Shown: one piece after another, positions 1-64,000 of the stretch
Position numbering within the stretch: the first letter of the stretch is position 1
Layout: every line of letters starts with the position of its first letter
Origin: Nocardioides sp. TRM66260-LWL
GTDB lineage: Bacteria > Actinomycetota > Actinomycetes > Propionibacteriales > Nocardioidaceae
Length of the DNA: 64,000 bases
NCBI RefSeq assembly: GCF_020075545.1
Contig: NZ_JAIQZK010000001.1
Span: 62,001-126,000 of the forward strand
Direction of reading: 5' to 3'
Made by a program: the position numbers and the translations under genes
The notes under the pieces: model-generated
Told to the model about the DNA's origin: nothing
What the model saw: the letters and a program-made list of their open reading frames with translations, nothing else
Databases searched by the model: none

Positions 1-719
1 GTGGCCTGACCCGCCTCGCCGCGTTCTACCAGTCCTCGCTGCCCGCCAAGGTCGGCCCGGTGCGCTCGATGCGGGCCAGCGACATCGGCATCGTCTCGCC
101 GGTCGGCGCCGACATCGTCACCAGCGGCGCGGCCCAGCGCACGATCCGGCGGATCAAGGGCGCCGGCATCACGTTCTTCGAGGAGGGCGCGAAGGGCTTC
201 TCCCGCGACCCCTCGCGGCGCATGCCCTACAACCTGTTCGCCGACCTGACGAAGGTCGTCACCCTGGTGAAGCCGCACGACCCGCCGGCCCCGTACCTGC
301 CGTTCGGGGCGGCGTCCGACCTGCCGAGCGGCCCGAGGGCGACCACGATCGCCGCCCGCTTCGGCGGGGGCCGCACCTCGCAGTGGACCTACGAGGACGG
401 CGCCTACCGCAACACGAACTCCTTCGCCGCCGACGGGGACCGCTTCGCGGCGACGAACGTGCTCGTGCTGCGCGTGCGCGTCGGCGACGCCGGCTACCGC
501 GACCCGGCCGGCAACCCGGTGCCCGAGACGCGGCTGATCGGCACGGGCCGGGCGATGCTGTTCAGCCGCGGCCGCGTCGTCCGGGCCACCTGGAGCAAGG
601 CCGACCTGACCTCGCCGCTCGAGCTGAGCGCGGGCGGCACGACGCTCACCGTCCCGACCGGTCGCACGTGGATCGAGCTGGTGCCGGCCAAGGACGGCAG
701 CGTCACGGTCGGACGCTGA
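1..719 (+). CDS. DUF3048 (YerB-type) domain protein, 3' part
   Basis: The reading frame is open from the first bases of the window (codons begin at position 3), so the amino terminus lies upstream and only the last 239 or so residues are seen. The sequence fits the DUF3048 family of secreted or lipoprotein-anchored proteins related to Bacillus YerB: an early 'VGPVRSMRASD' segment, a central 'ARFGGGRTSQWTYEDGAYRN' stretch, and a C-terminal beta-rich part ending in 'TWIELVPAKDGSVTVGR'. Biochemical function of the family is not established. No signal peptide can be judged because that end is missing. It converges with the TetR gene that follows. Confidence 0.75.
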   Translation, partial: GLTRLAAFYQSSLPAKVGPVRSMRASDIGIVSPVGADIVTSGAAQRTIRRIKGAGITFFEEGAKGFSRDPSRRMPYNLFADLTKVVTLVKPHDPPAPYLPFGAASDLPSGPRATTIAARFGGGRTSQWTYEDGAYRNTNSFAADGDRFAATNVLVLRVRVGDAGYRDPAGNPVPETRLIGTGRAMLFSRGRVVRATWSKADLTSPLELSAGGTTLTVPTGRTWIELVPAKDGSVTVGR

Positions 720-751
720 GCCCGGCCTCCCAGTTCACCGGCTCAGTCGGC

Positions 752-1471
752 TCAGTCGCGCGGCGCGGCGTCGGGCAGCCCGGCGCCGGTCTCCACCAGC
801 GCCTGGAAGCCGGCGATGATGAACGCCAGCGCCCGCTCCACGCGCTCGGCCGCCGCGTCCGGGTCGTCGGCGGAGGCCACCGCGTCGCCGGCCGCCGAGA
901 GCGCGCCGTAGAAGATGCGGGCGAACGTCTGGAGCATGTCCTCCTCGAGCTCCCACGTGCCGGCGGAGAGCACCGCGCGCACGATGTCGAGGACGATCGC
1001 GAAGGTCGAGCGCTCCTCCTGCTCGCGGAAGCGCTCGTAGCCGAGCACGGCCGGGCCCTCCTGGATGACGATGCGCCGGTAGCCGGGGTCCTGCACGACG
1101 ACGATGAACGCCTCGAGGCCGGCGCGCGCCTTGTCCCACGGGTCGCGGTGGCCCTTGAGGGCTCGCTGCGCGGCCTTCGACGTCTCGGCCTCGACCCGCT
1201 CGAAGACGGCCTCGAAGAGCGCCTGCTTGCCGGAGAAGTGGTGGTAGAGCGCGCCCTTGGTGACCCGCGCCCCCGCGACGATCGAGTCGAGCGACGTCGC
1301 GGCATAGCCCTGCGCGGTGAACAGCTCCTGGGCGACGTCGACGAGCGCGCGCTTGGTCGCCGCGGAGTACTGCTGGCGCCGGCTGACGCCCGGCACGCTC
1401 GTGGCGGCCTTCGCGACGTCGGTGACGCGGGGAACGAGCTTGCTCACGCTCGACTTGGGGGTCTTCGCCAC
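752..1471 (-). CDS. TetR-family transcriptional regulator
   Basis: A 239-residue protein with a TetR-type N-terminal helix-turn-helix at about residues 40-85, including 'LFTAQGYAATSLDSIVAGA' and 'TKGALYHHFSGKQALFEAVF'. The rest is an all-helical ligand domain. About 35 basic or flexible residues precede the HTH, so a later start is possible. The GTG at 1471 is favoured because a TAGACT -10 element (1478-1483, minus strand) lies 6 bp before it, the leaderless arrangement seen repeatedly here. The gene is divergent from the 1632-2177 gene, which is its likeliest target together with itself. Ligand unknown. Confidence 0.85.
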   Translation of the reverse strand: MAKTPKSSVSKLVPRVTDVAKAATSVPGVSRRQQYSAATKRALVDVAQELFTAQGYAATSLDSIVAGARVTKGALYHHFSGKQALFEAVFERVEAETSKAAQRALKGHRDPWDKARAGLEAFIVVVQDPGYRRIVIQEGPAVLGYERFREQEERSTFAIVLDIVRAVLSAGTWELEEDMLQTFARIFYGALSAAGDAVASADDPDAAAERVERALAFIIAGFQALVETGAGLPDAAPRD

Positions 1472-1536
1472 CTGCGGAGTCTAGGCACCTCACCCCTGAC
1501 AGGTGGGGAGGATCACCCGTCGGAATGTTGGATACC

Positions 1537-1551
1537 GGGAGTATGTCTCCC
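1537..1551. promoter_or_regulatory. short dyad between divergent TetR gene and hypothetical gene
   Basis: GGGAG-TATGT-CTCCC is a perfect 5-bp inverted repeat with a 5-bp centre in the 160-bp divergent intergenic region. A weaker CACCT/AGGTG pair sits at 1486-1490 and 1501-1505, next to the TetR promoter. Either could be the TetR operator; no experimental or comparative support is available from this sequence alone. Confidence 0.3.
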
Positions 1552-1631
1552 TACTCTGGGGAACGTACTCGGGGTATGTGACCACTCCGAGCCTCCCTCC
1601 CTCAGGCGCCTCACTCCCTCAGGAGCACGAC

Positions 1632-2177
1632 ATGACCTGGACCTCCTATCGCAACCGCGGAGAGACCCTCCGCCGCGTGATCGACGCCGCCGACGCCCGT
1701 CCCGACGGCACCCTCCCCACCCTCGACGGACTCGAGGAGGCCTTCGCCTCCGACGTCGACCTCCTCGGCGCGCTGATGCTGCGCTGGCACACCCGCCTCG
1801 CCGGCCGGATCGAGCGCGAGATCCTCGCCACCCCCTACGACCTCCCCGGCGCCGTGGTCTCGGCCTGGCGGCTCACCGCCGACGAGCACCCGGGCATCCG
1901 GGCGGTCATCGACGCGTATCGCACGCGGTCCGAGGCCGGCGACCTCGTCGGCGAGGACGCCGACATGCTGGCCCGGGCGCTCCACACCGCCGCCCGCAAG
2001 GAGCACGAGCTCCTCGCCCTGATGGCCGGCCTGGCCAGCGGCGCCGGTCCGGCCACCGAGGCCGTCGGCGCCCGGCTCGAGCAGCAGGCGCGCACCGGTC
2101 TGGTGCTCCGCCCGCGCGTCGAGGACACCGGCCGCGCGTCCCTGATCGATCGGCTCAAGGCGGCCCTCGCCGCCTGA
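1632..2177 (+). CDS. hypothetical protein, 181 aa
   Basis: I do not recognise the family. The start at 1632 is chosen because AGGAG at 1621-1624 and the preceding base gives a good ribosome binding site; the frame stays open upstream to 1503, but that segment looks like promoter sequence. The protein is helical and charged, with 'MTWTSYRNRGETLRRVIDAA' at the N-terminus and no signal peptide or membrane segment. Residues around 'MLRWHTRLAGRIERE' resemble small actinobacterial cytosolic proteins of unknown role. It is divergent from the TetR gene, suggesting common control. Confidence 0.6.
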   Translation: MTWTSYRNRGETLRRVIDAADARPDGTLPTLDGLEEAFASDVDLLGALMLRWHTRLAGRIEREILATPYDLPGAVVSAWRLTADEHPGIRAVIDAYRTRSEAGDLVGEDADMLARALHTAARKEHELLALMAGLASGAGPATEAVGARLEQQARTGLVLRPRVEDTGRASLIDRLKAALAA

Positions 2178-2228
2178 CGGCCGCCCTCCGGACCCTCCTC
2201 CCGGCGCCTCCCTCCCCTAGGGGCGCCG

Positions 2229-2297
2229 ACTCATGGGCCCCATCCCGCCCCGCGCCCCCTCCCGGCGCGACCACGGGCGATGATGGGGCCCATGAGT
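2229..2297. repeat. 15-bp perfect inverted repeat around the yqgE start
   Basis: ACTCATGGGCCCCAT (2229-2243) and ATGGGGCCCATGAGT (2283-2297) are exact reverse complements separated by 39 bp. The right arm contains the proposed ATG at 2292. In DNA this could be an operator dyad around the promoter. In a transcript reading through from upstream it would form a stem that hides the start codon. Confidence 0.8.
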
Positions 2298-2888
2298 GCG
2301 TCCGGGAGTGCGTCCGGGAGCGGGTTCGGGCCGGGCTTCCTGCTCGTGGCCAGCCCCGAGCTGGTCGACCCGAGCTTCGCCGACTCCGTCGTCCTGCTGC
2401 TCGAGGCGGACGCCGAGGGCGCCCTGGGCGTCGTGCTCAACCGCCCCTCCGGCATCACCGTCCAGGACGTCCTGGGCGGCTGGTGGCTGCTGGCCAGCCC
2501 GCCCGAGGTCGTCCACCAGGGCGGTCCCGTGGGGGCCGACGGCGCGCTGGCCGTGGTCCTGCTGGCCGAGGAGGCCCCGGTGCCCGAGGGCTTCCGGCCG
2601 ATCGCGCCGGAGCGGTTCGGCGGCCGGCTCGGCCTGGTCGACCTCGAGGAGCGCACCGACGAGATCTCGGTCGCGGTCGCCGAGCTGCGCGTCTTCGCCG
2701 GGTACGCCGGCTGGGGGGCCGGACAGCTCGATCGCGAGATCGAGGAGGGCAGCTGGTACGTCGTGCCCGCCGAGGCGATGGACGCCTTCGTCGAGGACGC
2801 CCCCGACCTGTGGCGCGAGGTCCTGCGCCGTCAGCCCGGCGAGCTGGCCTGGCACGCGACCCGGCCCGTCGACCCCGACATGAACTAG
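2292..2888 (+). CDS. yqgE: YqgE/AlgH family protein (DUF179)
   Basis: A 198-residue member of the YqgE/AlgH family, widely conserved small cytosolic proteins of uncertain function. Family features seen are 'GFLLVASPELVDPSFADSVVLLLEAD' near the N-terminus, 'GALGVVLNRPSG', and 'VHQGGPVGADGALAVVLL', followed by 'AGYAGWGAGQLDREIEEGSWYVVPA', the usual signature block. ATG 2292 is preferred over ATG 2280 because GATGAT at 2279-2284 could serve as a -10 element for a leaderless start 7 bp later. The N-terminus carries a short Ser/Gly/Ala repeat. The start codon lies within one arm of a 15-bp inverted repeat. Confidence 0.88.
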   Translation: MSASGSASGSGFGPGFLLVASPELVDPSFADSVVLLLEADAEGALGVVLNRPSGITVQDVLGGWWLLASPPEVVHQGGPVGADGALAVVLLAEEAPVPEGFRPIAPERFGGRLGLVDLEERTDEISVAVAELRVFAGYAGWGAGQLDREIEEGSWYVVPAEAMDAFVEDAPDLWREVLRRQPGELAWHATRPVDPDMN

Positions 2889-2914
2889 GTCGCGGCGGGC
2901 CTACACTGGCGCAC

Positions 2915-3196
2915 GTGAGCACCATCGGATTCGGGACCGGCACCGCCGTCGACGAGCGCGTCCGCGAGGACCGCAGCACCGTCCCGACCGACGCCGGCGA
3001 CCACGAGCGGTTCTCGCACTTCGTCGACAAGGACAAGCTCACCGAGGCCACCGTCATGGGCACCCCCGTGGTCGCGCTGTGCGGCAAGGTCTGGGTGCCG
3101 AGCCGTGCGCCCGAGCGGTTCCCCGTGTGCCCGGAGTGCAAGGAGATCTGGGAGTCGCTGTCCGGCGACGGCTCCGACGAGGGCGCCGACGCGTGA
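2915..3196 (+). CDS. DUF3039 domain protein
   Basis: A 93-residue small protein typical of Actinobacteria. The motif pair 'GTPVVALCGKVWVPSRAP' and 'FPVCPECKEIW' gives one Cys in the first segment and a CPEC pair in the second, consistent with metal binding, but function is unknown. The GTG start is supported by TACACT at 2902-2907, 7 bp upstream, with no Shine-Dalgarno sequence, so the mRNA is probably leaderless. Its stop overlaps the helicase start (GTGA), so the two are translationally coupled. DUF3039 genes commonly sit immediately before such a helicase in this lineage. Confidence 0.85.
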   Translation: MSTIGFGTGTAVDERVREDRSTVPTDAGDHERFSHFVDKDKLTEATVMGTPVVALCGKVWVPSRAPERFPVCPECKEIWESLSGDGSDEGADA

Positions 3197-5019
3197 CGGG
3201 CGGACACGAGCCGTCCGCCCCCTCGCTGGCCACCGGCCTGACGCCGGCCTGGCCCGATCGCGCCGCCTGGGGCACCGCGCCCTCCCTGCGCGCCTGGCAG
3301 CAGGCCGCGATGAGCGACTACTTCGCGCGGCAGCCGCGCGACTACCTCGCGGTCGCGACGCCCGGCGCGGGCAAGACCACCTTCGCCCTCTCGGTGGCCG
3401 CCGAGCTGCTCGGACGTCGTAAGGTCGACCGGATCATCGTGGTCGCGCCCACGGAGCACCTGAAGCTGCAGTGGGCCGAGGCGGCCGCGCGCGCCGGCGT
3501 CCCGCTCGACCCCACGTACTCGGCCGGCAAGGGCCGCACCTCGGCGGACTTCGTCGGCGTCGCGGTCACCTACGCCGGCGTGGCGGTCAACCCGCTGGCC
3601 ATGCGCATCCGCACCGAGCGGTTCAAGACCCTGGTGATCCTCGACGAGGTGCACCACGCCGGTGACGCGCTCTCGTGGGGCGAGGGCGTCCGGGAGGCCT
3701 TCGAGCCGGCCGCGCGTCGCCTCGCGCTGACCGGCACGCCGTTCCGCTCCGACGTCAACCCGATCCCGTTCGTCACCTACGCCCCGGGCGACGACGGCGT
3801 GCCGCGCTCGGTGGCCGACTACACCTACGGCTACGCGCACGCGCTGGCCGACCACGTCGTCCGGCCGGTGCTGTTCCTGGCCTACTCCGGCGAGATGCAG
3901 TGGCGCACCCGGGCCGGCGACGAGGTCGCCGCGACCCTGGGGGAGCCGCTCACCAAGGACCTCACGAACCAGGCGCTGCGCACGGCGCTGGACCCGCAGG
4001 GCTCGTGGATCCCCTCGGTGCTGGCCGCGGCCGACAAGCGGCTCACCGAGGTGCGCCGGCACGTGCCGGACGCCGGCGGCCTCGTGATCGCCACCGACCA
4101 GGACGACGCCCGCGCCTACGCCAAGACGCTGCGGCAGATCAGCGGCGAGGCGCCGACGGTCGTGCTCTCGGACGACAAGGGCGCCTCGAAGCGGATCTCG
4201 GAGTTCTCCGCCGGCGACCAGCGCTGGATGGTCGCGGTGCGGATGGTCTCCGAGGGCGTCGACGTGCCGCGCCTGGCCGTCGGCGTCTTCGCCACCACCA
4301 CCTCCACGCCGCTGTTCTTCGCCCAGGCCGTCGGCCGGTTCGTGCGCGCCCGCACCCGCGGCGAGACGGCCTCGGTGTTCCTGCCGTCGGTGCCGACCCT
4401 GCTCGGCTTCGCCGCCGAGCTCGAGCGCTCCCGCGACCACGTGCTCGGACGCCGGGTGAACGACGAGGGCGACCTCTTCTCGCCCGAGGACGCCCTGGTG
4501 GCGCAGGCCCAGGCCACCGAGAGCGAGACCGGTGCCGACCCCGGTGCGGCCTTCGAGGCGCTCGGCTCGCAGGCGCGGTTCGACCACGTCCTCTACGACG
4601 GCGCGGCCTTCGGGCACGAGGGCGAGGTGCACGTCGGCTCGGAGGAGGAGATGGACTTCCTCGGCATCCCCGGCCTGCTCGAGCCCGACCAGATGCGGGC
4701 CCTGCTGCACAAGCGGCAGAGCGAGCGCCGGCGCACGCGGGGAGGCTCGCCAGCCGGGGCCGGGGCGGACGCCGGCCCGACGGTCGGTCGGCCGGACGCC
4801 GCCGAGATCACCGCCCACGAGCAGCTCGCCGTCCTGCGGCGCGAGCTCAACGGCCTGGTCGCGGCCTGGCACCACCGCACGGGCCAGCCGCACGGCGTCA
4901 CGCATGCCGCCCTGCGCAAGGAGTGCGGCGGACCCGCGGCGGCGATCGCGAACGCCGACCAGCTGCGGGCGCGGATCGACCGCGTGCGCGCCTGGGCCAG
5001 CGAGCGCCGCAGCTCCTGA
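3193..5019 (+). CDS. DEAD/DEAH-box SF2 helicase
   Basis: A 608-residue superfamily 2 helicase-like ATPase. Visible motifs are Walker A 'TPGAGKTT' (about 56-63), motif II 'DEVHH' (151-155), motif III-like 'LTGTPFR' (179-185), the second RecA-domain stretch 'MVSEGVDVPRLAVGVFATTT' (about 351-370), and motif VI 'QAVGRFVR' (378-385). It resembles actinobacterial ERCC3/Ssl2-like helicases used in DNA or RNA transactions; the substrate is not known. The C-terminal 200 residues are charged and have no recognised domain. It starts at a GTG overlapping the DUF3039 stop and is likely cotranscribed with it. Confidence 0.88.
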   Translation: MTGGHEPSAPSLATGLTPAWPDRAAWGTAPSLRAWQQAAMSDYFARQPRDYLAVATPGAGKTTFALSVAAELLGRRKVDRIIVVAPTEHLKLQWAEAAARAGVPLDPTYSAGKGRTSADFVGVAVTYAGVAVNPLAMRIRTERFKTLVILDEVHHAGDALSWGEGVREAFEPAARRLALTGTPFRSDVNPIPFVTYAPGDDGVPRSVADYTYGYAHALADHVVRPVLFLAYSGEMQWRTRAGDEVAATLGEPLTKDLTNQALRTALDPQGSWIPSVLAAADKRLTEVRRHVPDAGGLVIATDQDDARAYAKTLRQISGEAPTVVLSDDKGASKRISEFSAGDQRWMVAVRMVSEGVDVPRLAVGVFATTTSTPLFFAQAVGRFVRARTRGETASVFLPSVPTLLGFAAELERSRDHVLGRRVNDEGDLFSPEDALVAQAQATESETGADPGAAFEALGSQARFDHVLYDGAAFGHEGEVHVGSEEEMDFLGIPGLLEPDQMRALLHKRQSERRRTRGGSPAGAGADAGPTVGRPDAAEITAHEQLAVLRRELNGLVAAWHHRTGQPHGVTHAALRKECGGPAAAIANADQLRARIDRVRAWASERRSS

Positions 5020-5057
5020 TCCGGGCGGCCGCACGAGCCGGCCCCTAGACTCCCCGC

Positions 5058-5699
5058 GTGCCGACCGAGACCTCCCAGACCCTCGACCGCGGCCTGCGCG
5101 TGCTCGGCGCCCTCGCGGCCGCGCCCGACGGGCTCACGGTCACCGAGCTCGCCTCGACGCTCGGCGTCAACCGCACGATCGTCTACCGCCTGGTCACCAC
5201 GCTCGAGCAGCACGCGCTGGTGCGCCGCGAGCCGGGCGGGCGCATCCAGGTCGGCCTCGGCGTCCTGCACCTGGCCTCGGCGGTGCACCCGGTGCTGCGC
5301 GAGGCCGCGGTGCCGGTGCTGCGGGAGCTGGCCGACGCGGTCGGCTGCACCGCCCACCTCACCGTCGCCGACGGGGGAGAGGCGCTGGCGATCGCGGTGG
5401 TCGAGCCGACCCGCACCGACTTCCACGTCAGCTACCGCGTCGGCACCCGGCACCCGCTCGAGGCGGGCGCCGCGGGCAAGGCGATCCTGCTGGGCCGCGA
5501 GCCCGAGCCGTCCGCGCCGTATGTGACGACGGTCGGCGAGCTGCAGCGCGGCGCGCGGGGCATCGCGGCGCCGCTGGGCTCCGACGCGCTCGAGGCGAGC
5601 GTCGGGGTGGTGACCCTCGGCGAGGTCGACGAGGACGAGGTGGGCGACGCCGTGCTCGACGCCGCCCGTCATCTCGCCGCGGTGCTCGCGGCGGGCTGA
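5058..5699 (+). CDS. IclR-family transcriptional regulator
   Basis: A 213-residue regulator with an N-terminal winged helix ('TLDRGLRVLGALAAAPDGLTVTEL', then 'LGVNRTIVYRLVTTLEQHALV') and an IclR effector domain from about residue 75, including 'HPLEAGAAGKAILLG'. The C-terminal domain is slightly shorter than usual. The GTG at 5058 follows TAGACT (5046-5051) by 6 bp, indicating a leaderless transcript. Its target is not evident: the helicase is upstream and the MFS gene converges on it. IclR regulators commonly sense small organic acids, but nothing here fixes the ligand. Confidence 0.87.
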   Translation: MPTETSQTLDRGLRVLGALAAAPDGLTVTELASTLGVNRTIVYRLVTTLEQHALVRREPGGRIQVGLGVLHLASAVHPVLREAAVPVLRELADAVGCTAHLTVADGGEALAIAVVEPTRTDFHVSYRVGTRHPLEAGAAGKAILLGREPEPSAPYVTTVGELQRGARGIAAPLGSDALEASVGVVTLGEVDEDEVGDAVLDAARHLAAVLAAG

Positions 5700-5728
5700 C
5701 CCTCGTCCTCGCCTGCGCTGCCGACGGC

Positions 5729-7018
5729 TCAGGCGTCGCCGACCAGCACGGCCTCGGCCTCGGTCGAGGAGCCGACCTCGCTGTGCGGGGTGTGGCCGAC
5801 GACCAGGCGGCGGCCGGCGAACAGCGTCACGACGCCGATGAGCACGGCGGTGGCCCCGAACCAGAAGGGCGCGTGCGGGCTGACGTTCTCGCCGAGCTTG
5901 AGCGCGGCGTACGGGCCCACGGCACCGCCGGTGAAGCGGAGGAACGAGTAGGCGGCCGACGCGACCGGACGCTCGACCGGCGCCGCGCCCATCACGGCCT
6001 CGGTGATCAGGGTGTTGTTGACGCCGATGAACGCGCCGGAGGCGACGATGCCCACGACGACGACCGGCGTGTGCTCGGTGAGCAGCGCGATCATCACGAG
6101 GTCGAGGGTGAACAGCGCGAGCATGGCGATGATCGCGGGCACCGTGCCGATCGCACGCTGCACGAGGGGGGCGACGGCCACCGAGGTGAACGCGAGCAGC
6201 AGGCCCCAGGCGAAGAACACCCAGCCGACCTGGAGGATGCCGAATCCCGGCAGGGCGAACGGGCCGGCGGCCAGGATGGTGAAGAAGCCGATGTTGTAGA
6301 AGATCGCGGTGACGCCCAGCAGGAGCAGCGCGGGGTGGCGCAGGGCGCGGAACGGGTCGGCGATCGAGGTGCGGCGACCGGTCGGCGGGGTGGCCGGCAG
6401 GAGCAGGGCGGTGCCGATCACGGCGATCACCATGAGAGCCGAGACGCCGAAGAACGGAGCGCGCCACGACTGCTCCCCGAGCAGGCCGCCGAGCAGCGGG
6501 CCGGACGCGATGCCGATGCCCAGGGCGGCCTCGAAGAGGATGATCGCCTGGGCGGTGGAGCCCTTGGCGGCCGAGACGATCGTCGAGAGGGCCGTGGCGA
6601 CGAAGAGCGCGTTGCCCAGGCCCCAGCCGGCGCGGAAGCCGACGATCTGGCCGACGGTGTCGCTGGCGCCGGCGAGCCCGGCGAAGACGATGACCAGCAC
6701 GAGCCCGGCCAGCAGGGTGCGCTTGGGGCCGATGCGGCTGGAGACGACGCCGGTGATCAGCATCGCGACGCCCATGATCGCCATGTAGCTGGTGAACATC
6801 AGCGACACCTGGCTCGGGGTCGCGTCGAGCTTCGCGGCGATGTCCTTGAGGATGGGGTCGACGAGCCCGATGCCCATGAAGGCGATCACGCAGGCGAAGG
6901 CGACGGCCCACACGGCGCGGGGCTGGCGCAGCAGGGAGCCCTGCTGCGCCTCGGGCCCGCCGGGGGCCTCGGGCTGGGCGTGGGCGGGGACGCCGCGAGC
7001 GGCGGTGGTGTGGCTCAT
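5729..7018 (-). CDS. MFS drug-type transporter
   Basis: A 429-residue major facilitator protein with about 12 hydrophobic segments and cytoplasmic ends. The loop 'SSRIGPKRTLLAG' after TM2 matches the MFS loop 2-3 motif, and 'RAGWGLGNALFVATALSTIV' matches the motif of proton-linked exporters. It is likely a proton-driven efflux pump; the substrate is unknown. The ATG overlaps the stop of the upstream marR gene by 4 bp, so the two form a coupled operon, a common layout for MarR-controlled multidrug efflux. Confidence 0.87.
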   Translation of the reverse strand: MSHTTAARGVPAHAQPEAPGGPEAQQGSLLRQPRAVWAVAFACVIAFMGIGLVDPILKDIAAKLDATPSQVSLMFTSYMAIMGVAMLITGVVSSRIGPKRTLLAGLVLVIVFAGLAGASDTVGQIVGFRAGWGLGNALFVATALSTIVSAAKGSTAQAIILFEAALGIGIASGPLLGGLLGEQSWRAPFFGVSALMVIAVIGTALLLPATPPTGRRTSIADPFRALRHPALLLLGVTAIFYNIGFFTILAAGPFALPGFGILQVGWVFFAWGLLLAFTSVAVAPLVQRAIGTVPAIIAMLALFTLDLVMIALLTEHTPVVVVGIVASGAFIGVNNTLITEAVMGAAPVERPVASAAYSFLRFTGGAVGPYAALKLGENVSPHAPFWFGATAVLIGVVTLFAGRRLVVGHTPHSEVGSSTEAEAVLVGDA

Positions 7019-7518
7019 CGGGGACCTTCCTGGGTCGGGGCCGGGGTGCCGGCGGTGACGGGCTGGAGCGGGGTGCCGGGGGTCGCGGCGTGCTCGGCGT
7101 CCTGCTGGTCGAGCAGGTCGCGGAGCACGGCGACGGCGATCGCCACGTCGTCGGCGGTGTGACCGCTCGCGGCGACGAGGTGCGCGACGACGTCGGCGTT
7201 GGCGGCGCGGGTGGCGCGCAGCTCCTCGCGTCCGGCGTCGGTGAGCGAGACGACGCTCGCGCGGGCGTCGTCCGGATGCGGTGCCTTGACGACCAGGCCG
7301 CGGTCGACGAGACCCGAGACGAGCCCGGACATCGTCGGCTGGCTGCACTGGTCGATCTCGGCGAGCCGGGTGACGCCCAGGGGCCCGAACTGGTCGAGCG
7401 TGGAGAGCACCCGGAATCCGGCGCTCAGGCGGCGACGCTGCCGCAGGCTCCGGACGAGGCGGCCCGCGTTGATCACGAGCTCGCTGCTGAGGGCGGCGAG
7501 GCGGGCGTCGGCGGGCAT
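7015..7518 (-). CDS. MarR-family regulator of the MFS gene
   Basis: A 167-residue MarR protein with a winged helix-turn-helix core: 'FGPLGVTRLAEIDQCSQPTMSGLVSGLVDRGLV' followed by the wing 'PDDARASVVSLTDAGREELRA'. The final 30 residues are a Pro/Thr-rich tail. ATG 7518 is preceded by TATAGT (7526-7531, minus strand), giving a leaderless start. A perfect palindrome overlaps this promoter, which strongly suggests autorepression and control of the downstream MFS gene. Confidence 0.88.
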   Translation of the reverse strand: MPADARLAALSSELVINAGRLVRSLRQRRRLSAGFRVLSTLDQFGPLGVTRLAEIDQCSQPTMSGLVSGLVDRGLVVKAPHPDDARASVVSLTDAGREELRATRAANADVVAHLVAASGHTADDVAIAVAVLRDLLDQQDAEHAATPGTPLQPVTAGTPAPTQEGPR

Positions 7519-7525
7519 GCCCTCG

Positions 7526-7546
7526 ACTATACATAGGCTGCCTATG
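7526..7546 (-). promoter_or_regulatory. marR-MFS promoter with palindromic operator
   Basis: On the minus strand the -10 element TATAGT lies at 7531-7526, and directly upstream of it is CATAGG-CTG-CCTATG (7532-7546), a perfect 6-bp inverted repeat with a 3-bp centre. Its position in the -35/-10 spacer is ideal for a repressor. MarR proteins bind palindromes of this size, so it is most likely the operator of the adjacent MarR. Confidence 0.7.
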
Positions 7547-7605
7547 CGTTTCCAGCCGACGGCTCGGCGATGGTCGATGTCGGCGTCCGGTGGTTGGCTG
7601 CGGCC

Positions 7606-8142
7606 ATGCCCGTGCACGTCGCCTTCCTCCGCGCGATCAACCTCGGCGCCACCCGCGCGGTGCCGATGGCGACGGTGCGCGCGGCTGCGGAGGCGGCGGG
7701 CGGCACGGGCGTCGAGACCCACCTCAACACCGGCAACGTCCGGCTCACGTCGCCGCTGCGGTCGCGGGCGAAGGTCGAGGCGGCTCTCGAAGCGGCCCTC
7801 GAGGCGGCCGCCGGCTTCGCGGTGCCGACGATCGTGCTGAGCCCCGCTGAGCTCCGCGAGGTCGTCGCGCGGGCCGACACGATCGACGCCGAGCGGGGCT
7901 CCGACGCGGGGCACCACGTCTCGTTCCTGAAGGCCGAGGCTCCGGCCGACGCCGTCGCGGCGCTCCGGGCGGCCGCCGGCCCGGGGGAGTCCGCGGTCGT
8001 GGCCGGACGCGCGGTGCACCTGCTGCTCGGCGCCGAGTACCACCGTGCCCGGCTCACCAACGCGCTCGTCGAGCGGCACCTCGGCGTCGCCACGGCGCGT
8101 CGCATCACGGTCGTGCGCGAGGTGGTGCGTCGCTGGTGCTGA
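7606..8142 (+). CDS. DUF1697 family protein
   Basis: A 178-residue protein matching DUF1697: it opens with 'VAFLRAINLGATRAVPMATVRAAAEAAGG', followed by 'THLNTGNVRLTS', the usual start of this family, and ends 'ATARRITVVREVVRRWC'. The family is common in Actinobacteria and its biochemical role is unknown. ATG 7606 is chosen over an upstream in-frame ATG at 7570 because the family begins at about this point; no strong ribosome binding site is visible for either. It is divergent from marR and may share that regulatory region. Confidence 0.8.
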   Translation: MPVHVAFLRAINLGATRAVPMATVRAAAEAAGGTGVETHLNTGNVRLTSPLRSRAKVEAALEAALEAAAGFAVPTIVLSPAELREVVARADTIDAERGSDAGHHVSFLKAEAPADAVAALRAAAGPGESAVVAGRAVHLLLGAEYHRARLTNALVERHLGVATARRITVVREVVRRWC

Positions 8143-8230
8143 GCTCTTCACCGGGCGTCCACCGGGTGGTCGCCTCGCGCTCGTCCGGCCTAGGTTGTCT
8201 CCCGACCGGACCGATCTCGGGAGGATCCCC

Positions 8231-10120
8231 ATGTCTGAGCACTCCGGCGCGCCCGCGCCTGCCCCCGTCCCCTCCGCCGCCCCCTCGCCGGTGACCCGCC
8301 GGGGTGCCGTCACCGGCGCGGCCGCGCTCGCGGCGTCCGGCTACCTCGCCGCGCCGGCCAGCGCCCACGGCGACGACGGTCGTCACGGCCACGGGTCGCG
8401 ACGGGCGCGGGTCACCGTGCTCGGCACGACCGACCTGCACGGCAACGTCTACAACTGGGACTACTTCAAGAACCGCGAGTTCGACAACGCGGCGCACGAC
8501 GACATCGGGCTGGCCAAGGTGCGCACCCTGGTGAAGGCCGTGCGGGCCGAGCGGCGCGGCGAGCCGATCCTCACCCTCGACGCCGGCGACACCATCCAGG
8601 GCACCCCGCTGGCCTACTACTACGCGCGCATCGACCCGATCACCAAGGGCTCGACGCACCCGATGGCCACCGCGATGAACCTCGTCGGCTACGACGCCGC
8701 GGCGCTCGGCAACCACGAGTTCAACTACGGCATCGACACCCTCCGCACCTTCGAGTCGCAGCTCGACTTCCCGCTGCTCGGCGCGAATGCCGTCGACCCC
8801 GCCACCGGTCGGCCGGTGTTCCGGCCCTACGTCGTCAAGCGCTTCCGGGTGCACGGCCGGCCGCTGACCGTCGGCGTCCTCGGGCTCACGAACCCGGGCA
8901 TCGCGATCTGGGACAAGGCCAACGTCGAGGGCCGCATGGCCTTCCCGGGGCTGGTCGAGCAGGCGAAGCGGTTCGTCCCCGAGATGCGGCGGCGCGGCTG
9001 CGACCTGGTCGTCGTCGCGGCGCACTCGGGCGCCGACACCTCCAGCTCCTACGGCGACGCCCTGCCGTACCCCGAGAACGCCTCGTCGCTGCTCGCCGCG
9101 CAGGTGCCCGGCATCGACGCGATCCTGGTGGGCCACGCCCACAAGGAGATCGCGCAGCGCTACGTGGCCAACGAGACCACCGGCCAGCAGGTGCTGCTGT
9201 GCGAGCCGTCGTACTGGGGCATGCGGCTGGCGGTGCTCGACCTCGACGTCGAGCTGGTCCGGTCCGGGCGCCACGGCCGCCGCCGCTGGGCGCTGGCCTC
9301 GGCCACCTCGCAGGTGCTCAACTCCAACACCGTCGACGCCGACCCGCAGGTCAGCCGGGCCGTCCGCCGCGCCCACGACACCGTCGTGGCCTACGTGAAC
9401 TCGAAGATCGGCACCTCGACCACCGAGCTGTCCGCCGCCCGGGCCGTCGTCGAGGACGTGCCGATCATCGACTTCGTCAACCACGTGCAGGCCGACGCCG
9501 TGAAGGCCGCGCTCACCGGCTCCGACGCCGCGCTGCCGGTGCTCTCGATCGCGGCGCCGTTCAACCGCTCGGCCTCGTTCCCCTCCGGCGACGTCACGGT
9601 CCGCGACGTCGCCGGGCTCTACATCTACGACAACACGCTGCTCGCCGTCCGGGTCACCGGCGCCGATGTCCGGGCGTACCTCGAGTACTCGGCGCGCTAC
9701 TTCAAGCAGGTCTCCGGCACCGGGCCGTTCACGATCGACCAGCTCACCAACGCCCCGTCGCCGACCGCGCCCAACGGCACCCCCGACTACAACTTCGACT
9801 CCGTCGCCGGCCTCGACGCGCCGCTGACGTACGCGATCGACGTCGCCGCCGCCCCCGGCTCCCGCATCCGCGACCTCGCCTACGGCGGACGGCCGGTCGC
9901 CGACGCCGACCGGTTCGTGCTCGCGGTCAACAACTACCGCCAGTCCGGCGGCGGCGGCTTCCCCGCGGTCTCCACCGCGCCGGTGGTCTACAACGCCCAG
10001 GTCGAGATCCGCCAGCTCCTCATCGACTGGGTCACCACGCACCACACCATCGACCCCGCCGACTTCGCCTCCGTCGACTGGCGGCTGGTGTCGGGCGGTC
10101 AGCCGATCAACGTGTCCTGA
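8231..10120 (+). CDS. secreted 5'-nucleotidase / 2',3'-cyclic phosphodiesterase family
   Basis: A 629-residue extracellular metallophosphoesterase of the UshA/CpdB family. The N-terminus has a Tat-like export signal, 'VTRRGAVTGAAALAASG', followed by an 'APASAHG' cleavage region. Metal-site motifs follow in order: 'TTDLHGN', 'DAGDTIQG', 'GNHEFNYG', 'VAAHSGAD' and 'VGHAHKE'. The C-terminal nucleotidase domain contains 'NNYRQSGGGGFP', the usual nucleoside-binding loop region. It probably dephosphorylates extracellular nucleotides for phosphate or nucleoside salvage. A TAGGTT -10 (8191-8196) and a GGGAGGA ribosome site precede the ATG. Confidence 0.88.
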   Translation: MSEHSGAPAPAPVPSAAPSPVTRRGAVTGAAALAASGYLAAPASAHGDDGRHGHGSRRARVTVLGTTDLHGNVYNWDYFKNREFDNAAHDDIGLAKVRTLVKAVRAERRGEPILTLDAGDTIQGTPLAYYYARIDPITKGSTHPMATAMNLVGYDAAALGNHEFNYGIDTLRTFESQLDFPLLGANAVDPATGRPVFRPYVVKRFRVHGRPLTVGVLGLTNPGIAIWDKANVEGRMAFPGLVEQAKRFVPEMRRRGCDLVVVAAHSGADTSSSYGDALPYPENASSLLAAQVPGIDAILVGHAHKEIAQRYVANETTGQQVLLCEPSYWGMRLAVLDLDVELVRSGRHGRRRWALASATSQVLNSNTVDADPQVSRAVRRAHDTVVAYVNSKIGTSTTELSAARAVVEDVPIIDFVNHVQADAVKAALTGSDAALPVLSIAAPFNRSASFPSGDVTVRDVAGLYIYDNTLLAVRVTGADVRAYLEYSARYFKQVSGTGPFTIDQLTNAPSPTAPNGTPDYNFDSVAGLDAPLTYAIDVAAAPGSRIRDLAYGGRPVADADRFVLAVNNYRQSGGGGFPAVSTAPVVYNAQVEIRQLLIDWVTTHHTIDPADFASVDWRLVSGGQPINVS

Positions 10121-10136
10121 GGCGGGCCGCCGCTCG

Positions 10137-10214
10137 GCATGTAACGCGGGGTTCGACCAATCTGTGCACCCGATATTTGGGTCGCACAGAGGGCTGGAAC
10201 CCCGCGTTACATGC
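10137..10214. repeat. long palindrome, copy 1, left of the AbiEi/DUF559 gene
   Basis: Two 18-bp perfect arms (10137-10154 and 10197-10214) begin and end with the core TGTAACGCGGGGTTC and its complement. Inside is a second stem, CTGTGC/GCACAG with ACCC/GGGT. It lies between the nucleotidase stop and the nuclease-like gene. A related element lies 1.2 kb away after that gene. It could act as a terminator for the nucleotidase, but no T-run follows. Confidence 0.85.
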
Positions 10215-10320
10215 GCTTGGAGGGCGCCGCTGACGGTCCACAGCCACCACCTCGACGGGCGGGCCCCCAGATCGAGGACGGACATGGCGGGGGCGTCGAT
10301 GGTGCCTGCACGCTCGCGGC

Positions 10321-11328
10321 ATGATCAGCGAGATCTCACACCGGATGGCCGGTCAGAACGGGCTCGTGTTGCGGGCTCAGCTCGTGGGGGAGGGGGTCGC
10401 CGGCGTCAGCGTCGACCGGGCTCTGAGATCCGGCGAGCTCATGGCGGTGCGACGCAGCGTCTACACCACCGGCGAGGCCTGGGAGGCCGCGAGCCTTCCT
10501 CAGCGGGCCGTCATGCAGGTTCGCGCCGCAAGCGCACTGGTCCGCGAGCCGCACGTCATCTCCCATGACTCAGCCGCCCTGCTGCTCGGCCTGCCCACGC
10601 TCAGGCAGCCGGTCGACCTCGTCCACCTGACGCGCTTCGGTGTTCACGGCGGTCGCACGCGGCACGGCGTCAAGCACCATAAGGCCCCCTTCGAGGCATG
10701 GCAGGTCGAAGGCGACCTCGAGGAGGCATGGTTCGGTGTCGAGCGAGTCGCGGCCGACATCGCCCGCGAGCACGGTCTCCGAGCCGGGCTGGTCGCCTTC
10801 GACGCCGCCCGTCGACGCGGTGCCCGCGTTGCCGATCTCCAGGCGACGGTCGCCGCCATGCGGAGTTGGCCGGGCGTGACAGTGGTGCGCGAAGCCCTCG
10901 AGCTGTCGGACGGACGAGCCGAATCGCCGGGAGAGTCCCTGACCCGGCTGATGCTCGTCCAGCTCGGAGCCGGACCGGTGGAGCCCCAGTTCGGCCTGCG
11001 GCGTGACGGCCGGACTGTCTGGGGCGACCTTCGCATCGGTCGGCTCGTCGTCGAGTTCGACGGCCGCGTCAAGTATCGGTCGATCGAGGACGGCGGCCTG
11101 GCAGCACGTGCCGTCGAGGAGATCGTCCTTGAGGAGAAGGTGCGCGAGGACTTCATCCGCTCCTTCGGCCTGATCGTGATCCGGATCGTCTGGGAAGACC
11201 TGCGGCCGGATCAGTGGCGGGCGACCCAGGCGCGACTCCGACGAGCGCTGGCTCACGCCGACGCTCTCTACGGACGCGACCTGAGCGATCTCGCGGCCTA
11301 CCGGGTGGGGGCGAGGCGGGTGGCGTGA
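10321..11328 (+). CDS. AbiEi-like wHTH plus DUF559/VSR-type nuclease-fold protein
   Basis: A 335-residue protein in two parts. Residues about 10-95 resemble the AbiEi antitoxin N-terminal winged helix ('LVGEGVAGVSVDRALRSGEL', 'RRSVYTTGEAW', 'HDSAALLLGLP'). The C-terminal part from about 200 resembles DUF559/VSR endonuclease-fold proteins: 'ESPGESLTRLML', 'PQFGLRRDG', 'LVVEFDGRVKYR', then 'EKVREDFIRSFGLIVIRIVWEDL'. The D/E-rich 'VVEFDG-x-VKY' stretch is where the acidic-Lys active site would lie. Activity is unproven. It is a single gene with no adjacent AbiEii toxin. Codon use is less GC-extreme than its neighbours, and paired palindromes flank it. Confidence 0.72.
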   Translation: MISEISHRMAGQNGLVLRAQLVGEGVAGVSVDRALRSGELMAVRRSVYTTGEAWEAASLPQRAVMQVRAASALVREPHVISHDSAALLLGLPTLRQPVDLVHLTRFGVHGGRTRHGVKHHKAPFEAWQVEGDLEEAWFGVERVAADIAREHGLRAGLVAFDAARRRGARVADLQATVAAMRSWPGVTVVREALELSDGRAESPGESLTRLMLVQLGAGPVEPQFGLRRDGRTVWGDLRIGRLVVEFDGRVKYRSIEDGGLAARAVEEIVLEEKVREDFIRSFGLIVIRIVWEDLRPDQWRATQARLRRALAHADALYGRDLSDLAAYRVGARRVA

Positions 11329-11341
11329 CCGACTGCCCTGA

Positions 11342-11413
11342 TGTAACGCGGGGTTCGGCTCATCTGTGCACCCCGAATTCAGGGAGCGAAGATGGTCCGA
11401 ACTCCGCGTTACA
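11342..11413. repeat. long palindrome, copy 2, right of the AbiEi/DUF559 gene
   Basis: Arms TGTAACGCGGGGTTCGG (11342-11358) and CCGAACTCCGCGTTACA (11397-11413) pair over 17 bp with one G-T wobble. The left half is nearly identical to copy 1 through CTGTGCACCC, while the inner right half has diverged and only CATCT/AGATG pairs inside. It sits between convergent genes and could also end transcription on both strands. Confidence 0.85.
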
Positions 11414-11417
11414 AGGG

Positions 11418-12236
11418 CTACTCGCCGCGGAACACCGGCCGGCGACGCTCGGCGAAGGCGGCCAGGCCCTCGCCGAAGTCGCGGGTGCGGAAGAGCGCCT
11501 GCTGGCCGGAGCTCTCCCGGTCGAGCGCCTGCTCGAAGGCGGGCAGGGCGGTGGCGTTGACGGCCCGCTTGATCGCGGTCTGGGCCAGGGCCGGGCCGGC
11601 CGCGAGCCGCTCGGCCAGCGAGGTGACGAGGGACTCCAGCTCGGCGTCCGGCGCCAGGTGGGTGATCAGGCCGGCGGCGAGGGCGTCGGCCGCGGGCAGG
11701 GGCTCGCCGAGCAGGGCCATCCGCATCGTGCGGGCCCGGCCGATGGCGGCGACGATCGACGCGGACGAGCCGCCGTCGGTCATCAGGCCGAGCCGGGTGA
11801 AGGGCAGCAGGAACGCGGCCGACTCCGCGGCGACGACGAGGTCGGCGGCCAGCGCGGCCGAGCAGGCGACGCCGGCCGCGACGCCGTTGACGGCGGCGAC
11901 CACCGGCACGTCCACCGACACCACGGCCCGGACGAGGCGGTGCGCGCCGTCCATCGTGGCCTGCGGATGCTGGGGCGCGACCCGCAGCGACTCCATGTCG
12001 GCGCCGGCGCTGAAGGCCGGGCCGGTCCCGGTGAGCACGACGACGCGCACCGCCTCGTCGGCCTGCGCCGACTCCACCGCGTGGCTCATCCGCTCGAGCA
12101 TCGGCGCGTTCAGGGCGTTGAGGGCGGTGGGCCGGTCGAGGGTGATCCAGCGGGCGGCCCCGCGCTGCTCGACCCGGACGGCCGCCTCGACGTCGAAGTC
12201 GGCCGGGGCGTCGGGGAACCGGGAGGGCTCAGACAC
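11418..12236 (-). CDS. enoyl-CoA hydratase/isomerase family protein
   Basis: A 272-residue crotonase-fold protein. It has 'WITLDRPTALNALNAPMLERM', the CoA-binding and oxyanion-hole segments 'GTGPAFSAGADMESL' and 'VAAVNGVAAGVACSAALAADLVVAAESA', and 'PFTRLGLMTDGGSSASI' near the active site. The usual second catalytic Glu of hydratases is replaced by the 'TDGGSS' context, so isomerase-type or other chemistry is possible. GTG 12236 overlaps the end of pncA by 8 bp, making it the last gene of a pncB-pncA-ech operon. The link to NAD salvage is unclear and may be only transcriptional. Confidence 0.85.
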   Translation of the reverse strand: MSEPSRFPDAPADFDVEAAVRVEQRGAARWITLDRPTALNALNAPMLERMSHAVESAQADEAVRVVVLTGTGPAFSAGADMESLRVAPQHPQATMDGAHRLVRAVVSVDVPVVAAVNGVAAGVACSAALAADLVVAAESAAFLLPFTRLGLMTDGGSSASIVAAIGRARTMRMALLGEPLPAADALAAGLITHLAPDAELESLVTSLAERLAAGPALAQTAIKRAVNATALPAFEQALDRESSGQQALFRTRDFGEGLAAFAERRRPVFRGE

Positions 12237-12795
12237 GGACGACTCCGGCGGCGTCCAGCTCGGCGAGCGCCGCCGCCGTGGTCTCCGGTGCCACGCCCGC
12301 GCACAGGCCCTCGAGCAGCCGCACCGCGAAGCCCTCGCGGACGGCGTCGAGCGCGGTGGCCCGCACGCAGTGGTCGGTGGCGATGCCGCAGACGTCGACG
12401 GCGGTGACGCCGCGCTCGCGCAGCCACTCGCCGAGCCGACGGCCCTCGGACGCGCCCTCGAAGCCCGAGTAGGCGGCGACGTGCTCGCCCTTGAGGAACA
12501 CGGCATCGAGGGCGTCGTCGGCGATCTCGGCCAACGCCGGGTGGAACCGCTCGCCAGGCGTCCCGACCTCGCAGTGCACCGGCCACGAGTCGACGAAGTC
12601 GGGCGAGGCCGACCAGTGCGCTCCGGGGTCGACGTGGTGGTCGCGCGTCGCGACGACGGCCGCGTAGCCCTCGCGCGCGGCGGGATCGGTCAGCAGCTCG
12701 GCCACCTTGACGGCCACGCCCGCCCCGCCCGTGACGGCCAGCGAGCCGCCCTCGCAGAAGTCGTTCTGCACGTCGACGACGATCAGCGCTCTCAT
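12229..12795 (-). CDS. pncA: nicotinamidase (pyrazinamidase)
   Basis: A 188-residue isochorismatase-fold enzyme converting nicotinamide to nicotinate in NAD salvage. By comparison with PncA, the catalytic triad is Asp8, Lys102 ('FLKGEH') and Cys143 ('GIATDHCV'). Metal ligands are Asp52, His54, His60 and His74, all present. The product feeds the nicotinate phosphoribosyltransferase encoded just upstream on the same strand, 58 bp away. The start ATG gives the expected 'MRALIVVDVQNDF'. It is probably cotranscribed with pncB. Confidence 0.92.
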   Translation of the reverse strand: MRALIVVDVQNDFCEGGSLAVTGGAGVAVKVAELLTDPAAREGYAAVVATRDHHVDPGAHWSASPDFVDSWPVHCEVGTPGERFHPALAEIADDALDAVFLKGEHVAAYSGFEGASEGRRLGEWLRERGVTAVDVCGIATDHCVRATALDAVREGFAVRLLEGLCAGVAPETTAAALAELDAAGVVRV

Positions 12796-12853
12796 GCCCG
12801 CGACGCTACCGCGCAGGCCGCCCGGCCGGCCGGGCCGTCGACCGCCGGGACGC

Positions 12854-14143
12854 TCACGCGTGCTCGGTCGGGATCGCCTGCTCGCCGCGCGCCATCGAGC
12901 GCACGGCGACGGGCAGCTCCGCGACGCTGGCCGCGTGCCGCGCGCGGGCGGCCTCGAGCGGCTCGCGTCCGACGACCTCGCCCTCGCACACCAGCGGCAG
13001 CAGCAGGGGACGCTCGTCCGGCCCGAGGTCGGGGGAGCGGCGGATCACCTCGGCCTGCGCGCGCCCGCCGACGACCCGCCGGCCGGCCCACTTGCGCCCG
13101 CCCGTCGACGCCTTGTGCGGGCTGCGCTTGGCCACCGGCTCCAGCCCGCCGTCGGCCCCCTCGCGGGCGACCAGCTTGTAGACGAAGCCGCAGGTCGGGT
13201 GGCCGCTGCCGGTGACGAGCCGGGTGCCCACGCCGTAGCCGTCGACCGGGGCCGCGGCCAGGGCCGCGATCGCGTGCTCGTCGAGGTCGCTCGTGACGAC
13301 GATGCGCGTGTCGTGCGCGCCCAGCGCGTCGAGCTCGCGGCGCACCTCGACCGCCAGCACGCCGAGGTCGCCCGAGTCGATGCGCACGGCCCCCAGCCCG
13401 GGGCCGGCGACCTCGACGCCGCGGCGCACCGCCTCGGCGACGTCGTAGGTGTCGACCAGCAGCGTCGTGCCGGTGCCCAGCGAGGCCACCTGGGCGCGGA
13501 ACGCGTCGGTCTCGGAGTCGTGCAGCAGCGTGAACGCGTGCGCGCTCGTGCCCGTCGTCGGGACGCCGTGCCGCTGCCGCGCCGCGAGGTTGGACGACGC
13601 CGCGAAGCCGGCCACGTACGCCGCCCGCGCCGCGGCCACCGCGGCCTCCTCGTGCGTGCGCCGCGAGCCCATCTCGATGCACGGCCGACCGCCGGCCACG
13701 AGCGTCATCCGGGAGGCGGCGGCCGCGATCGCGGAGTCGTGGTTGAGGATCGAGAGCACGAGCGTCTCCAGCAGCACCGCCTCGGCGAAGGTGCCCTCGA
13801 CGACCAGCACCGGCGAGTCGGCGACGTGCACCTCGCCCTCGCCGTAGCCCCAGACGTCGCCGGTGAACCGATGGTCGGCCAGCCATGCCAGGGTGCGCTC
13901 GTCGACGACGTCCGCCAGCGCGTCGAGCTCGGCCGGGCCGAACCGGAACGCCTCGAGCGCGTCGAGCACGCGCCCGGTGCCGGCGACGACGCCGTAGCGC
14001 CGACCCTCGGGCAGGCGCCGGGCGAAGACCTCGAAGACGCAGCGCCGCGACGCCGTGCCGGAGGCCAGGGCCGCCTGCAGCATCGTCAGCTCGTAGTGAT
14101 CGGTGAGCAGGGCGGTCGAGACGGCGGTCGGTGGCTCGGACAC
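12854..14143 (-). CDS. pncB: nicotinate phosphoribosyltransferase
   Basis: A 429-residue enzyme that joins nicotinate to PRPP to make nicotinate mononucleotide. Family features are 'LLTDHYELTMLQAAL' at the N-terminus, 'FEVFARRLPEGRRYGVVAG', 'LSILNHDSAIA', 'GSRRTHEEAA', 'GTSAHAFTL' with the probable phosphorylatable His, 'RIDSGDLG' and 'GVGTRLVTG'. It starts at GTG 14143, preceded by TAGGTT (14155-14150, minus strand) 6 bp away, so the message is probably leaderless. It is divergent from clpS, an order common in Actinobacteria. Confidence 0.93.
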   Translation of the reverse strand: MSEPPTAVSTALLTDHYELTMLQAALASGTASRRCVFEVFARRLPEGRRYGVVAGTGRVLDALEAFRFGPAELDALADVVDERTLAWLADHRFTGDVWGYGEGEVHVADSPVLVVEGTFAEAVLLETLVLSILNHDSAIAAAASRMTLVAGGRPCIEMGSRRTHEEAAVAAARAAYVAGFAASSNLAARQRHGVPTTGTSAHAFTLLHDSETDAFRAQVASLGTGTTLLVDTYDVAEAVRRGVEVAGPGLGAVRIDSGDLGVLAVEVRRELDALGAHDTRIVVTSDLDEHAIAALAAAPVDGYGVGTRLVTGSGHPTCGFVYKLVAREGADGGLEPVAKRSPHKASTGGRKWAGRRVVGGRAQAEVIRRSPDLGPDERPLLLPLVCEGEVVGREPLEAARARHAASVAELPVAVRSMARGEQAIPTEHA

Positions 14144-14229
14144 GGCGACAACCTAGGGCTCGGCGCCGACGATCGCGCGTCCCGACGGGGTGACCGGACG
14201 ACGCCGGGCGCGTGTGCCAGCATGGGGAC

Positions 14230-14526
14230 GTGTCCGCGCCCAGCCCCGTCGAGGTCGATCCCGGTCTCGTCGACGAGACGTCGACCGTCCCCAGCACGCC
14301 ATGGGTGACGATCGTCTGGGACGACCCCGTCAACCTGATGAACTACGTCGCCTTCGTCTTCCAGCGCCACTTCGGCTATGACAAGAGGAAGGCCGAGCGG
14401 CTGATGCTGCAGGTGCACGAGGAGGGCCGCTCGGCGGTCTCCAGCGGCACCCGCGAGGAGATGGAGCGCGACGTCCAGGCCATGCACGAGTACGGCCTGT
14501 GGGCCACCCTGGAGCGCCAGGAGTGA
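14230..14526 (+). CDS. clpS: ATP-dependent Clp protease adaptor ClpS
   Basis: A 98-residue N-degron adaptor that delivers substrates to ClpAP/ClpCP. The core '[29 protein letters not shown]' carries the N-degron pocket residues (the 'DDPVNLM' loop), and '[14 protein letters not shown]' is also conserved. GTG 14230 follows CAGCAT (14218-14223) by 6 bp, suggesting a leaderless start. Its stop overlaps the DUF2017 gene (GTGA), and the two are probably one transcript. Confidence 0.94.
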
Positions 14527-15110
14527 GCGGCTTCGTCCGGCACCGCCGCTCCGGCGCGATCATCGCGACCTTCACCGGCCTGGAGGCCGACCTGCTGCGG
14601 TCGATGGCCTCGCAGCTCATCGAGCTGCTCCGCGACCAGGTGGCCGCCCCCACGGAGTCCGACGACCCGCTGGAGGCGATGCTCGACTTCTCCGGCCCCA
14701 GCCAGGAGCCCGACGACCCCGCCCTCGCGCGGCTCTTCCCGACGGCCTACGCCGACGACGAGGAGGCCGCCGGCGACTTCCGCCGCTACACCGAGCAGTC
14801 GCTGCGCTCGGGCAAGGTGGCCGCGGCCAGCACCGTCATCGACCTGCTCGAGGACGCCGGCCTGCCCGCCGAGCTCGACGAGGACGACCTGATGATCGAC
14901 CTCGAGCTCGACCAGGCCGAGGCGATGGCCTGGCTGCGCTGCCTCAACGACCTGCGGCTGACCCTGGCCGTCCGCCTCGAGATCGAGGACGAGCACGACC
15001 ACGTCCGGCTCGAGGCGCTCCCCGACGACGACCCGCGGGTGTGGGCGTTCGACGTCTACGACTACTTCGGCGGCCTGCAGTCGACGCTGGTCGACGCGCT
15101 CGAGGGCTGA
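14523..15110 (+). CDS. DUF2017 protein
   Basis: A 195-residue actinobacterial protein of unknown function that almost always follows clpS. It starts at GTG 14523 inside the clpS stop. N-terminal '[34 protein letters not shown]' and C-terminal '[22 protein letters not shown]' fit the family. It is strongly acidic, with no membrane segment. The conserved linkage suggests a role near Clp proteolysis, but that is inference. Confidence 0.85.
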
Positions 15111-15140
15111 GCCCGCCCGGCGGCCCCCTAGGGTCGCCCC

Positions 15141-15611
15141 ATGAGCCCGACCCCCGACTTCGTCCTGGCGCTGCGCGAGCGCATCGGCCACGAGCTGCTG
15201 TGGCTGCCGGGGGTGACGGCCGTCGTCGTGCACGAGGGCCGCGTGCTGCTGACGCGGCGGGCCGACACCGGCGAGTGGGCGCCGATCACCGGCATCCTCG
15301 AGCCGGGCGAGGAGCCGGCCGTCGGCGCGGCGCGGGAGGCCCTGGAGGAGTGCGGGGTCGAGATTCTGGTCGAGCGCCTGGCCGGCGTGGCGTGCACCGA
15401 CGTCCGCGAGTACCCCAACGGCGACCGGTCGGTCTACCTCGACCTCGCCTTCGCGTGCGCGTGGGTCTCCGGGGAGCCGCACGTCGCGGACGACGAGAAC
15501 CTCGAGGTCGCCTGGTGGCCGCTCGACGCCCTGCCGCCGCTGTCGGCCGACCACCGCGCGCGGGTCGACGCGGCGACGTCGGGGGAGCAGGCGGCCCGCT
15601 TCCTGGGCTGA
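15141..15611 (+). CDS. NUDIX hydrolase
   Basis: A 156-residue NUDIX protein. The box at residues 51-73 fits G-x5-E-x7-REUxEExGU exactly: G51, E57, then R65-E66 and E69-E70 around 'REALEECGV'. These residues bind the divalent metal used to cleave nucleoside-diphosphate-linked substrates. The substrate cannot be told from sequence. The ATG follows TAGGGT (15129-15134) by 6 bp. It interrupts the otherwise conserved run between DUF2017 and the Mec gene. Confidence 0.88.
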   Translation: MSPTPDFVLALRERIGHELLWLPGVTAVVVHEGRVLLTRRADTGEWAPITGILEPGEEPAVGAAREALEECGVEILVERLAGVACTDVREYPNGDRSVYLDLAFACAWVSGEPHVADDENLEVAWWPLDALPPLSADHRARVDAATSGEQAARFLG

Positions 15612-15648
15612 CGCGGGCCGCCCGGGCCCCAGCCCCTACGCTGGAACG

Positions 15649-17444
<1,796 letters not shown>

Positions 17445-17535
17445 CGCCGCCGCGGTCCGCGCGACGCGTCCCGCCGACGTGAGATGCATCCCGAGGCCCG
17501 GACGTCCAGGGGCGCATGACCTAACCTTGGGTCCC

Positions 17536-17616
17536 ATGCCCGTCCGGACCCCCGCCCGCGCCCTCCGGCGCGCTCTGGCGGCTGCGTCCGCGCGGCTCGG
17601 GGGAGGGTCCGCATGA
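17536..17616 (+). CDS. short leader ORF (26 codons) coupled to the MBL gene
   Basis: An ATG at 17536 lies 8 bp after a TAACCT -10 element (17522-17527) and opens a 26-codon Arg/Ala-rich frame, 'MPVRTPARALRRALAAASAR' and onwards. It ends in a TGA overlapping the ATG of the MBL gene (ATGA, 17613-17616). The downstream gene has its own GGGAGG ribosome site inside this ORF. It may be a leaderless leader peptide that passes ribosomes to the MBL gene. Conservation is unknown. Confidence 0.5.
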   Translation: MPVRTPARALRRALAAASARLGGGSA

Positions 17617-18380
17617 GGCTCACGGTCCTCGGCTGCTCCGGCTCCTACAACGGCCCGGACGCCGCCGCCAGCAGCTACCTCGTCGAGGCGGAGCACGACG
17701 ACGGCACCGGCTCGCGCACCTGGCGGCTGCTGCTCGACCTCGGCAGCGGCGCCCTCGGGCCGCTGCAGCGGCTGACCGACCCGCTCGGCATCGACGCCGT
17801 GCTGCTCAGCCACCTGCACGCCGACCACTGCCTCGACCTGTGCGGCTACTACGTGATGCGCAAGTACCACCCGACGGGCGCGCAGCCGCGGCTGCCCGTC
17901 TGGGGGCCGAGCACCACCGCCGACCGCATGGCCCGCGCCTACGACCTCGAGCTCGACCCCGGCATGCACGAGGAGTTCGACTTCCTCACCTGGGCCGGCC
18001 CGATCACGATCGGCCCCTTCGCGATCGAGGCCCAGCCGGTGGAGCACCCGGTCGAGGCGTACGCGATGCGGATCAGCGCCGACGGCGCCGTGCTCGCCTA
18101 CAGCGGCGACACCGGCCCGTGCGGCGGGCTGGACGCCGTCGCGAAGGACGCCGACCTGCTGCTCGCCGAGGCGTCCTTCCGCTCCTGCGACGTCAACCCG
18201 CCGGCGCTCCACCTGACGGGCACCGAGTGCGGCGAGGTCGCCACGCGCATGGGCGTGCGCCGGCTGGTCGTCACGCACGTGCCGCCGTGGTTCACCTCCG
18301 ACGTCGCGCTGGCCGAGGCGCGGGCCGCCTTCGACGGCCCCGTCGAGCTCGCCACGCCCGGCGCCGTCTACGACGTCTGA
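17613..18380 (+). CDS. MBL-fold metal-dependent hydrolase
   Basis: A 255-residue metallo-beta-lactamase-fold protein with the dinuclear metal motif 'SHLHADHC' (His67, His69, Asp71, His72), 'GDTGPCGG' supplying a bridging Asp, and 'TH' in 'RRLVVTHVPPWF' near the end. It resembles the RNase Z / cyclic-nucleotide phosphodiesterase-like branch that sits between murI and rph in many Actinobacteria. The substrate is unknown. In this genome murI and rhomboid genes are absent from the expected place between cysM and this gene. Confidence 0.87.
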   Translation: MRLTVLGCSGSYNGPDAAASSYLVEAEHDDGTGSRTWRLLLDLGSGALGPLQRLTDPLGIDAVLLSHLHADHCLDLCGYYVMRKYHPTGAQPRLPVWGPSTTADRMARAYDLELDPGMHEEFDFLTWAGPITIGPFAIEAQPVEHPVEAYAMRISADGAVLAYSGDTGPCGGLDAVAKDADLLLAEASFRSCDVNPPALHLTGTECGEVATRMGVRRLVVTHVPPWFTSDVALAEARAAFDGPVELATPGAVYDV

Positions 18381-18405
18381 GGCGCGCGAGCCGCCGGGCG
18401 CGGGC

Positions 18406-19146
18406 TCAGACCCAGCCGGCGTCGTGCACGCAGATGGCGATCTGGGTGCGGTTGCTCGTCGCGAGCTTCTCCAGCAGCCGCGAGACGTGCGCCTTCACCG
18501 TCGGCACCGAGAGGTGCAGCTCACGGGCGATCTCGGCGTTCGACAGGCCGCGCCCGACCGCCCGGGCCACCTCGGACTCGCGGTCCGTGAGCCCGGCCAG
18601 CCGGGCCAGGGCGTCCTGCTGACGCGCGTCGGCGGGGGCGTCGGCCGGCGGATCGGCCTCGACGTCGCGCAGCCGCTCGATCAGCGTGCGGGTCACCGAC
18701 GGCGAGAGCATCGGCTCGCCCGCCGCGACCGCGAGCACGGCCTCGACCAGCCGCGCCGGGGGCGTGTCCTTGAGCAGGAAGCCGTCGGCGCCGGCGCCGA
18801 GCGCGCCGACCACCTGGTCGTCGGCGTCGAAGGTGGTCAGGACGATCACGTGCGGCGCCTCGCCGCGCTCCTGCAGGCGTCGCGTGGCCTCGAGGCCGTC
18901 CAGGCGCGGCATCCGGATGTCCATCAGGACGACGTCCGGCGTCAGCCGCTCGGCGGCCTCCAGCGCCTCCAGGCCGTCCCCGGCCTCCCCGACGACGCGG
19001 AGGTCGGCGCGACCGCCGAGCATCAGGCCGAGCGCCGAGCGCACGAGCGGGTCGTCGTCGACGAGCAGGACGCGCACGGGCGCGGCGTCGCCGTGGGAGG
19101 ACTCCGACGAGGAGGCGGGCGGGCTCACGAGGGCCACGGTAGCCAC
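18406..19146 (-). CDS. LuxR/NarL-type response regulator
   Basis: Up to 246 residues. The receiver domain has acidic residues 'VDDDP', phospho-acceptor Asp76 ('VVLMDIRMP') and Lys126 ('FLLKDTPP'). A LuxR-type HTH follows at the C-terminus ('LTDRESEVARAVGRGLSNAEIARELHL', 'VKAHVSRLLEKL' in pieces). Three in-frame GTG starts are possible (19146, 19137, 19128). The first has a GAGGTG ribosome site; the last would give a 4-bp GTGA overlap with the sensor kinase. It is coupled to the kinase gene upstream and probably controls the divergent ABC exporter. Confidence 0.9.
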   Translation of the reverse strand: MATVALVSPPASSSESSHGDAAPVRVLLVDDDPLVRSALGLMLGGRADLRVVGEAGDGLEALEAAERLTPDVVLMDIRMPRLDGLEATRRLQERGEAPHVIVLTTFDADDQVVGALGAGADGFLLKDTPPARLVEAVLAVAAGEPMLSPSVTRTLIERLRDVEADPPADAPADARQQDALARLAGLTDRESEVARAVGRGLSNAEIARELHLSVPTVKAHVSRLLEKLATSNRTQIAICVHDAGWV

Positions 19147-20306
19147 GCCCGCACCTCGAACGCGCCGTCACTCAGGCCGTGCTCGAGTCGCCCGCCGCTG
19201 AGCTCGGCGCGCTCGGCCAGCCCGATCAGGCCGAGGCGGGCGCCGTCGGCGGGCCGCCGGGCGAAGCCCAGCGGGTTGCGCAGCAGGACGCTCAGCCCGG
19301 CGTCCGGGTCGCCCTCGAGGCGGACGGTGAGCAGCGCGCCGGGGGCGTGCTTGCGCGCGTTGGTGAGCCCCTCCTGCACCAGCCGGTAGACCGTGCGGCC
19401 GAGCGCGTCGGGCACCGGCGCGGCGACGGCGTCGACCAGGTCGACGCTCTGCCCCTCCGAGCGGGCCTCGGCGACCAGCGCGGCGACGTCGGCGTGCGTC
19501 GGCTGCGGGACGGTGGCCGCGCCCTCGACCAGGCGTCCGGTCTCGGGGTCGCGCAGCACCCCGAGGACGCCGCGCAGGTCGCGCAGCGCCTCCTGGGCGC
19601 GCTGGGCGATGACCTCGGCCTCGGCGCGCAGGGCGTCGGGGCCGAGGTCCTCGCGGAAGGCGAGCGCGCCGGCGTGCATCGAGATCTGCGAGATCCGGTG
19701 CGCCAGGACGTCGTGCATCTCGCGGGCGATCCGGGCGCGCTCGGTGACCCGGGCGCTCGCCGCCTGCTGCTCCCGCTCGGCCTCGGCGAGCTCGGCCCGG
19801 CGGTGGAGCGTCCAGAGCAGCTCGCGCCGCGACCCCAGGTAGAGCCCCCACCCGGCGGCGGCCGCGGCCACCACGAGGTTGACCAGCGCGTCGACCCACC
19901 ACGGGTCGCCGGTCGGCTCCGGGCTGGTCTGCCGGCTCCAGGCCACGCCGGCGAGGAAGGCGGTGCCGGCCACGAGCGCGACCTCGCGGTAGCGGCGTCG
20001 CGTCGCCACCGACACCGCGCCGAGCAGGGCCGGCCCCGCCGCGGTGGCCGAGACGAGCGTCAGCGCGTTGAGGGCCAGCGCGATCGGCATCGGCCAGCGG
20101 CGGCGCAGGCAGACCAGGCCGAACGACGCGAGGCCCAGCGCGAGGTCGAGCGCCATGCGGCGGCCGCTCTGGGAGTCCTGCACGGGCAGCCAGACGCCGA
20201 GGCTGATGAGGGCGCAGACCGTCAGCCGCCACCCGTGGCGCCAGCCGCTCAGGGGCGGCTGGATCGCCGCGGGGTCGGGCCGCTCGACACGGGGGCGGCT
20301 CGTCAC
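19125..20306 (-). CDS. sensor histidine kinase (HisKA_3 type)
   Basis: A 393-residue membrane kinase with about four to five hydrophobic segments in residues 28-155, then a coiled coil and the HisKA_3 dimerisation helix 'ERARIAREMHDVLAHRISQI' with phospho-His198. The HATPase domain shows 'LVQEGLTNARKHA' (N box) and 'GLIGLAERAELSGG' (G box). It pairs with the overlapping response regulator. GTG 20306 is preceded by TACCCT (20318-20313, minus strand) 6 bp away. Its signal is unknown; the extracytoplasmic loops are short, hinting at a membrane-linked stimulus. Confidence 0.9.
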   Translation of the reverse strand: MTSRPRVERPDPAAIQPPLSGWRHGWRLTVCALISLGVWLPVQDSQSGRRMALDLALGLASFGLVCLRRRWPMPIALALNALTLVSATAAGPALLGAVSVATRRRYREVALVAGTAFLAGVAWSRQTSPEPTGDPWWVDALVNLVVAAAAAGWGLYLGSRRELLWTLHRRAELAEAEREQQAASARVTERARIAREMHDVLAHRISQISMHAGALAFREDLGPDALRAEAEVIAQRAQEALRDLRGVLGVLRDPETGRLVEGAATVPQPTHADVAALVAEARSEGQSVDLVDAVAAPVPDALGRTVYRLVQEGLTNARKHAPGALLTVRLEGDPDAGLSVLLRNPLGFARRPADGARLGLIGLAERAELSGGRLEHGLSDGAFEVRAWLPWPS

Positions 20307-20446
20307 GGAGCCAGGGTAGGCGGCCGGCCGGTCCGATCGGCACCGTCGCAGGTCGGTCGGGGGGCGGGCGACCCCTACCTTCGTCGGGGGGAGAGGGCGA
20401 CCCGCGACCGATGTGTCGGACCGCGGCGACGGGGCAGGGTGGGGCC

Positions 20447-21394
20447 ATGATCACGGTCGAAGGACTCACCAGGACGTACGGCGCGTACACCGCCGTCGAC
20501 GACGTCAGCTTCGTGGCCCAGCCGGGGCGGGTCACCGGCTTCCTCGGCCCGAACGGCGCCGGCAAGACCACGACGATGCGGATCATGGTCGGGCTGACCC
20601 CGCCGACCCGCGGCAGCGTCACGATCGGCGGCCACCGCTACGCCGACATCCCCAACCCCGGCCGGCACGTGGGCGTCCTGCTCGACGCCTCGGCCCAGCA
20701 CGCCGGGCGCACCGGTCGCGAGATCCTCACCCTCGGCGCGCGCACGATGGGCCTGCCGATGTCGCGGGTCGACGAGATGCTCGCGCTGGTCTCGCTCGAC
20801 GACTCCGAGGCCAAGCGGCGGCTGCGCAACTACAGCCTCGGCATGAAGCAGCGCCTCGGCATCGCCCACGCGCTGCTCGGCGACCCGTCGGTGCTGATCC
20901 TCGACGAGCCCGCCAACGGCCTCGACCCCGCGGGCATCCGCTGGATGCGCGGCCTGCTCAAGGGGTACGCCGACCGCGGCGGCACGGTGCTGCTCTCCAG
21001 CCACCTGCTGCACGAGGTCGAGCTGATCGCCGACGAGATGATCCTCATCGGCCACGGCCGCATCGTCGCCCAGGGCGACAAGGAGTCCCTGCTGCGCGAG
21101 GAGCGGCCCTCGACGCTGGTCACCTCGCTCGACAACGACCGGCTCGCCGCGGCGCTGCAGGCCGCGGGGGTCGGCGTGACGCCGGCCGGCGGCGGCCTGC
21201 GGGTCGACGCCGACCCGACGTCCGTCGGCCGCGCCGCGCTCGAGGCCGGCGTGGTCCTCACCGACCTGCGCAGCGGCTCGCGCGGCCTGGAGGACCTCTT
21301 CCTCCAGCTCACCGCCTCCACCCAGCGCGAGCAGCCCGCGCCCCCGACCGCCCCGTTCGCCCAGACCCAGCCGACTCAGGGAGCCGTCCGATGA
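20447..21394 (+). CDS. ABC transporter ATP-binding protein
   Basis: A 315-residue ATPase of the DrrA/bacitracin-type export class. It has Walker A 'GPNGAGKTT', signature-like 'YSLGMKQRLGIAHAL', Walker B 'SVLILDEPANGLDP' and the H-loop 'LLSSHLLHEVE'. Its C-terminal extension after about 230 is typical of this class. ATG 20447 follows CAGGGT (20435-20440) by 6 bp. The permease gene overlaps its stop (ATGA). The divergent two-component system is a likely regulator, as in many peptide-antibiotic resistance modules. Confidence 0.92.
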   Translation: MITVEGLTRTYGAYTAVDDVSFVAQPGRVTGFLGPNGAGKTTTMRIMVGLTPPTRGSVTIGGHRYADIPNPGRHVGVLLDASAQHAGRTGREILTLGARTMGLPMSRVDEMLALVSLDDSEAKRRLRNYSLGMKQRLGIAHALLGDPSVLILDEPANGLDPAGIRWMRGLLKGYADRGGTVLLSSHLLHEVELIADEMILIGHGRIVAQGDKESLLREERPSTLVTSLDNDRLAAALQAAGVGVTPAGGGLRVDADPTSVGRAALEAGVVLTDLRSGSRGLEDLFLQLTASTQREQPAPPTAPFAQTQPTQGAVR

Positions 21395-22224
21395 GCACCA
21401 CGACCTCCAGCACCCCCACGCCCGGCGCGGCGGTGCCGCGCACCATCGACGTCTCCGGCACCGCGCCCGTCCCGTTCGGCCGCCTGGTCGCCGTGGAGCT
21501 GCGCAAGAGCTACGACACCCGCGCCGGCTTCTGGCTGCTCGGGACGATCGCGGGCCTGGTGGTGCTCGCCGAGGGCATCGCCACCGCGGTCGGCATCACC
21601 CAGGACAACTCGCCGGGCCTGGACTTCGGGGCGTTCGTCGGCGTCGCCGCGTTCGTCACCGCGGTGCTGCTGCCGGTGCTCGGCATCATGCTCGTCACGA
21701 GCGAGTGGGGCCAGCGCACCGCGATGGTCACCTTCTCGCTCGAGCCGCGGCGTCCCCGGGTCGTGGCCGCCAAGTACGTCGTCGGCCTGATCCTCACCGT
21801 CGCCACCGCGCTGGTGGCGGTGGCCATCGGCGCGGTGTGCAACGCGTTCCTCGGCCTGGGCATCGGCGGCGCCGACTGGACCTTCGGCTGGGACTACTTC
21901 GTCGGCTTCCTCATCGTCCAGTCGCTGGCGATGACGAGCGGCTTCGCGCTCGCCACGCTCCTGCTGAGCACGCCGGCCGCGATCGTGGTGTTCTTCGCCT
22001 ACAGCTACGTGGTGCCCACGATCCTCGCCCTCGCCTCCGCGTTCCTCGACTGGTTCGAGCCGATCAGCGACTACATCGACTTCCAGCGGGCGCAGGTGCC
22101 GCTGCGCGACCTCTCGATCAGCGGCGGCGAGCAGTGGGGCCAGCTGCTGGTCTCGGCCGCGGTGTGGCTCGTCGTCCCGCTGGCGCTCGGCCTGCGGCGC
22201 ATCCTGCGTGCCGAGGTGAAGTGA
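21391..22224 (+). CDS. ABC-2-type transporter permease
   Basis: A 277-residue membrane protein with a soluble N-terminal 45 residues and about six hydrophobic segments ('FWLLGTIAGLVVLAEGI', 'AFVTAVLLPVLGIMLV', 'VVGLILTVATALVAVAIGA', 'IVVFFAYSYVVPTILALAS', 'LLVSAAVWLVVPLALGL'). It forms the membrane half of the exporter with the ATPase encoded just upstream. The start ATG overlaps the ATPase stop by 4 bp, so synthesis is coupled. The substrate is unknown. Confidence 0.87.
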   Translation: MSTTTSSTPTPGAAVPRTIDVSGTAPVPFGRLVAVELRKSYDTRAGFWLLGTIAGLVVLAEGIATAVGITQDNSPGLDFGAFVGVAAFVTAVLLPVLGIMLVTSEWGQRTAMVTFSLEPRRPRVVAAKYVVGLILTVATALVAVAIGAVCNAFLGLGIGGADWTFGWDYFVGFLIVQSLAMTSGFALATLLLSTPAAIVVFFAYSYVVPTILALASAFLDWFEPISDYIDFQRAQVPLRDLSISGGEQWGQLLVSAAVWLVVPLALGLRRILRAEVK

Positions 22225-22278
22225 CCGCGTGACTCGCTGAGGCGACGGTTCACCCGACGTTGACCGACACGTCGCACG

Positions 22279-22325
22279 GCCACGGCCCCCGGGTTCCCCG
22301 CAGCGGTGACCCTGGGGGCCGTGGC
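22279..22325. repeat. hairpin over the GDSL hydrolase start
   Basis: GCCACGGCCCCC (22279-22290) pairs with GGGGGCCGTGGC (22314-22325), with an inner GGGT/ACCC stem. The apical loop holds GTG 22306. It may be the terminator of the ABC permease transcript or a structure controlling initiation of the next gene. If the true start is GTG 22321, that codon is in the right arm. Confidence 0.6.
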
Positions 22326-23115
22326 TCGACGCTATCTGCGCCTGGTCGCCCTGGGCGACAGCACCACCGTGGGGGTCGGCGACCCCGTCCTCGGCCCTGA
22401 CGGCCGCGAAGGCCTGCGGGGGTGGTCCCGGCTCCTCGCCGAGGCCCTCTCGACCGGTCACGACCTCTCCTACCTCAACCTCGCGATCAGCGGCTCGACC
22501 GTCGGCGCGGTCGCCGAGCGCCAGCTCGACGACGCCGTGGCCCACGCCCCCGAGCTCGCGTCCCTGATCGTCGGCATCAACGACACGATGCGCTCCACCT
22601 GGCACCCGGCCCGCTTCGCCGAGGACCTCCTCGCGGTGGCGGGCCGGCTGCACGACGCGGGCGCCACGCTGCTGACGGTGCGGTTCCACGAGCACGGGCG
22701 GGTCTTCGGGCTGCCGCCGGCGCTGCGGCGTCCGCTCGACCTGCGCATCGACGCGGTCAACGCCGCCTACGACCAGGTGGTGGCGCGGTACGGCGGCGTG
22801 CAGGTCGACCTCGCGCACGAGGCGGGCGTCTACGAGCGGGCCAGCTGGTCGGTCGACCGGCTGCACCCCTCGGAGCTCGGCCACCGGATGCTCGCCCGCG
22901 CGTTCGCCCGCGAGCTCGCGGCGGCGGGCTACGACGCCGTCCTGCCGAGCCTCGAGCCGGACGGCGGCATCGAGCCGTCGTGGCGGCGCAACGTCGCCTG
23001 GGTGGTCACCGAGGGGGCGCCCTGGATGGGCCGCCGCGCCCGCGACCTGGGCCCGTGGGCCGCGCGGGCCGCCTGGGAGCGGGCCCTGGCGCGTCAGCCG
23101 GAGCCTGCGCCGTAG
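22306..23115 (+). CDS. SGNH/GDSL hydrolase family protein
   Basis: A 269-residue esterase-type protein. Block I has '[11 protein letters not shown]' with nucleophile Ser19, block III has 'VGINDTMR' with Asn92, and block V has 'SVDRLHPSE' with Asp184 and His187. No signal peptide is visible, so it is probably cytosolic. Its natural ester substrate is unknown. The start could be GTG 22306 or GTG 22321 ('[13 protein letters not shown]'); both lie in a strong hairpin. It is followed 10 bp later by rph. Confidence 0.85.
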
Positions 23116-23125
23116 CCTTCGGGGC

Positions 23126-23866
23126 ATGACTGCACGCGAGGACGGCCGCGCCGACGACGAGCTCCGCCCGATCACGATCACCCGGCACTGGCTCGACCAC
23201 GCCGCGGGCTCGGTGCTGGTGGAGTTCGGCCGCACCAAGGTGCTGTGCGCGGCGTCGGCGTCCGAGGGCGTGCCGCGGTGGCGCAAGGGCTCGGGCCTCG
23301 GCTGGGTGACGGCCGAGTACGCGATGCTGCCGGCGTCCACCAACACCCGCTCGGACCGCGAGTCCGTCAAGGGCCGCATCGGCGGTCGCACCCACGAGAT
23401 CAGCCGGCTGATCGGCCGCTCGCTGCGGGCCGTCGTCGACTACCAGGCGCTCGGCGAGAACACCATCCAGCTCGACTGCGACGTGCTCCAGGCCGACGGC
23501 GGCACCCGCACCGCCTCGATCACCGGCGCGTACGTCGCGCTCGCCGACGCGGTCGCGCACCTCAAGGCCACCGGCGCGCTCAAGGCGTCCGCGCAGCCGC
23601 TGACCGGCTCGGTCGCGGCGGTCTCGGTCGGCATCATCGACGGCGTCCCGCGCCTCGACCTGCCCTACGTCGAGGACGTGCGCGCCGAGACCGACATGAA
23701 CATCGTCATGACCGGCGACGGCCGCTTCGTCGAGGTGCAGGGCACCGCCGAGGGCGCGCCGTTCGACCGCGCCGAGCTCGACGCGCTGCTCGACCTCGGC
23801 GCGAAGGGCTGCGCCGACCTCACCCGGCTGCAGCGCGAGGCGCTCGACCGGCCGGGGCGCGCGTGA
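23126..23866 (+). CDS. rph: ribonuclease PH
   Basis: A 246-residue phosphorolytic 3'-5' exoribonuclease that trims tRNA 3' ends. Conserved features: '[31 protein letters not shown]' in pieces, '[14 protein letters not shown]', '[19 protein letters not shown]' with the phosphate-binding arginines, '[27 protein letters not shown]' in pieces, and '[20 protein letters not shown]' in pieces. The ATG is 7 bp after TAGCCT (23113-23118). Its stop overlaps rdgB, an arrangement common in Actinobacteria. Confidence 0.95.
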
Positions 23867-24486
23867 GCGAGCGGCTGGTCTTCCTGGCCTCCCGCAACGC
23901 CAAGAAGCTGGAGGAGATGGAGCGCATCCTCGCGCCGCTGGTGCCGGGCGTGCGGGTGGTCGGCCTGGACGACCTCGCGGGCCTCGGCATCGCCGGCTAC
24001 GACGAGCCGGTGGAGGACGAGCCGACCTTCGCGGGCAACGCGCTGCTCAAGGCCCGCGCCGGGTTCGCCGCCACCGGCCTGGTGTCGGTGGCCGACGACT
24101 CGGGCCTGTGCGTCGACGCGCTCAACGGCATGCCCGGCGTGCTGTCGGCGCGCTGGGGCGGGCCGCCGAGGTCCGACGAGCGCAACAACGCGCTGCTGCT
24201 CGCCCAGCTGGCCGACGTGCCGGACGAGCGACGCGGCGCCCACTTCGCCTGCGCCGTCGCGGTCGTCCACGGTGCCGGCGAGCTGGTCGTCGAGGGACGC
24301 ATGGAGGGCCGGATCATCCGCGAGACCCGCGGGACGGGCGGCTTCGGCTACGACGTGCTCTTCGAGGCGCCCGAGCACCCCGGACGCACCAGCGCCGAGC
24401 TGTCGCGCGAGGAGAAGGACGCGATCTCGCACCGCGGCCGCGCCTTGCGCGAGCTCGCGCCGCAGCTGGCCGCCCTGCTGGCCTGA
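23863..24486 (+). CDS. rdgB: non-canonical purine NTP pyrophosphatase (RdgB/HAM1)
   Basis: A 207-residue enzyme that removes dITP/XTP from the nucleotide pool. It has the family start '[15 protein letters not shown]', '[14 protein letters not shown]', '[22 protein letters not shown]' in two halves, '[21 protein letters not shown]' in pieces, and '[11 protein letters not shown]'. Start GTG 23863 overlaps the rph stop by 4 bp. A tRNA-Leu gene converges on it. Confidence 0.94.
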
Positions 24487-24529
24487 CCACCTGCTGCCCC
24501 GTCGCGCGACCGCGAGGCGACGCGTCGGG

Positions 24530-24611
24530 TGCCGAAGGCGGGAGTCGAACCCGCACGCCCGGGGGCACGGGAACCTAAATCCCGCGTGTCTGCCTGTTCC
24601 ACCACTCCGGC
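24530..24611 (-). tRNA. tRNA-Leu (UAG anticodon)
   Basis: On the minus strand the acceptor arm GCCGGAG pairs with CTTCGGC. The anticodon arm is CGGGA-TTTAGGT-TCCCG, with anticodon TAG at positions 34-36. A long variable arm typical of class II tRNAs and a T arm GCGGG-TTCGACT-CCCGC follow. Discriminator base A is present and CCA is not encoded (ACCC follows). Confidence 0.93.
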
Positions 24612-24670
24612 TCGGCCGCCGGGAGCGATCCCCACGGCCGAGCCGCAGTCTAGGAGTGGGGGCGGACCGC

Positions 24671-25144
24671 TCAGGCGTCGAGGCCGAGGTCCTTGCGCAG
24701 CTTGGCGACGTGGCCGGTGGCCTTGACGTTGTACTGGGCGACCTCGATGCGACCCTCCTCGTCGACGACGAAGGTCGAGCGGATGACGCCCTCGACGACC
24801 TTGCCGTAGAGCTTCTTCTCGCCGAAGGCCCCGTAGGCCCGCAGGACGTCCTTGTCGGGATCGGCCAGCAGCGGGAACGTCAGCGCGTCGCGCTCGCGGA
24901 ACTTCGCGAGCTTCTCCGGCTTGTCCGGCGAGACGCCGAGCACCTCGTAGCCGGCCGCCTGGAGCGAGGCCAGGCTGTCGGTGAAGTCGCAGGCCTGCTT
25001 GGTGCAGCCGGGCGTCATCGCCGCCGGGTAGAAGTAGACGATCACCTTGCGGCCGCGCAGGTCGGCCAGCGACACCTGCGAGCCGTCGTCGGTGGGCAGG
25101 GTGAAGTCGGGGGCGGGGTCTCCGGGGGAGAGGCGGTCGCTCAC
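24671..25144 (-). CDS. bcp: thioredoxin-dependent peroxiredoxin (Bcp type)
   Basis: A 157-residue peroxiredoxin that reduces hydroperoxides with thioredoxin. The peroxidatic Cys47 and resolving Cys52 are in 'TPGCTKQACDF', five residues apart as in Bcp. Other conserved parts are 'GDPAPDFTLPTDDG', 'VIVYFYPAAMTPGC' and 'GVIRSTFVVDEEG'. GTG 25144 is chosen over an upstream in-frame TTG because an AAAGG site lies at the right distance and the conserved domain starts here. It is divergent from cbiM. Confidence 0.92.
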   Translation of the reverse strand: MSDRLSPGDPAPDFTLPTDDGSQVSLADLRGRKVIVYFYPAAMTPGCTKQACDFTDSLASLQAAGYEVLGVSPDKPEKLAKFRERDALTFPLLADPDKDVLRAYGAFGEKKLYGKVVEGVIRSTFVVDEEGRIEVAQYNVKATGHVAKLRKDLGLDA

Positions 25145-25156
25145 AGGGGTGCCTTT

Positions 25157-25183
25157 CTGCAAGGAGTTTGCAACAGCGATAGT
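25157..25183 (+). promoter_or_regulatory. Nur-like operator and -10 box of the cbiM operon
   Basis: CTGCAA-GGAGT-TTGCAA (25157-25173) matches the Streptomyces Nur (nickel uptake regulator) consensus tTGCaa-N5-ttGCAA at all but the outermost base. A -10-like GATAGT follows at 25178-25183, 8 bp before the cbiM ATG. The site would block the -35 region, as expected for a metal-dependent repressor. The match is to a consensus recalled from the literature. Confidence 0.6.
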
Positions 25184-25191
25184 GTCGTGGC

Positions 25192-25923
25192 ATGCATGTG
25201 CCCGACGGCTTCTTCGACGCCCCGACGTCCGCCGCCACCGCCGTGGTGGCCGCGAGCGCGATCGGCACGTCCCTCTACCTTGCCAGGCGCCGCGAGCTCG
25301 ACGACCGCACGGCGCCGCTGGCCGGGCTCGTCGCCGCGTTCGTCTTCGCGACGCAGATGCTCAACTTCCCGGTCGCGGGCGGCACGAGCGGCCACCTGAT
25401 GGGCGGCGCGCTGGCGGCCGTGCTCGTCGGGCCGGCCACGGCGATCCTCTGCCTCTCGGTGGTCTTCCTCGTCCAGGCGCTCCTGTTCGCCGACGGCGGC
25501 ATCACCGCGCTGGGCACCAACATCCTGCTGATGGGCGTGGTGACGGTGCTCGTCGGCTACGGCGTCTTCCGGGTGCTGCAGGCGGTGCTGCCGAAGCGCG
25601 CGTCGCTGGTGCCGCTGCTCGCCGGGCTCGGCGCGCTGGTCTCCGTGCCGGCCGCCGCGCTGGTCTTCGTCGGCCTCTTCGAGGTCGGCGGCACGGTCGA
25701 CGTGCCGCTGGGCACGCTCGCCTCGGCCATGCTCGGCGTGCACGTGCTGATCGGCATCGGCGAGGCCGTCATCACCGCCGCCGCGGTCGCCGCGATCCTC
25801 AAGGTGCGCCCCGACCTCGTCCACGGCGCCCGACGCCTGCCGACGGCGACGCCCCTGGTGGTGCGCACCTCGCCGGTGGCCACGCCGGCCGCGCCCGCCG
25901 CTCCGACGGGAGGAGAGGCGTGA
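25192..25923 (+). CDS. cbiM: CbiM-type substrate-specificity component of Ni/Co ECF transporter
   Basis: A 243-residue membrane protein. It begins 'MHVPDGFFDAP', and the Met-His-x-x-x-Gly/His N-terminus is the metal-chelating signature of CbiM/NikM. Other conserved segments are 'FATQMLNFPVAGGTSGHLMGG' in two halves and 'LIGIGEAVITAAAV'. It forms a Ni2+ or Co2+ uptake system with the three following genes. The Nur-like upstream box favours nickel. The last 40 residues are an Ala/Pro/Thr-rich tail. It overlaps the next gene by GTGA. Confidence 0.92.
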   Translation: MHVPDGFFDAPTSAATAVVAASAIGTSLYLARRRELDDRTAPLAGLVAAFVFATQMLNFPVAGGTSGHLMGGALAAVLVGPATAILCLSVVFLVQALLFADGGITALGTNILLMGVVTVLVGYGVFRVLQAVLPKRASLVPLLAGLGALVSVPAAALVFVGLFEVGGTVDVPLGTLASAMLGVHVLIGIGEAVITAAAVAAILKVRPDLVHGARRLPTATPLVVRTSPVATPAAPAAPTGGEA

Positions 25924-26225
25924 GCGCGCGCCGCGCCTCGACCCGGCGCGTGCTGCTCGGCGTCCTGCTGGTGAGCCTCGTGCTCGCGGGCGTCGTCAGC
26001 CGGTGGGCCGACTCCGCCCCCGACGGGCTGTCCAGGGTCGCGCAGGACCTCGGCTTCGAGGGCGCCGCCACGCCGCACGTCAGCGACGGCAGCCCGTTCG
26101 CCGGGTACGCCGGCCCGTGGGCGGGCGTGGTCGGGGTGCTGGTGGTGCTCGCGATCGCGGGCGGCGCCACGTGGCTGCTCCGGCGCCGGGGCCCCGCCGG
26201 CGACGACCACCCCCGGGCCGACTGA
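25920..26225 (+). CDS. cbiN: CbiN-like (PDGLE domain) small membrane subunit
   Basis: A 101-residue protein with two membrane helices, 'VLLGVLLVSLVLAGVVS' and 'WAGVVGVLVVLAIAGGATWLL', and the external 'SAPDGLSRVAQDLGFEG' segment, which is the PDGLE motif (here PDGLS). In ECF-type Ni/Co transporters this small subunit acts with CbiM. The start GTG overlaps the cbiM stop. Position and topology support the assignment more than sequence identity does. Confidence 0.82.
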   Translation: MSARRASTRRVLLGVLLVSLVLAGVVSRWADSAPDGLSRVAQDLGFEGAATPHVSDGSPFAGYAGPWAGVVGVLVVLAIAGGATWLLRRRGPAGDDHPRAD

Positions 26226-26226
26226 C

Positions 26227-27014
26227 GTGGGCGCCGGCCACGGGCACCGCCTGCACTTCCACGGCCATTCGGCCCTGCACCGGGCCGCGGCGCACCACAA
26301 GGTGCTCGCCCTGCTCGGCTTCATGCTGGTGGTGGTCGCCACCCCTCGCGGCTGGTGGTGGGCCTACCTCGCCGAAGGGGTGCTGCTGGGCGGCGTCGTC
26401 CTGGCCTCGCGGGTGCCCCTCGGCTTCCTCGCGCGCCGGATGGTCGTCGAGACGCCCGTGCTCGTGTTCGCCGCGCTGCTGCCGCTGATCGCGCACGGCG
26501 AGCGCGTCGACGTCCTCGGCCTCTCGCTCAGCCGCTCCGGGCTCGAGGGGGCCGCGCTGCTGCTCGTCAAGGCGACGTTCGGCGTCGTCGCGGGGCTGAC
26601 GCTGGCCGCCACCACCGAGCCGCAGGCGCTGCTGGCCGGCCTCGCGCGGCTGCGGCTGCCCCACCAGCTCGTGCAGATCGCGGCCTTCATGGTGCGCTAC
26701 CTCGACGTCGTCACCGACGAGATGCGGCGCATGCGGGTCGCCCGCGAGGCGCGTGGCTTCACCGCCCGCGACCCGCGCCACTGGGGCGTGCTGGCCCGCT
26801 CGGTCGGCGCGCTCTTCATCCGCTCCTACGAGCGCGGCGAGCGGGTGCACCTGGCGATGCTCGCGCGCGGCTACGACGGGCGCATCCCGCTCGACCTCGA
26901 CCGTCCGCAGGCGCCGGCTGTCGCGCCGCGGGGGCACGGCCACGCACACGGCCACGCCCACGAGCACGCCGCGGCGCCCGTCCCCGCGCTGCTCACCGCA
27001 CCGGCGGAGCACGC

Positions 27015-27018
<4 letters not shown>
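26227..27018 (+). CDS. cbiQ: CbiQ-type ECF transporter T component
   Basis: A 263-residue membrane protein that couples the ATPase to CbiM. It has about five hydrophobic segments and the coupling motif 'AREARGFTARDP', followed by 'MLARGYDGRIP', the two conserved A-R-G motifs. The C-terminus is unusually rich in histidine ('HGHAHGHAHEH'), and the N-terminus also has His residues ('GHGHRLHFHGH'), both plausible metal-binding ends. It overlaps the ATPase gene by 4 bp. Confidence 0.9.
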
Positions 27019-27809
<791 letters not shown>

Positions 27810-27873
27810 GCGACGCCGCCCACGCCCCGTGCGGTGAGGTGGCGCCCGTCGGGCGATCGGTAGGGTGCTCACC

Positions 27874-28140
27874 GTGAGCAAGAAGCCGCATTCCGCCGAC
27901 AGGGCCGCCCAGCTGGAGCGGGAGATCGCCGAGGCGCGCGAGCGGCTCGCCGTCTCCGTCGGCCAGCTGGCCTACCGGGCCAAGCCGCAGACGATCGTGC
28001 GCCGCGAGGTGTCGAGCGTGAAGGCGAGGTTCGTCGACCCCGCCACCGGCCAGCCGCGCACCGACGTCATCGTCAAGGTGGCGGGCGTCGTCGTCGGCTC
28101 GCTCACCGTGATCGTGCTGATCCGCCGCGCCAACCGCTGA
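27874..28140 (+). CDS. DUF3618 protein
   Basis: An 88-residue protein of the DUF3618 family: an N-terminal coiled-coil 'QLEREIAEARERLAVSVGQLA', a conserved 'RAKPQTIVRREV' stretch, and one C-terminal membrane helix 'VIVKVAGVVVGSLTVIVLI' followed by basic residues. It is probably anchored in the membrane with the coil in the cytoplasm; function is unknown. GTG 27874 is used because TAGGGT (27861-27866) lies 7 bp upstream. An in-frame GTG at 27865 is inside the promoter. Confidence 0.85.
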   Translation: MSKKPHSADRAAQLEREIAEARERLAVSVGQLAYRAKPQTIVRREVSSVKARFVDPATGQPRTDVIVKVAGVVVGSLTVIVLIRRANR

Positions 28141-28151
28141 GGTCGTCGCGC

Positions 28152-28475
28152 GTGAGCGAGAAGACCCCGATCAAGATGCTGCACGACCGGGTCCTGGTCG
28201 AGCTCGACCAGGAGGCCGGCGAGCGGCGCTCCACCGGCGGCATCGTCATCCCTGCCACCGCCGCGATGGGCGCCCGGCGCCTCGCGTGGGCGCGGGTCGT
28301 CGGCCACGGCCCGCAGGCCCGTGCCGTGCAGATCGGCGATCGCGTGCTGTTCGACGCCGACGACAAGGCCGAGGTCGAGGTGCAGGGCGAGGTGTACGTC
28401 GTCATGCGCGAGCGCGACGTCCACGCGGTGGCGGCCGACCGGCTCGCCGACGAGGCCACCGGCCTCTACCTGTGA
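28152..28475 (+). CDS. GroES/Cpn10-like protein
   Basis: A 107-residue protein with the GroES-like beta-barrel pattern: 'LHDRVLVELDQEAGERRSTGGIVIP' in pieces, then 'ARVVGHGPQARAVQIGDRVLFD', and 'VQGEVYVVMRERDVHAV'. It is separate from the housekeeping groES and lacks a neighbouring groEL, so a chaperonin role is unsure. It follows the DUF3618 gene by 11 bp and is probably cotranscribed. Its TGA abuts the stop of the opposite-strand gene directly. Confidence 0.83.
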   Translation: MSEKTPIKMLHDRVLVELDQEAGERRSTGGIVIPATAAMGARRLAWARVVGHGPQARAVQIGDRVLFDADDKAEVEVQGEVYVVMRERDVHAVAADRLADEATGLYL

Positions 28476-28976
28476 TCAGCGGGCGCGGAAGAACCCGGCC
28501 GCGCTGAGCAGGTCCGCGCAGCGGTCGCAGAGCGCGGCCGGCTCGGTGTCACGGGGGTCGGTCGCGCTGCGCTGACGTCGTCCGCGCACCGTCGCCTCCA
28601 CGGGCGCGGCGTGGTGGGCGCTCGCGCAGAAGCCGAGGAACTCCCGACCGTCGCGATCCGCGGCCGGCGGCTCGGCGACGAATCCGGCGCGCGGAGCCCG
28701 CGGCGTGGGGGCGGGCGCCTCGGGGGCGGGCGTCTCGAGGGCGGCCGCCCTCGCGGTGCCCGTCAGGAGCCGCGGGTCCGCGTCGTCGCGGCGGGCCAGC
28801 CCGGCCTCGACCAGCGCGTCGCCCACCGGCTCGGAGCGGACGCGGAAGCCGAAGCCGCCGGCCGCCGAGCGGCGGCAGTGCTCCAGGACGGCGTCGTCGA
28901 CCCAGGTGCCGCGCACCCACGCGCCCGTCACCGAGAGCAGTCGGGTCTCGCGGCGCATCGCTGCTGTGGGGCTCAT
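28476..28976 (-). CDS. hypothetical protein with C-terminal Cys cluster
   Basis: A 166-residue protein I cannot assign. The N-terminal half ('LLSVTGAWVRGTWVDDAVLEHC') looks folded. The middle is Pro/Ala-rich. The C-terminus has Cys and His residues in 'GFCASAHHAAP' and 'AALCDRCADLLSAAGFF', arranged like a small metal site. ATG 28976 has only a weak GAGA-type ribosome site; ATG 28958 is an alternative. Its stop codon abuts the GroES-like gene with no spacer, so the two mRNAs converge head-on. Confidence 0.6.
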   Translation of the reverse strand: MSPTAAMRRETRLLSVTGAWVRGTWVDDAVLEHCRRSAAGGFGFRVRSEPVGDALVEAGLARRDDADPRLLTGTARAAALETPAPEAPAPTPRAPRAGFVAEPPAADRDGREFLGFCASAHHAAPVEATVRGRRQRSATDPRDTEPAALCDRCADLLSAAGFFRAR

Positions 28977-29079
28977 GTCGGTCTCAACGAGGCACGACGC
29001 CGCAGGTCACGGATGCCCCCGGAGGCATACGTCACGTGCCCGGGGCGTAACCGGCGCCGTCCGTCCGCGTTGAGGGGGC

Positions 29080-29436
29080 ATGGTGTTCACGATCGTCCTC
29101 GGCGGCTTCCACACCGCCCACCTCGACCCCGTCACCGGGTGCGGCCTGGTGGTCTGCCCCCGCCCGGAGCTCGACGTGTGGCTCGACGACGAGTCGGTGC
29201 TCGGCGCCGCCTGGGTCGATGCGACGCGGAAGCTGGCGCGTGCGGGCTGGGCGCCGATCGTCGACGCCCAGGGCCTGCTCCGCTACGAGGGCGTCACGGA
29301 GGACGGCTCGCTCGTCGCCTCGGTGGCGGCCGAGCGGGGCCTGCTGCCCGCCACGCCGGCGACCCTCGACCACGAGACGTGGTCGCAGCTGTGCCAGGCC
29401 GCGGGCCTGGTCGGCGTCAGCGCGCCGCGCGCCTGA
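29080..29436 (+). CDS. hypothetical protein, 118 aa
   Basis: No family recognised. It has a compact, mostly beta N-terminus ('MVFTIVLGGFHTAHLDPVTGCGLVVCP'-like start) and no export signal. A GAGGGGG ribosome site lies just before the ATG. It is divergent from the Cys-cluster gene and is followed by a strong hairpin, which supports a real transcription unit. Confidence 0.5.
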   Translation: MVFTIVLGGFHTAHLDPVTGCGLVVCPRPELDVWLDDESVLGAAWVDATRKLARAGWAPIVDAQGLLRYEGVTEDGSLVASVAAERGLLPATPATLDHETWSQLCQAAGLVGVSAPRA

Positions 29437-29483
29437 CCCCCGGCGCGTCCACCGCGCCTCCCCGCCTCCCTCCCCGGAGAAGA

Positions 29484-29518
29484 CGAGAGCCCGGCACCGT
29501 GATGGTGCCGGGCTCTCG
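29484..29518. terminator. 15-bp hairpin terminator
   Basis: CGAGAGCCCGGCACC (29484-29498) pairs perfectly with GGTGCCGGGCTCTCG (29504-29518) around the loop GTGAT. It lies 47 bp after the 29080-29436 gene, before the convergent MerR gene. There is no T-run, as is usual for actinobacterial hairpin terminators. The stretch from here to 29654 holds nothing else I can identify. Confidence 0.75.
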
Positions 29519-29654
29519 CGCATCCCGGTCGACCCCGGAGCCGGCGGAGTGGGATTCCGCGGGCCCCGGGGCCACCTGGGGGTGCCGTCCGCGGGTGCCT
29601 GGGGACGGACGGCGGGTCGGTGGAGGCGTGGGGGTCGGTCCGGTGCCGGCTCGG

Positions 29655-30527
29655 TCAGCGCCCGAAGGCGTCGACGTAGGACACGATGCGGCCGACCATC
29701 TCGCTGGTCGCCCGCAGGTCGGTGACGCCCGGCGAGGCCTCGGTGGCCAGGGAGTGCAGCACCGGCGCGGCCGCGGCGGCGTCGACGCTGGCGGCGACGG
29801 TCGCGCAGGCGCGGGCCGCCTCGCGGACGGCGGTGGGCTCGAACGTCCACACGGCCTCGAAGACCCGCTCGCGGTCCTTGACGCTGCTCTGGCCGGGCAG
29901 CTCCCACGCGCTCAGCGCGACGGGCAGCTCGCGGGAGTCGCAGATGACCGCCCACTCGCGCCGCAGGGGCGCGGACTCCGGCAGCGGGATCTTCACCGGC
30001 ACCGGGCCGGTGGCCGGCGGCAGCTCGGAGGGCACCGGGGTGTCGGGGAAGTCGGCGAAGACCATCGCGACCTGCGCCACCCGGGACAGCTCGATCCAGC
30101 GCTCGCCCGCGGCGTTGAAGTACCGCTCGCGCTGGAAGGAGCCGAAGATGCGGGCGTGGTCGGCCTTGGCGCAGAACTCGTCCTCGATCGCCCACGAGAG
30201 CGCCAGCAGCGTGCTCTTGCGCAGCCGCAGCGGGGTGAGGTGCGGGTGGGTCTGGCGGAGCCGGGCGAAGATCGACGGGGCCGCCGGGCGCGCGAGGTCG
30301 GCCACGTCGGCGATCGCCGCCTCGAGGCGCGACCCGGCGTCACGCCGGGCCATCACGTCGAGCACGGCCTTGACATCCTCCGGGGTGTAGCGGCGGTGGC
30401 CGCTGGCCAGTCGCTTGGCCCGTGGGAAGCCGTGCCGGTTCTCCCACATGCGCAGGGTCGCCACGGCGACGCCCGTGCGCTCGGACAGGTCACCGATGCT
30501 CAGCACGGCGTCGTCCTCGGTCGTCAT
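29655..30527 (-). CDS. MerR-family regulator with DICT sensory domain
   Basis: A 290-residue regulator. The MerR HTH is at the N-terminus ('IGDLSERTGVAVATLRMWEN' then 'GFPRAKRLASGHRRYTPEDV'). The middle-to-C-terminal part resembles the DICT domain ('FGSFQRERYFNAAGERWIEL', 'RVAQVAMVFADFP', 'WAVICDSRELPVALSAWELP'), a sensor tied to light responses in several bacteria. ATG 30527 has a GAGGAGGA ribosome site. It follows the FAD oxidoreductase gene by 73 bp on the same strand, so it may control that operon and the divergent gene pair. Confidence 0.82.
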   Translation of the reverse strand: MTTEDDAVLSIGDLSERTGVAVATLRMWENRHGFPRAKRLASGHRRYTPEDVKAVLDVMARRDAGSRLEAAIADVADLARPAAPSIFARLRQTHPHLTPLRLRKSTLLALSWAIEDEFCAKADHARIFGSFQRERYFNAAGERWIELSRVAQVAMVFADFPDTPVPSELPPATGPVPVKIPLPESAPLRREWAVICDSRELPVALSAWELPGQSSVKDRERVFEAVWTFEPTAVREAARACATVAASVDAAAAAPVLHSLATEASPGVTDLRATSEMVGRIVSYVDAFGR

Positions 30528-30600
30528 GGTGTCCTCCTCACGGTCGGGTGTGGTCGGTGGCGGTGTGCGGCGGCCGGATCCGGCCGCCCGTGGCCGGGGC

Positions 30601-31905
30601 TCAGGAGGCACGGCGACCTCCGGCGTCGCGGGGGAGGCCGAGCCGGTCGAGGACCGCCGTCGCGGCGCGCTCCCCGGAGGCCAGCGCCCCCTGGAGCGAC
30701 GGCGTCGCGCGGTGGTCGCCGCAGACGACGAGGTCGTCGGCGAGCCAGGTGGCCTCGGCCCGCACGCGGGCCGGCACGGTCGTGGCCGGCAGCGCGTGGA
30801 CGATCTCGTGGCGTGCGACGGGCTCCCAGTCGCCCGGGTCGACGCCGTGGATCTCGCCCGCGTGCCGGCGCATCTCGGCCTCCGACGGGACCGGGCCCGA
30901 GCCGAGCAGCGCGCTGCCCTGGACGAGGTGGCGTCCGGCGGGAGCGTGCTCGGGCACGGCCTGCGAGACGACGGCGGTGTTGACCAGGGGCCCGCGGCCC
31001 GCGCGGACGTCGACGTGCACGAGGGAGTCGGCGGCCGGCGCGGTCGGTGCCGACCACCACTGGGTGACGACGCCCCGCGGCTCGGGGGCGGCGAGGTCGA
31101 GCCGGTCGTGCGCGGCAGCCGCGTCGGTGGCCCACACGATCACGTCCGCTCGGACGTCGCCGGCGGGGGAGCGGAGCAGCGCGCCGTCGGCGTCGCGCTC
31201 GATCGTCTCGACCTCGTGGTCGAGACGGACGTCGAGGCCCTCGGCCAGGAGCCGCGGCAGGACGCCGATGCCGCCCACGGGCAGCCCCGGGACGCCGGAC
31301 AGGAAGCTGCGGACCACGAGCAGGGCGTAGCGGTTGGCGACCTCGGCGGGGTGGTCGAGCACGACGCCGGAGAGGAACCCGAGCAGGGCCTCGCGCAGCT
31401 CGCCGGCGACGCCGGCGTCGTCCAGCGCGCGGCCGAGCGTCACGTCGTCGGCCGCCTCGACCCGTCGGGCGAGCCGGTGCGCGGCCGGCCCGGCCACGAG
31501 GACCGGGCGCAGCCAGCGGGCCAGGGCCAGCGCGTCGCCGGGGTTCCGACCGAGCGCGCCGAGGGTGCCCAGGGTCAGGCGCGGTGCCTTGAGCGGGTGG
31601 CCCCACCGGCGCAGGCCGTCGTCGGTGCGCAGGGCGAGCCCCGCGGTGAAAGGGCGCAGGTCCAAGCGCTCGACGTCGATCGCGCGCCGCAGGGCCGGGT
31701 AGCCGGGGTTGAGCACCTGGAAGCCGTGGTCGACGACGTGGCCGTCGACGACGTCGCTGGCGACGCGTCCGCCCACGCGTGCGGAGCGCTCGAGGACGGT
31801 GACGGCGAGGCCTGCCCGCTCCAGCACCGCCGCCGCGCGCAGGCCAGCGACGCCCGCGCCGACGACGGCGACGCGGCTCGCGCCTGCGCGGTGGTGGGAG
31901 GTCAT
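30601..31905 (-). CDS. FAD-dependent oxidoreductase (amine oxidase/phytoene-desaturase-like)
   Basis: A 434-residue flavoprotein. The N-terminal dinucleotide-binding motif is 'VAVVGAGVAGLRAAAVLERAG', extended by 'ARVGGR', and the C-terminal FAD motif is 'VCGDHRATPSLQGALASGERAA' in pieces. No membrane segment is present. It resembles actinobacterial protoporphyrinogen-oxidase or desaturase-like proteins placed beside MerR-DICT regulators and light-response genes. Substrate unknown. An AT-richer divergent promoter region lies upstream. Confidence 0.83.
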   Translation of the reverse strand: MTSHHRAGASRVAVVGAGVAGLRAAAVLERAGLAVTVLERSARVGGRVASDVVDGHVVDHGFQVLNPGYPALRRAIDVERLDLRPFTAGLALRTDDGLRRWGHPLKAPRLTLGTLGALGRNPGDALALARWLRPVLVAGPAAHRLARRVEAADDVTLGRALDDAGVAGELREALLGFLSGVVLDHPAEVANRYALLVVRSFLSGVPGLPVGGIGVLPRLLAEGLDVRLDHEVETIERDADGALLRSPAGDVRADVIVWATDAAAAHDRLDLAAPEPRGVVTQWWSAPTAPAADSLVHVDVRAGRGPLVNTAVVSQAVPEHAPAGRHLVQGSALLGSGPVPSEAEMRRHAGEIHGVDPGDWEPVARHEIVHALPATTVPARVRAEATWLADDLVVCGDHRATPSLQGALASGERAATAVLDRLGLPRDAGGRRAS

Positions 31906-31960
31906 GGAGCGTCAGCAGTCCTTCAGGTGTCGGATCACCCGTGCGTAGGTGATGAGCTTC

Positions 31961-32050
31961 AATCTACACCAAACCTCAACAGGGCCGCTGAGAACATGAA
32001 CAAAGATCTGAGGTTAGGGCTTGGAATCTCAACAGGACTGTGTGTAGATT
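31961..32050. promoter_or_regulatory. divergent promoter with nested inverted repeats
   Basis: AATCTACAC (31961-31969) and GTGTAGATT (32042-32050) are inverted copies, and AACCTCA (31972-31978) and TGAGGTT (32009-32015) are a second nested pair. CTCAACAGG occurs twice (31976-31984, 32028-32036). TAGATT on each strand could be a -10 element; TTGGAA (32021-32026) lies 18 bp from the rightward one. The local composition is much less GC-rich than the rest. It is a probable MerR-DICT target. Confidence 0.55.
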
Positions 32051-32103
32051 TCCGATCAGCAAGTTCAGCAGGCCCACCTCGGCAGCACAGGAACGGAGCT
32101 CGG

Positions 32104-32625
32104 ATGACCACCACCTCGGCCCACCCGGCCCGGTTCCTGCGCGGCCGCCTCCGACTGGTCGGCGGGGTGCAGCACGTGGCGGGCGACACCCCGCCGACCT
32201 CCTTCTCCGCAGCACGGCCCGGCACCCGGCCGATGCTGCTCACGCCGTACGCGGCCACCGCGCTCGAGTCGCCGTCCGCGACGGTCGCCGCGCGGCACAG
32301 CCGCTCGGGCCTGCAGCGCCGGCTCCGCGTCGGACAGCAGGTCGTGCTCGTCGACCGCCGCGGCGGGCAGCATGACGGCGTGGTAGAGGACATCGCCTAC
32401 ACCGAGGACGACGTCGTCTACCTCCTGGGACCGGAGCGACGCGGCCGGCGTCGTCCGACCTCCCTGCCGACGCCGACCGCGACTCCGGGCCCGTCCCGAC
32501 GCACCACCGCCCTGCTGGCGCGCACCGCGCCCGACACGGACCGCGACGCGCGCAGCGCGTCGGTCCTCGACCTCGAGCTCGCCCGGCGGCGTCGTGCCGC
32601 CCGGGAGGACGGAGCAGTCCGATGA
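32104..32625 (+). CDS. hypothetical protein, 173 aa
   Basis: Family not recognised. ATG 32104 has a GGAG site 6 bp upstream. A small beta-rich core, 'RLRVGQQVVLVDRRGGQHDGVVEDIAYTEDDVVYLL' in pieces, resembles an SH3- or PRC-like barrel; both ends are Arg/Pro/Thr-rich and probably disordered. No signal peptide. Divergent from the FAD oxidoreductase and coupled by ATGA to the next gene, it is probably under the same MerR-DICT-linked promoter. Confidence 0.5.
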   Translation: MTTTSAHPARFLRGRLRLVGGVQHVAGDTPPTSFSAARPGTRPMLLTPYAATALESPSATVAARHSRSGLQRRLRVGQQVVLVDRRGGQHDGVVEDIAYTEDDVVYLLGPERRGRRRPTSLPTPTATPGPSRRTTALLARTAPDTDRDARSASVLDLELARRRRAAREDGAVR

Positions 32626-33059
32626 GCACCACCCAGCCCACCCACGTGCAGCAGGCCGCCCGGATGCGTGACGCGCTCGGCCGTCTGCGCCGCTCCCGCG
32701 CCCAGCTCCTCCGGCGTCCCGAGGACTCCTGCCAGCGGGCGGTCGAGCGCGTCGACGCGCTGATCGACGGCCTCACCCGGCGGCTCGACGAGCTCGACCT
32801 GGCCGGGGCGCCCCTCGAGGCCTGGGCCGTCCTGGTCGACGACGACGGCCGCGAGGTCAGCGTCCGCACCCCCTGCGTCATCGGCGTCCCCGACGCCGAC
32901 GGTGTGCGTCATGTCGACCGAGCGCTGGAGATGGAGGGCGACGCAGCGGCCATGGGCCGGGCACGCCGCCTCCGGCTGATCGGCGGCGACGGCGGCGTCG
33001 GAGAGCTGCCGCTCGACGACCTCGGTCGCGCTCCCATCTGGTTCGAGCGCACCGCCTAG
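32622..33059 (+). CDS. hypothetical protein with N-terminal coiled coil, 145 aa
   Basis: Unrecognised. Residues about 10-60 are a basic/acidic helix ('QQAARMRDALGRLRRSRAQL', 'ALIDGLTRRLDELDLAG'), followed by a beta-rich part ('EAWAVLVDDDGREVSVRTPC'). It starts inside the stop of the preceding gene. The hairpin array begins six bases after its TAG, so the array lies in its 3' untranslated region. Confidence 0.55.
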   Translation: MSTTQPTHVQQAARMRDALGRLRRSRAQLLRRPEDSCQRAVERVDALIDGLTRRLDELDLAGAPLEAWAVLVDDDGREVSVRTPCVIGVPDADGVRHVDRALEMEGDAAAMGRARRLRLIGGDGGVGELPLDDLGRAPIWFERTA

Positions 33060-33064
33060 AAGAC

Positions 33065-33268
33065 TTGCCGGGTCCCCTGCCTTTCTGTGGCGGGCGGGCA
33101 GGGGGCCCGGCAACACCAGACTTGTCGAGGTCCTGCGCCTTTCTGTGGCGGGCAGGCGCAGGACCTCGGCAAACAGATGTGCCGGACCCCGCGTTCTTCT
33201 GTGGCGGGCGGACGCGGGGTCCGGCATCCCCTCGTGTCGGGGCCCTTCCGTGGCGGGCGGGCCCCGGC
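33065..33268. repeat. tandem array of four hairpins with variable stems and a shared loop
   Basis: Four units repeat about every 57 bp. Arms: 33065-33081/33097-33113 (17 bp), 33122-33139/33155-33172 (18 bp), 33180-33194/33212-33226 (15 bp), 33236-33245/33259-33268 (10 bp). Stem sequences differ between units, yet each pairs fully, with single G-U wobbles in units 1, 2 and 4. The loop keeps TTCTGTGGCGGGC (TTCCGTGGCGGGC in unit 4). Stem bases are similar at the foot (TTGYCG/CGGCAA) and vary in the middle. Function unknown. Confidence 0.9.
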
Positions 33269-33355
33269 CCATCTCCACGCGCGCCGCGGTCGGCGCCACG
33301 GCCGCTAGGCTGCCGCCGCGGCGCGCGCCCGTGCCGCCCGAGGGGCAGGAGACCG

Positions 33356-34075
33356 ATGACGACCGATGCCGCCGTCGACGACGGCCTCGCCCGCGTCCTG
33401 CTCCGTGCCGGCGTCGTCGCGCTGGCTCAGGTCGACCTCGCGCGCGAGCGGGCCGACGCCCTGCCGCTGGCCGCGAGCCTGATCAGCGTCGGCGCCGTGT
33501 CGGACGACGTGCTGGCCCGGGTCCTGGGGACGCATCACGAGCTGCCGGTGCTCGACCGCGCTCAGCTGGACGACCTCACCGCCCTGGTCGACGCGAGCGG
33601 CTCCGCGGCCGTCCCGGTCGAGGCCTGGCACCAGGGCCTCGGCGGCGTCGTCGCGGTCACGCCGGCGCCGGGGGTCGTCGCGATCGCGCGGCTGCGCGAC
33701 CTGCAGGCGACCGTCGGATCGCCGGGCGAGCCGCGCGCGGCCAGCGCCGACACCGCGGCGGGCGCCACCATCTCGGCGCTCCTCGATCGCGTGGTCGCGC
33801 TGCGCGCCGACGACGTCGTCAGCGAGTCGGTCGGCGACCGGGCCCGGATGCGGCTGCGGATCGGCGAGGTCGTCGAGGAGCTCCTCGACGTGCCCGCGGC
33901 GATCCTGCCGGCGCTCTCGGCGGAGCTGAAGCACCGGGCGGGCCTCGACCCGCTCGTCCGGCACCGGCCGCAGGACGCGCTGGTGCCGCTGCAGGCCTCG
34001 ATCGGCCCCGTGCTCGCGCACGTGGCGACCACGCCCACCCCCGCGGGGGAGCGGGTCGTCGTCAGGTTCGTCTGA
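33356..34075 (+). CDS. orphan GspE/PilB N-terminal (MshEN-like) protein without ATPase
   Basis: A 239-residue protein resembling only the N-terminal half of type II secretion/type IV pilus ATPases. Residues about 8-75 fit the MshEN/T2SSE_N domain ('LLRAGVVALAQVDLARERAD', 'LISVGAVSDDVLARVLGTHH'). Residues about 160-239 fit the domain just before the ATPase core ('MRLRIGEVVEELLDVPAAIL', 'KHRAGLDPLVRHRPQDALVP'), ending 'GERVVVRFV' exactly where Walker A would begin soon after. No ATPase or pilus genes lie nearby. TAGGCT (33306-33311) and an AGGAG site precede it. Confidence 0.72.
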   Translation: MTTDAAVDDGLARVLLRAGVVALAQVDLARERADALPLAASLISVGAVSDDVLARVLGTHHELPVLDRAQLDDLTALVDASGSAAVPVEAWHQGLGGVVAVTPAPGVVAIARLRDLQATVGSPGEPRAASADTAAGATISALLDRVVALRADDVVSESVGDRARMRLRIGEVVEELLDVPAAILPALSAELKHRAGLDPLVRHRPQDALVPLQASIGPVLAHVATTPTPAGERVVVRFV

Positions 34076-34083
34076 CGTCGCGC

Positions 34084-34266
34084 TCAGGCGTCGGCGAAGC
34101 AGAGCAGGCAGGAGCCGGCCGTGTGGGCGAGGTGGCTGCCGTGCAGGCGCTCCGAGCGGCGCAGGAGGTCGCGCAGCGCCTGTTCGGACCGGGCGATCTC
34201 GACCCGGGCGGCGGCGGTGGCGTCGTCGAACTGCGCGTGCAGGGTGCTGGCTGCGCTGATGCCCAT
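34084..34266 (-). CDS. small hypothetical protein with CLLC motif, 60 aa
   Basis: A 60-residue protein with a strong GAGGAGGA ribosome site before ATG 34266. Its helical body 'ARVEIARSEQALRDLLRRSE' is followed by 'LHGSHLAHTAGSCLLCFADA'. The C-terminal His residues and C-x-x-C pair could bind a metal or disulfide partner. Family unknown. It converges with the GspE-like gene, whose stop is 8 bp away. Confidence 0.55.
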   Translation of the reverse strand: MGISAASTLHAQFDDATAAARVEIARSEQALRDLLRRSERLHGSHLAHTAGSCLLCFADA

Positions 34267-34480
34267 CTCGTCCTCCTCGGGTCCGGGTGCGCGTCGTCGC
34301 GCTCCGTGAGGAGCATGCGCCGGGGTCGGCCTGCTCCACAACGGACGGGGGCCAGGTCGACCCGACCGCCGTCGCAGATGACCCGATCGGACTATCCGGG
34401 CTCGACCTGAGCGGTTTCCCGGTGCGGATCGAGGCGGACCGGGCCGGCGCGGATCGACGCGGATCTGCCCGGAGACGACG

Positions 34481-34511
34481 CGAGGCCCCGACCGTGGTGG
34501 TCGGGGCCTCG
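34481..34511. terminator. hairpin terminator after tRNA-Lys
   Basis: CGAGGCCCCGACC (34481-34493) pairs perfectly with GGTCGGGGCCTCG (34499-34511) around GTGGT. It begins 8 bp from the tRNA-Lys 3' end on the minus strand, the expected place for its terminator. The remaining sequence between 34267 and 34480 shows no gene or clear site. Confidence 0.75.
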
Positions 34512-34519
34512 CGAGGTGG

Positions 34520-34592
<73 letters not shown>

Positions 34593-34679
34593 CCGTGCGG
34601 TGAAGCGAAGAGAACATTACCAGCGCCCCGCAGGCCGGAGAAATCGAGGGACGAGCGGAGTCGGCCCGTGCGGTCCGGA

Positions 34680-36365
34680 TCAGCCCCGCTCCGCGAGGAC
34701 GGCCTGCGCGGCGTTGTGCCCGCCGAGCCCCGACACCGCGCCGCCGCGCTTCGCGCCCGAGCCGCAGAGCAGCACGCCCGGCACGCCGGTGGCCACGCCC
34801 CAGGCGTCGGCCGGGTCGTCCAGTCGGGCGCGTCCGCGCGCCCAGGGCCAGTCGAGGTCGCCGTGGAAGATGTGGCCGCCGGGCAGGGCGAGCTCGGCCT
34901 CGAGGTCCTGCGGCGTGCGCACCTCCACGCACGGGCGGCCGTCGGCGTCGCGGGCCAGGCAGTCGGCGATCGGGTCGATCAGGTGACGGTCGAGCGAGGC
35001 GAGGGCGGCGTCGCGTGCGCGGTCGCGGGCGGCGTCGTGGTCGCCCTCGAAGAGCCAGGCCGGCGTGTGCAGGCCGAACCAGGTCAAGGTGTGCCGATCG
35101 GCGTCGTTCTCGCCGAGGATCGAGGGGTCGGTGAGGGAGTGGCAGTAGACCTCGCCGGGCAGCGGGTCGGGCAGGCGTCCGGCCGACGCGGCGCGGTGCG
35201 CCTCGGCGAGCTCGTCGTAGCCCTCGCAGAGGTGCAGCGTGCCGGCGAACGCCGTCCGCGGGTCGAGGCCCGAGCGCAGGCGCGGCAGCCGGTCGAGCAG
35301 CATGTTGATCTTGAGCTGGGCGCCGACCGGCTTGGCGGTCGGCTCGGCGGCGCCGCCCAGCAGGATCCGCAGCACCCACGGCGCGACCCCGGACAGCACG
35401 TGGCCCGCGGTGACCGAGCGTCGTCCCGCCGCGTCGTCCCAGACGACCTCCGACGCGGAGCCCGGGCCGGAGCCGGGGTGGATGCGGTGCACGCCTGCGC
35501 CGGTGAGGATCTCCGCCCCGGCGCGCGCCGCCGCGGACTCGAGCGCGCCGGAGACCGCGCCCATTCCGCCCACGGGCACCCGCCACTCGCCGGTGCCGCG
35601 GCCGATCAGGTGGTAGAGGAAGCAGCGGTTCTGGACCAGCGACGGGTCGTGCAGCGAGGCGAAGGTGCCGATCAGCGCATCGGTGGCGACGACGCCCCGC
35701 ACCGTGTCGTCGGCGAAGCGGCGCTCGATCGCCTCACCCAGCGGACGCTCGACCAGGTCGCCCCAGATGCCCGGCGCCTGGGCCTCGACGGCCTCCCGCA
35801 GCACGCCCTCCCGGGGGAGCGGCTCGGTGAGGGTCGGCTCGACGACGCGGGCCAGGTGCTCGATGCCGCCGTAGAAGGCGCACCACGCCTCGTACTCCTC
35901 GTCGCGGCGGGTGACGGCCCGGAAGGAGTCGCGCGTCGCGCGTCCCTCCGGCCGCTCGACGAGGAGTCCGGTGTCGACGCCGTCGCGGACGGTCGGGGCG
36001 TAGGACGCCGTGCGGCGCGAGACCAGGCGCAGGTCGAGGTCGAGCTCGTCGGCGATCCGCTCGGGCAGCAGGGAGACGAGGTAGGAGTAGCGCGAGAGCC
36101 GCACGTCGTGGCCGGCGAAGGCCTGCTCGGAGACCGCGGCGCCGCCGGTGCGGCCCAGGCGCTCGAGGACGAGCACGCTCAGCCCGGCCCGGGCGAGGTA
36201 GGCCGCCGAGACCAGCCCGTTGTGGCCGCCGCCGACGACGACGACGTCGTAGTGGCGGCGGCGCGGCTCGCCGTCCAGGCCCCGGGCGGGGCCGGGTGCC
36301 GACAGCGGATCGTCGTGGAGTGGTGCGCAGAGGGGACCGGCCGGGGAGTCCGGGGTGGGGATCAC
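34680..36365 (-). CDS. NAD(P)/FAD-dependent oxidoreductase, phytoene desaturase/CrtISO-like
   Basis: A 561-residue flavoprotein. About 45 N-terminal residues precede the dinucleotide-binding motif 'DVVVVGGGHNGLVSAAYLAR' with 'GRTGGAAVSEQAF'. The C-terminal FAD motif is 'LLCGSGAKRGGAVSGLGGHN' and onwards. It is most like the pyridine nucleotide-disulfide oxidoreductase / phytoene dehydrogenase-like proteins (PYROXD2 group) common in Actinobacteria, so carotenoid work is not assured and no other carotenoid genes are adjacent. GTG 36365 follows TAGGGT (36378-36373, minus strand) by 7 bp. Confidence 0.85.
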   Translation of the reverse strand: MIPTPDSPAGPLCAPLHDDPLSAPGPARGLDGEPRRRHYDVVVVGGGHNGLVSAAYLARAGLSVLVLERLGRTGGAAVSEQAFAGHDVRLSRYSYLVSLLPERIADELDLDLRLVSRRTASYAPTVRDGVDTGLLVERPEGRATRDSFRAVTRRDEEYEAWCAFYGGIEHLARVVEPTLTEPLPREGVLREAVEAQAPGIWGDLVERPLGEAIERRFADDTVRGVVATDALIGTFASLHDPSLVQNRCFLYHLIGRGTGEWRVPVGGMGAVSGALESAAARAGAEILTGAGVHRIHPGSGPGSASEVVWDDAAGRRSVTAGHVLSGVAPWVLRILLGGAAEPTAKPVGAQLKINMLLDRLPRLRSGLDPRTAFAGTLHLCEGYDELAEAHRAASAGRLPDPLPGEVYCHSLTDPSILGENDADRHTLTWFGLHTPAWLFEGDHDAARDRARDAALASLDRHLIDPIADCLARDADGRPCVEVRTPQDLEAELALPGGHIFHGDLDWPWARGRARLDDPADAWGVATGVPGVLLCGSGAKRGGAVSGLGGHNAAQAVLAERG

Positions 36366-36488
36366 CCGCGGCACCCTAGTCAACGACCGTGCACCGGTCG
36401 TCCCACGTCCGGGCGGGTCGGCGCGACGCGGAACATTCAAGATTCAACTACTGTTGTGGCTGCATCATCCCGTGAGAAGGAGCCCCCG

Positions 36489-37436
36489 ATGCCCGCGATC
36501 ACCGTCGACGACCTCACCACCCTGGCCCGCGTGCGCCGTCCGGGACTCGGCGACCAGCCGCGTCCGGTCCGGCGGATCAGCACCGCCCCGCAGGGCTACG
36601 AGGGCGAGGGCTTCCCGGTGCGCCGGGCCTTCGCCGGCCTCGACCTGCGCGACCTCGACCCGTTCATCATGATGGACCAGATGGGCGAGGTGGAGTACGC
36701 GCCCGGCGAGCCCAAGGGCACGCCGTGGCACCCCCACCGCGGGTTCGAGACCGTCACCTACATCATCGACGGCGTCTTCGACCACCACGACTCCCAGGGC
36801 GGCGGCGGCACGATCACCAACGGCGACACCCAGTGGATGACCGCCGGCAGCGGCCTGCTGCACATCGAGACCCCGCCCGAGTGGCTGGTGACGTCCGGCG
36901 GCCTCTTCCACGGCCTCCAGCTGTGGGTGAACCTGCCGCGCGACGCCAAGCTGAGCACCCCCCGCTACCAGGACCTGCGCTCGGGCGAGGTCGCGCTGCT
37001 CGCCGGCGACGACGCGGGCGCCCTCGTGCGGGTGATCGCGGGCTCCGTCGACGGCCACCGGGGTCCGGGCTCCACGCACACGCCGATGACCTTCGTCCAC
37101 GCCACCCTCGAGCCGGGCGCCCGCCTGGAGCTGCCGTGGGACGTCGACTTCAACGCCCTGGTCTACGTGCTCAACGGTCGCGGCACCGTCGGCGTCGACG
37201 ACCAGCCGATCCGCACCGGCCAGGCCGCGGTGCTGGGCGCGGGCGACTACCTGACGATCGCCGCCGACCGCTCCCAGGAGAGCCGGCACCCGGCGCTGGA
37301 CGTCGTCGTCATCGGCGGCCGGCCGATCCGCGAGCCGATCGCCTGGGCCGGTCCGTTCGTGATGAACACCAAGGCCGAGGTCCTGGAGGCGTACCAGGAC
37401 TTCCAGCGCGGACGCTTCGGTCAGCCGACCGACTGA
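36489..37436 (+). CDS. pirin family protein
   Basis: A 315-residue bicupin. The metal site of the first cupin shows in 'PWHPHRGFETVTYIIDGVFDHHDS' (in pieces), with 'GSGLLHIETP' supplying later ligands; the second cupin includes 'FNALVYVLNGRGTVGVDD'. Pirins can act as quercetinases or redox-linked regulators; which applies is unknown. AAGGAG precedes ATG 36489. Two direct TTCAA copies (36436-36440, 36443-36447) in the upstream AT-richer stretch may be a regulator site. The 3' end overlaps the convergent adenylation gene by 16 bp. Confidence 0.88.
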   Translation: MPAITVDDLTTLARVRRPGLGDQPRPVRRISTAPQGYEGEGFPVRRAFAGLDLRDLDPFIMMDQMGEVEYAPGEPKGTPWHPHRGFETVTYIIDGVFDHHDSQGGGGTITNGDTQWMTAGSGLLHIETPPEWLVTSGGLFHGLQLWVNLPRDAKLSTPRYQDLRSGEVALLAGDDAGALVRVIAGSVDGHRGPGSTHTPMTFVHATLEPGARLELPWDVDFNALVYVLNGRGTVGVDDQPIRTGQAAVLGAGDYLTIAADRSQESRHPALDVVVIGGRPIREPIAWAGPFVMNTKAEVLEAYQDFQRGRFGQPTD

Positions 37437-40075
37437 GTCCGCGCGTCCGCCGTCGGCGCCGTCCTGCGGGCGGCGCGGACGGCGGGGCGGGCGGCGACCA
37501 GGACGCCGCGGCCCCGCCGCACCGCCCACCAGGCCGCGAGGCCGACGCCGAACGAGGCGAGGAACCCGGCCAGCGGGTCGTCGATGCGCTCGAAGACCTG
37601 CCAGTGGGTCAGGTAGATCCACAGCGACGCGCCCGCCAGACCTCCTGCGAGCGTCGCCACGGCGGACGGCACCCGCACGCTGCGCACCCAGGTGAGCAGG
37701 GCCAGGCCGGCGAGCACGATCAGCTCGCGCTGGGGGTCGTCGAAGAGCCCGGCCAGCCCCACGGCGCCCAGCAGGGTGACGAGCAGCCGCCGGCGCGCGG
37801 TGTCGGCGCGCGCCGCCGCCCAGCCGAGCGCGAAGATCCACGCGATCACGCCCGGGGTGCACCGCTCCGTGGTGCCGGCCTCGACGCCCGTCCACGCGTA
37901 GCGCACGACCAGCCCCGCCACCGCGAGCCCGATCGGCAGGGCGAAGGGACGGCGTCGCTCGAGTCGGTCGACACCCGGCACCGCGAGCAGCGCGGCGGTG
38001 CCGACGACCAGCCAGAACGCCGCCTCGACGAACCACAGGTGCCAGTCGTCGGTCCAGGCGTCGCTGCCGAGGAGCCCGTTGAGCATCAGCGGGGTGGGCC
38101 AGCGGTACTGGCCGGTCGTCAGCACGACCGCCCCGGCCACCAGTGCCGTCGGCACCAGCAGGTGGGTCGCCGAACGGAGCAGGCCGCGCACGCGCGCGGC
38201 GGCGGTCGGGTCGGCGAGCCGGAAGCGGGCCAGGTTGAAGCCCAGCAGCGCGAGCAGCGCGTGTGCTCCGCCGCGCACCTCCCAGACCTGGGTGTGCGTG
38301 CCGACGATCAGCACGATCGCCGCGGCCCGCACGAGCACCGACACCTCGGTCGGCACCGGGCGCAGCCAGCCGATCGCGCCCATGCCGTCCAGACGGCGCA
38401 CGGCGCGGGGCCGGCGATCGGTGCCGGTGCGGGTCGCGGCGCGCTCCGCCGTCGCGGCGGCCAGGCGCTCGAGCTCGCGGACCGGCAGCCGGTGCCAGTC
38501 GTCGGGGAGGCGGTGGAGCCGACGACCCACGCGGGTGGCGAGCTCGACGTAGGAGAGGGAGTCGCCGCCGAGCTCGACGAAGCTGCGGTCGGCGTCGATG
38601 CGGCCGCGACCGAGCACGAGCGCGACCTCGTCGGCGAGGGTGCGCTCGGGACGGGATCCGGCGGGACCGACGCCGGGCTCGGGCGCCTGGTCGGGCCGCT
38701 GGTCGGGCCCCTGGTCGAGCAGTCGCTCGAGCGCGGCCCGGTCGGGCTTGCCGGACGACGTCCGGGGCAGGCTCGCGACGGCGACCACGCGGACGGCGTG
38801 GTCCGGCAGGCCGGTCGCCTCGCGCGTCCGGCGGCGCAGTGCGGCGAGCCGGCCGCGCTCCTCGGTGACGACGTGCAGCCGCTCGTCGTGCATCAGCGTC
38901 CAGGCCGGCGCGACCGGGTGCAGCAGCCGCTCGAGGTCGTCGAGGTCGAGGCGCAACCCGAACGGCTTCGCGACCCGATCGCGGCGGCCGACGATCTCGA
39001 CCAGCCCGTCGCGGATCCGGGCGAGGTCGCCGGTGCGCAGCGTCGTCACGTCGCGGCCGCGGGCGAGGTCGGCAGGGGTGCGGGCGTAGCCGAGCATCAC
39101 GTTCGGGCCCTCGTAGACGAGCTCGCCGACCTCCGGGTCGTCGTGCCCGACCGGCTCGACGCGCAGCGTGCCGCCGGGGATCGCGCGGCCCACCGAGGAC
39201 GGATGCCGATCGGCCAGGTGCGGGGGCAGCATCGCCATCCGGGCCGTGGCCTCGGTCTGGCCGTACATGACGACGAGGTCCCAGCCCCGCTCCGCGCCGA
39301 GCCGCGCGTGGTGCTGCACCCGCTCGGGCGCCAGACGGCCGCCGGCCTGGGTCACGCGACGCAGGGCGGGCAGCTCGCGGTCGGCCAGCCCGGCGCGGTC
39401 GAGAAGGTCGACGGTGTAGGGGACGGCCGCGAGCGTCGTCACGTCGCTCATCGCCGACCAGAACGCCGGCTCGGCCACCGAGGCGTCGCACAGCCGGACG
39501 CTGCCGCCGCGGACCAGGTGCGAGGTGACCACCGAGAGCCCGTAGCAGTAGTGGAGCGGCAGCGAGGTGATCGCGCGGTCGTCGGGCCCCAGCCCGAGGA
39601 CCTCGGCGATCGCGGCCGCGTTGCTGCGCAGCCCCTCGGCGGAGAGCCGCACGAGCTTCGGGCTGCCCGTGGAGCCCGAGGTGGTGAGCAGCAGCGCCAG
39701 CTCGGGGTGCAGGTCGTGGGCGGGCGGCGCGTCGACCGCGCGGCGGTGCACGGTGCCGGCCGGCGTGACGACGACGTCGGGGTCGTAGGCCGCGATCGCC
39801 CGCTCGAGCTGGTCGGGACGGTCGGCCGGCAGGAGCAGCGCGACGTGGTCGTGCTCGAGAGCGGCGACCAGGGCGACCAGGGAGTCGAGGTCGCGGCCGA
39901 GACCGAGGGCGACGAGGCGTCGACCGGTGCCCCAGTCCGCGGCCACGTCGGCCGCGCGCGCCGCCAGCTCGTCGAAGTCGAGGGTGCCGTGAGCGCCGAC
40001 CACGGCCGGACGTGCGCCATGGCGGTGGAGGCCGAGGATGCGGCCGATGCGCACGTCCGGGGCGGTCGGGTTCAC
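37421..40075 (-). CDS. adenylation-carrier-acyltransferase fusion, iron-regulated
   Basis: An 884-residue three-part protein. Residues 1-455: an AMP-forming adenylation domain ('TTSGSTGSPK' 131-140, 'YGQTEA' 271-276, 'TGD' 348-350, catalytic Lys443 in 'SSGKPDR'). Residues 475-545: an acyl/peptidyl carrier with phosphopantetheine Ser506 in 'LGGDSL'. Residues about 580-860: a multi-helix membrane part resembling acyltransferase-3/OafA proteins ('WHLWFVEAAFWLVVGTAALL', 'SLWIYLTHWQVFE'). It may activate a carboxylic acid and pass it to a membrane or extracellular acceptor. An IdeR/DtxR box sits in its promoter and points to siderophore or iron metabolism. Confidence 0.85.
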   Translation of the reverse strand: MNPTAPDVRIGRILGLHRHGARPAVVGAHGTLDFDELAARAADVAADWGTGRRLVALGLGRDLDSLVALVAALEHDHVALLLPADRPDQLERAIAAYDPDVVVTPAGTVHRRAVDAPPAHDLHPELALLLTTSGSTGSPKLVRLSAEGLRSNAAAIAEVLGLGPDDRAITSLPLHYCYGLSVVTSHLVRGGSVRLCDASVAEPAFWSAMSDVTTLAAVPYTVDLLDRAGLADRELPALRRVTQAGGRLAPERVQHHARLGAERGWDLVVMYGQTEATARMAMLPPHLADRHPSSVGRAIPGGTLRVEPVGHDDPEVGELVYEGPNVMLGYARTPADLARGRDVTTLRTGDLARIRDGLVEIVGRRDRVAKPFGLRLDLDDLERLLHPVAPAWTLMHDERLHVVTEERGRLAALRRRTREATGLPDHAVRVVAVASLPRTSSGKPDRAALERLLDQGPDQRPDQAPEPGVGPAGSRPERTLADEVALVLGRGRIDADRSFVELGGDSLSYVELATRVGRRLHRLPDDWHRLPVRELERLAAATAERAATRTGTDRRPRAVRRLDGMGAIGWLRPVPTEVSVLVRAAAIVLIVGTHTQVWEVRGGAHALLALLGFNLARFRLADPTAAARVRGLLRSATHLLVPTALVAGAVVLTTGQYRWPTPLMLNGLLGSDAWTDDWHLWFVEAAFWLVVGTAALLAVPGVDRLERRRPFALPIGLAVAGLVVRYAWTGVEAGTTERCTPGVIAWIFALGWAAARADTARRRLLVTLLGAVGLAGLFDDPQRELIVLAGLALLTWVRSVRVPSAVATLAGGLAGASLWIYLTHWQVFERIDDPLAGFLASFGVGLAAWWAVRRGRGVLVAARPAVRAARRTAPTADARTQSVG

Positions 40076-40080
40076 GGCCC

Positions 40081-40107
40081 GAGCATAACTTAGGCCAGGC
40101 TCACCTA
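40081..40107 (-). promoter_or_regulatory. IdeR/DtxR iron box and -10 for the adenylation-fusion gene
   Basis: TTAGGCCAGGCTCACCTAA (40089-40107) matches the 19-bp IdeR/DtxR consensus (TTAGGTTAGGCTAACCTAA) at 16 positions. Directly downstream on the minus strand, TATGCT (40086-40081) lies 5 bp before the GTG start at 40075. Repression by iron-loaded IdeR is expected. Confidence 0.8.
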
Positions 40108-40135
40108 AGGCGCCGGGTGGTCGATGTCACCGGGA

Positions 40136-41206
40136 TCACCGGGGATGCGCGGACGCGGGGCCGACCACGTCGACGCGCACCTGCGCGCCGGGCTCGGGCG
40201 CGGTCAGGCCGTCGGTGCGGGCCAGCAGGCGCACGTCGGCGTCGTCGAGCAGGGCGAGCCGGACGGTGGCGTCGTGGCCGTGGAAGCCGACGTCGATCAC
40301 CCGGGCCAGCGCGCCGCCGTGCGTGGCCGCCCGCTCGGGGGTCAGCCGCAGCTGCTCGGGACGCAGCACGAGGGTGACCTCGCCCTCGAGCGCGGCCTCG
40401 TCGGCCTCGGAGACCAGGGCGACGTCGCCGAGCGCGCAGGTGGCCCGGCCGGCGCGTGCGCGGGCGGGCAGCACGACCGCGCCGCCGACGAACCGGGCGA
40501 CGTCGGCGTCCGCCGGGCGGGCGTACAGCTCGCGCGGGGCGGCCGCCTGCACGAGGCGTCCGGCGCGCATGACGGCGACCTGGTCGGTGAGGGAGAGCGC
40601 CTCGTCCTGGTCGTGGGTGACGAGCACGCCGGTGGCGCCCGCGGCGCGCAGCGCGGCCACGACGGCCTCGCCGGTGCTGGCGCGCAGGGCGGCGTCGAGG
40701 CTGGAGAACGGCTCGTCGAGCAGCACGACCGACGGCGCCGGCGCCAGCGCGCGGGCCAGGGCGACGCGCTGCTGCTGGCCGCCGGAGAGCTCGTGCGGCG
40801 CGCGCTCGGCGAACGTCCGCGGCAGCTCGACGAGGTCGAGCAGCTCGGCGACCCGGGCCACGCGCTCGCGGCGACCGCGGCCGGCGCGACCCCGCAGGCC
40901 GAAGGCGATGTTCGCGGCGACGTCGAGGTGCGGGAAGAGGGCGCCCTCCTGCGGCACGTAGCCGATGCCGCGGTCGCGGGCCGGCACGCAGCGTCCGGGC
41001 GCGGCGACCACGCGACCGTCGAGGGCGACCGACCCGGCGTCGGGCTCGAGGAACCCGGCGATCACGCGCAGCAGCGTCGTCTTGCCGCAGCCCGAGGGGC
41101 CCAGCAGCGCCGTCACCGAGCCGGGCGGCACCGCCAGGCTGACGTCGTCGACGGCGCGCACCGGCCCGAAGGAGCGGCTGACGTGCTCGAGCACGAGGGT
41201 GGTCAT
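40136..41206 (-). CDS. fbpC: ferric iron ABC transporter ATPase (FbpC type)
   Basis: A 356-residue ATPase. It has Walker A 'GPSGCGKTTLLRVIAG', Q-loop 'GYVPQEGALFPHLDV', signature 'ELSGGQQQRVALARAL', Walker B 'VVLLDEPFSSLDAALR' and 'VTHDQDEALSLTDQ'. A C-terminal TOBE-like domain follows ('TLVLRPEQLRLTP'). The ATG overlaps the permease stop by 4 bp. With the permease and binding protein it forms an Fe3+ importer; the iron boxes support that substrate. Confidence 0.9.
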   Translation of the reverse strand: MTTLVLEHVSRSFGPVRAVDDVSLAVPPGSVTALLGPSGCGKTTLLRVIAGFLEPDAGSVALDGRVVAAPGRCVPARDRGIGYVPQEGALFPHLDVAANIAFGLRGRAGRGRRERVARVAELLDLVELPRTFAERAPHELSGGQQQRVALARALAPAPSVVLLDEPFSSLDAALRASTGEAVVAALRAAGATGVLVTHDQDEALSLTDQVAVMRAGRLVQAAAPRELYARPADADVARFVGGAVVLPARARAGRATCALGDVALVSEADEAALEGEVTLVLRPEQLRLTPERAATHGGALARVIDVGFHGHDATVRLALLDDADVRLLARTDGLTAPEPGAQVRVDVVGPASAHPR

Positions 41207-42699
41207 CGGTCTCCTCCTCCGGCCGAGACGCGGCCGAGCAGCACGGTGGCCGGCAGCGAGATCAGCACCATCAGCAGCGCGTACGGGGCCGCCGCGCCGT
41301 AGGCCACCGACGACGAGGCCGACCAGAAGCGGGTGGCGAGCGTGGCGACGTCGATCGGCGCGAGCATGAGGGTGGCGGTGAGCTCGGTGGAGACCGCGAG
41401 GAAGACCAGCGCAGCGCCGGACGCGACGCCGGGCGCGATCAGCGGCAGCGTGACCCGGCGGATCGTCTCCAGGGGGCCGGTGCCGAGGCTGCGGGCGACG
41501 TCGTCGAGCACCGGGGGCGCCTGCTCGATCGCGGCGCGCAGGCTCACCACGGCGCGCGGCAGGAACAGCACGGCGTAGGCCGAGAGCAGCAGCGCGTAGG
41601 TCTGGTAGAGGTCGGGGACGACCCGCAGCGAGGCGGTGACCAGCGCCAGCGCGATGACGATGCCCGGCAGCGAGGTCGACACGTAGGTGCTGCCCTCGAG
41701 CAGCCCGGCCAGACGTCCGCGGTGCCGCACCGCCAGCCAGGCCACCGGCGCGGCCAGGACGACGGTGATCGCGGCGCCCGCAGCGCCGAGCGCGAGGGAG
41801 GTGCCGGTCGCGGCGAGCAGGTCGGCCACCGGGAAGGCCGTCGAGGAGCCGACGACCAGCCAGTGCACCAGCGCGTAGGTGGGCACGCCGACCGCGAGCG
41901 CCACGACCCCGGCCGCGGCGAGGAGGCCGACGGGTGTCCAGCGGCCCAGGCGCTGACGGTCGGCCGGCCGCGCCGAGCCGGCCGAGAGCCGCGCGTACCG
42001 GCGTCGTCCCCGCAGCCGCAGCTCGGTGAGGAGCAGCAGGAGGCAGCACAGCACGAGCACGCTGGCCGTCATGGTGGCGGCGCCGCCGTTGAAGGTGGAG
42101 CGGTACTGGTCGTAGATCGCGGTGGTGAAGGTCGGGAAGCGCAGCATCTGGATCGCGCCGAACTCCGCGAGCAGGTGCAGGCCGACGAGCAGCGAGCCGC
42201 CGAGCAGTGCGGGGCGCAGCTGCGGCAGCACGACCCGGACGAAGACGGCCAGCCGGCCGTGGCCGAGGGCCTGGGCGGTCTCCTCGAGCGCGGGGTCGAG
42301 GCCGCGCAGCGTCACGACCGCCGGCAGGTAGACCAGCGGGTAGTAGGCGAGGGTGACCACCAGCACCGCGCCGGCGTAGGTCTGCACCGAGGAGGTCAGC
42401 GAGACCCAGCCGAAGGACGTCACGAAGGCCGGCACCGCGAGCGGGGCGACGAGCAGCGCGTGCCACAGGCGACGCAGCGGCAGGTCGGTGCGCTCGACCA
42501 GCCAGGCGCAGCCGACGCCGACGACGGCGCAGGCGAGCATGCCGCCGACGACCAGGCGCACGGTGTTCCAGAGCAGCTCGCCGATGCGCGGACGCCACAG
42601 CAGGTCGTAGGCCTCGCGCGGGCCGACCGCGGCGGCGTCGTAGGCGACGAACCCGAGCGGCACCAGCGCGAGGGCCGCGACGACGACCGCCGTCAGCAC
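41203..42699 (-). CDS. fbpB: ferric iron ABC transporter permease (FbpB type)
   Basis: At least 498 residues with about 12 membrane helices in two fused halves. Each half has an ABC permease EAA-like loop ('LDPALEETAQALGHGRLAVF' and 'APPVLDDVARSLGTGPLETI'), as in FbpB/SfuB. The start is doubtful: GTG 42699 has no ribosome site and already lies at the edge of the first helix. The frame is open upstream to a CTG at 42834 that overlaps the fbpA stop, which would add 45 Pro/Arg-rich residues ('[19 protein letters not shown]'). Position between fbpA and fbpC fixes the role. Confidence 0.88.
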   Translation of the reverse strand: MLTAVVVAALALVPLGFVAYDAAAVGPREAYDLLWRPRIGELLWNTVRLVVGGMLACAVVGVGCAWLVERTDLPLRRLWHALLVAPLAVPAFVTSFGWVSLTSSVQTYAGAVLVVTLAYYPLVYLPAVVTLRGLDPALEETAQALGHGRLAVFVRVVLPQLRPALLGGSLLVGLHLLAEFGAIQMLRFPTFTTAIYDQYRSTFNGGAATMTASVLVLCCLLLLLTELRLRGRRRYARLSAGSARPADRQRLGRWTPVGLLAAAGVVALAVGVPTYALVHWLVVGSSTAFPVADLLAATGTSLALGAAGAAITVVLAAPVAWLAVRHRGRLAGLLEGSTYVSTSLPGIVIALALVTASLRVVPDLYQTYALLLSAYAVLFLPRAVVSLRAAIEQAPPVLDDVARSLGTGPLETIRRVTLPLIAPGVASGAALVFLAVSTELTATLMLAPIDVATLATRFWSASSSVAYGAAAPYALLMVLISLPATVLLGRVSAGGGDR

Positions 42700-42830
42700 C
42701 AGCGTCCGCGGAGCGCGGGCGCCGCGATCCTTCGGGCGCGCGCGTCCGGCCCCGCCGCGCGGCGCGGTCGGGCCGGACGGCTGGGACGGGTCGGGCGCGC
42801 CCGGGGGCGTCGGCCGCTCGAGGACGGTGA

Positions 42831-43847
42831 TCAGAGCAGGCCCACCTGCTGCATCAGGTCGACGACCTTGCTGCTGTTGAGCTGGGTGAGGTCGACCTTC
42901 GGGGGCTGCAGCGCGTCGAGCGCCTTGACCTCCGGCGGCAGCGAGGCCTCCGGGTTGAGCGGGTACTCCAGGGCGTAGGAGTCGCCCATCGCCTGCTGGG
43001 CCTGGGCGGAGGTCAGGTATTCCACGAAGCGCTGCGCGTCGCTCTGCTTGCTGGACGAGGCGAGCACGCCGGCGGCGGAGACGCTGAGGAAGGCGCCCGG
43101 GTCGCCGTCGGTGAAGTAGTGCAGGGCCGAGGAGTCAGAGTTCTCGCCGTTCTCCTGGCGGTCGCGGGCCCAGTAGTAGTGGTAGGTGATGCCGGCGTCG
43201 ACGTCGCCGGCGTTGACCGCCTGGAGCACCGAGTTGTTGCCGTCGTAGACCCGGCCGTTGGCCTTCAGCCCCTGCAGCCAGGTGCGGGTGGCGTCCTCGC
43301 CCTCGAGCTGGAGCACCGCGCTGACGATCGCCTGGAAGTCGGCGCCGTTCGGCGCGTACGCGACGCGGCCCTTCCAGGCGGGCTTCGCGAGGTCGAGCAG
43401 CGAGGTCGGCAGGTCGGCCTGCTGCACCTTCTGCGTGTTGTAGAGCAGCACGGTGGAGCGGGCGAGGAAGCCGGTCCAGTCGCGGTCGGCCGGCACGTAC
43501 TGGCGCGGGATCGGCTTCAGCGCGGCCGGCTCGACCTTCGTGAGCAGACCGGCGCCGTCGACGAGGGTCATGGCGGGGGAGTTCTCGGTGAGGAAGACGT
43601 CGGCGGGGGAGGCCTTGCCCTCGGCCACGATCTGGTTGGCCAGCTCGAGGTCGCTGCCGTTGCGCAGCTTGACCTTGATGCCGGTGGCCTTCTCGAAGTC
43701 CGGCACGATCTGGGTGATCAGCTGCTCGTGCTGGGCGTTGTAGACGGTGATCGACGGGCCGTCGTCGCCTCCGCCGCAGGCCGCGAGCGCGGGCAGGGCC
43801 ACGGCGGTCGCGGCGACGAGGGCGAGGGCACGGAGCTTGCGGGGCAC
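42831..43847 (-). CDS. fbpA: ferric iron ABC transporter substrate-binding lipoprotein
   Basis: A 338-residue lipoprotein. The signal is 'RKLRALALVAATAVALPALAAC' in part, with lipobox 'LAAC'. The mature part begins 'ITVYNAQHEQLITQIVPDFE', then 'DVFLTENSPAM' and 'GITYHYYWARDRQENG', whose paired tyrosines resemble the iron-ligating tyrosines of FbpA/FutA proteins. GTG 43847 has a GGAGGAG ribosome site. A double iron box lies 20 bp upstream, so the whole fbpABC operon should be IdeR-controlled. Confidence 0.9.
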   Translation of the reverse strand: MPRKLRALALVAATAVALPALAACGGGDDGPSITVYNAQHEQLITQIVPDFEKATGIKVKLRNGSDLELANQIVAEGKASPADVFLTENSPAMTLVDGAGLLTKVEPAALKPIPRQYVPADRDWTGFLARSTVLLYNTQKVQQADLPTSLLDLAKPAWKGRVAYAPNGADFQAIVSAVLQLEGEDATRTWLQGLKANGRVYDGNNSVLQAVNAGDVDAGITYHYYWARDRQENGENSDSSALHYFTDGDPGAFLSVSAAGVLASSSKQSDAQRFVEYLTSAQAQQAMGDSYALEYPLNPEASLPPEVKALDALQPPKVDLTQLNSSKVVDLMQQVGLL

Positions 43848-43866
43848 GGGGTCTCCTCCAGACGAA

Positions 43867-43890
43867 TTAGGCAAGGCCAACCTTACCTAA
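43867..43890 (-). promoter_or_regulatory. double IdeR/DtxR iron box of the fbpABC operon
   Basis: Two 10-bp arms, TTAGGCAAGG and CCTTACCTAA, face each other around CCAA with one mismatch. The stretch can be read as two overlapping 19-bp iron boxes; the first matches the consensus at 15 of 19 positions. Overlapping boxes are typical of tightly iron-repressed promoters. Confidence 0.8.
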
Positions 43891-43926
43891 TGCTTGAAGC
43901 GCGGCCCAGGTGACGTCCGTCGCCGC

Positions 43927-44394
43927 TCAGGCCAGGCCGGCGGCGATCCGGTCGAGGATCGCGCCGAGCCGCGCCAGGTCGTCGTCCCGCAGCGGGTCGA
44001 GGACGAGGCGGCGCACGGTGGCGACGTGCGCGGGCGCCGCCGCCTCGATCGCCCGGCGCCCCGCCTCGGCGAGCACCACGTACGCGCCGCGGCCGTCGTC
44101 CTCGCACTCCTCCCGCTCGACCAGCCCGCGCGCGCCCATGCGTCGCAGGTGGTGGGAGAGCCGGCTGCGCTCCCAGGCCAGGGCGTCCGCCAGCTCGGAG
44201 ACCCGCAGGCGGCCCTCGGGGCTCTCGCTGAGGCGGACGAGGACGTCGAAGTCCGGCAGGGAGAGCCCGGCGTGCTCGTGCAGGTCGCGGTGGAGGGCGG
44301 CGGGCAGGGCCGCCGTCACCTCCAGCCAGCGGCGCCAGACGCGCTGCTCGGCGTCGGTGAGCCAGGGGGCGGCGGTCTCGGCGGCGGGGGTCAT
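43927..44394 (-). CDS. MarR-family regulator, divergent from a pirin gene
   Basis: A 155-residue MarR protein: 'LSLPDFDVLVRLSESPEGRLRVSELADALAWERSRLSHHL' in pieces, then the wing 'CEDDGRGAYVVLAEAGRRAIEAAA'. ATG 44394 is chosen over ATG 44430 because TAGCAT (44407-44402, minus strand) lies 7 bp upstream and would otherwise be inside the gene. It is divergent from the YhhW-type pirin gene, a frequent MarR target. Confidence 0.85.
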   Translation of the reverse strand: MTPAAETAAPWLTDAEQRVWRRWLEVTAALPAALHRDLHEHAGLSLPDFDVLVRLSESPEGRLRVSELADALAWERSRLSHHLRRMGARGLVEREECEDDGRGAYVVLAEAGRRAIEAAAPAHVATVRRLVLDPLRDDDLARLGAILDRIAAGLA

Positions 44395-44401
44395 GGAATG
44401 G

Positions 44402-44453
44402 ATGCTATCCCTAAGTGGTTGACGCGTCATCTACCTGCCGTCCAGACTGGACG
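44402..44453. promoter_or_regulatory. marR/pirin divergent promoter region
   Basis: The leftward -10 TAGCAT lies at 44407-44402. Rightward, TTGACG (44419-44424) could be a -35, with CAGACT (44443-44448) as -10. CGTCCAG-A-CTGGACG (44439-44453) is a perfect 7-bp inverted repeat over that -10 and is the best operator candidate for the MarR protein. Confidence 0.5.
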
Positions 44454-44476
44454 CACCCGGCCCGAGAGGAACCACC

Positions 44477-45247
44477 ATGAACGCCACCATCGAGCTCGCC
44501 CCGTCGATCGACGTGCGTCGCGCGGCCGACCGGTTCGTCTCCGACTTCGGCTGGCTCGACTCCAAGCACTCGTTCTCCTTCGGGCAGCACTTCGACCGCG
44601 CCAACACCCACCACGGCCTGCTGCTGGTGAACAACGACGACGTCGTCGACGCCGGCACCGGCTTCGACACCCACCCGCACCGCGACATGGAGATCGTCAC
44701 CTGGGTGCTCGACGGCTCGCTGGTGCACCAGGACTCCACCGGCCACAACGGCGTCATCTACCCGGGTCTGGCCCAGCGGATGAGCGCCGGCACCGGCATC
44801 CTGCACTCGGAGAAGAACGACTCCTGGACGCTCGGCGGCCCCGAGCACCGCCAGCCGGTGCACTTCGTCCAGATGTGGGTGCTGCCCGACGAGTCCGGCA
44901 TCGTGCCCGGCTACGAGCAGCTCGAGATCGCTCCCGAGCGGCTCGCCGGCCAGCTCGTGCCCGTGGCCTCCGGCATGGCGGCGCACCGCGACGAGACCGC
45001 CATCCGCATCCGCAACCGCTACGCCGCGCTGCACGCCGCCCGGCTCCAGCCCGGCGAGAGCGTCGAGCTGCCCGACGCACCGTACCTGCACCTCTTCGTC
45101 CCCCGGGGCGCCGTGACGCTCGAGGGCGCCGGCCCGCTCGCCACCGGCGACGCCGTCCGGTTCACCGCCACCGGCGGGCAGCGGGTCACCGCCACCGAGG
45201 CCGCCGAGATCCTGGTGTGGGAGATGCACGCCGGCGTCGCCGCCTGA
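44477..45247 (+). CDS. pirin family protein (YhhW type)
   Basis: A 256-residue pirin. It opens with 'DFGWLDSKHSFSFGQHFD' and has the metal site 'FDTHPHRDMEIVTWVLDGSL' and 'SAGTGILHSEKNDS', which carries the remaining His and Glu ligands, as in the E. coli quercetinase YhhW. The second cupin is short and degenerate. A GAGAGGA-like site precedes ATG 44477. The divergent MarR gene probably regulates it, perhaps in response to aromatic or oxidative stress; that is inference. Confidence 0.9.
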   Translation: MNATIELAPSIDVRRAADRFVSDFGWLDSKHSFSFGQHFDRANTHHGLLLVNNDDVVDAGTGFDTHPHRDMEIVTWVLDGSLVHQDSTGHNGVIYPGLAQRMSAGTGILHSEKNDSWTLGGPEHRQPVHFVQMWVLPDESGIVPGYEQLEIAPERLAGQLVPVASGMAAHRDETAIRIRNRYAALHAARLQPGESVELPDAPYLHLFVPRGAVTLEGAGPLATGDAVRFTATGGQRVTATEAAEILVWEMHAGVAA

Positions 45248-45260
45248 TCGTGCCGGCGTG

Positions 45261-45294
45261 TGTCGGTTTCCCCGGGCGCCCGGGGAAACCGACA
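45261..45294. terminator. 34-bp perfect palindrome after the pirin gene
   Basis: Arms TGTCGGTTTCCCCGGGC (45261-45277) and GCCCGGGGAAACCGACA (45278-45294) are adjacent with no spacer. It begins 13 bp after the pirin stop and is the probable terminator. It touches a second palindrome directly to the right. Confidence 0.75.
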
Positions 45295-45352
45295 TTCCGT
45301 GACGCGCAGGGCACCGTCGAGGGACCGGCGAGGTGCCGTACGCGTCACGGAA
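45295..45352. repeat. second palindrome with nested stem
   Basis: TTCCGTGACGCG (45295-45306) pairs with CGCGTCACGGAA (45341-45352), and GGCACC (45310-45315) with GGTGCC (45332-45337) inside. Its foot, GTGACGCG, differs by one base from the GTAACGCG foot of the palindromes around 10137-11413, and the two-stem layout is the same. Confidence 0.75.
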
Positions 45353-45404
45353 GACCGCAGCGACCTCCGGGTGACCAGGCCGGTGGCCTGGCAGGATCCG
45401 GTGC

Positions 45405-46175
45405 ATGGACGACGAGCTGCAACGGCGCGTCCTCGCAGCCTCTGCGGCCTGGCGCTCGCCGTGGTTCCCGCCCGACGCCCGTCACCTCCGTGACGATCGA
45501 CTCGAGGCGTATGCCAAGGACGGGCTCCTGACCGTCATGCACGTGGGCCTCCCCGGGCGCGGCGGGACGCCGTCCGCGGCGTCGGATCTCGCTCTCGTCC
45601 AGGATCTCGCTCGGCGCGCCGGCTGCTCGGAGGTCTCCTGGACGAGCGGCGCCGGCGTGAGCGCCGCGGGTCTGGAGGAGCTGCTCGCAGCGCGAGGCGG
45701 GACGGTCACCGCGACCATCGAGATCCTCGCCCGACGCACCGACGTCACGGCGCCGGCCCCCGAGTCCAGCCGGATCGTGGTCGCCGAGGTCGCCACCGCC
45801 GAGCAGTACCGCGACGTCCTGCGGGTCGACGCGGAGGTCTGGGACCACGCCATGCCGGACGAGTCGGAGCTGCGAGCGGGCTTCCCGGCCGGGGCGGACG
45901 GCCGCTGGCTGGCCACCCTCGACGGTGAGCCCGCAGGCGCCGGCGGGTACGGCATCGTCGACGACGTGGCCCGGTTGTGGGGCGCGGGCGTCGTGCCTCG
46001 TCATCGCAGGCAGGGCGTCTACGCGGCGCTCGTCGAATGCCGTGTCGAGAGCGCACGTGAGCGGGGCGCGAGCCTGGCGCTGGTGCATGCGCTGCCGACG
46101 TCGGCGCCGATCCTGCGGCGGCTGGGCTTCGAGCGCTTCGGCGAACGGCTCGTCTGGAGGTTCGCCGCTGGTTGA
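45405..46175 (+). CDS. GNAT-family N-acetyltransferase
   Basis: A 256-residue protein whose C-terminal half is a GNAT fold. The acetyl-CoA loop is 'AGVVPRHRRQGVYAALVEC' (R/Q-x-x-G-x-G/V type), followed by 'LALVHALPTSAPILRRLGFERFG'. The N-terminal half may be a degenerate second GNAT domain. Target amine unknown. It stands alone after the paired palindromes, and its codon use looks less extreme than its neighbours'. Confidence 0.8.
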   Translation: MDDELQRRVLAASAAWRSPWFPPDARHLRDDRLEAYAKDGLLTVMHVGLPGRGGTPSAASDLALVQDLARRAGCSEVSWTSGAGVSAAGLEELLAARGGTVTATIEILARRTDVTAPAPESSRIVVAEVATAEQYRDVLRVDAEVWDHAMPDESELRAGFPAGADGRWLATLDGEPAGAGGYGIVDDVARLWGAGVVPRHRRQGVYAALVECRVESARERGASLALVHALPTSAPILRRLGFERFGERLVWRFAAG

Positions 46176-46205
46176 GAGCCCCGCGGGTCACCTTCGTCCC
46201 ACGCG

Positions 46206-46760
46206 TCACCAGCGCAGCATCGGCGCCGGGTCGGTCGGGTGCCTCACCGCCCACGAGACCGCGTGGCGGACCAGGAACCGGTGGAACCCGAGGTAGGGGA
46301 ACGCCTCGACGGCGGCCGTGACGTCGCGCCGGCGCAGCGGCGTGCCGAGGGTGACGCCGCGGGTGGCGTCGACGCGGTCGGCCAGCCGGAAGGTCTCGAC
46401 CCAGGGGTCGTCGCGGACGGCACGGAGACGGTGGTGATCGGCCACCATCCGCTCGACGCGGGCGATCTCGTCGTCGGTCAGGTCGAGGCCGAGCGGATCG
46501 ACGAGGGTCGCCGCGAGCGCCACCGACGGGTCGAGGTAGTCCCAGGTGCGGCCGGTCCAGATGCCGGCGTCGTGGATCGCCCAGGCGAGCGCGATCGCGG
46601 GCGGCGCCTCGGCCAGGCCCAGCATGGCGAGCTGGTAGGTCAGCCCGCGGTGCACGTGGTTGCGGTAGGCGGCGAGATCGTCCCCGATCTGCGGAGCGAG
46701 CCGGGCGAGCACCTCCTCGGCGACCGGGTCAGGGCGGATCGGCCCGGTCCCGCCCGTCAC
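46206..46760 (-). CDS. HD-domain-like protein
   Basis: A 184-residue helical protein. 'NHVHRGLTYQLA', 'AWAIHDAGIWTGRTWDYLD' and 'MVADHHRLRAV' give the His, His-Asp and Asp-type pattern of HD-fold metal-dependent phosphohydrolases, though spacing is only roughly typical. GTG 46760 overlaps the DJ-1/PfpI gene stop by 4 bp, so the two are cotranscribed. Substrate unknown. Confidence 0.7.
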   Translation of the reverse strand: MTGGTGPIRPDPVAEEVLARLAPQIGDDLAAYRNHVHRGLTYQLAMLGLAEAPPAIALAWAIHDAGIWTGRTWDYLDPSVALAATLVDPLGLDLTDDEIARVERMVADHHRLRAVRDDPWVETFRLADRVDATRGVTLGTPLRRRDVTAAVEAFPYLGFHRFLVRHAVSWAVRHPTDPAPMLRW

Positions 46761-47479
46761 CCGCGACCGCCTCGACGGGCACGGACCGCGCCGACGGCCG
46801 CCGCCCACCCGAGTCGGACGGGCGCGGTCAGCTGCCCGGCGGCCAGGGTCTCCCGTGCGAGCAGCGACGTCGCCCGTGCCCGGGTGCCCGCGCTGGCCTT
46901 GGACCAGTGGCCCGAGTCGAAGGGCGGCTGCGGGTCGTACTCCAGCGCCAGCTGGATGGCCTCGGCGCGCTCCCGGCCACCGAGCTCGCCGGCGAGCCAC
47001 AGCCCCAGGTCGATGCCGGCCGAGACTCCCGCCGCGGTGACGATGCGTCCCGTCCCGACGATGCGCTCGTCGCCGACCGGCGTGACGCCGAAGGGGCGCA
47101 GCAGCGGCAGCGCCATCCAGTGCGACGTCGCCCGCTGCCCGGCCAGCACGCCGGCCGCGGCGAGGATCACCGATCCCGAGCACACCGACGCCGTCCAGCG
47201 GGACGTGCGGTGCGCGGCCCGCACCCAGCCGAGGACCCGCTCGTCGCGCGCGTGCGTCATCGTCGTCATCCCGCCGGGCACCAGCACGACGTCGGGGGTC
47301 GGCGTCTCCTCGAGCGTGTGGGTGGCCCCGACGAGCAGCACCCCCGAGTCGGCGGCCACCGGCCCCGAGTCGTGCCAGACGAAGCGGACCTCGACGTCGG
47401 GCAGGTTGCGCAGCACCTCGTACGGCCCGATCAGGTCGAGCGCCGTGTAGCCCGGGTAGAGGAGGATCGCGATCTGCAT
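46757..47479 (-). CDS. DJ-1/PfpI family protein
   Basis: A 240-residue protein of the class-I glutamine-amidotransferase-like fold. The nucleophile elbow is 'ASVCSGSVILAAAG', and 'LLYPGYTALDLIGPYEVL' carries the conserved start. It resembles isonitrile hydratase (InhA)-type or AraC-N-like DJ-1 proteins, without the AraC DNA-binding part. Reaction unproven. ATG 47479 gives the standard start. Two TCCATGGTC copies lie upstream. Confidence 0.83.
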   Translation of the reverse strand: MQIAILLYPGYTALDLIGPYEVLRNLPDVEVRFVWHDSGPVAADSGVLLVGATHTLEETPTPDVVLVPGGMTTMTHARDERVLGWVRAAHRTSRWTASVCSGSVILAAAGVLAGQRATSHWMALPLLRPFGVTPVGDERIVGTGRIVTAAGVSAGIDLGLWLAGELGGRERAEAIQLALEYDPQPPFDSGHWSKASAGTRARATSLLARETLAAGQLTAPVRLGWAAAVGAVRARRGGRG

Positions 47480-47485
47480 GGCGCG

Positions 47486-47522
47486 TCCATGGTCCCGCGT
47501 CGGCGCGGCTCGGTCCATGGTC
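47486..47522. promoter_or_regulatory. two direct TCCATGGTC copies upstream of the DJ-1 gene
   Basis: TCCATGGTC occurs at 47486-47494 and 47514-47522, 28 bp apart, each with a CCATGG palindrome core. They sit in the 5' region of the DJ-1/PfpI operon and could bind a regulator on the same face of the helix after nearly three turns. Confidence 0.3.
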
Positions 47523-47561
47523 GAGTGGGATCCGGCGTCCCTCGGTGCGACCCGAGCAGAA

Positions 47562-47594
47562 AGCCCCTGACCGCGTCTCCGCAGGTCAGGGGCT
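47562..47594. terminator. hairpin terminator after tRNA-His
   Basis: AGCCCCTGACC (47562-47572) pairs with GGTCAGGGGCT (47584-47594), with an 11-nt loop. It begins 24 bp from the 3' end of tRNA-His on the minus strand. Confidence 0.7.
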
Positions 47595-47618
47595 CGCTGT
47601 CGCCCTCACGGGCACTGG

Positions 47619-47692
47619 GGTGAGTGACGGGACTCGAACCCGCGGCCACCTGGACCACAACCAGGTGCTCTACCAGCTGAGCTACACCCACC
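47619..47692 (-). tRNA. tRNA-His (GUG anticodon)
   Basis: Minus strand: an extra 5' G (G-1) opposite C73, as required for tRNA-His, acceptor GTGGGTG/CACTCAC, anticodon arm CCTGG-TTGTGGT-CCAGG with anticodon GTG, and T arm GCGGG-TTCGAGT-CCCGT. CCA is not encoded. Confidence 0.95.
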
Positions 47693-47745
47693 ATCGGCCC
47701 GCGCTGGCGCGAGCCGTCGTGAAGTGTAGGGGATGGCGCGGGGGG

Positions 47746-48381
47746 TCACTCAATCGGCGGTTCGCCGGCCGGTCGCGCGCCGGTCAGCGAGCCGCCGTGC
47801 TCGGCGGCGAGCTGCTTGACGCGGTCGGTGTCGGGCCCGGGAGCGGGCACGAAGACGGCCTCGCGGTAGTACCGCAGCTCCTCGATCGACTCCTGGATGT
47901 CGGCCAGCGCCCGGTGGTTGCCCTTCTTCTCCGGCGCGCCGAAGTAGGCCCGCGGGTACCAGCGGCGGGAGAGCTCCTTGATCGAGGAGACGTCGACGAT
48001 GCGGTAGTGCAGGAACGACTCCAGCCGCGGCATGTCGCGGCCGAGGAACGCGCGGTCGGTGGCGACGGTGTTGCCGGCCAACGGCGGGCGGCTGCCGTCG
48101 GGGCAGTGCTCGCGCACGTAGGCGAGCACGGCGTCCTCGGCCTCGGCGAGGGTCAGGCCGGCGTCGAGCTCGGTGAGCAGGCCCGAGCGCTCGTGCATCT
48201 GCCGGACGAAGTCGCCCATCTGCTCCAGCGCGGCGGCCGGCGGCTTGACGACGAGGTCGACGCCCTCGCCGAGCACGTTCAGGTCGAAGTCGGTGACGAG
48301 CGCCGCGACCTCGATCAGGGCGTCGGCGCCGAGGTCGAGCCCGGTCATCTCGCAGTCGATCCAGACGAGGCGGTCGTTCAT
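47746..48381 (-). CDS. orn: oligoribonuclease
   Basis: A 211-residue DEDDh exonuclease that degrades 2-5-nt RNAs, including pGpG. Motif I is '[12 protein letters not shown]', motif II '[15 protein letters not shown]', and motif III '[18 protein letters not shown]' with the catalytic His and Asp. The ATG follows TAGGGT (48395-48390, minus strand) by 8 bp. It is slightly longer than usual, with a Gly/Pro-rich tail. Divergent from the SnoaL-like gene. Confidence 0.95.
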
Positions 48382-48429
48382 GGGTCCGAACCCTACGCCG
48401 GACGTCGGCGCCCGCCCTACGCTCGGCCC

Positions 48430-48876
48430 GTGACCGACCCCGCCCGCGCCGTCGAGAACGTGCTGTACGAGTACGCGGAGCTGATCGACGCCGGCGACCT
48501 CGACGGGGTCGGCGCGCTGCTGGCCCACGCGCGGCTGCTCGCCGACGGCCCGGACGGACCCGTGGTCGTCGCCGAGGGCCGGGAGGCGATCACCGCGCTG
48601 TACCGCTCGACGACGCGGATCCACCCCGAGACCGGGACGCCGCGCACCCGGCACGTCACCACGAACGCCCGCATCGAGGTCGACGAGGCGGCCGGCACCG
48701 CGACGGCCCGCTCGGTCTACACCGTGCTGCAGGCCACCGACTCCCTCGCGCTCCAGCCGATCGTCAGCGGCCGCTACGAGGACGCCTTCGAGCGGGCCGA
48801 CGACGGCTGGCGGCTGACGAGCCGGCTGATCCACGTCGACCTGGTCGGCGAGCTCGGTCAGCACCTGCTGATCTGA
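48430..48876 (+). CDS. SnoaL-like / nuclear transport factor 2 fold protein
   Basis: A 148-residue NTF2-fold protein. '[21 protein letters not shown]' is the opening cone helix, and '[27 protein letters not shown]' (in pieces) and '[20 protein letters not shown]' follow the SnoaL-4 pattern. It may act on a polyketide- or steroid-like small molecule, or bind one; unknown. GTG 48430 is 5 bp after TACGCT (48419-48424), a leaderless start. Confidence 0.82.
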
Positions 48877-48967
48877 CCCGCCCGGGGCCGTGCCCGCCGC
48901 TGGAGCGGGCCGCCTAGCCTCGACCCCGGGTCACCCCGTCCCCGCCCACCCCGAGGAGCCCGTGCCG

Positions 48968-49696
48968 ATGGCCGCCCGATCCGATCGATCCGACCGACCT
49001 GCCGGTCCCGCCCGTCCCGGCGCCGGGCTCAGCCCCGCGGCCCGCCGTCGCCGCGCGATCAACCTCGCGACGCTGGCGTGCGTCCTGGTGCTCGTCGTCG
49101 GCGTCGCCTACCTGGTGACGCGCTCGTCCGGCCCCGGCCCGGTGAACGCCCCGCCGGCGGGGCAGAGCCGGTACGGCGTCACGCTCGGCGAGGCGTCCGC
49201 GCCGCACAGCGTCGTCGTCTACGAGGACTTCCTCTGCCCCTTCTGCCGGCAGTTCGAGGAGGCCACCGAGACCGAGCTGGCGCGGCTGGCCGAGGAGGGG
49301 AAGGTGTACGTCGAGTACCGCCCGTTCGTGCTGCTGAGCAAGGCCGGCGACTACTCCGCGCGCTCGCTCAACGCCTTCGCCGTGGTCAAGCGGGCGGCCG
49401 GCGACGCGGTGGCGCTGCGCTTCCACGACCTGCTCTACGCCCAGCAGCCCGACGAGCGGGGTCCCTTCCCCGACGACGACTGGCTGGTGGCGCGGGCCGT
49501 CGAGGCCGGGGCGCAGGAGGACGCCGTGCGCCCGGGCATCGAGGGCCGCGCCGAGCAGTCCTTCGTCGACGGCGCGACGAAGGAGGCGCAGGACTCCGGC
49601 GTGCAGAGCACCCCGTCGGTGCTGCTCGACGGCACCCTGCAGACCGGACGCACCGTCGACGACGTCGTCGCCTCCGTGCTGGGAGCGGTGCGGTGA
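48968..49696 (+). CDS. membrane-anchored DsbA/thioredoxin-like protein
   Basis: A 242-residue thiol-disulfide oxidoreductase. One membrane helix (about 32-50, 'INLATLACVLVLVVGVAYLV') anchors an external DsbA-type domain with the active site 'CPFC' (Cys90, Cys93) in 'VVVYEDFLCPFCRQFE', and the cis-Pro loop 'STPSVLLDG'. It should form or shuffle disulfides in exported proteins. ATG 48968 has GAGGAG 8 bp upstream; GTG 48962 is too close. It overlaps the next gene by 4 bp. Confidence 0.88.
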   Translation: MAARSDRSDRPAGPARPGAGLSPAARRRRAINLATLACVLVLVVGVAYLVTRSSGPGPVNAPPAGQSRYGVTLGEASAPHSVVVYEDFLCPFCRQFEEATETELARLAEEGKVYVEYRPFVLLSKAGDYSARSLNAFAVVKRAAGDAVALRFHDLLYAQQPDERGPFPDDDWLVARAVEAGAQEDAVRPGIEGRAEQSFVDGATKEAQDSGVQSTPSVLLDGTLQTGRTVDDVVASVLGAVR

Positions 49697-50724
49697 GCGG
49701 GCTGGACGCCTTCGTCGCCGGCCTGCCCAAGGCCGAGCTGCACGTGCACCACGTCGGCTCCGCCTCGCCGCGCATCGTCGCCGAGCTCGCCGCCCGCCAC
49801 CCGGGCACCGTGCCGAGCGACCCCGCGGAGCTCGCGCGGTTCTTCGAGTTCCGCGACTTCGCGCACTTCGTGGACGTCTACCTCGCCGTGGTCGCGCTCG
49901 TCCGGACGCCCGAGGACGTCCGCTACCTCACCTACGAGGTCGCCCGCGAGATGGCCGAGGGCCAGGCCCTGCGCTACGCCGAGCTCACCTGCACGCCGTA
50001 CACCTCGATCGTCGCCCACCGGGGCCACCCCGGCATGGCGCCCGACGCGTACCTCGACGCGCTCGAGGACGCGCGCCGCGCCGCCGAGCGCGACCACGGT
50101 CTGGTGCTGCGCTGGATCTTCGACGTGCCGGGGGAGTCCGGGCTGCCCGCGGCCGACGTGACGCTGGACGTGGCCCGCCTCGCCCTGCGCCGCGGCGACG
50201 CCCTCGTCGGCTTCGGCCTCGGCGGCCCCGAGATCGGCGTCCCGCGCCCGCAGTTCCGGCCGCACTTCGACGCTGCCCGGGCCGAGGGCCTGCACAGCGT
50301 CCCGCACGCGGGGGAGACCACCGGCCCGCAGACGGTCTGGGACGCGCTGCGTGAGCTCGGCGCCGAGCGGATCGGCCACGGCACGTCGTCGGCCCAGGAT
50401 CCCGCCCTGCTGGCGCACCTCGCCGAGACCGGCGTCCCGCTCGAGGTCTGCCCGTCGTCCAACCTCGCGACGCGGGCCGTCGCCAGCCTCGAGGAGCACC
50501 CGCTGCGGGCGTTCCGCGACGCGGGGGTCGTCGTCACCGTCAACTCCGACGACCCGCCGATGTTCGGCACCGACCTGTGCCGCGAGTACGCGATCGCGGC
50601 CGACCTGCTCGACCTCGACGAGGAGGGGCTGCGCGAGCTCGCGCGCACCGCCGTGCGCTGCTCCTTCGCGCCCGACGACGTGCAGGCCCGGGTGCTGGGC
50701 GAGATCGACGCCTACGCCGGCTGA
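49693..50724 (+). CDS. adenosine deaminase family protein (possibly aminofutalosine deaminase)
   Basis: A 343-residue metal-dependent deaminase. Zinc ligands His17 and His19 are in 'KAELHVHHVGSASPRI'; 'SVPHAGETTGPQ' holds the catalytic Glu and His; 'RIGHGTSSAQD' and 'NSDDPPMFGTDL' hold the last His and Asp ligands. The unusual 'HVHHVGSASPRI' start resembles actinobacterial proteins shown or proposed to deaminate aminodeoxyfutalosine in menaquinone synthesis, so adenosine may not be the substrate. No other mqn genes are in the window. Coupled to the DsbA-like gene by GTGA. Confidence 0.85.
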   Translation: MSGLDAFVAGLPKAELHVHHVGSASPRIVAELAARHPGTVPSDPAELARFFEFRDFAHFVDVYLAVVALVRTPEDVRYLTYEVAREMAEGQALRYAELTCTPYTSIVAHRGHPGMAPDAYLDALEDARRAAERDHGLVLRWIFDVPGESGLPAADVTLDVARLALRRGDALVGFGLGGPEIGVPRPQFRPHFDAARAEGLHSVPHAGETTGPQTVWDALRELGAERIGHGTSSAQDPALLAHLAETGVPLEVCPSSNLATRAVASLEEHPLRAFRDAGVVVTVNSDDPPMFGTDLCREYAIAADLLDLDEEGLRELARTAVRCSFAPDDVQARVLGEIDAYAG

Positions 50725-50748
50725 GGCGGCCCGGGGTCGAGGGGTGGA

Positions 50749-51000
50749 TCAGCCCCGGCGACGCTCGGCGCGCTCGCGCCGCCGGGCGTCGCGCTGCCGG
50801 CGCAGCCGCCGCACCAGCAGCGGCTCGGCGGCCTCGGCCTCGGGGCGGTCGATCAGCTCGCCGAGCAGCCGGTGGTAGGCCACCGGCTCGAGGCCGAACC
50901 GGGCGCGGACGGCCTCGTCGCGACCCTCGGCGTGCCGCCACCACTCCTGCTCGAAGGCGAGCACGTCGAGGTCGCGCGCGTCCAGGCCGGGGGTGGTCAC
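50749..51000 (-). CDS. DUF3263 protein
   Basis: An 83-residue helical protein fitting DUF3263: 'LDVLAFEQEWWRHAEGRDEA', then 'YHRLLGELIDRPEAEAAEPLLVRRLRRQ' in pieces, ending in a very basic tail ('RDARRRERAERRRG'). It has a HTH-like look and may bind DNA; the role is unknown. GTG 51000 lies 6 bp after CATCCT (51012-51007, minus strand). Confidence 0.85.
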   Translation of the reverse strand: MTTPGLDARDLDVLAFEQEWWRHAEGRDEAVRARFGLEPVAYHRLLGELIDRPEAEAAEPLLVRRLRRQRDARRRERAERRRG

Positions 51001-51071
51001 CGGAGCAGGATGCCAACTGTCGCGGCCGCGCGTCGCATCGGCCCGCCGGCCGGACGTCGTCGGCGGGCGGC

Positions 51072-51656
51072 TCAGCGGACGGTCTCGGCCTCGTGCGCGA
51101 GCCGCCGGATCGCGCGCAGCGCCCAGGCGAGGGTGTCGGGATCCTGCACCGCGCCGAGCTGCTCGTGCCCGACCAGCAGCGCGAGCGCGGTCTGCGCGAG
51201 CCGGCGGGCGCGGGCGGGGTCGCCGGTGAGGTCGGCGAAGGCGGCGGCGGTGAGGTCGAGCCGGTCGCGGTCGGCGCGGTCGAGCACGCCGCGGACGCGC
51301 GGATCGACCCCCGCCCACACCCGGATGGCCGACTCGGCGCCGTGCCGCAGGTCGAGGGCGGCGGCGAGCAGCAGGTCGAGGCGGCGGGCGGGATCGGGCT
51401 CGTCGCGCAGCCGCTCGGCGGCCGCCAGCGTGCGCTCGGCGTACCAGTGCTCGAGGAGCGCGTCGGTGAAGGCCCGCCAGCCGGCGAAGGAGTGGTAGAA
51501 CGCGCCGGTCGTGAGCCCCAGGCGCCGACACAGCCGCGTGAGCTTGAGGCCGCTGTAGCCCTCCTCGCCGAGCAGGTCGAGCGCGGCGTCGAAGAAGCGG
51601 CGCTGCTGCTCGGGCGTCTCGGCGACGGCGCGCGGGAGGGGATCGGGCGGGCTCAT
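51072..51656 (-). CDS. TetR-family regulator, divergent from aldehyde dehydrogenase
   Basis: A 194-residue TetR protein. The HTH covers about residues 18-62 ('DLLGEEGYSGLKLTRLCRRL', 'TTGAFYHSFAGWRAFTDALL'). A helical ligand domain follows. ATG 51656 is 9 bp after TACACT (51671-51666, minus strand). The divergent aldehyde dehydrogenase promoter contains a palindrome, so it is the likeliest target; the mce operon downstream may be co-controlled. Confidence 0.86.
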   Translation of the reverse strand: MSPPDPLPRAVAETPEQQRRFFDAALDLLGEEGYSGLKLTRLCRRLGLTTGAFYHSFAGWRAFTDALLEHWYAERTLAAAERLRDEPDPARRLDLLLAAALDLRHGAESAIRVWAGVDPRVRGVLDRADRDRLDLTAAAFADLTGDPARARRLAQTALALLVGHEQLGAVQDPDTLAWALRAIRRLAHEAETVR

Positions 51657-51699
51657 GGCCGTCGGAGTGTAGGTCCATCCGGACGCCGGGGGCAGCCCC

Positions 51700-51729
51700 T
51701 TGCGGACATCTCAGAACTGCAGTTACGGT
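51700..51729 (+). promoter_or_regulatory. aldehyde dehydrogenase promoter with palindrome
   Basis: TTGCGG (51700-51705) and TACGGT (51724-51729) give a -35/-10 pair with an 18-bp spacer. AACTGCAGTT (51715-51724) is a perfect 10-bp palindrome overlapping the edge of the -10, a likely site for the divergent TetR protein. Confidence 0.5.
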
Positions 51730-51828
51730 CAGCCCGCTGTGACGCGGCCCACAGGGTCGTCCGCAGCCCGACGTCTGTCCACCGCACCCCGGGCGACGTC
51801 ACCTCCTCCCCGAGATCCGAGGTCCCCC

Positions 51829-53280
51829 GTGAGCATCGACGTCCCCCCGGCCGCCGACACCGCCGACTCCGCCGCCGACTCCGCCGCAGACGTCCTCGCG
51901 GCCGCGCCGGCCGCCGGCCCGGACGCCCTGCGCGCCACCCACGAGCGGCTGCGCGCGACCTTCCGCACCGGACGCACCCGCTCCTACGAGTGGCGGCACC
52001 AGCAGCTGACCGCCCTGGGCCGCCTGGTCGAGGAGAACGAGGAGCGCATCGCGCAGGCGCTGCACGCCGACCTCGGACGCACCCCGGCCGAGGCCTGGCT
52101 CGGCGACCTCTCCTCGACGACCGCCGAGATCGAGTTCGCCCGCAAGCGGCTGCGCCGCTGGATGCGCCGACGTCGCACCGGGCTGCCGCTCAACCAGCGA
52201 CCCGCGTCGGCCTGGATCCAGTACGACCCGCTCGGCACGGTGCTCGTCATCGGGCCGTGGAACTACCCGGTCTACCTCGTGCTCAGCCCGCTGGTGGCCG
52301 CGATCGCCGCCGGCAACTGCGCCGTCCTCAAGCCCTCCGAGCTGGCGCCGGCCTGCTCGGCGCTCATGGCCGAGCTGATCCCGGCCTACCTCGACTCCTC
52401 CGCGATCGCGGTGGTCGAGGGCGACGGCGAGACCACGCAGCAGCTGCTCGCCCTCGGCTTCGACCACGCGCTGTTCACCGGCGGCACCGAGGTCGGCCGG
52501 CACATCCTGGCGGGCGCGGCGGCCACCCTCACGCCGGTGACGCTCGAGCTGGGCGGCAAGAGCCCGGTCATCGTGCACCGCGACGCCGACCTCGAGGTCG
52601 CCGCCCGCCGCATCGCCTGGCTGAAGCTGATGAACTCCGGCCAGACCTGCATCGCGCCCGACTACGTCCTCGTCGACCGCGCGGTCGCCGACCGGTTCGT
52701 CGGCCTGCTCACCGCCACCCTCGCGGAGTTCACCGCCGACCGCGGCGCCGGCCTGCGCGTCGTCAACGAGCGTCAGCACGCGCGGCTCGTCGGCTGCCTC
52801 GAGCGCACCCGCGGCGAGATCGTCCTCGGCGGCACCAGCGACGCCGAGGCGCTGACCATCGCGCCCACCGTGGTCCTCGACCCCGCGCCCGACGACGCCG
52901 TGATGGCCGACGAGCTGTTCGGGCCGATCCTCCCGGTGCTGCGCTACACCGCGATCGACGACGCGATCGACCTGATCGAGCAGCGTCCCGCGCCCCTGGC
53001 GCTCTACTGCTTCACCGGCGACGCCGCCGTCCGCGAGCAGGTCGGTCGGGTCGCCGCGGGCGGCATCGTGTTCAACCACGTCGCCATGCACGTGCTCGCC
53101 CCGCAGCTGCCGTTCGGCGGCGTCGGCGAGAGCGGCATGGGCGCCTACCACGGCGAGTGGGGCTTCCAGACGCTCAGCCACCGCAAGCCGGTGCTGGTGA
53201 AGACCACCTGGCCCGACCCCCGCTTCGTCTACCCGCCCTACACCGACGCCGCGCTGCGGCTGATGCGTCGCCTCTTCTAG
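51829..53280 (+). CDS. aldehyde dehydrogenase (class 3-like)
   Basis: A 483-residue NAD(P)-dependent aldehyde dehydrogenase. The general base is Glu240 ('VTLELGGKSP') and the nucleophile Cys274 ('MNSGQTCIAPDY'). 'VIGPWNYPVYLVLSPLVAAI' and 'FTGGTEVGRHI' bind cofactor. The short N-terminus after a Ser/Ala/Asp-rich start and the C-terminal 'PFGGVGESGMGAYHGEWGFQTLSHRK' (in pieces) are like fatty-aldehyde dehydrogenases of class 3. GTG 51829 has GAGGT upstream. It lies just before the mce operon, consistent with lipid use. Confidence 0.92.
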   Translation: MSIDVPPAADTADSAADSAADVLAAAPAAGPDALRATHERLRATFRTGRTRSYEWRHQQLTALGRLVEENEERIAQALHADLGRTPAEAWLGDLSSTTAEIEFARKRLRRWMRRRRTGLPLNQRPASAWIQYDPLGTVLVIGPWNYPVYLVLSPLVAAIAAGNCAVLKPSELAPACSALMAELIPAYLDSSAIAVVEGDGETTQQLLALGFDHALFTGGTEVGRHILAGAAATLTPVTLELGGKSPVIVHRDADLEVAARRIAWLKLMNSGQTCIAPDYVLVDRAVADRFVGLLTATLAEFTADRGAGLRVVNERQHARLVGCLERTRGEIVLGGTSDAEALTIAPTVVLDPAPDDAVMADELFGPILPVLRYTAIDDAIDLIEQRPAPLALYCFTGDAAVREQVGRVAAGGIVFNHVAMHVLAPQLPFGGVGESGMGAYHGEWGFQTLSHRKPVLVKTTWPDPRFVYPPYTDAALRLMRRLF

Positions 53281-53300
53281 CGTCCGCCGCGCCCGAGCAC

Positions 53301-53330
53301 CCGGACCGGCCTCCCCCCAGGCCGGTCCGG
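53301..53330. terminator. hairpin terminator between aldehyde dehydrogenase and mce operon
   Basis: CCGGACCGGCCT (53301-53312) pairs perfectly with AGGCCGGTCCGG (53319-53330) around six C residues. It starts 21 bp after the dehydrogenase stop and should limit read-through into the mce operon. Confidence 0.75.
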
Positions 53331-53406
53331 GCCCCGACCGCCCCGCGGTCGTCCCCAGCCACCCAGCCCCCGGGGGGGAGGGGCCACCACGTCGAGGGAG
53401 GACGCG

Positions 53407-54255
53407 ATGGCCACCGTGCAGGCGCCCGCCGGCATGACGCCGCAGGCCACCGAGATCGCCCGGGAGGCGGTCCGCCGCGGCAACCCGCTGGCGATGCCCG
53501 GCCTGACCCGGCTCCTGGGCGTGCTCGGCGACTTCTACCGCTTCTGCGGCGTCACCTTCGTGCGCGCGCTCACCCGGCGGTTCCGGTTCGCGGAGTTCGT
53601 CGAGCAGGCCTGGTTCATCACCACGGTGTCGCTGCTCCCGGCCATGCTGGTCTCGATCCCGCTCTGCGTGATCATCATCTTCCAGGTCAACCAGCTGCTC
53701 ATCCAGATCGGCGCGATCGACCTCGCCGGCGCGGGCGCGGCCGTCGCGGTCGTGCGCGAGATCGGGCCGATCGTCTCGGTGCTGGTCGTCGCCGGCGCCG
53801 GCGCCACGGCCATCTGCGCCGACCTCGGCTCGCGGAAGATCCGCGAGGAGATCGACGCCATGACGACGTTGGGCATCGACCCCATCGAGCGGCTGGTGGT
53901 GCCGCGGGTGGTGGCCTCGACGGTCGTCGGCGTCGCCCTCAACGGCGTCGTCTCGATCGTCGGCCTGGTCGGCGGGTACGTGTTCTCGGTACTGCTCCAG
54001 GGCGCCACCCCCGGGCTCTACCTCAGCGACCTGACGCTGCTCGTCGGGCTCAGCGACTTCGTCGCCTCCGAGCTCAAGGCCGCGGTCTTCGGCCTGCTCG
54101 CCGGGCTCACCGCCTGCTACCTCGGCCTCAACGCCAAGGGTGGGCCCAAGGGCGTGGGGGAGGCCGTCAACCAGACGGTCGTCTACGCGTTCATGCTGCT
54201 GTTCGCGGCCAACAGCGTCATCTCCACCGTGTTCCTGAACCTCAAGGGAGCCTGA
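53407..54255 (+). CDS. yrbEA: MlaE/YrbE-type permease of the mce system, first subunit
   Basis: A 282-residue integral membrane protein of the MlaE family, with about five or six helices. The conserved cytoplasmic 'ADLGSRKIREEIDAMTTLGIDPIERLVVPR' (in pieces) holds the E-E-I-D-A-x-x-x-x-G-I/V motif that contacts an ATPase. It forms the permease of the lipid importer with the next gene. AGGGAGGA precedes ATG 53407. The Mkl/MceG-type ATPase is not in this window and must be encoded elsewhere. Confidence 0.92.
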   Translation: MATVQAPAGMTPQATEIAREAVRRGNPLAMPGLTRLLGVLGDFYRFCGVTFVRALTRRFRFAEFVEQAWFITTVSLLPAMLVSIPLCVIIIFQVNQLLIQIGAIDLAGAGAAVAVVREIGPIVSVLVVAGAGATAICADLGSRKIREEIDAMTTLGIDPIERLVVPRVVASTVVGVALNGVVSIVGLVGGYVFSVLLQGATPGLYLSDLTLLVGLSDFVASELKAAVFGLLAGLTACYLGLNAKGGPKGVGEAVNQTVVYAFMLLFAANSVISTVFLNLKGA

Positions 54256-54256
54256 C

Positions 54257-55108
54257 ATGGCCCTCCTCTCCGGCGACGGCCTCGCGGGCGCGGTGAGCGG
54301 CGCGCTCGGCGCGCCGACCCGCGCGCTGGGCCGGCTCGGCGGGCAGCTGCGCTTCCACGCCGGCGCCTACGCCCAGTTCCCGCGGGCCGCGCGCCGCTAC
54401 CCCAAGGAGGTCGTCCGGCTGCTGGCCGAGGTGTCCCTCGGCTCGGGCGCGCTCGCGCTGATCGGCGGCACCGTGCTCGTCATCGGCTTCCTCACCGCCG
54501 CGTCCGGCATCGAGGTGGGCCTGCAGGCCTACACCACCTTCGGCAACATCGGGGTCTCGTCGCTCTCGGGCTTCTTCTCGGCGTACTTCAACACCCGCGA
54601 GGTCGCCCCGATCGTCGCCGGCATCGCCCTGACGGCCACCGTCGGCGCGGGCTTCACCGCCCAGATCGGCGCGATGCGCGTCTCGGAGGAGATCGACGCG
54701 CTGGAGGTCATGGCCGTCCCGCCGGTCGTGTACCTCGTCTCGACCCGGATCCTGGCCGGCCTGATCGCCGTCGTCCCGCTGTTCGCGACCGCCGTGATCA
54801 TGTGCTTCCTGGCCACCAAGCTGGTGGTCACGGTCGGCTACGGCCAGGCGCCGGGCATCTACGAGCACTACTTCTCGACGTTCCTGATCCCCGGCGACCT
54901 CCTGCTCGCCCTGCTCAAGACGGTGCTGATGGCGCTGCTGGTGATCTCGGTCTGCTGCTACCAGGGCTTCCACGCCAGCGGCGGCCCGGCCGGCGTCGGG
55001 CGGGCGGTCGGCAGCGCGGTGCGCACGTCGCTGATCGCGATCATGGTCCTCGACCTCGCCTTCGGGCTCGCCGTCTGGGGCGGCCCGTCGGTGCACATCT
55101 CGGGATGA
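54257..55108 (+). CDS. yrbEB: MlaE/YrbE-type permease of the mce system, second subunit
   Basis: A 283-residue partner permease. It has 'AQIGAMRVSEEIDALEVMAV', the same E-E-I-D-A-L motif, and a more amphipathic N-terminal region ('LRFHAGAYAQFPRAARRYPK'). The start lies 1 bp after the first permease stop, and its own stop overlaps mceA (ATGA). The pair probably forms a heterodimer that takes lipids or sterols from the Mce shuttle. Confidence 0.92.
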   Translation: MALLSGDGLAGAVSGALGAPTRALGRLGGQLRFHAGAYAQFPRAARRYPKEVVRLLAEVSLGSGALALIGGTVLVIGFLTAASGIEVGLQAYTTFGNIGVSSLSGFFSAYFNTREVAPIVAGIALTATVGAGFTAQIGAMRVSEEIDALEVMAVPPVVYLVSTRILAGLIAVVPLFATAVIMCFLATKLVVTVGYGQAPGIYEHYFSTFLIPGDLLLALLKTVLMALLVISVCCYQGFHASGGPAGVGRAVGSAVRTSLIAIMVLDLAFGLAVWGGPSVHISG

Positions 55109-56328
55109 GCGCCGTGACCCGCCCCCGTCGTCCCGTCCTGCTGTCGCGCTCGGCCCGCGACGTCGGCTACGGCCTCGCCTTCGTGCTGCTTCTCGCGGGC
55201 CTGCTCGCCGGCACCGTCGTGCTCTACCGCGGCGACCTGCGCGACACCGTCGAGGTCACCGTCGTTTCCCCGCGCGCCGGCCTGACGCTGGCCACCGGCA
55301 CCGCGGTCAAGGTGCGCGGGGTCGAGGTCGGCACGGTCGAGCGCATCGAGCCCGACGGCGACGGCGTGCGGCTGACGCTGGCGGTCGAGCGCGACCAGCT
55401 GGCCGACATCCCGGCCGACGTCACCGCGCAGATCGTCCCGCCGACGGCCTTCGGCGCGAAGTACGTGCAGCTCTCCGCCCCGGCCCGGCGCACCGTCGAC
55501 ACCCCGCTCGCCGCGGGCGACACCGTCCGCGCCGACCGCGTCACCGTCGAGATCGACCAGACCTTCCAACGGCTCACCGGCGTGCTCGACGCCGCGCGGC
55601 CCGCCCAGGTGAACGCCGCGCTCTCGGCCCTGGCGACGGCCCTCGACGGCCGCGGCGAGCGGATCGGACGCCTCGTCACCCGCCTCGACCGGTACGCCCG
55701 GGCCCTGCAGCCGAGCCTGCCGACGCTCGTCGACGACCTGCGCCGCGCCGATCGCGTCGCCCGGGTCTACGACCGGGCGCTGCCCGACCTGCTCGCCGCC
55801 GGCCAGGACGCCGGGACGACGGTGCGCACCCTGCAGCGGCAGGAGACCGCGCTGCGCGACCTGCTCACCGGGCTGCGGTCGTTCTCCGGCAGCACCGACG
55901 CCTTCGTCCGCGCGACCGGCCCCGGCCTGCGGCGCTCGCTCACCGAGCTCCGCTCGACCACGCGCATCCTGGCCCGCTACGCCCCCGAGCTGCCCTGCGT
56001 CATCGAGGGCGTCGCCTACAACAACGGCAAGCTCGAGACGGTGGTCGGCGGCCTCAACCCGGGCATCACGACCTTCACCCGGCTCCAGCCCGCGATCGGC
56101 TCCTACACCGCGCCGCGCGACGCCCTGCAGATCGGCGACACCCGCGGACCCAGCTGCTACGGCCTGCCGGTGCTCGGCGCCGACGAGCAGAACCCGCCGA
56201 ACCCGCACTTCGTCATCGGCACCGACCCGTACGCCCGCACGCCGCAGACGCCGACCGAGGACGTCGCGACCACCTTCTTCGGCGCGCTCGCGGGCGTCCT
56301 GAACTTCGCCCCCGGAGGTGGACGATGA
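55105..56328 (+). CDS. mceA: Mce family protein A
   Basis: A 407-residue envelope protein: one N-terminal membrane helix ('VGYGLAFVLLLAGLLAGTVVLY'-like), then the MCE/MlaD domain ('VTVVSPRAGLTLATGTAVKVRGVEVGTVERI' in pieces). A long helical region follows, with a Cys-containing C-terminal part ('ELPCVIEGVAYNNGKLETVVGG' in pieces; 'PSCYGLP'). It forms part of the hexameric lipid-transfer tunnel. Coupled by ATGA to both neighbours. Confidence 0.9.
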   Translation: MSAVTRPRRPVLLSRSARDVGYGLAFVLLLAGLLAGTVVLYRGDLRDTVEVTVVSPRAGLTLATGTAVKVRGVEVGTVERIEPDGDGVRLTLAVERDQLADIPADVTAQIVPPTAFGAKYVQLSAPARRTVDTPLAAGDTVRADRVTVEIDQTFQRLTGVLDAARPAQVNAALSALATALDGRGERIGRLVTRLDRYARALQPSLPTLVDDLRRADRVARVYDRALPDLLAAGQDAGTTVRTLQRQETALRDLLTGLRSFSGSTDAFVRATGPGLRRSLTELRSTTRILARYAPELPCVIEGVAYNNGKLETVVGGLNPGITTFTRLQPAIGSYTAPRDALQIGDTRGPSCYGLPVLGADEQNPPNPHFVIGTDPYARTPQTPTEDVATTFFGALAGVLNFAPGGGR

Positions 56329-57362
56329 GCTCCCCGGTGCTGCGTCGGCGCCGCGCCGACCTGATCCGGCTGACGGTCTTCCTGGTGCTGGCCGGGCTGG
56401 TCACCGCCTACCTCGTCGTGGTGCTCGGCGACGTGCGGCCCGGCGAGCGCCGCGAGTACCGCGCGGTCTTCCGCGACGTCTCCGGCCTCGAGGTCGGCGA
56501 CCAGGTGCGGGTCGCCAGCGTCGCCGTCGGGACGGTGCGCTCGGTGCGGGTGCGGCCCGACGCCACCGTCGAGGTCGCCTTCGACCTCGACGCCGACGTC
56601 ACCCTCAACGACTCCACGACCGCCGCCGTGCGCTACCGCAACCTGATCGGCGACCGCTACGTCGAGCTCAAGCGTCCCCGCGCCGATGCGCCCGTCCTCG
56701 CCGCGGGCGCCACCATCCCGGCCAGCCGCACCCGCGCCGCGGTCGACCTCGACACCCTGCTCAACGGCTTCAAGCCGCTGTTCGCGGGCCTGAACCCGAC
56801 CCAGATCAACGACCTGTCCGGCCAGCTGGTGGAGGTGCTCCAGGGCCAGCGCAGCGCCGTGACCCGCCTGGTCTCGACGATCGCCTCGCTCACCCCGGCC
56901 CTGGCCGACCGCGAGCAGCTGATCGGCTCGGTGGTCGGCAACCTCGACCGGGTCGTCGGCACCCTCGACGGCCGCCGTGACGCGCTGGGCGAGCTCATCG
57001 ACCAGCTCGACGAGCTCTCCACCGGGTTGGCCCGCGACGACGACCGCCTGCTCGACGCCGCGGCACGCATCGACACCCTCGCCCGGCGGGGCACCGGCCT
57101 GGTCGACGGCGTCCGCCCCGACCTCACCCCGGTGCTCGAGAGCCTGGCCACCGGCTCGAGGCGGCTCAACGGCCAGGCCGACGAGCTCGACCGCGTGCTC
57201 AAGGAGCTGCCGCGACACTTCCTGCGGGTCTCCCAGACGGCCTCGTACGGCAACTTCTTCAACTTCTTCCTCTGCGGCGTGCGGCTGCGGCTGGCCGACC
57301 TCGGCGGGCAGCCGCTGCTCACCCCGTGGATCTACAGCGACCTCGAGAGGTGCCGCCGATGA
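56325..57362 (+). CDS. mceB: Mce family protein B
   Basis: A 345-residue Mce protein. The N-terminal helix 'LIRLTVFLVLAGLVTAYLVVV' leads to the MCE domain ('RAVFRDVSGLEVGDQVRVAS', 'VAVGTVRSVRV'). A 200-residue coiled-coil stretch follows and the C-terminus ends 'FFNFFLCGVRLRLADLGGQP', typical of MceB. It overlaps mceA and mceC by 4 bp each. Confidence 0.9.
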   Translation: MSSPVLRRRRADLIRLTVFLVLAGLVTAYLVVVLGDVRPGERREYRAVFRDVSGLEVGDQVRVASVAVGTVRSVRVRPDATVEVAFDLDADVTLNDSTTAAVRYRNLIGDRYVELKRPRADAPVLAAGATIPASRTRAAVDLDTLLNGFKPLFAGLNPTQINDLSGQLVEVLQGQRSAVTRLVSTIASLTPALADREQLIGSVVGNLDRVVGTLDGRRDALGELIDQLDELSTGLARDDDRLLDAAARIDTLARRGTGLVDGVRPDLTPVLESLATGSRRLNGQADELDRVLKELPRHFLRVSQTASYGNFFNFFLCGVRLRLADLGGQPLLTPWIYSDLERCRR

Positions 57363-58375
57363 GCCGCGCCCGGCGTCCGCGCCGCGACCGCCTCCGCGTC
57401 CCGACCCCCGTGCTCGGCCTGGTCGGCACGCTGCTGATCGTGGCGGTCGTGGTCGGCGCCATCCGCTTCGACTCCCTGCCGCTGGCCGATCGCGGCCGCG
57501 AGGTGCGCGTCGAGCTCGCCGAGGCCGGCGGCCTGCAGCCGGGCGACGACGTGGTGGTCTCGGGGGCGAAGGTCGGCACCGTGCGCGCGCTCGACCTGCG
57601 CGGCACCACGGTCGAGGCCACCCTGCGGATCGCCCAGGACGACCTGCGGCTCGGCGCGCAGACCCGCGCCAAGATCGTCACCATCACGCTGCTCGGCCAG
57701 GCCGCGCTCCAGCTGGTCCCGGCGGGGGAGGGCGAGCTCCGCGGGCCGATCCCGCGCGAGCGCACCACCTCGCCCTACGACGTCACCGCGGCGCTGAGCC
57801 AGCTCACCACCGAGACCGCGCAGATCGACGTCGACCAGCTGGCGTCCTCGCTGCAGCAGGTGTCCTCGGCGTTCGCCGACACCCCGGCCGAGGTCCGGCC
57901 CGCCCTGGAGGGCGTGGCGCGGCTCTCCCAGGTGATCTCCCGCAACGACGCGACGCTGCGACGCCTGCTCGCCCGCGCGGGCCGCGTCACCGCGGTGCTC
58001 GCCGACCGCGACGCCCAGGTCACCAGCCTGCTGCGCTCCGGGCAGGACCTCCTCGGCCAGCTGACGGCGCGCCGCGAGGTCGTCGACGCGCTGCTGGTCG
58101 ACGCCACCCGCGTCTCCCGCTCCGTGCGCGCGCTGAGCGAGGAGAACACCGACGCGATCGGCCCGGCGCTCGACCAGCTCGACGCCGTGGTCGACGTGCT
58201 GCGCCGCAACCGCGCGCAGCTCGACGCCGCGCTCGACGGCGTCCGCGACTACGCCACGGCGTTCGGCGAGGCGGTCTCCACCGGCCCGTTCTTCGACGCC
58301 TACATCCAGAACCTCACCTCGCCCGCGACCCTGGCGCCGATCCTCTCGGCGATGCTCGAAGGAGGCGCCTCGTGA
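57359..58375 (+). CDS. mceC: Mce family protein C
   Basis: A 338-residue Mce protein with the N-terminal helix 'VLGLVGTLLIVAVVVGAIRF' and the MCE domain 'VRVELAEAGGLQPGDDVVVSGAKVGTVRALDL' (in pieces). A long helical region with heptad-like repeats follows. The C-terminus ('FFDAYIQNLTSPATLAPILS') matches MceC proteins that end in a short conserved F-x-x-Y-x-x-N block. ATGA coupling with mceB, GTGA with mceD. Confidence 0.9.
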   Translation: MSRARRPRRDRLRVPTPVLGLVGTLLIVAVVVGAIRFDSLPLADRGREVRVELAEAGGLQPGDDVVVSGAKVGTVRALDLRGTTVEATLRIAQDDLRLGAQTRAKIVTITLLGQAALQLVPAGEGELRGPIPRERTTSPYDVTAALSQLTTETAQIDVDQLASSLQQVSSAFADTPAEVRPALEGVARLSQVISRNDATLRRLLARAGRVTAVLADRDAQVTSLLRSGQDLLGQLTARREVVDALLVDATRVSRSVRALSEENTDAIGPALDQLDAVVDVLRRNRAQLDAALDGVRDYATAFGEAVSTGPFFDAYIQNLTSPATLAPILSAMLEGGAS

Positions 58376-59571
58376 GCGGCCCCGTCACCGGCCCCGTCAC
58401 CGTGCGCGTCGTCGAGCCGGACGCGCCCCGCCGCCGTCGGCTCCCGGCACGGGACGCCCTGCGGGCGCTCGGCCCGCGACGCCTGGTGCTCCTCGGCGTC
58501 GTCCTCGCGCTGGCCCTCGGCGGCCTCGCCCTGTGGCGGCACGACGACCGCACCACGATCACGGCCTACTTCAGCGGCACGACCGGCCTGTACGTCGGCG
58601 ACCAGGTGCGCGTGCTGGGCGTGCACGTCGGCGACGTCACGGCGGTCGAGCCGGAGGGAGGCCGGGTGCGGGTCGAGCTCGCGGTCGAGTCCGACCGGCC
58701 GATCCCGGCAGACGCCAAGGCGGCCATCGTGGCGCCGAGCCTGGTCAGTGGCCGCTTCGTCCAGCTCGCGCCCGCCTACGACGGCGGCCCGCGGATGGCG
58801 GACGGGGCCGTCCTCGACACCGACCGCACCGCCGTGCCCGTCTCCTTCGACGAGGTCAAGCGGGAGCTCACCGATCTCGCCACCGCCCTGGGCCCCGACG
58901 GGCCGGTCGGACGCAGCGGCGCGCTCGCGCAGGCCATCGGCGCGGTCGACGCCAACCTCGGACGCGGCGGCGCCGCACGCCTGCGCACGTCGCTGAGCAC
59001 GCTCCGCTCGGCGGCCGCCACCATCTCGGAGGGACGCGGCGACCTGTTCGCCACCATCCGCAACCTCGACGTCTTCACCCGCACGCTGCTGCGCTACGAC
59101 GTCTCGGTGCGCGGCTTCACCACCAACCTGCGCTCGGCCAGCGACGTGCTCGCGCAGAACCGCACCCGCCTCACCACGGTCGTCCGCGAGCTCGAGCGGG
59201 CGCTGCGCTCGGTCGGCGCGCTCGCGCGCCGCCACGACGTGCGGCTCACCCGCGGCGTCCGCGACGCGGCCGACCTCTCGGCGACCCTGGCCGACAAGGC
59301 CGACGTGCTCGGCCAGATCCTGCACCTGGGGCCGCACGCCGTCGCCGACCTCTTCCTGGCCGTCGACAACCACGCGCTCACCGGACGCCTCGCCCTCGGC
59401 AACATCGACTCCACCGCCTCCCTCCTGTGCGGGCTCGTCCTCGGGGTGGGCGGCAGCGAGGGGCAGTGCCGGCAGGCCCTGGGCCCGCTGCTCGACGCTC
59501 TCGGCGTCTCGGCGGTGCCCGGCTCGGCCGCGGCGACCCAGCTCGGCTCCGGGAAGGGGCGGGCCCGATGA
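58372..59571 (+). CDS. mceD: Mce family protein D
   Basis: A 399-residue Mce protein. About 35 basic residues precede the membrane helix ('RLVLLGVVLALALGGLALW'); the MCE domain contains 'TTGLYVGDQVRVLGVHVGDV', the usual G-L-Y-x-G-D-x-V-R-V-L-G block of MceD. A helical tail follows, with a C-terminal 'LLCGLVLGVGGSEGQCRQAL' bearing two Cys. GTG 58372 overlaps the mceC stop. Confidence 0.9.
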   Translation: MSGPVTGPVTVRVVEPDAPRRRRLPARDALRALGPRRLVLLGVVLALALGGLALWRHDDRTTITAYFSGTTGLYVGDQVRVLGVHVGDVTAVEPEGGRVRVELAVESDRPIPADAKAAIVAPSLVSGRFVQLAPAYDGGPRMADGAVLDTDRTAVPVSFDEVKRELTDLATALGPDGPVGRSGALAQAIGAVDANLGRGGAARLRTSLSTLRSAAATISEGRGDLFATIRNLDVFTRTLLRYDVSVRGFTTNLRSASDVLAQNRTRLTTVVRELERALRSVGALARRHDVRLTRGVRDAADLSATLADKADVLGQILHLGPHAVADLFLAVDNHALTGRLALGNIDSTASLLCGLVLGVGGSEGQCRQALGPLLDALGVSAVPGSAAATQLGSGKGRAR

Positions 59572-60848
59572 GCGCCCGCCGCGTCGGCCCCGGGTTCGTG
59601 GTCGCGCTCGTGCTGCTCGCCGTGGCGCTGAGCGGCTGCCGGCTGCACCCCGGCGACAACGTGCTGCCGGGGCAGACGGCCGTCGGCGGCGACGGCTACA
59701 CCGTCACCGTCACCTTCGACCGGGTCGAGAACCTGGTCCCGAACTCCGCGGTCATGCGCGACGACGTCACGATCGGCACCGTCGCCGACATCGAGGTCCG
59801 CGACTGGCAGGCCCGCGTCACGCTCCGGCTCCTGAAGGACGTCGCGCTGCCCGCCAACGCCACCTTCGCGATCGGGCAGAAGACGCTGCTGGGCGCCCAG
59901 TTCGTCGAGGTGGCCGATCCGTCGCGGCCGCGAGGACGGCTGACGGCGGGCGCCGACGTCCCGGTGGCGCAGACCGGCGCGTACCCGGCCACCGAGCAGG
60001 TGCTGGGCGCGGCGTCGCTGCTGCTGAACAACGGCGGCCTGGCGCAGATCAGCACGATCACCGGCGAGCTCGGCCGCGCCCTCGACGGCCGCACCACCGA
60101 CGTCCGCTCGGTGGTGCGCAGCCTCGACGCGCTGCTGGCCACCCTCGACCGCAACCGCACGCAGCTGATCAGCACGCTGGACTCCCTCGACCGGCTCTCG
60201 CGCACCCTGGTGCGCGGCGAGCCGCGGCTCGTCCGCGCGCTCGACCGGCTCGGTCCCGGCCTGGCCACCCTGAACCGCCAGCGCGACCTGCTGGTCGACG
60301 CGGTCACCCGCACCGGAGCGGCCAGCGTCGACGCCTCGCGCCTGATCGACGTCAACCAGCAGGCGCTGCTCGGCAACCTCGCCGACCTGCGGCCGGTGCT
60401 CGAGCGGATCAGCACGGTCGCCGACCAGATCCCCGAGGCGCTCAAGCTGGCGGTGAGCGTCCCGTTCCCGATCATGACCTCCGACCAGGCGCTCAAGGGC
60501 GACTACGCCAACCTCTTCGCCACGATCGACGTCTCGAACCGGGCGCTGGTCGAGAACTTCCTCCAGGCCGGCGCCGGCTCGCCGATCCGCGACGGCGGCG
60601 CCGGCGACCTCGACCAGGCCGGACTCGGCCAGCTGCTCGACCCGCCCACGCCGCCGCTGATCGGCGGGCTCCTCGGCGGAGCCGTCCAGGGCGTCACCGG
60701 CGGCCTGCTCGGCGGACTCGCCGGCGGAGCGAGCCCGTCCAGCCCGTCGCGCGGGCCGTCGACGGGCGGGTCCGCCCCGTCGCGGAGCCCCTCGCCCACA
60801 CCGGGCGGCTGCGGCCTGCTCGGCCCCCTGCTCGGAGGCTGCCGATGA
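59568..60848 (+). CDS. mceE: Mce family lipoprotein E
   Basis: A 426-residue lipoprotein: signal 'VVALVLLAVALSGCRL' with lipobox 'LSGC', then the MCE domain ('VTVTFDRVENLVPNSAVMRD', 'VTIGTVADIEV') and a helical shaft. As in other operons, the fifth Mce is the lipoprotein. The last 70 residues are odd: Gly/Leu-rich ('IGGLLGGAVQGVTGGLLGGL') then a Ser/Pro linker and 'GGCGLLGPLLGGC', perhaps a membrane-active or disulfide-closed tail. Confidence 0.9.
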   Translation: MSARRVGPGFVVALVLLAVALSGCRLHPGDNVLPGQTAVGGDGYTVTVTFDRVENLVPNSAVMRDDVTIGTVADIEVRDWQARVTLRLLKDVALPANATFAIGQKTLLGAQFVEVADPSRPRGRLTAGADVPVAQTGAYPATEQVLGAASLLLNNGGLAQISTITGELGRALDGRTTDVRSVVRSLDALLATLDRNRTQLISTLDSLDRLSRTLVRGEPRLVRALDRLGPGLATLNRQRDLLVDAVTRTGAASVDASRLIDVNQQALLGNLADLRPVLERISTVADQIPEALKLAVSVPFPIMTSDQALKGDYANLFATIDVSNRALVENFLQAGAGSPIRDGGAGDLDQAGLGQLLDPPTPPLIGGLLGGAVQGVTGGLLGGLAGGASPSSPSRGPSTGGSAPSRSPSPTPGGCGLLGPLLGGCR

Positions 60849-62143
60849 TCCTCACCCGCTTCGTGCGCGGCCAGCTGGTCGTCTTCGCCGTCCTGGCCGC
60901 GGTGTCGCTGGCCTTCGTCGCGCTCGTCTACGGACGAGTGCCCGAGCGGGCCGGCCTCGGCCACTACGACGTCGCCGCCGACTTCGGCGACGCCAGCGGC
61001 CTCTACCCCCAGGCGAACGTCACCTACCGCGGCGTCACGGTCGGCCGGGTCACCTCCCTCGACCTGCGACCCGACGGCGTCCGCGTGCACATGCGGCTGA
61101 GCGACGACGCCCGGGTGCCCGCCGACGTGTCGGTGCAGCTGCACTCCACCAGCGCGATCGGCGAGCAGTACGTCGACCTCGTGCCCCCCGACGACCGCGG
61201 GCCGTACCTCGCCGACGGCGCGGTCGTGCCCCGCCGCCAGACGCGGCCGATGCCGCAGATCACCCCGGTGCTCGACCGGCTCGACCGGCTCCTGGCGTCC
61301 GTGCCGAGGGCCGCGACGACCCGCGTGCTCGACCAGGTCGACACCGGCCTCGGGGGCGCGGGCGACGACCTCGGCGGCCTCGTCGACGCCTCCGACGCGC
61401 TCCTGCAGACCGCGCAGAGCCGCCTGGACGACACCCGCTCCCTCATCGCGGCCGCCGACCCGACGCTGCGCACCCAGGAGGCGCTCGCGCCGCAGACCAC
61501 CGCGGCGTCCTCCGCGCTGGCCGCCTTCACCCGCCAGCTCGCCGCGAGCGACGACGACCTCGGTCGGCTGCTCGGCACGTCGCCGGGCTCGCTGGCGTCG
61601 GTGCGCACGCTGCTGGACGGGCTGCGGCCGACCCTGCCGACCCTGCTGGCCAACCTCGGCACCGTCGGCGAGCCGCTCACCGACTACCAGCGCAACCTCC
61701 AGCAGCTGGCCGTCGTGTACCCGGCGCTGACGGCCAAGACCCAGGAGGCGCTCTTCCCGCGGGCGAGCGTGGGCGACGCCCGGCTCGACCTGCGCGTCGA
61801 GTTCAACGACCCCGGGTCGTGCATCGCCGGCTACACCGCACCCGCCGCCCGGCGCTCGCCGTCCGATCTCAGCAGCCGCCGGCCCCCGGCACAGCAGTAC
61901 TGCCGCCTGCCCGCCGACGCGCCGCAGGGCGTCCGCGGCAGTCGCAACGCACCGTGCCCGAACTCCTCGGCCCGCGGCGCGACGCCGGAGGCCTGCGGTC
62001 TGCGGTACGGGGGAGCGACGCGGCGCGGACTCGCCCAGACCCCGATCGCGGCGGCTCCGGGAGCGTCGGCCGAGGACCGCTCGGCGATCCTCGTCGTCAC
62101 CGGCCTGATCGCCCAGATCACGCAGCTGCTGACCGGACGCTGA
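60845..62143 (+). CDS. mceF: Mce family protein F
   Basis: A 432-residue Mce protein and the last of the operon. The N-terminal helix 'LVVFAVLAAVSLAFVALVYG' precedes 'DASGLYPQANVTYRGVTVGR', the MCE domain signature of MceF. The helical part is followed by a Cys-containing region with 'NDPGSCIAGYTAP', 'QYCRLPADAPQGVRGSRNAPCPN' (in pieces) and 'ACGLRYGG'. ATGA overlap with mceE. No Mas-type accessory genes follow. Confidence 0.9.
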   Translation: MILTRFVRGQLVVFAVLAAVSLAFVALVYGRVPERAGLGHYDVAADFGDASGLYPQANVTYRGVTVGRVTSLDLRPDGVRVHMRLSDDARVPADVSVQLHSTSAIGEQYVDLVPPDDRGPYLADGAVVPRRQTRPMPQITPVLDRLDRLLASVPRAATTRVLDQVDTGLGGAGDDLGGLVDASDALLQTAQSRLDDTRSLIAAADPTLRTQEALAPQTTAASSALAAFTRQLAASDDDLGRLLGTSPGSLASVRTLLDGLRPTLPTLLANLGTVGEPLTDYQRNLQQLAVVYPALTAKTQEALFPRASVGDARLDLRVEFNDPGSCIAGYTAPAARRSPSDLSSRRPPAQQYCRLPADAPQGVRGSRNAPCPNSSARGATPEACGLRYGGATRRGLAQTPIAAAPGASAEDRSAILVVTGLIAQITQLLTGR

Positions 62144-62242
62144 GGCGCGGGCGTCCAGGATGTGATCTAGACCATCCGCGGGCCGATCGGCGACGAAGCA
62201 GGAGCACCCCCTTCATCACCCATCGATCCCGGAGGCTCCCGC

Positions 62243-63118
62243 ATGTCCCGCAACCCCTTCCGTCGTGTCCCGCGCCCCAGCGCGCCGCTCGTCCTCTCCT
62301 TCGCCGCCCTCGTGGTCGCGAGCACCGGCACGTCCTACGCGGCCGGCCTGATCGGCTCGGAGGACGTCCGCAACAACTCGCTCACCACCAGCGACATCAA
62401 GGACCGCTCGCTGCTCGCGCGCGACTTCGCCTACGGCGAGCTCCCGCGCGGTCCCCGGGGCGCCACGGGCGCCACCGGCGCTGACGGCGCGACGGGCCCC
62501 GCCGGTCCGCAGGGTGCCACGGGCGCGGCCGGCGCCGACGGCGCGACGGGTCCCGCGGGCGCGACGGGCCCCGCCGGTCCGCAGGGCGCCACGGGTCCTG
62601 CCGGTGCCACCGGCCCCACGGGCGCGGCCGGCGCGGGCCGCTGGGTCCTCATCGGTCGGGACGGCGCGATCGTCGCGCAGTCGGGCGGCTTCTCCGTCGT
62701 GGCGGCCTACCCCGTGCTGCCCAACACCGCCACCGGCGGTGCCCCGGACAACTCGCTGCGCGCGAACGGCAACGTCTACATCGACACCGGCGAGGACCTC
62801 TCGAACAACGGCATCCAGGTCTCGCTGGCGCTGCAGAACACGATCGACCAGAACGCCGACGGCGTCATGAACGGTCGGGCCGCGGGCGCGGACGCCAACC
62901 CGGAGTTCTCCGGCGAGATCACCACCAGCCTGTGCAACTACACGACGCCGACCCCGCCCTACGCGATCCCGACCAACTGCGCCCCGTCCGGTGCGCAGAA
63001 CAACCGCAGCTTCGTGGTCTCCCCGCGGCTCAGCGACGGCAGCGTCACCACCGACGCGAACCGCAAGGCGTTCTACGTGATCATCACCGGCGACTCCAGC
63101 GACCGCGTGCTGCGCTGA
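62243..63118 (+). CDS. secreted collagen-like protein
   Basis: A 291-residue exported protein. The N-terminus is a signal segment ('[20 protein letters not shown]'), followed by a short motif common before collagen-like repeats in Actinobacteria ('[20 protein letters not shown]'). Residues 70-132 are 21 uninterrupted Gly-X-Y triplets, mostly GAT, GPA and GPQ, able to form a triple helix. The C-terminal 155 residues are beta-rich with two Cys ('[17 protein letters not shown]') and may be a trimerising or binding head. It lies 99 bp after the mce operon with a GGAGG site. Confidence 0.85.
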
Positions 63119-63197
63119 CACCGAGCCCCGACGCGGCGACGGCGCCGTCCCTCCGGTGAGGGGCGGCGCCGTCGTGCGTCGCGGGCGCGACGGTGGA

Positions 63198-63347
63198 TCA
63201 GCGGGGTCGGCGGGCGCCGATCTCCCACGGGCCGGGCGCGGGCGCGCCGGTGAGCGCGCGGGCGACCAGGACGCGAGCCCGCAGCAGCACGTCGGCGGGA
63301 CGCGGCGCGGCGGTCAGTCGGGGGTCGTGCAGGGGGACGGTGGTCAT
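63198..63347 (-). CDS. small hypothetical protein, 49 aa
   Basis: A short frame 'MTTVPLHDPRLTAAPRPADV' continuing with 'LLRARVLVARALTGAPAPGP' and ending 'WEIGARRPR'. It lies 100 bp beyond the sulfotransferase-like gene on the same strand. No good ribosome site is visible and codon statistics in so GC-rich a region are weak evidence, so it may not be expressed. Confidence 0.35.
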   Translation of the reverse strand: MTTVPLHDPRLTAAPRPADVLLRARVLVARALTGAPAPGPWEIGARRPR

Positions 63348-63447
63348 CGGGAAGGCCCTCGGGTCGGGAGCGGTCGGAGTGGCGGGACCCCACCGATGCC
63401 CGGGCCGCGGGCCGGTGAAACCGTGGCCACCCCGCCGGGCGAATCGC

Positions 63448-64000
63448 TCAGCGCGCGCCCGGCCGTCGCCGGGCTGCGAGCTCCCCGAGCCGCCGCCGCG
63501 CGGCGGGTCCGGCATGCCGCGGGCGCAGCGTCTCGGCACGCACGCGCAGCCGCGCGGAGCCGCGCTGCGCGAGCAGGCGCAGCGCCTGCTGCTCGGCGGC
63601 GAGGCGGGACGACGCCGTGAGCCCGGCGGCCCGGTCGTACAGGTCGGCGTAGCGCACGGCGAGCGCGTCGAGGGCCCCGTGGACCTGCGGATCCTCCGGG
63701 GTGCCGGGGCGGGCGAGGGTCTCGAGCGCCGCGTGCACCTCCTCGGTGATCGTGCGCAGCCCGTCGGGCAGGTCGAGGTCGGCCAGGCGGGTGCGCTCCC
63801 GGTCGAGGGCGGGGTCGATCAGATCTCGGAGGAGCGGGCCGGCGGTCGGCCCCGCGCGGTCGAGCAGCCCGAGCCCGAGCCGATCGTCGATCCGGGCGAG
63901 CGTCGCCCGCGGATCCGCGAGGAGATCCGGGTACCGCACCAGCACCCGGCGGGGACGGCCCGGGCCCGGGCGGGTCGCCCGCTCCGCGTGCAGCATCTGG
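63448..64000 (-). CDS. sulfotransferase-like protein, C-terminal part
   Basis: The frame is open to the window edge, so only about the last 184 residues are seen. 'HAERATRPGPGRPRRVLVRY', then 'PDLLADPRATLARIDDRLGL', is the block seen near the end of bacterial sulfotransferase-family proteins, where it helps bind PAPS. The remaining sequence is helical and Arg/Leu-rich, ending in a long basic helix. The PAPS-binding P-loop must lie outside the window, so the call rests on this one block. Confidence 0.6.
   Translation of the reverse strand, partial: QMLHAERATRPGPGRPRRVLVRYPDLLADPRATLARIDDRLGLGLLDRAGPTAGPLLRDLIDPALDRERTRLADLDLPDGLRTITEEVHAALETLARPGTPEDPQVHGALDALAVRYADLYDRAAGLTASSRLAAEQQALRLLAQRGSARLRVRAETLRPRHAGPAARRRLGELAARRRPGAR

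Follow-up and report, generated by a model that had tools for sequence, protein, structure and literature searches.

What maintains a row of long hairpins whose stems differ from copy to copy while their tips do not, directly behind a two-gene unit of a Nocardioides genome? The locus lies in a stretch of 64,000 nt from Nocardioides sp. TRM66260-LWL (GCF_020075545.1, contig NZ_JAIQZK010000001.1, forward strand, 62,001-126,000), which we call the window and within which all coordinates are counted unless a contig or locus is named. The original prediction placed four hairpins at 33065-33268, past a two-gene unit, and these coordinates proved to be exact, the array starting five bases past the stop codon of the second gene, ORF2. 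The genes and the array comprise the following features:

32104..32625, + strand: ORF1, 173 aa; similarity to a family of small proteins at residues about 36-110
32622..33059, + strand: ORF2, 145 aa; 4-base overlap with ORF1
33065..33113, + strand: hairpin U1, stem 33065-33082/33096-33113, 18 bp; 1x1 T.C; tip TCTG-TGG-CGGG
33122..33172, + strand: hairpin U2, stem 33122-33140/33154-33172, 19 bp; tip as in U1
33179..33227, + strand: hairpin U3, stem 33179-33196/33210-33227, 18 bp; tip as in U1
33236..33268, + strand: hairpin U4, stem 33236-33245/33259-33268, 10 bp; tip TCCG-TGG-CGGG
33278..33327, + strand: perfect inverted repeat of 12 bp with a 26-nt spacer, 3' of U4 and without the tip
33356..34075, + strand: ORF3, 239 aa, with a GspE/PilB-like N-terminal part; begins 87 bases past the array

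The stems of U1-U4 span 10-19 bp, and their only non-Watson-Crick pairs are G.T wobbles; the earlier description of fully paired stems of 10-18 bp with wobbles as the sole irregularity was thus right about the wobbles but set the upper length too low (19 bp in U2). What had been read as a conserved loop is indeed kept, yet it is not a plain loop: above a 1x1 T.C bulge stands a 4-bp tip, TCTG/CGGG or TCCG/CGGG, which a TGG triloop closes. Likewise, the feet that had been described as alike (TTGYCG/CGGCAA) are common to U1 and U2, are partly present in U3, and are absent from U4; a flanking AGAY is also partly common to U1-U3. Given these common feet and part of the flanking AGAY, the identity of the tips of U1-U3 may partly reflect recent duplication. 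In the alignment, U2 appears to be longer than U1 by one A-T pair, with a single base gained in either arm. The units start 58, 56, and 49 bases apart from U1 to U4, and since the reading frame shifts at every one of these spacings, a coding repeat or repeated protein is disfavored. Against shuffled sequences (n = 200), U1, U2, and U3 fold with z values of -5.4, -7.1, and -6.0, with no shuffle as good; U4 folds less well (z -2.3; equalled by 3 of the 200 shuffles), and the entire array reaches z -8.6. The inverted repeat at 33278..33327 is a possible terminator or ORF3 leader.

The original prediction held that the stems differ among the units, that both arms have changed together, and that structure is thereby kept, and the pattern of substitution bears this out. 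In the gap-free alignment of U1-U4, both-sided changes occur at 11 of the 21 pairs (shuffled mean, 4.2), and 92.9% of the cells are paired (76.0 in shuffles); none of 500 shuffles reaches either value, although these controls overstate the covariation because the units are related copies. When the partner strand is slid by 1-3 columns, pairing of U1-U4 falls to 33-49%, in a control that favors the structure, which was derived from the same sequences. With a fifth hairpin, H5 (see below), added to the alignment, the both-sided changes rise to 15 of the 21 pairs (0 of 500 shuffles as high). The tip behaves differently from the arms: 1 of its 13 columns is variable among U1-U4 versus 14 of the 20 in the inner arms (Fisher P = 0.0009). 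These observations support the conclusion that pairing, not stem sequence, is maintained in this set of hairpins. Read on the + strand, the 65 stem pairs include six G.T wobbles and no A.C (two-sided P = 0.03), an asymmetry that rests on six pairs; T.G pairs on the + strand are also used within the conserved tip. A DNA cruciform would show no strand preference for wobbles, which favors RNA, and the selected molecule looks like the + strand RNA, with the same sense as ORF1 and ORF2.

A scan for long hairpins recovered the fifth hairpin, which is absent from the original prediction:

32157..32199, + strand: hairpin H5, stem of 13 bp, all Watson-Crick; tip holding GTGGCGGGC

It lies about 0.9 kb from the array, where it falls within codons 18-32 of ORF1 or, if translation starts at 32233, belongs to the ORF1 leader. 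Its folding reaches z -4.0 against its own shuffles, and a perfect stem of at least 13 bp turned up in about 0.04% of draws at random sites of the 64-kb window. The 9-mer GTGGCGGGC occurs at 39 sites in 464 kb of the genome, and a stem of at least 8 bp surrounds it at five of these, namely, U1-U4 and H5, the stems at the remaining 34 being at most 5 bp long. Of the 13 tip positions, H5 has 9 in common with U1-U3 and 10 with U4, and it shows additional mismatches below the tip; its inner arms differ from those of U1-U3 at 15-16 of 20 positions and from that of U4 at 9 of 20. The original prediction was to fall if the loop were nowhere else found in a paired context: its own genome supplies such a case in H5, on a different stem, whereas the other genomes examined supplied none. 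As a measure of chance, the same 464 kb contain 62 adjacent hairpin pairs, three of them in the array; 9 of the other 59 share 6-9 nt near their centers, and these form no run of three or more. Short common tips therefore also arise by chance, though never three or more in a row.

To delimit the distribution of the element, we used two covariance models, R1, built from the four units, and R2, a five-unit model including H5. Genome-wide, R2 ranks the five hairpins, after which the score drops from 50.6 to 31.2 bits to unrelated hairpins; the score of H5 with R2 is not independent, as H5 is in the training set, and R1 does not list H5 in the window at E values of up to 10. The exact 13-nt tip occurs at four places in the genome, all inside the array, and no further tip-bearing copy was seen among the R1 and R2 matches inspected (at first look, 150 of 7066 and 4838 candidates were scored). 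All copies found in the 3.9-Mb genome fall within one 1.1-kb stretch, so that the known copies cluster in a single two-gene unit. Two model matches elsewhere in the genome were rejected as relatives of the array: C4:45272 (R1, E = 1e-4), which resembles coding sequence and lacks the tip, and C15:77486, which resembles an ordinary long hairpin.

Beyond this genome, two large model searches with strict filters, on overlapping samples, were run at E values of up to 0.001. R1 retrieved from 209 same-genus genomes only the genome of origin, that is, the array and one tipless hairpin on C4, and R2 retrieved from 312 genomes of the order the original locus and one foreign tipless hairpin (L160, E = 5.5e-4). 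The exact 13-nt tip is present in 68 of 294 family genomes, the genome of origin included; a reversed control pattern is likewise present in many of the 294, and the 30 foreign exact-tip places that were fetched have no stem longer than 3 bp. A pattern of two tips 28-58 bases apart, sought in 84,980 species in a genome collection that may leave out records of or near the genome studied here, returned 29 genome stretches, and in a collection of viral contigs one stretch, with no hairpin array among them. In these stretches, no complete tip has an uninterrupted stem of more than 5 bp around it; the single 5-bp case is L070, in which 10 of the 12 innermost positions can pair and the partner tip is without a stem. 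Sixty viral stretches with a related 15-mer contain 21 complete tips, with a longest stem of 3 bp, and BLAST searches with the array gave five plasmid records (best E = 0.2) and two phage records (best E = 0.7), of which the two examined are not hairpin arrays. No array of same-tip hairpins was found beside relatives of ORF1 at the 23 of 50 foreign places examined; two loci of such relatives (L113 and L126) have one adjacent hairpin pair each, with 7-8 nt in common. The FAD gene upstream has matches in 65 of the 209 genus genomes at E values of up to 1e-80, and as the best foreign one is only 54% identical, the sample contains no close species for a synteny comparison. With the element known from one genome, there is no between-species conservation to draw on. 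Literature searches, judged by titles, turned up nothing on the element, the titles retrieved being concerned with riboswitch distributions and terminator attenuation.

The 4-base overlap suggests that ORF1 and ORF2 are probably co-transcribed. The central part of ORF1 has matches, most of them weak, in 49 of 294 family genomes, the genome of origin included, at E values of up to 0.01 (52 places, 50 of them foreign); a weak PUA-like match lies below the cutoff, and the structure prediction is poor (mean pLDDT, 44). The true start may be the ATG at 32233 instead of 32104, as similarity to the relatives begins near it; by our reading of the sequence, however, the better Shine-Dalgarno-like sequence precedes 32104. 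The first 43 codons have G+C contents of 0.72/0.70/0.93 by codon position, which does not decide between the two starts. Small proteins of the ORF1 type, about 120-160 aa long with the core MELVEV...GLEPGEEL, occur in several genomes of the family (L110-L128), and a paralogue is encoded in the same genome at C11:147271-147489. This paralogue and some of the relatives lie near genes that, from their translations, we take to be DtxR-like and Sir2-like. ORF2 matches nothing in Pfam or NCBIfam and nothing among plasmids, and in 118 same-genus genomes it has two matches, one being itself; the other (E = 0.001) was rejected as an orthologue because it appears to be an unrelated protein, a coiled coil that carries a CxxC motif. 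A single-sequence model of ORF2 predicts a two-helix coiled coil and a beta domain (mean pLDDT, 76; pTM, 0.49). The top Foldseek rows for this model include the HelD N terminus and Gfh1 (E = 0.07 or worse), with GreA also among the weak fold matches, and VIA-align gives Z scores of 6.9-7.5 to Gfh1, GreA, and GreB over the coiled coil only, values that unrelated coiled coils tie or exceed. The predicted likeness to Gre/Gfh1 is thus weakly indicated and is a lead, not an assignment. ORF3 matches the N-terminal parts of T2SSE/GspE/PilB in Pfam, NCBIfam, and PDB. The T2SSE profile has 370 positions, and the match stops at position 111; no secretion gene was seen among the few neighbors scanned.

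On the basis of these observations, we propose, with a probability of roughly 45%, that the five hairpins are repeated RNA binding sites in the ORF1-ORF2 mRNA and regulate it post-transcriptionally through a factor acting in trans. Of the ideas offered in the original prediction, we favor that of a structured RNA or of a repeated RNA element that binds a protein because the wobbles are solely G.T on the + strand, because the array is placed in a two-gene unit, and because a fifth hairpin stands at the head of that unit. If the five sites share one transcript, the trans-acting factor, most likely a protein, would recognize the common tip (core GUGGCGGGC) on any sufficiently long stem, and such recognition would be the reason why the hairpins are kept. 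A factor bound to H5, where ORF1 begins, could stand in the way of ribosomes or of the elongating polymerase, and the four tandem sites past the ORF2 stop could bind several copies of the factor and thereby protect, mark, or titrate; the net outcome would be post-transcriptional regulation, perhaps autoregulation, of the operon. A more specific version, which we consider unlikely, is a system private to the operon, in which one of the operon's own proteins, either the beta protein from ORF1 or the coiled-coil protein from ORF2, the latter possibly polymerase associated, would bind a new hairpin code, the GUGGCGGGC tip on any long stem; with one such site opening the message and four closing it, the message would measure and limit its own expression. 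Two candidate RNA partners of the tip were tried and rejected. The tips of U1, U3, and U4 can pair with a 16S rRNA stretch, CCGCCCGTCACG, over 12 bp including wobbles, and that of U2 over 10 bp elsewhere; we do not hold to this pairing, as 118 of 200 shuffled U1 tips match over the same length and 9 of 200 equal the duplex energy, which is therefore borderline. A kissing partner inside the operon did not emerge clearly either, the best run being 10 bp including wobbles.

The main rivals of the RNA-site reading are a role in ending or stabilizing the message and an origin in arm-templated evolution. In the former, the array would be a stack of strong 3' hairpins acting on the ORF1-ORF2 mRNA as a T-less terminator or as a barrier to 3' exonucleases, with the tips alike only through duplication. 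Hairpins this stable and this close to the ORF2 stop are what it would predict, and there are other adjacent terminator-like hairpins in this genome. However, it does not account for tips that are far better conserved than stems, for a run of three or more adjacent same-tip hairpins that has no parallel in the 464 kb, where other neighbors share at most the short stretches noted above, or for H5 inside ORF1. The + strand T-run terminator pattern is not found here either, the only terminator-like site in 31900-33500 being on the - strand at 31993-31974, in a scan that covers T-run and not T-less terminators. We regard this explanation as somewhat unlikely. Still less probable is a purely mutational origin without present function, by which a hairpin was locally duplicated and arm-templated repair (quasi-palindrome correction) then rewrote both arms and spared the tip. 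Templated copying yields the apparent extra, mutually pairing bases of U2 more easily than a pair of point mutations does, and the restriction of the element to a single genome fits as well; yet such repair would leave Watson-Crick pairs instead of the six G.T and no A.C observed, and H5, which stands apart from the array by 0.9 kb and combines the same 9-mer with diverged inner arms, is hard to obtain by local duplication.

Neither a mobile element nor a type III antitoxin is supported. A DNA-level element, whether a single-strand recombination site, a REP-like mobile repeat, or an attC-like site, would share the long perfect inverted repeats with variable arms, but the copies found are confined to one 1.1-kb stretch, and the wobble asymmetry indicates one RNA strand. 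In addition, a Y1 (RAYT/IS200) transposase (PF01797) had no match at E values of up to 0.001 in this 99.95% complete genome, in a search whose control matched in 5 of 14 known genomes. We therefore consider such an element very unlikely, and the evidence does not support the earlier idea of a non-autonomous element recombining through folded single strands. The least probable of the alternatives is a type III antitoxin RNA, in which tandem RNA repeats precede a ribonuclease toxin gene and are cut into single units that assemble with the toxin; tandem structured repeats are indeed followed by a gene 87 bases on, but this gene is of the GspE/PilB N-terminal type, searches of Pfam, NCBIfam, and PDB link it to no toxin family, PADLOC finds in it only a weak match to the PtuA ATPase (E = 0.004), and the repeat units of the array are simple long hairpins.

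The earlier statement that no known family fits holds at the gathering thresholds of Rfam: against release 15, the whole window gave nothing at threshold except three tRNAs elsewhere. In a permissive scan of 33000-33360, the best row in bits was CC1840 on the minus strand (39.4 bits, E = 0.0006; threshold, 50), and the other 19 rows were mostly microRNA hairpin models far below threshold. The CsrA site is a GGA in hairpin loops, and CsrB is the best known multi-hairpin RNA with one loop motif. The present set resembles the sponge RNAs CsrB and RsmZ, which are described as multi-hairpin RNAs with a repeated loop motif (PMC7652899, PMC5027483), in that varied stems present one short tip motif, here as a predicted multivalent site for an RNA-binding protein. 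It differs from them in its motif, GUGGCGGGC, with the tip TTCYGTGGCGGGC lacking GGA in all four units, and in being joined to a protein-coding unit instead of forming a free sRNA. REPs keep their sequence and are scattered through the genome. The array is like the REP/BIME elements of RAYT transposases in consisting of palindromic repeats past stop codons, but its stems vary, its tips are kept, it occupies a single locus, and no Y1 transposase was found. In integron attC sites, the conserved part is the site ends (R' and R''); they share variable folded arms with the present hairpins, in which the conserved part is the tip. The tandem intrinsic terminators of high-GC bacteria are also strong GC hairpins past a stop codon; the present set differs from them in that its 13-nt tip is conserved and one further copy stands at the 5' end of the unit. 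Finally, the type III toxin-antitoxin RNAs ToxI and CptI are described as tandem structured RNA repeats adjoining a gene (PMC8860590, PMC4627078), an arrangement like that of the array, which differs in having plain long hairpins and no recognized toxin gene directly downstream. As multi-hairpin RNAs with one loop motif are already known, the set is best called one such that lacks the CsrA GGA motif, matches no Rfam family, and comes from one genome.

To our knowledge, few codes for RNA-protein recognition have been described in high-GC Gram-positive bacteria. Natural sites that keep a tip of 9-13 nt while their stems change amount to a ready-made specificity experiment, as features that a binder would need can already be told apart, across the five sites, from those that it ignores. 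A factor, if one were found, would be a new regulator at the post-transcriptional level and might provide an orthogonal RNA tag; should none be found, the locus would be a good case of arm-templated hairpin evolution.

Other hairpins were encountered in the course of this analysis. Strong 13-15 bp hairpins with short loops occur in the window at 34479-34513, 29484-29518, 45261-45294, and 53300-53331 and are probably ordinary T-less terminators. Palindromes of the form GTTTCAYCGGCC..GGCCGRTGAAAC, often adjoining other long hairpins, recur in this genome and in two others of the genus, with sites at L105 449-534 (G090) and L029 1694-1722 (G162) in addition to stretches of the same genome, and are possibly a terminator or repeat type common in the genus.
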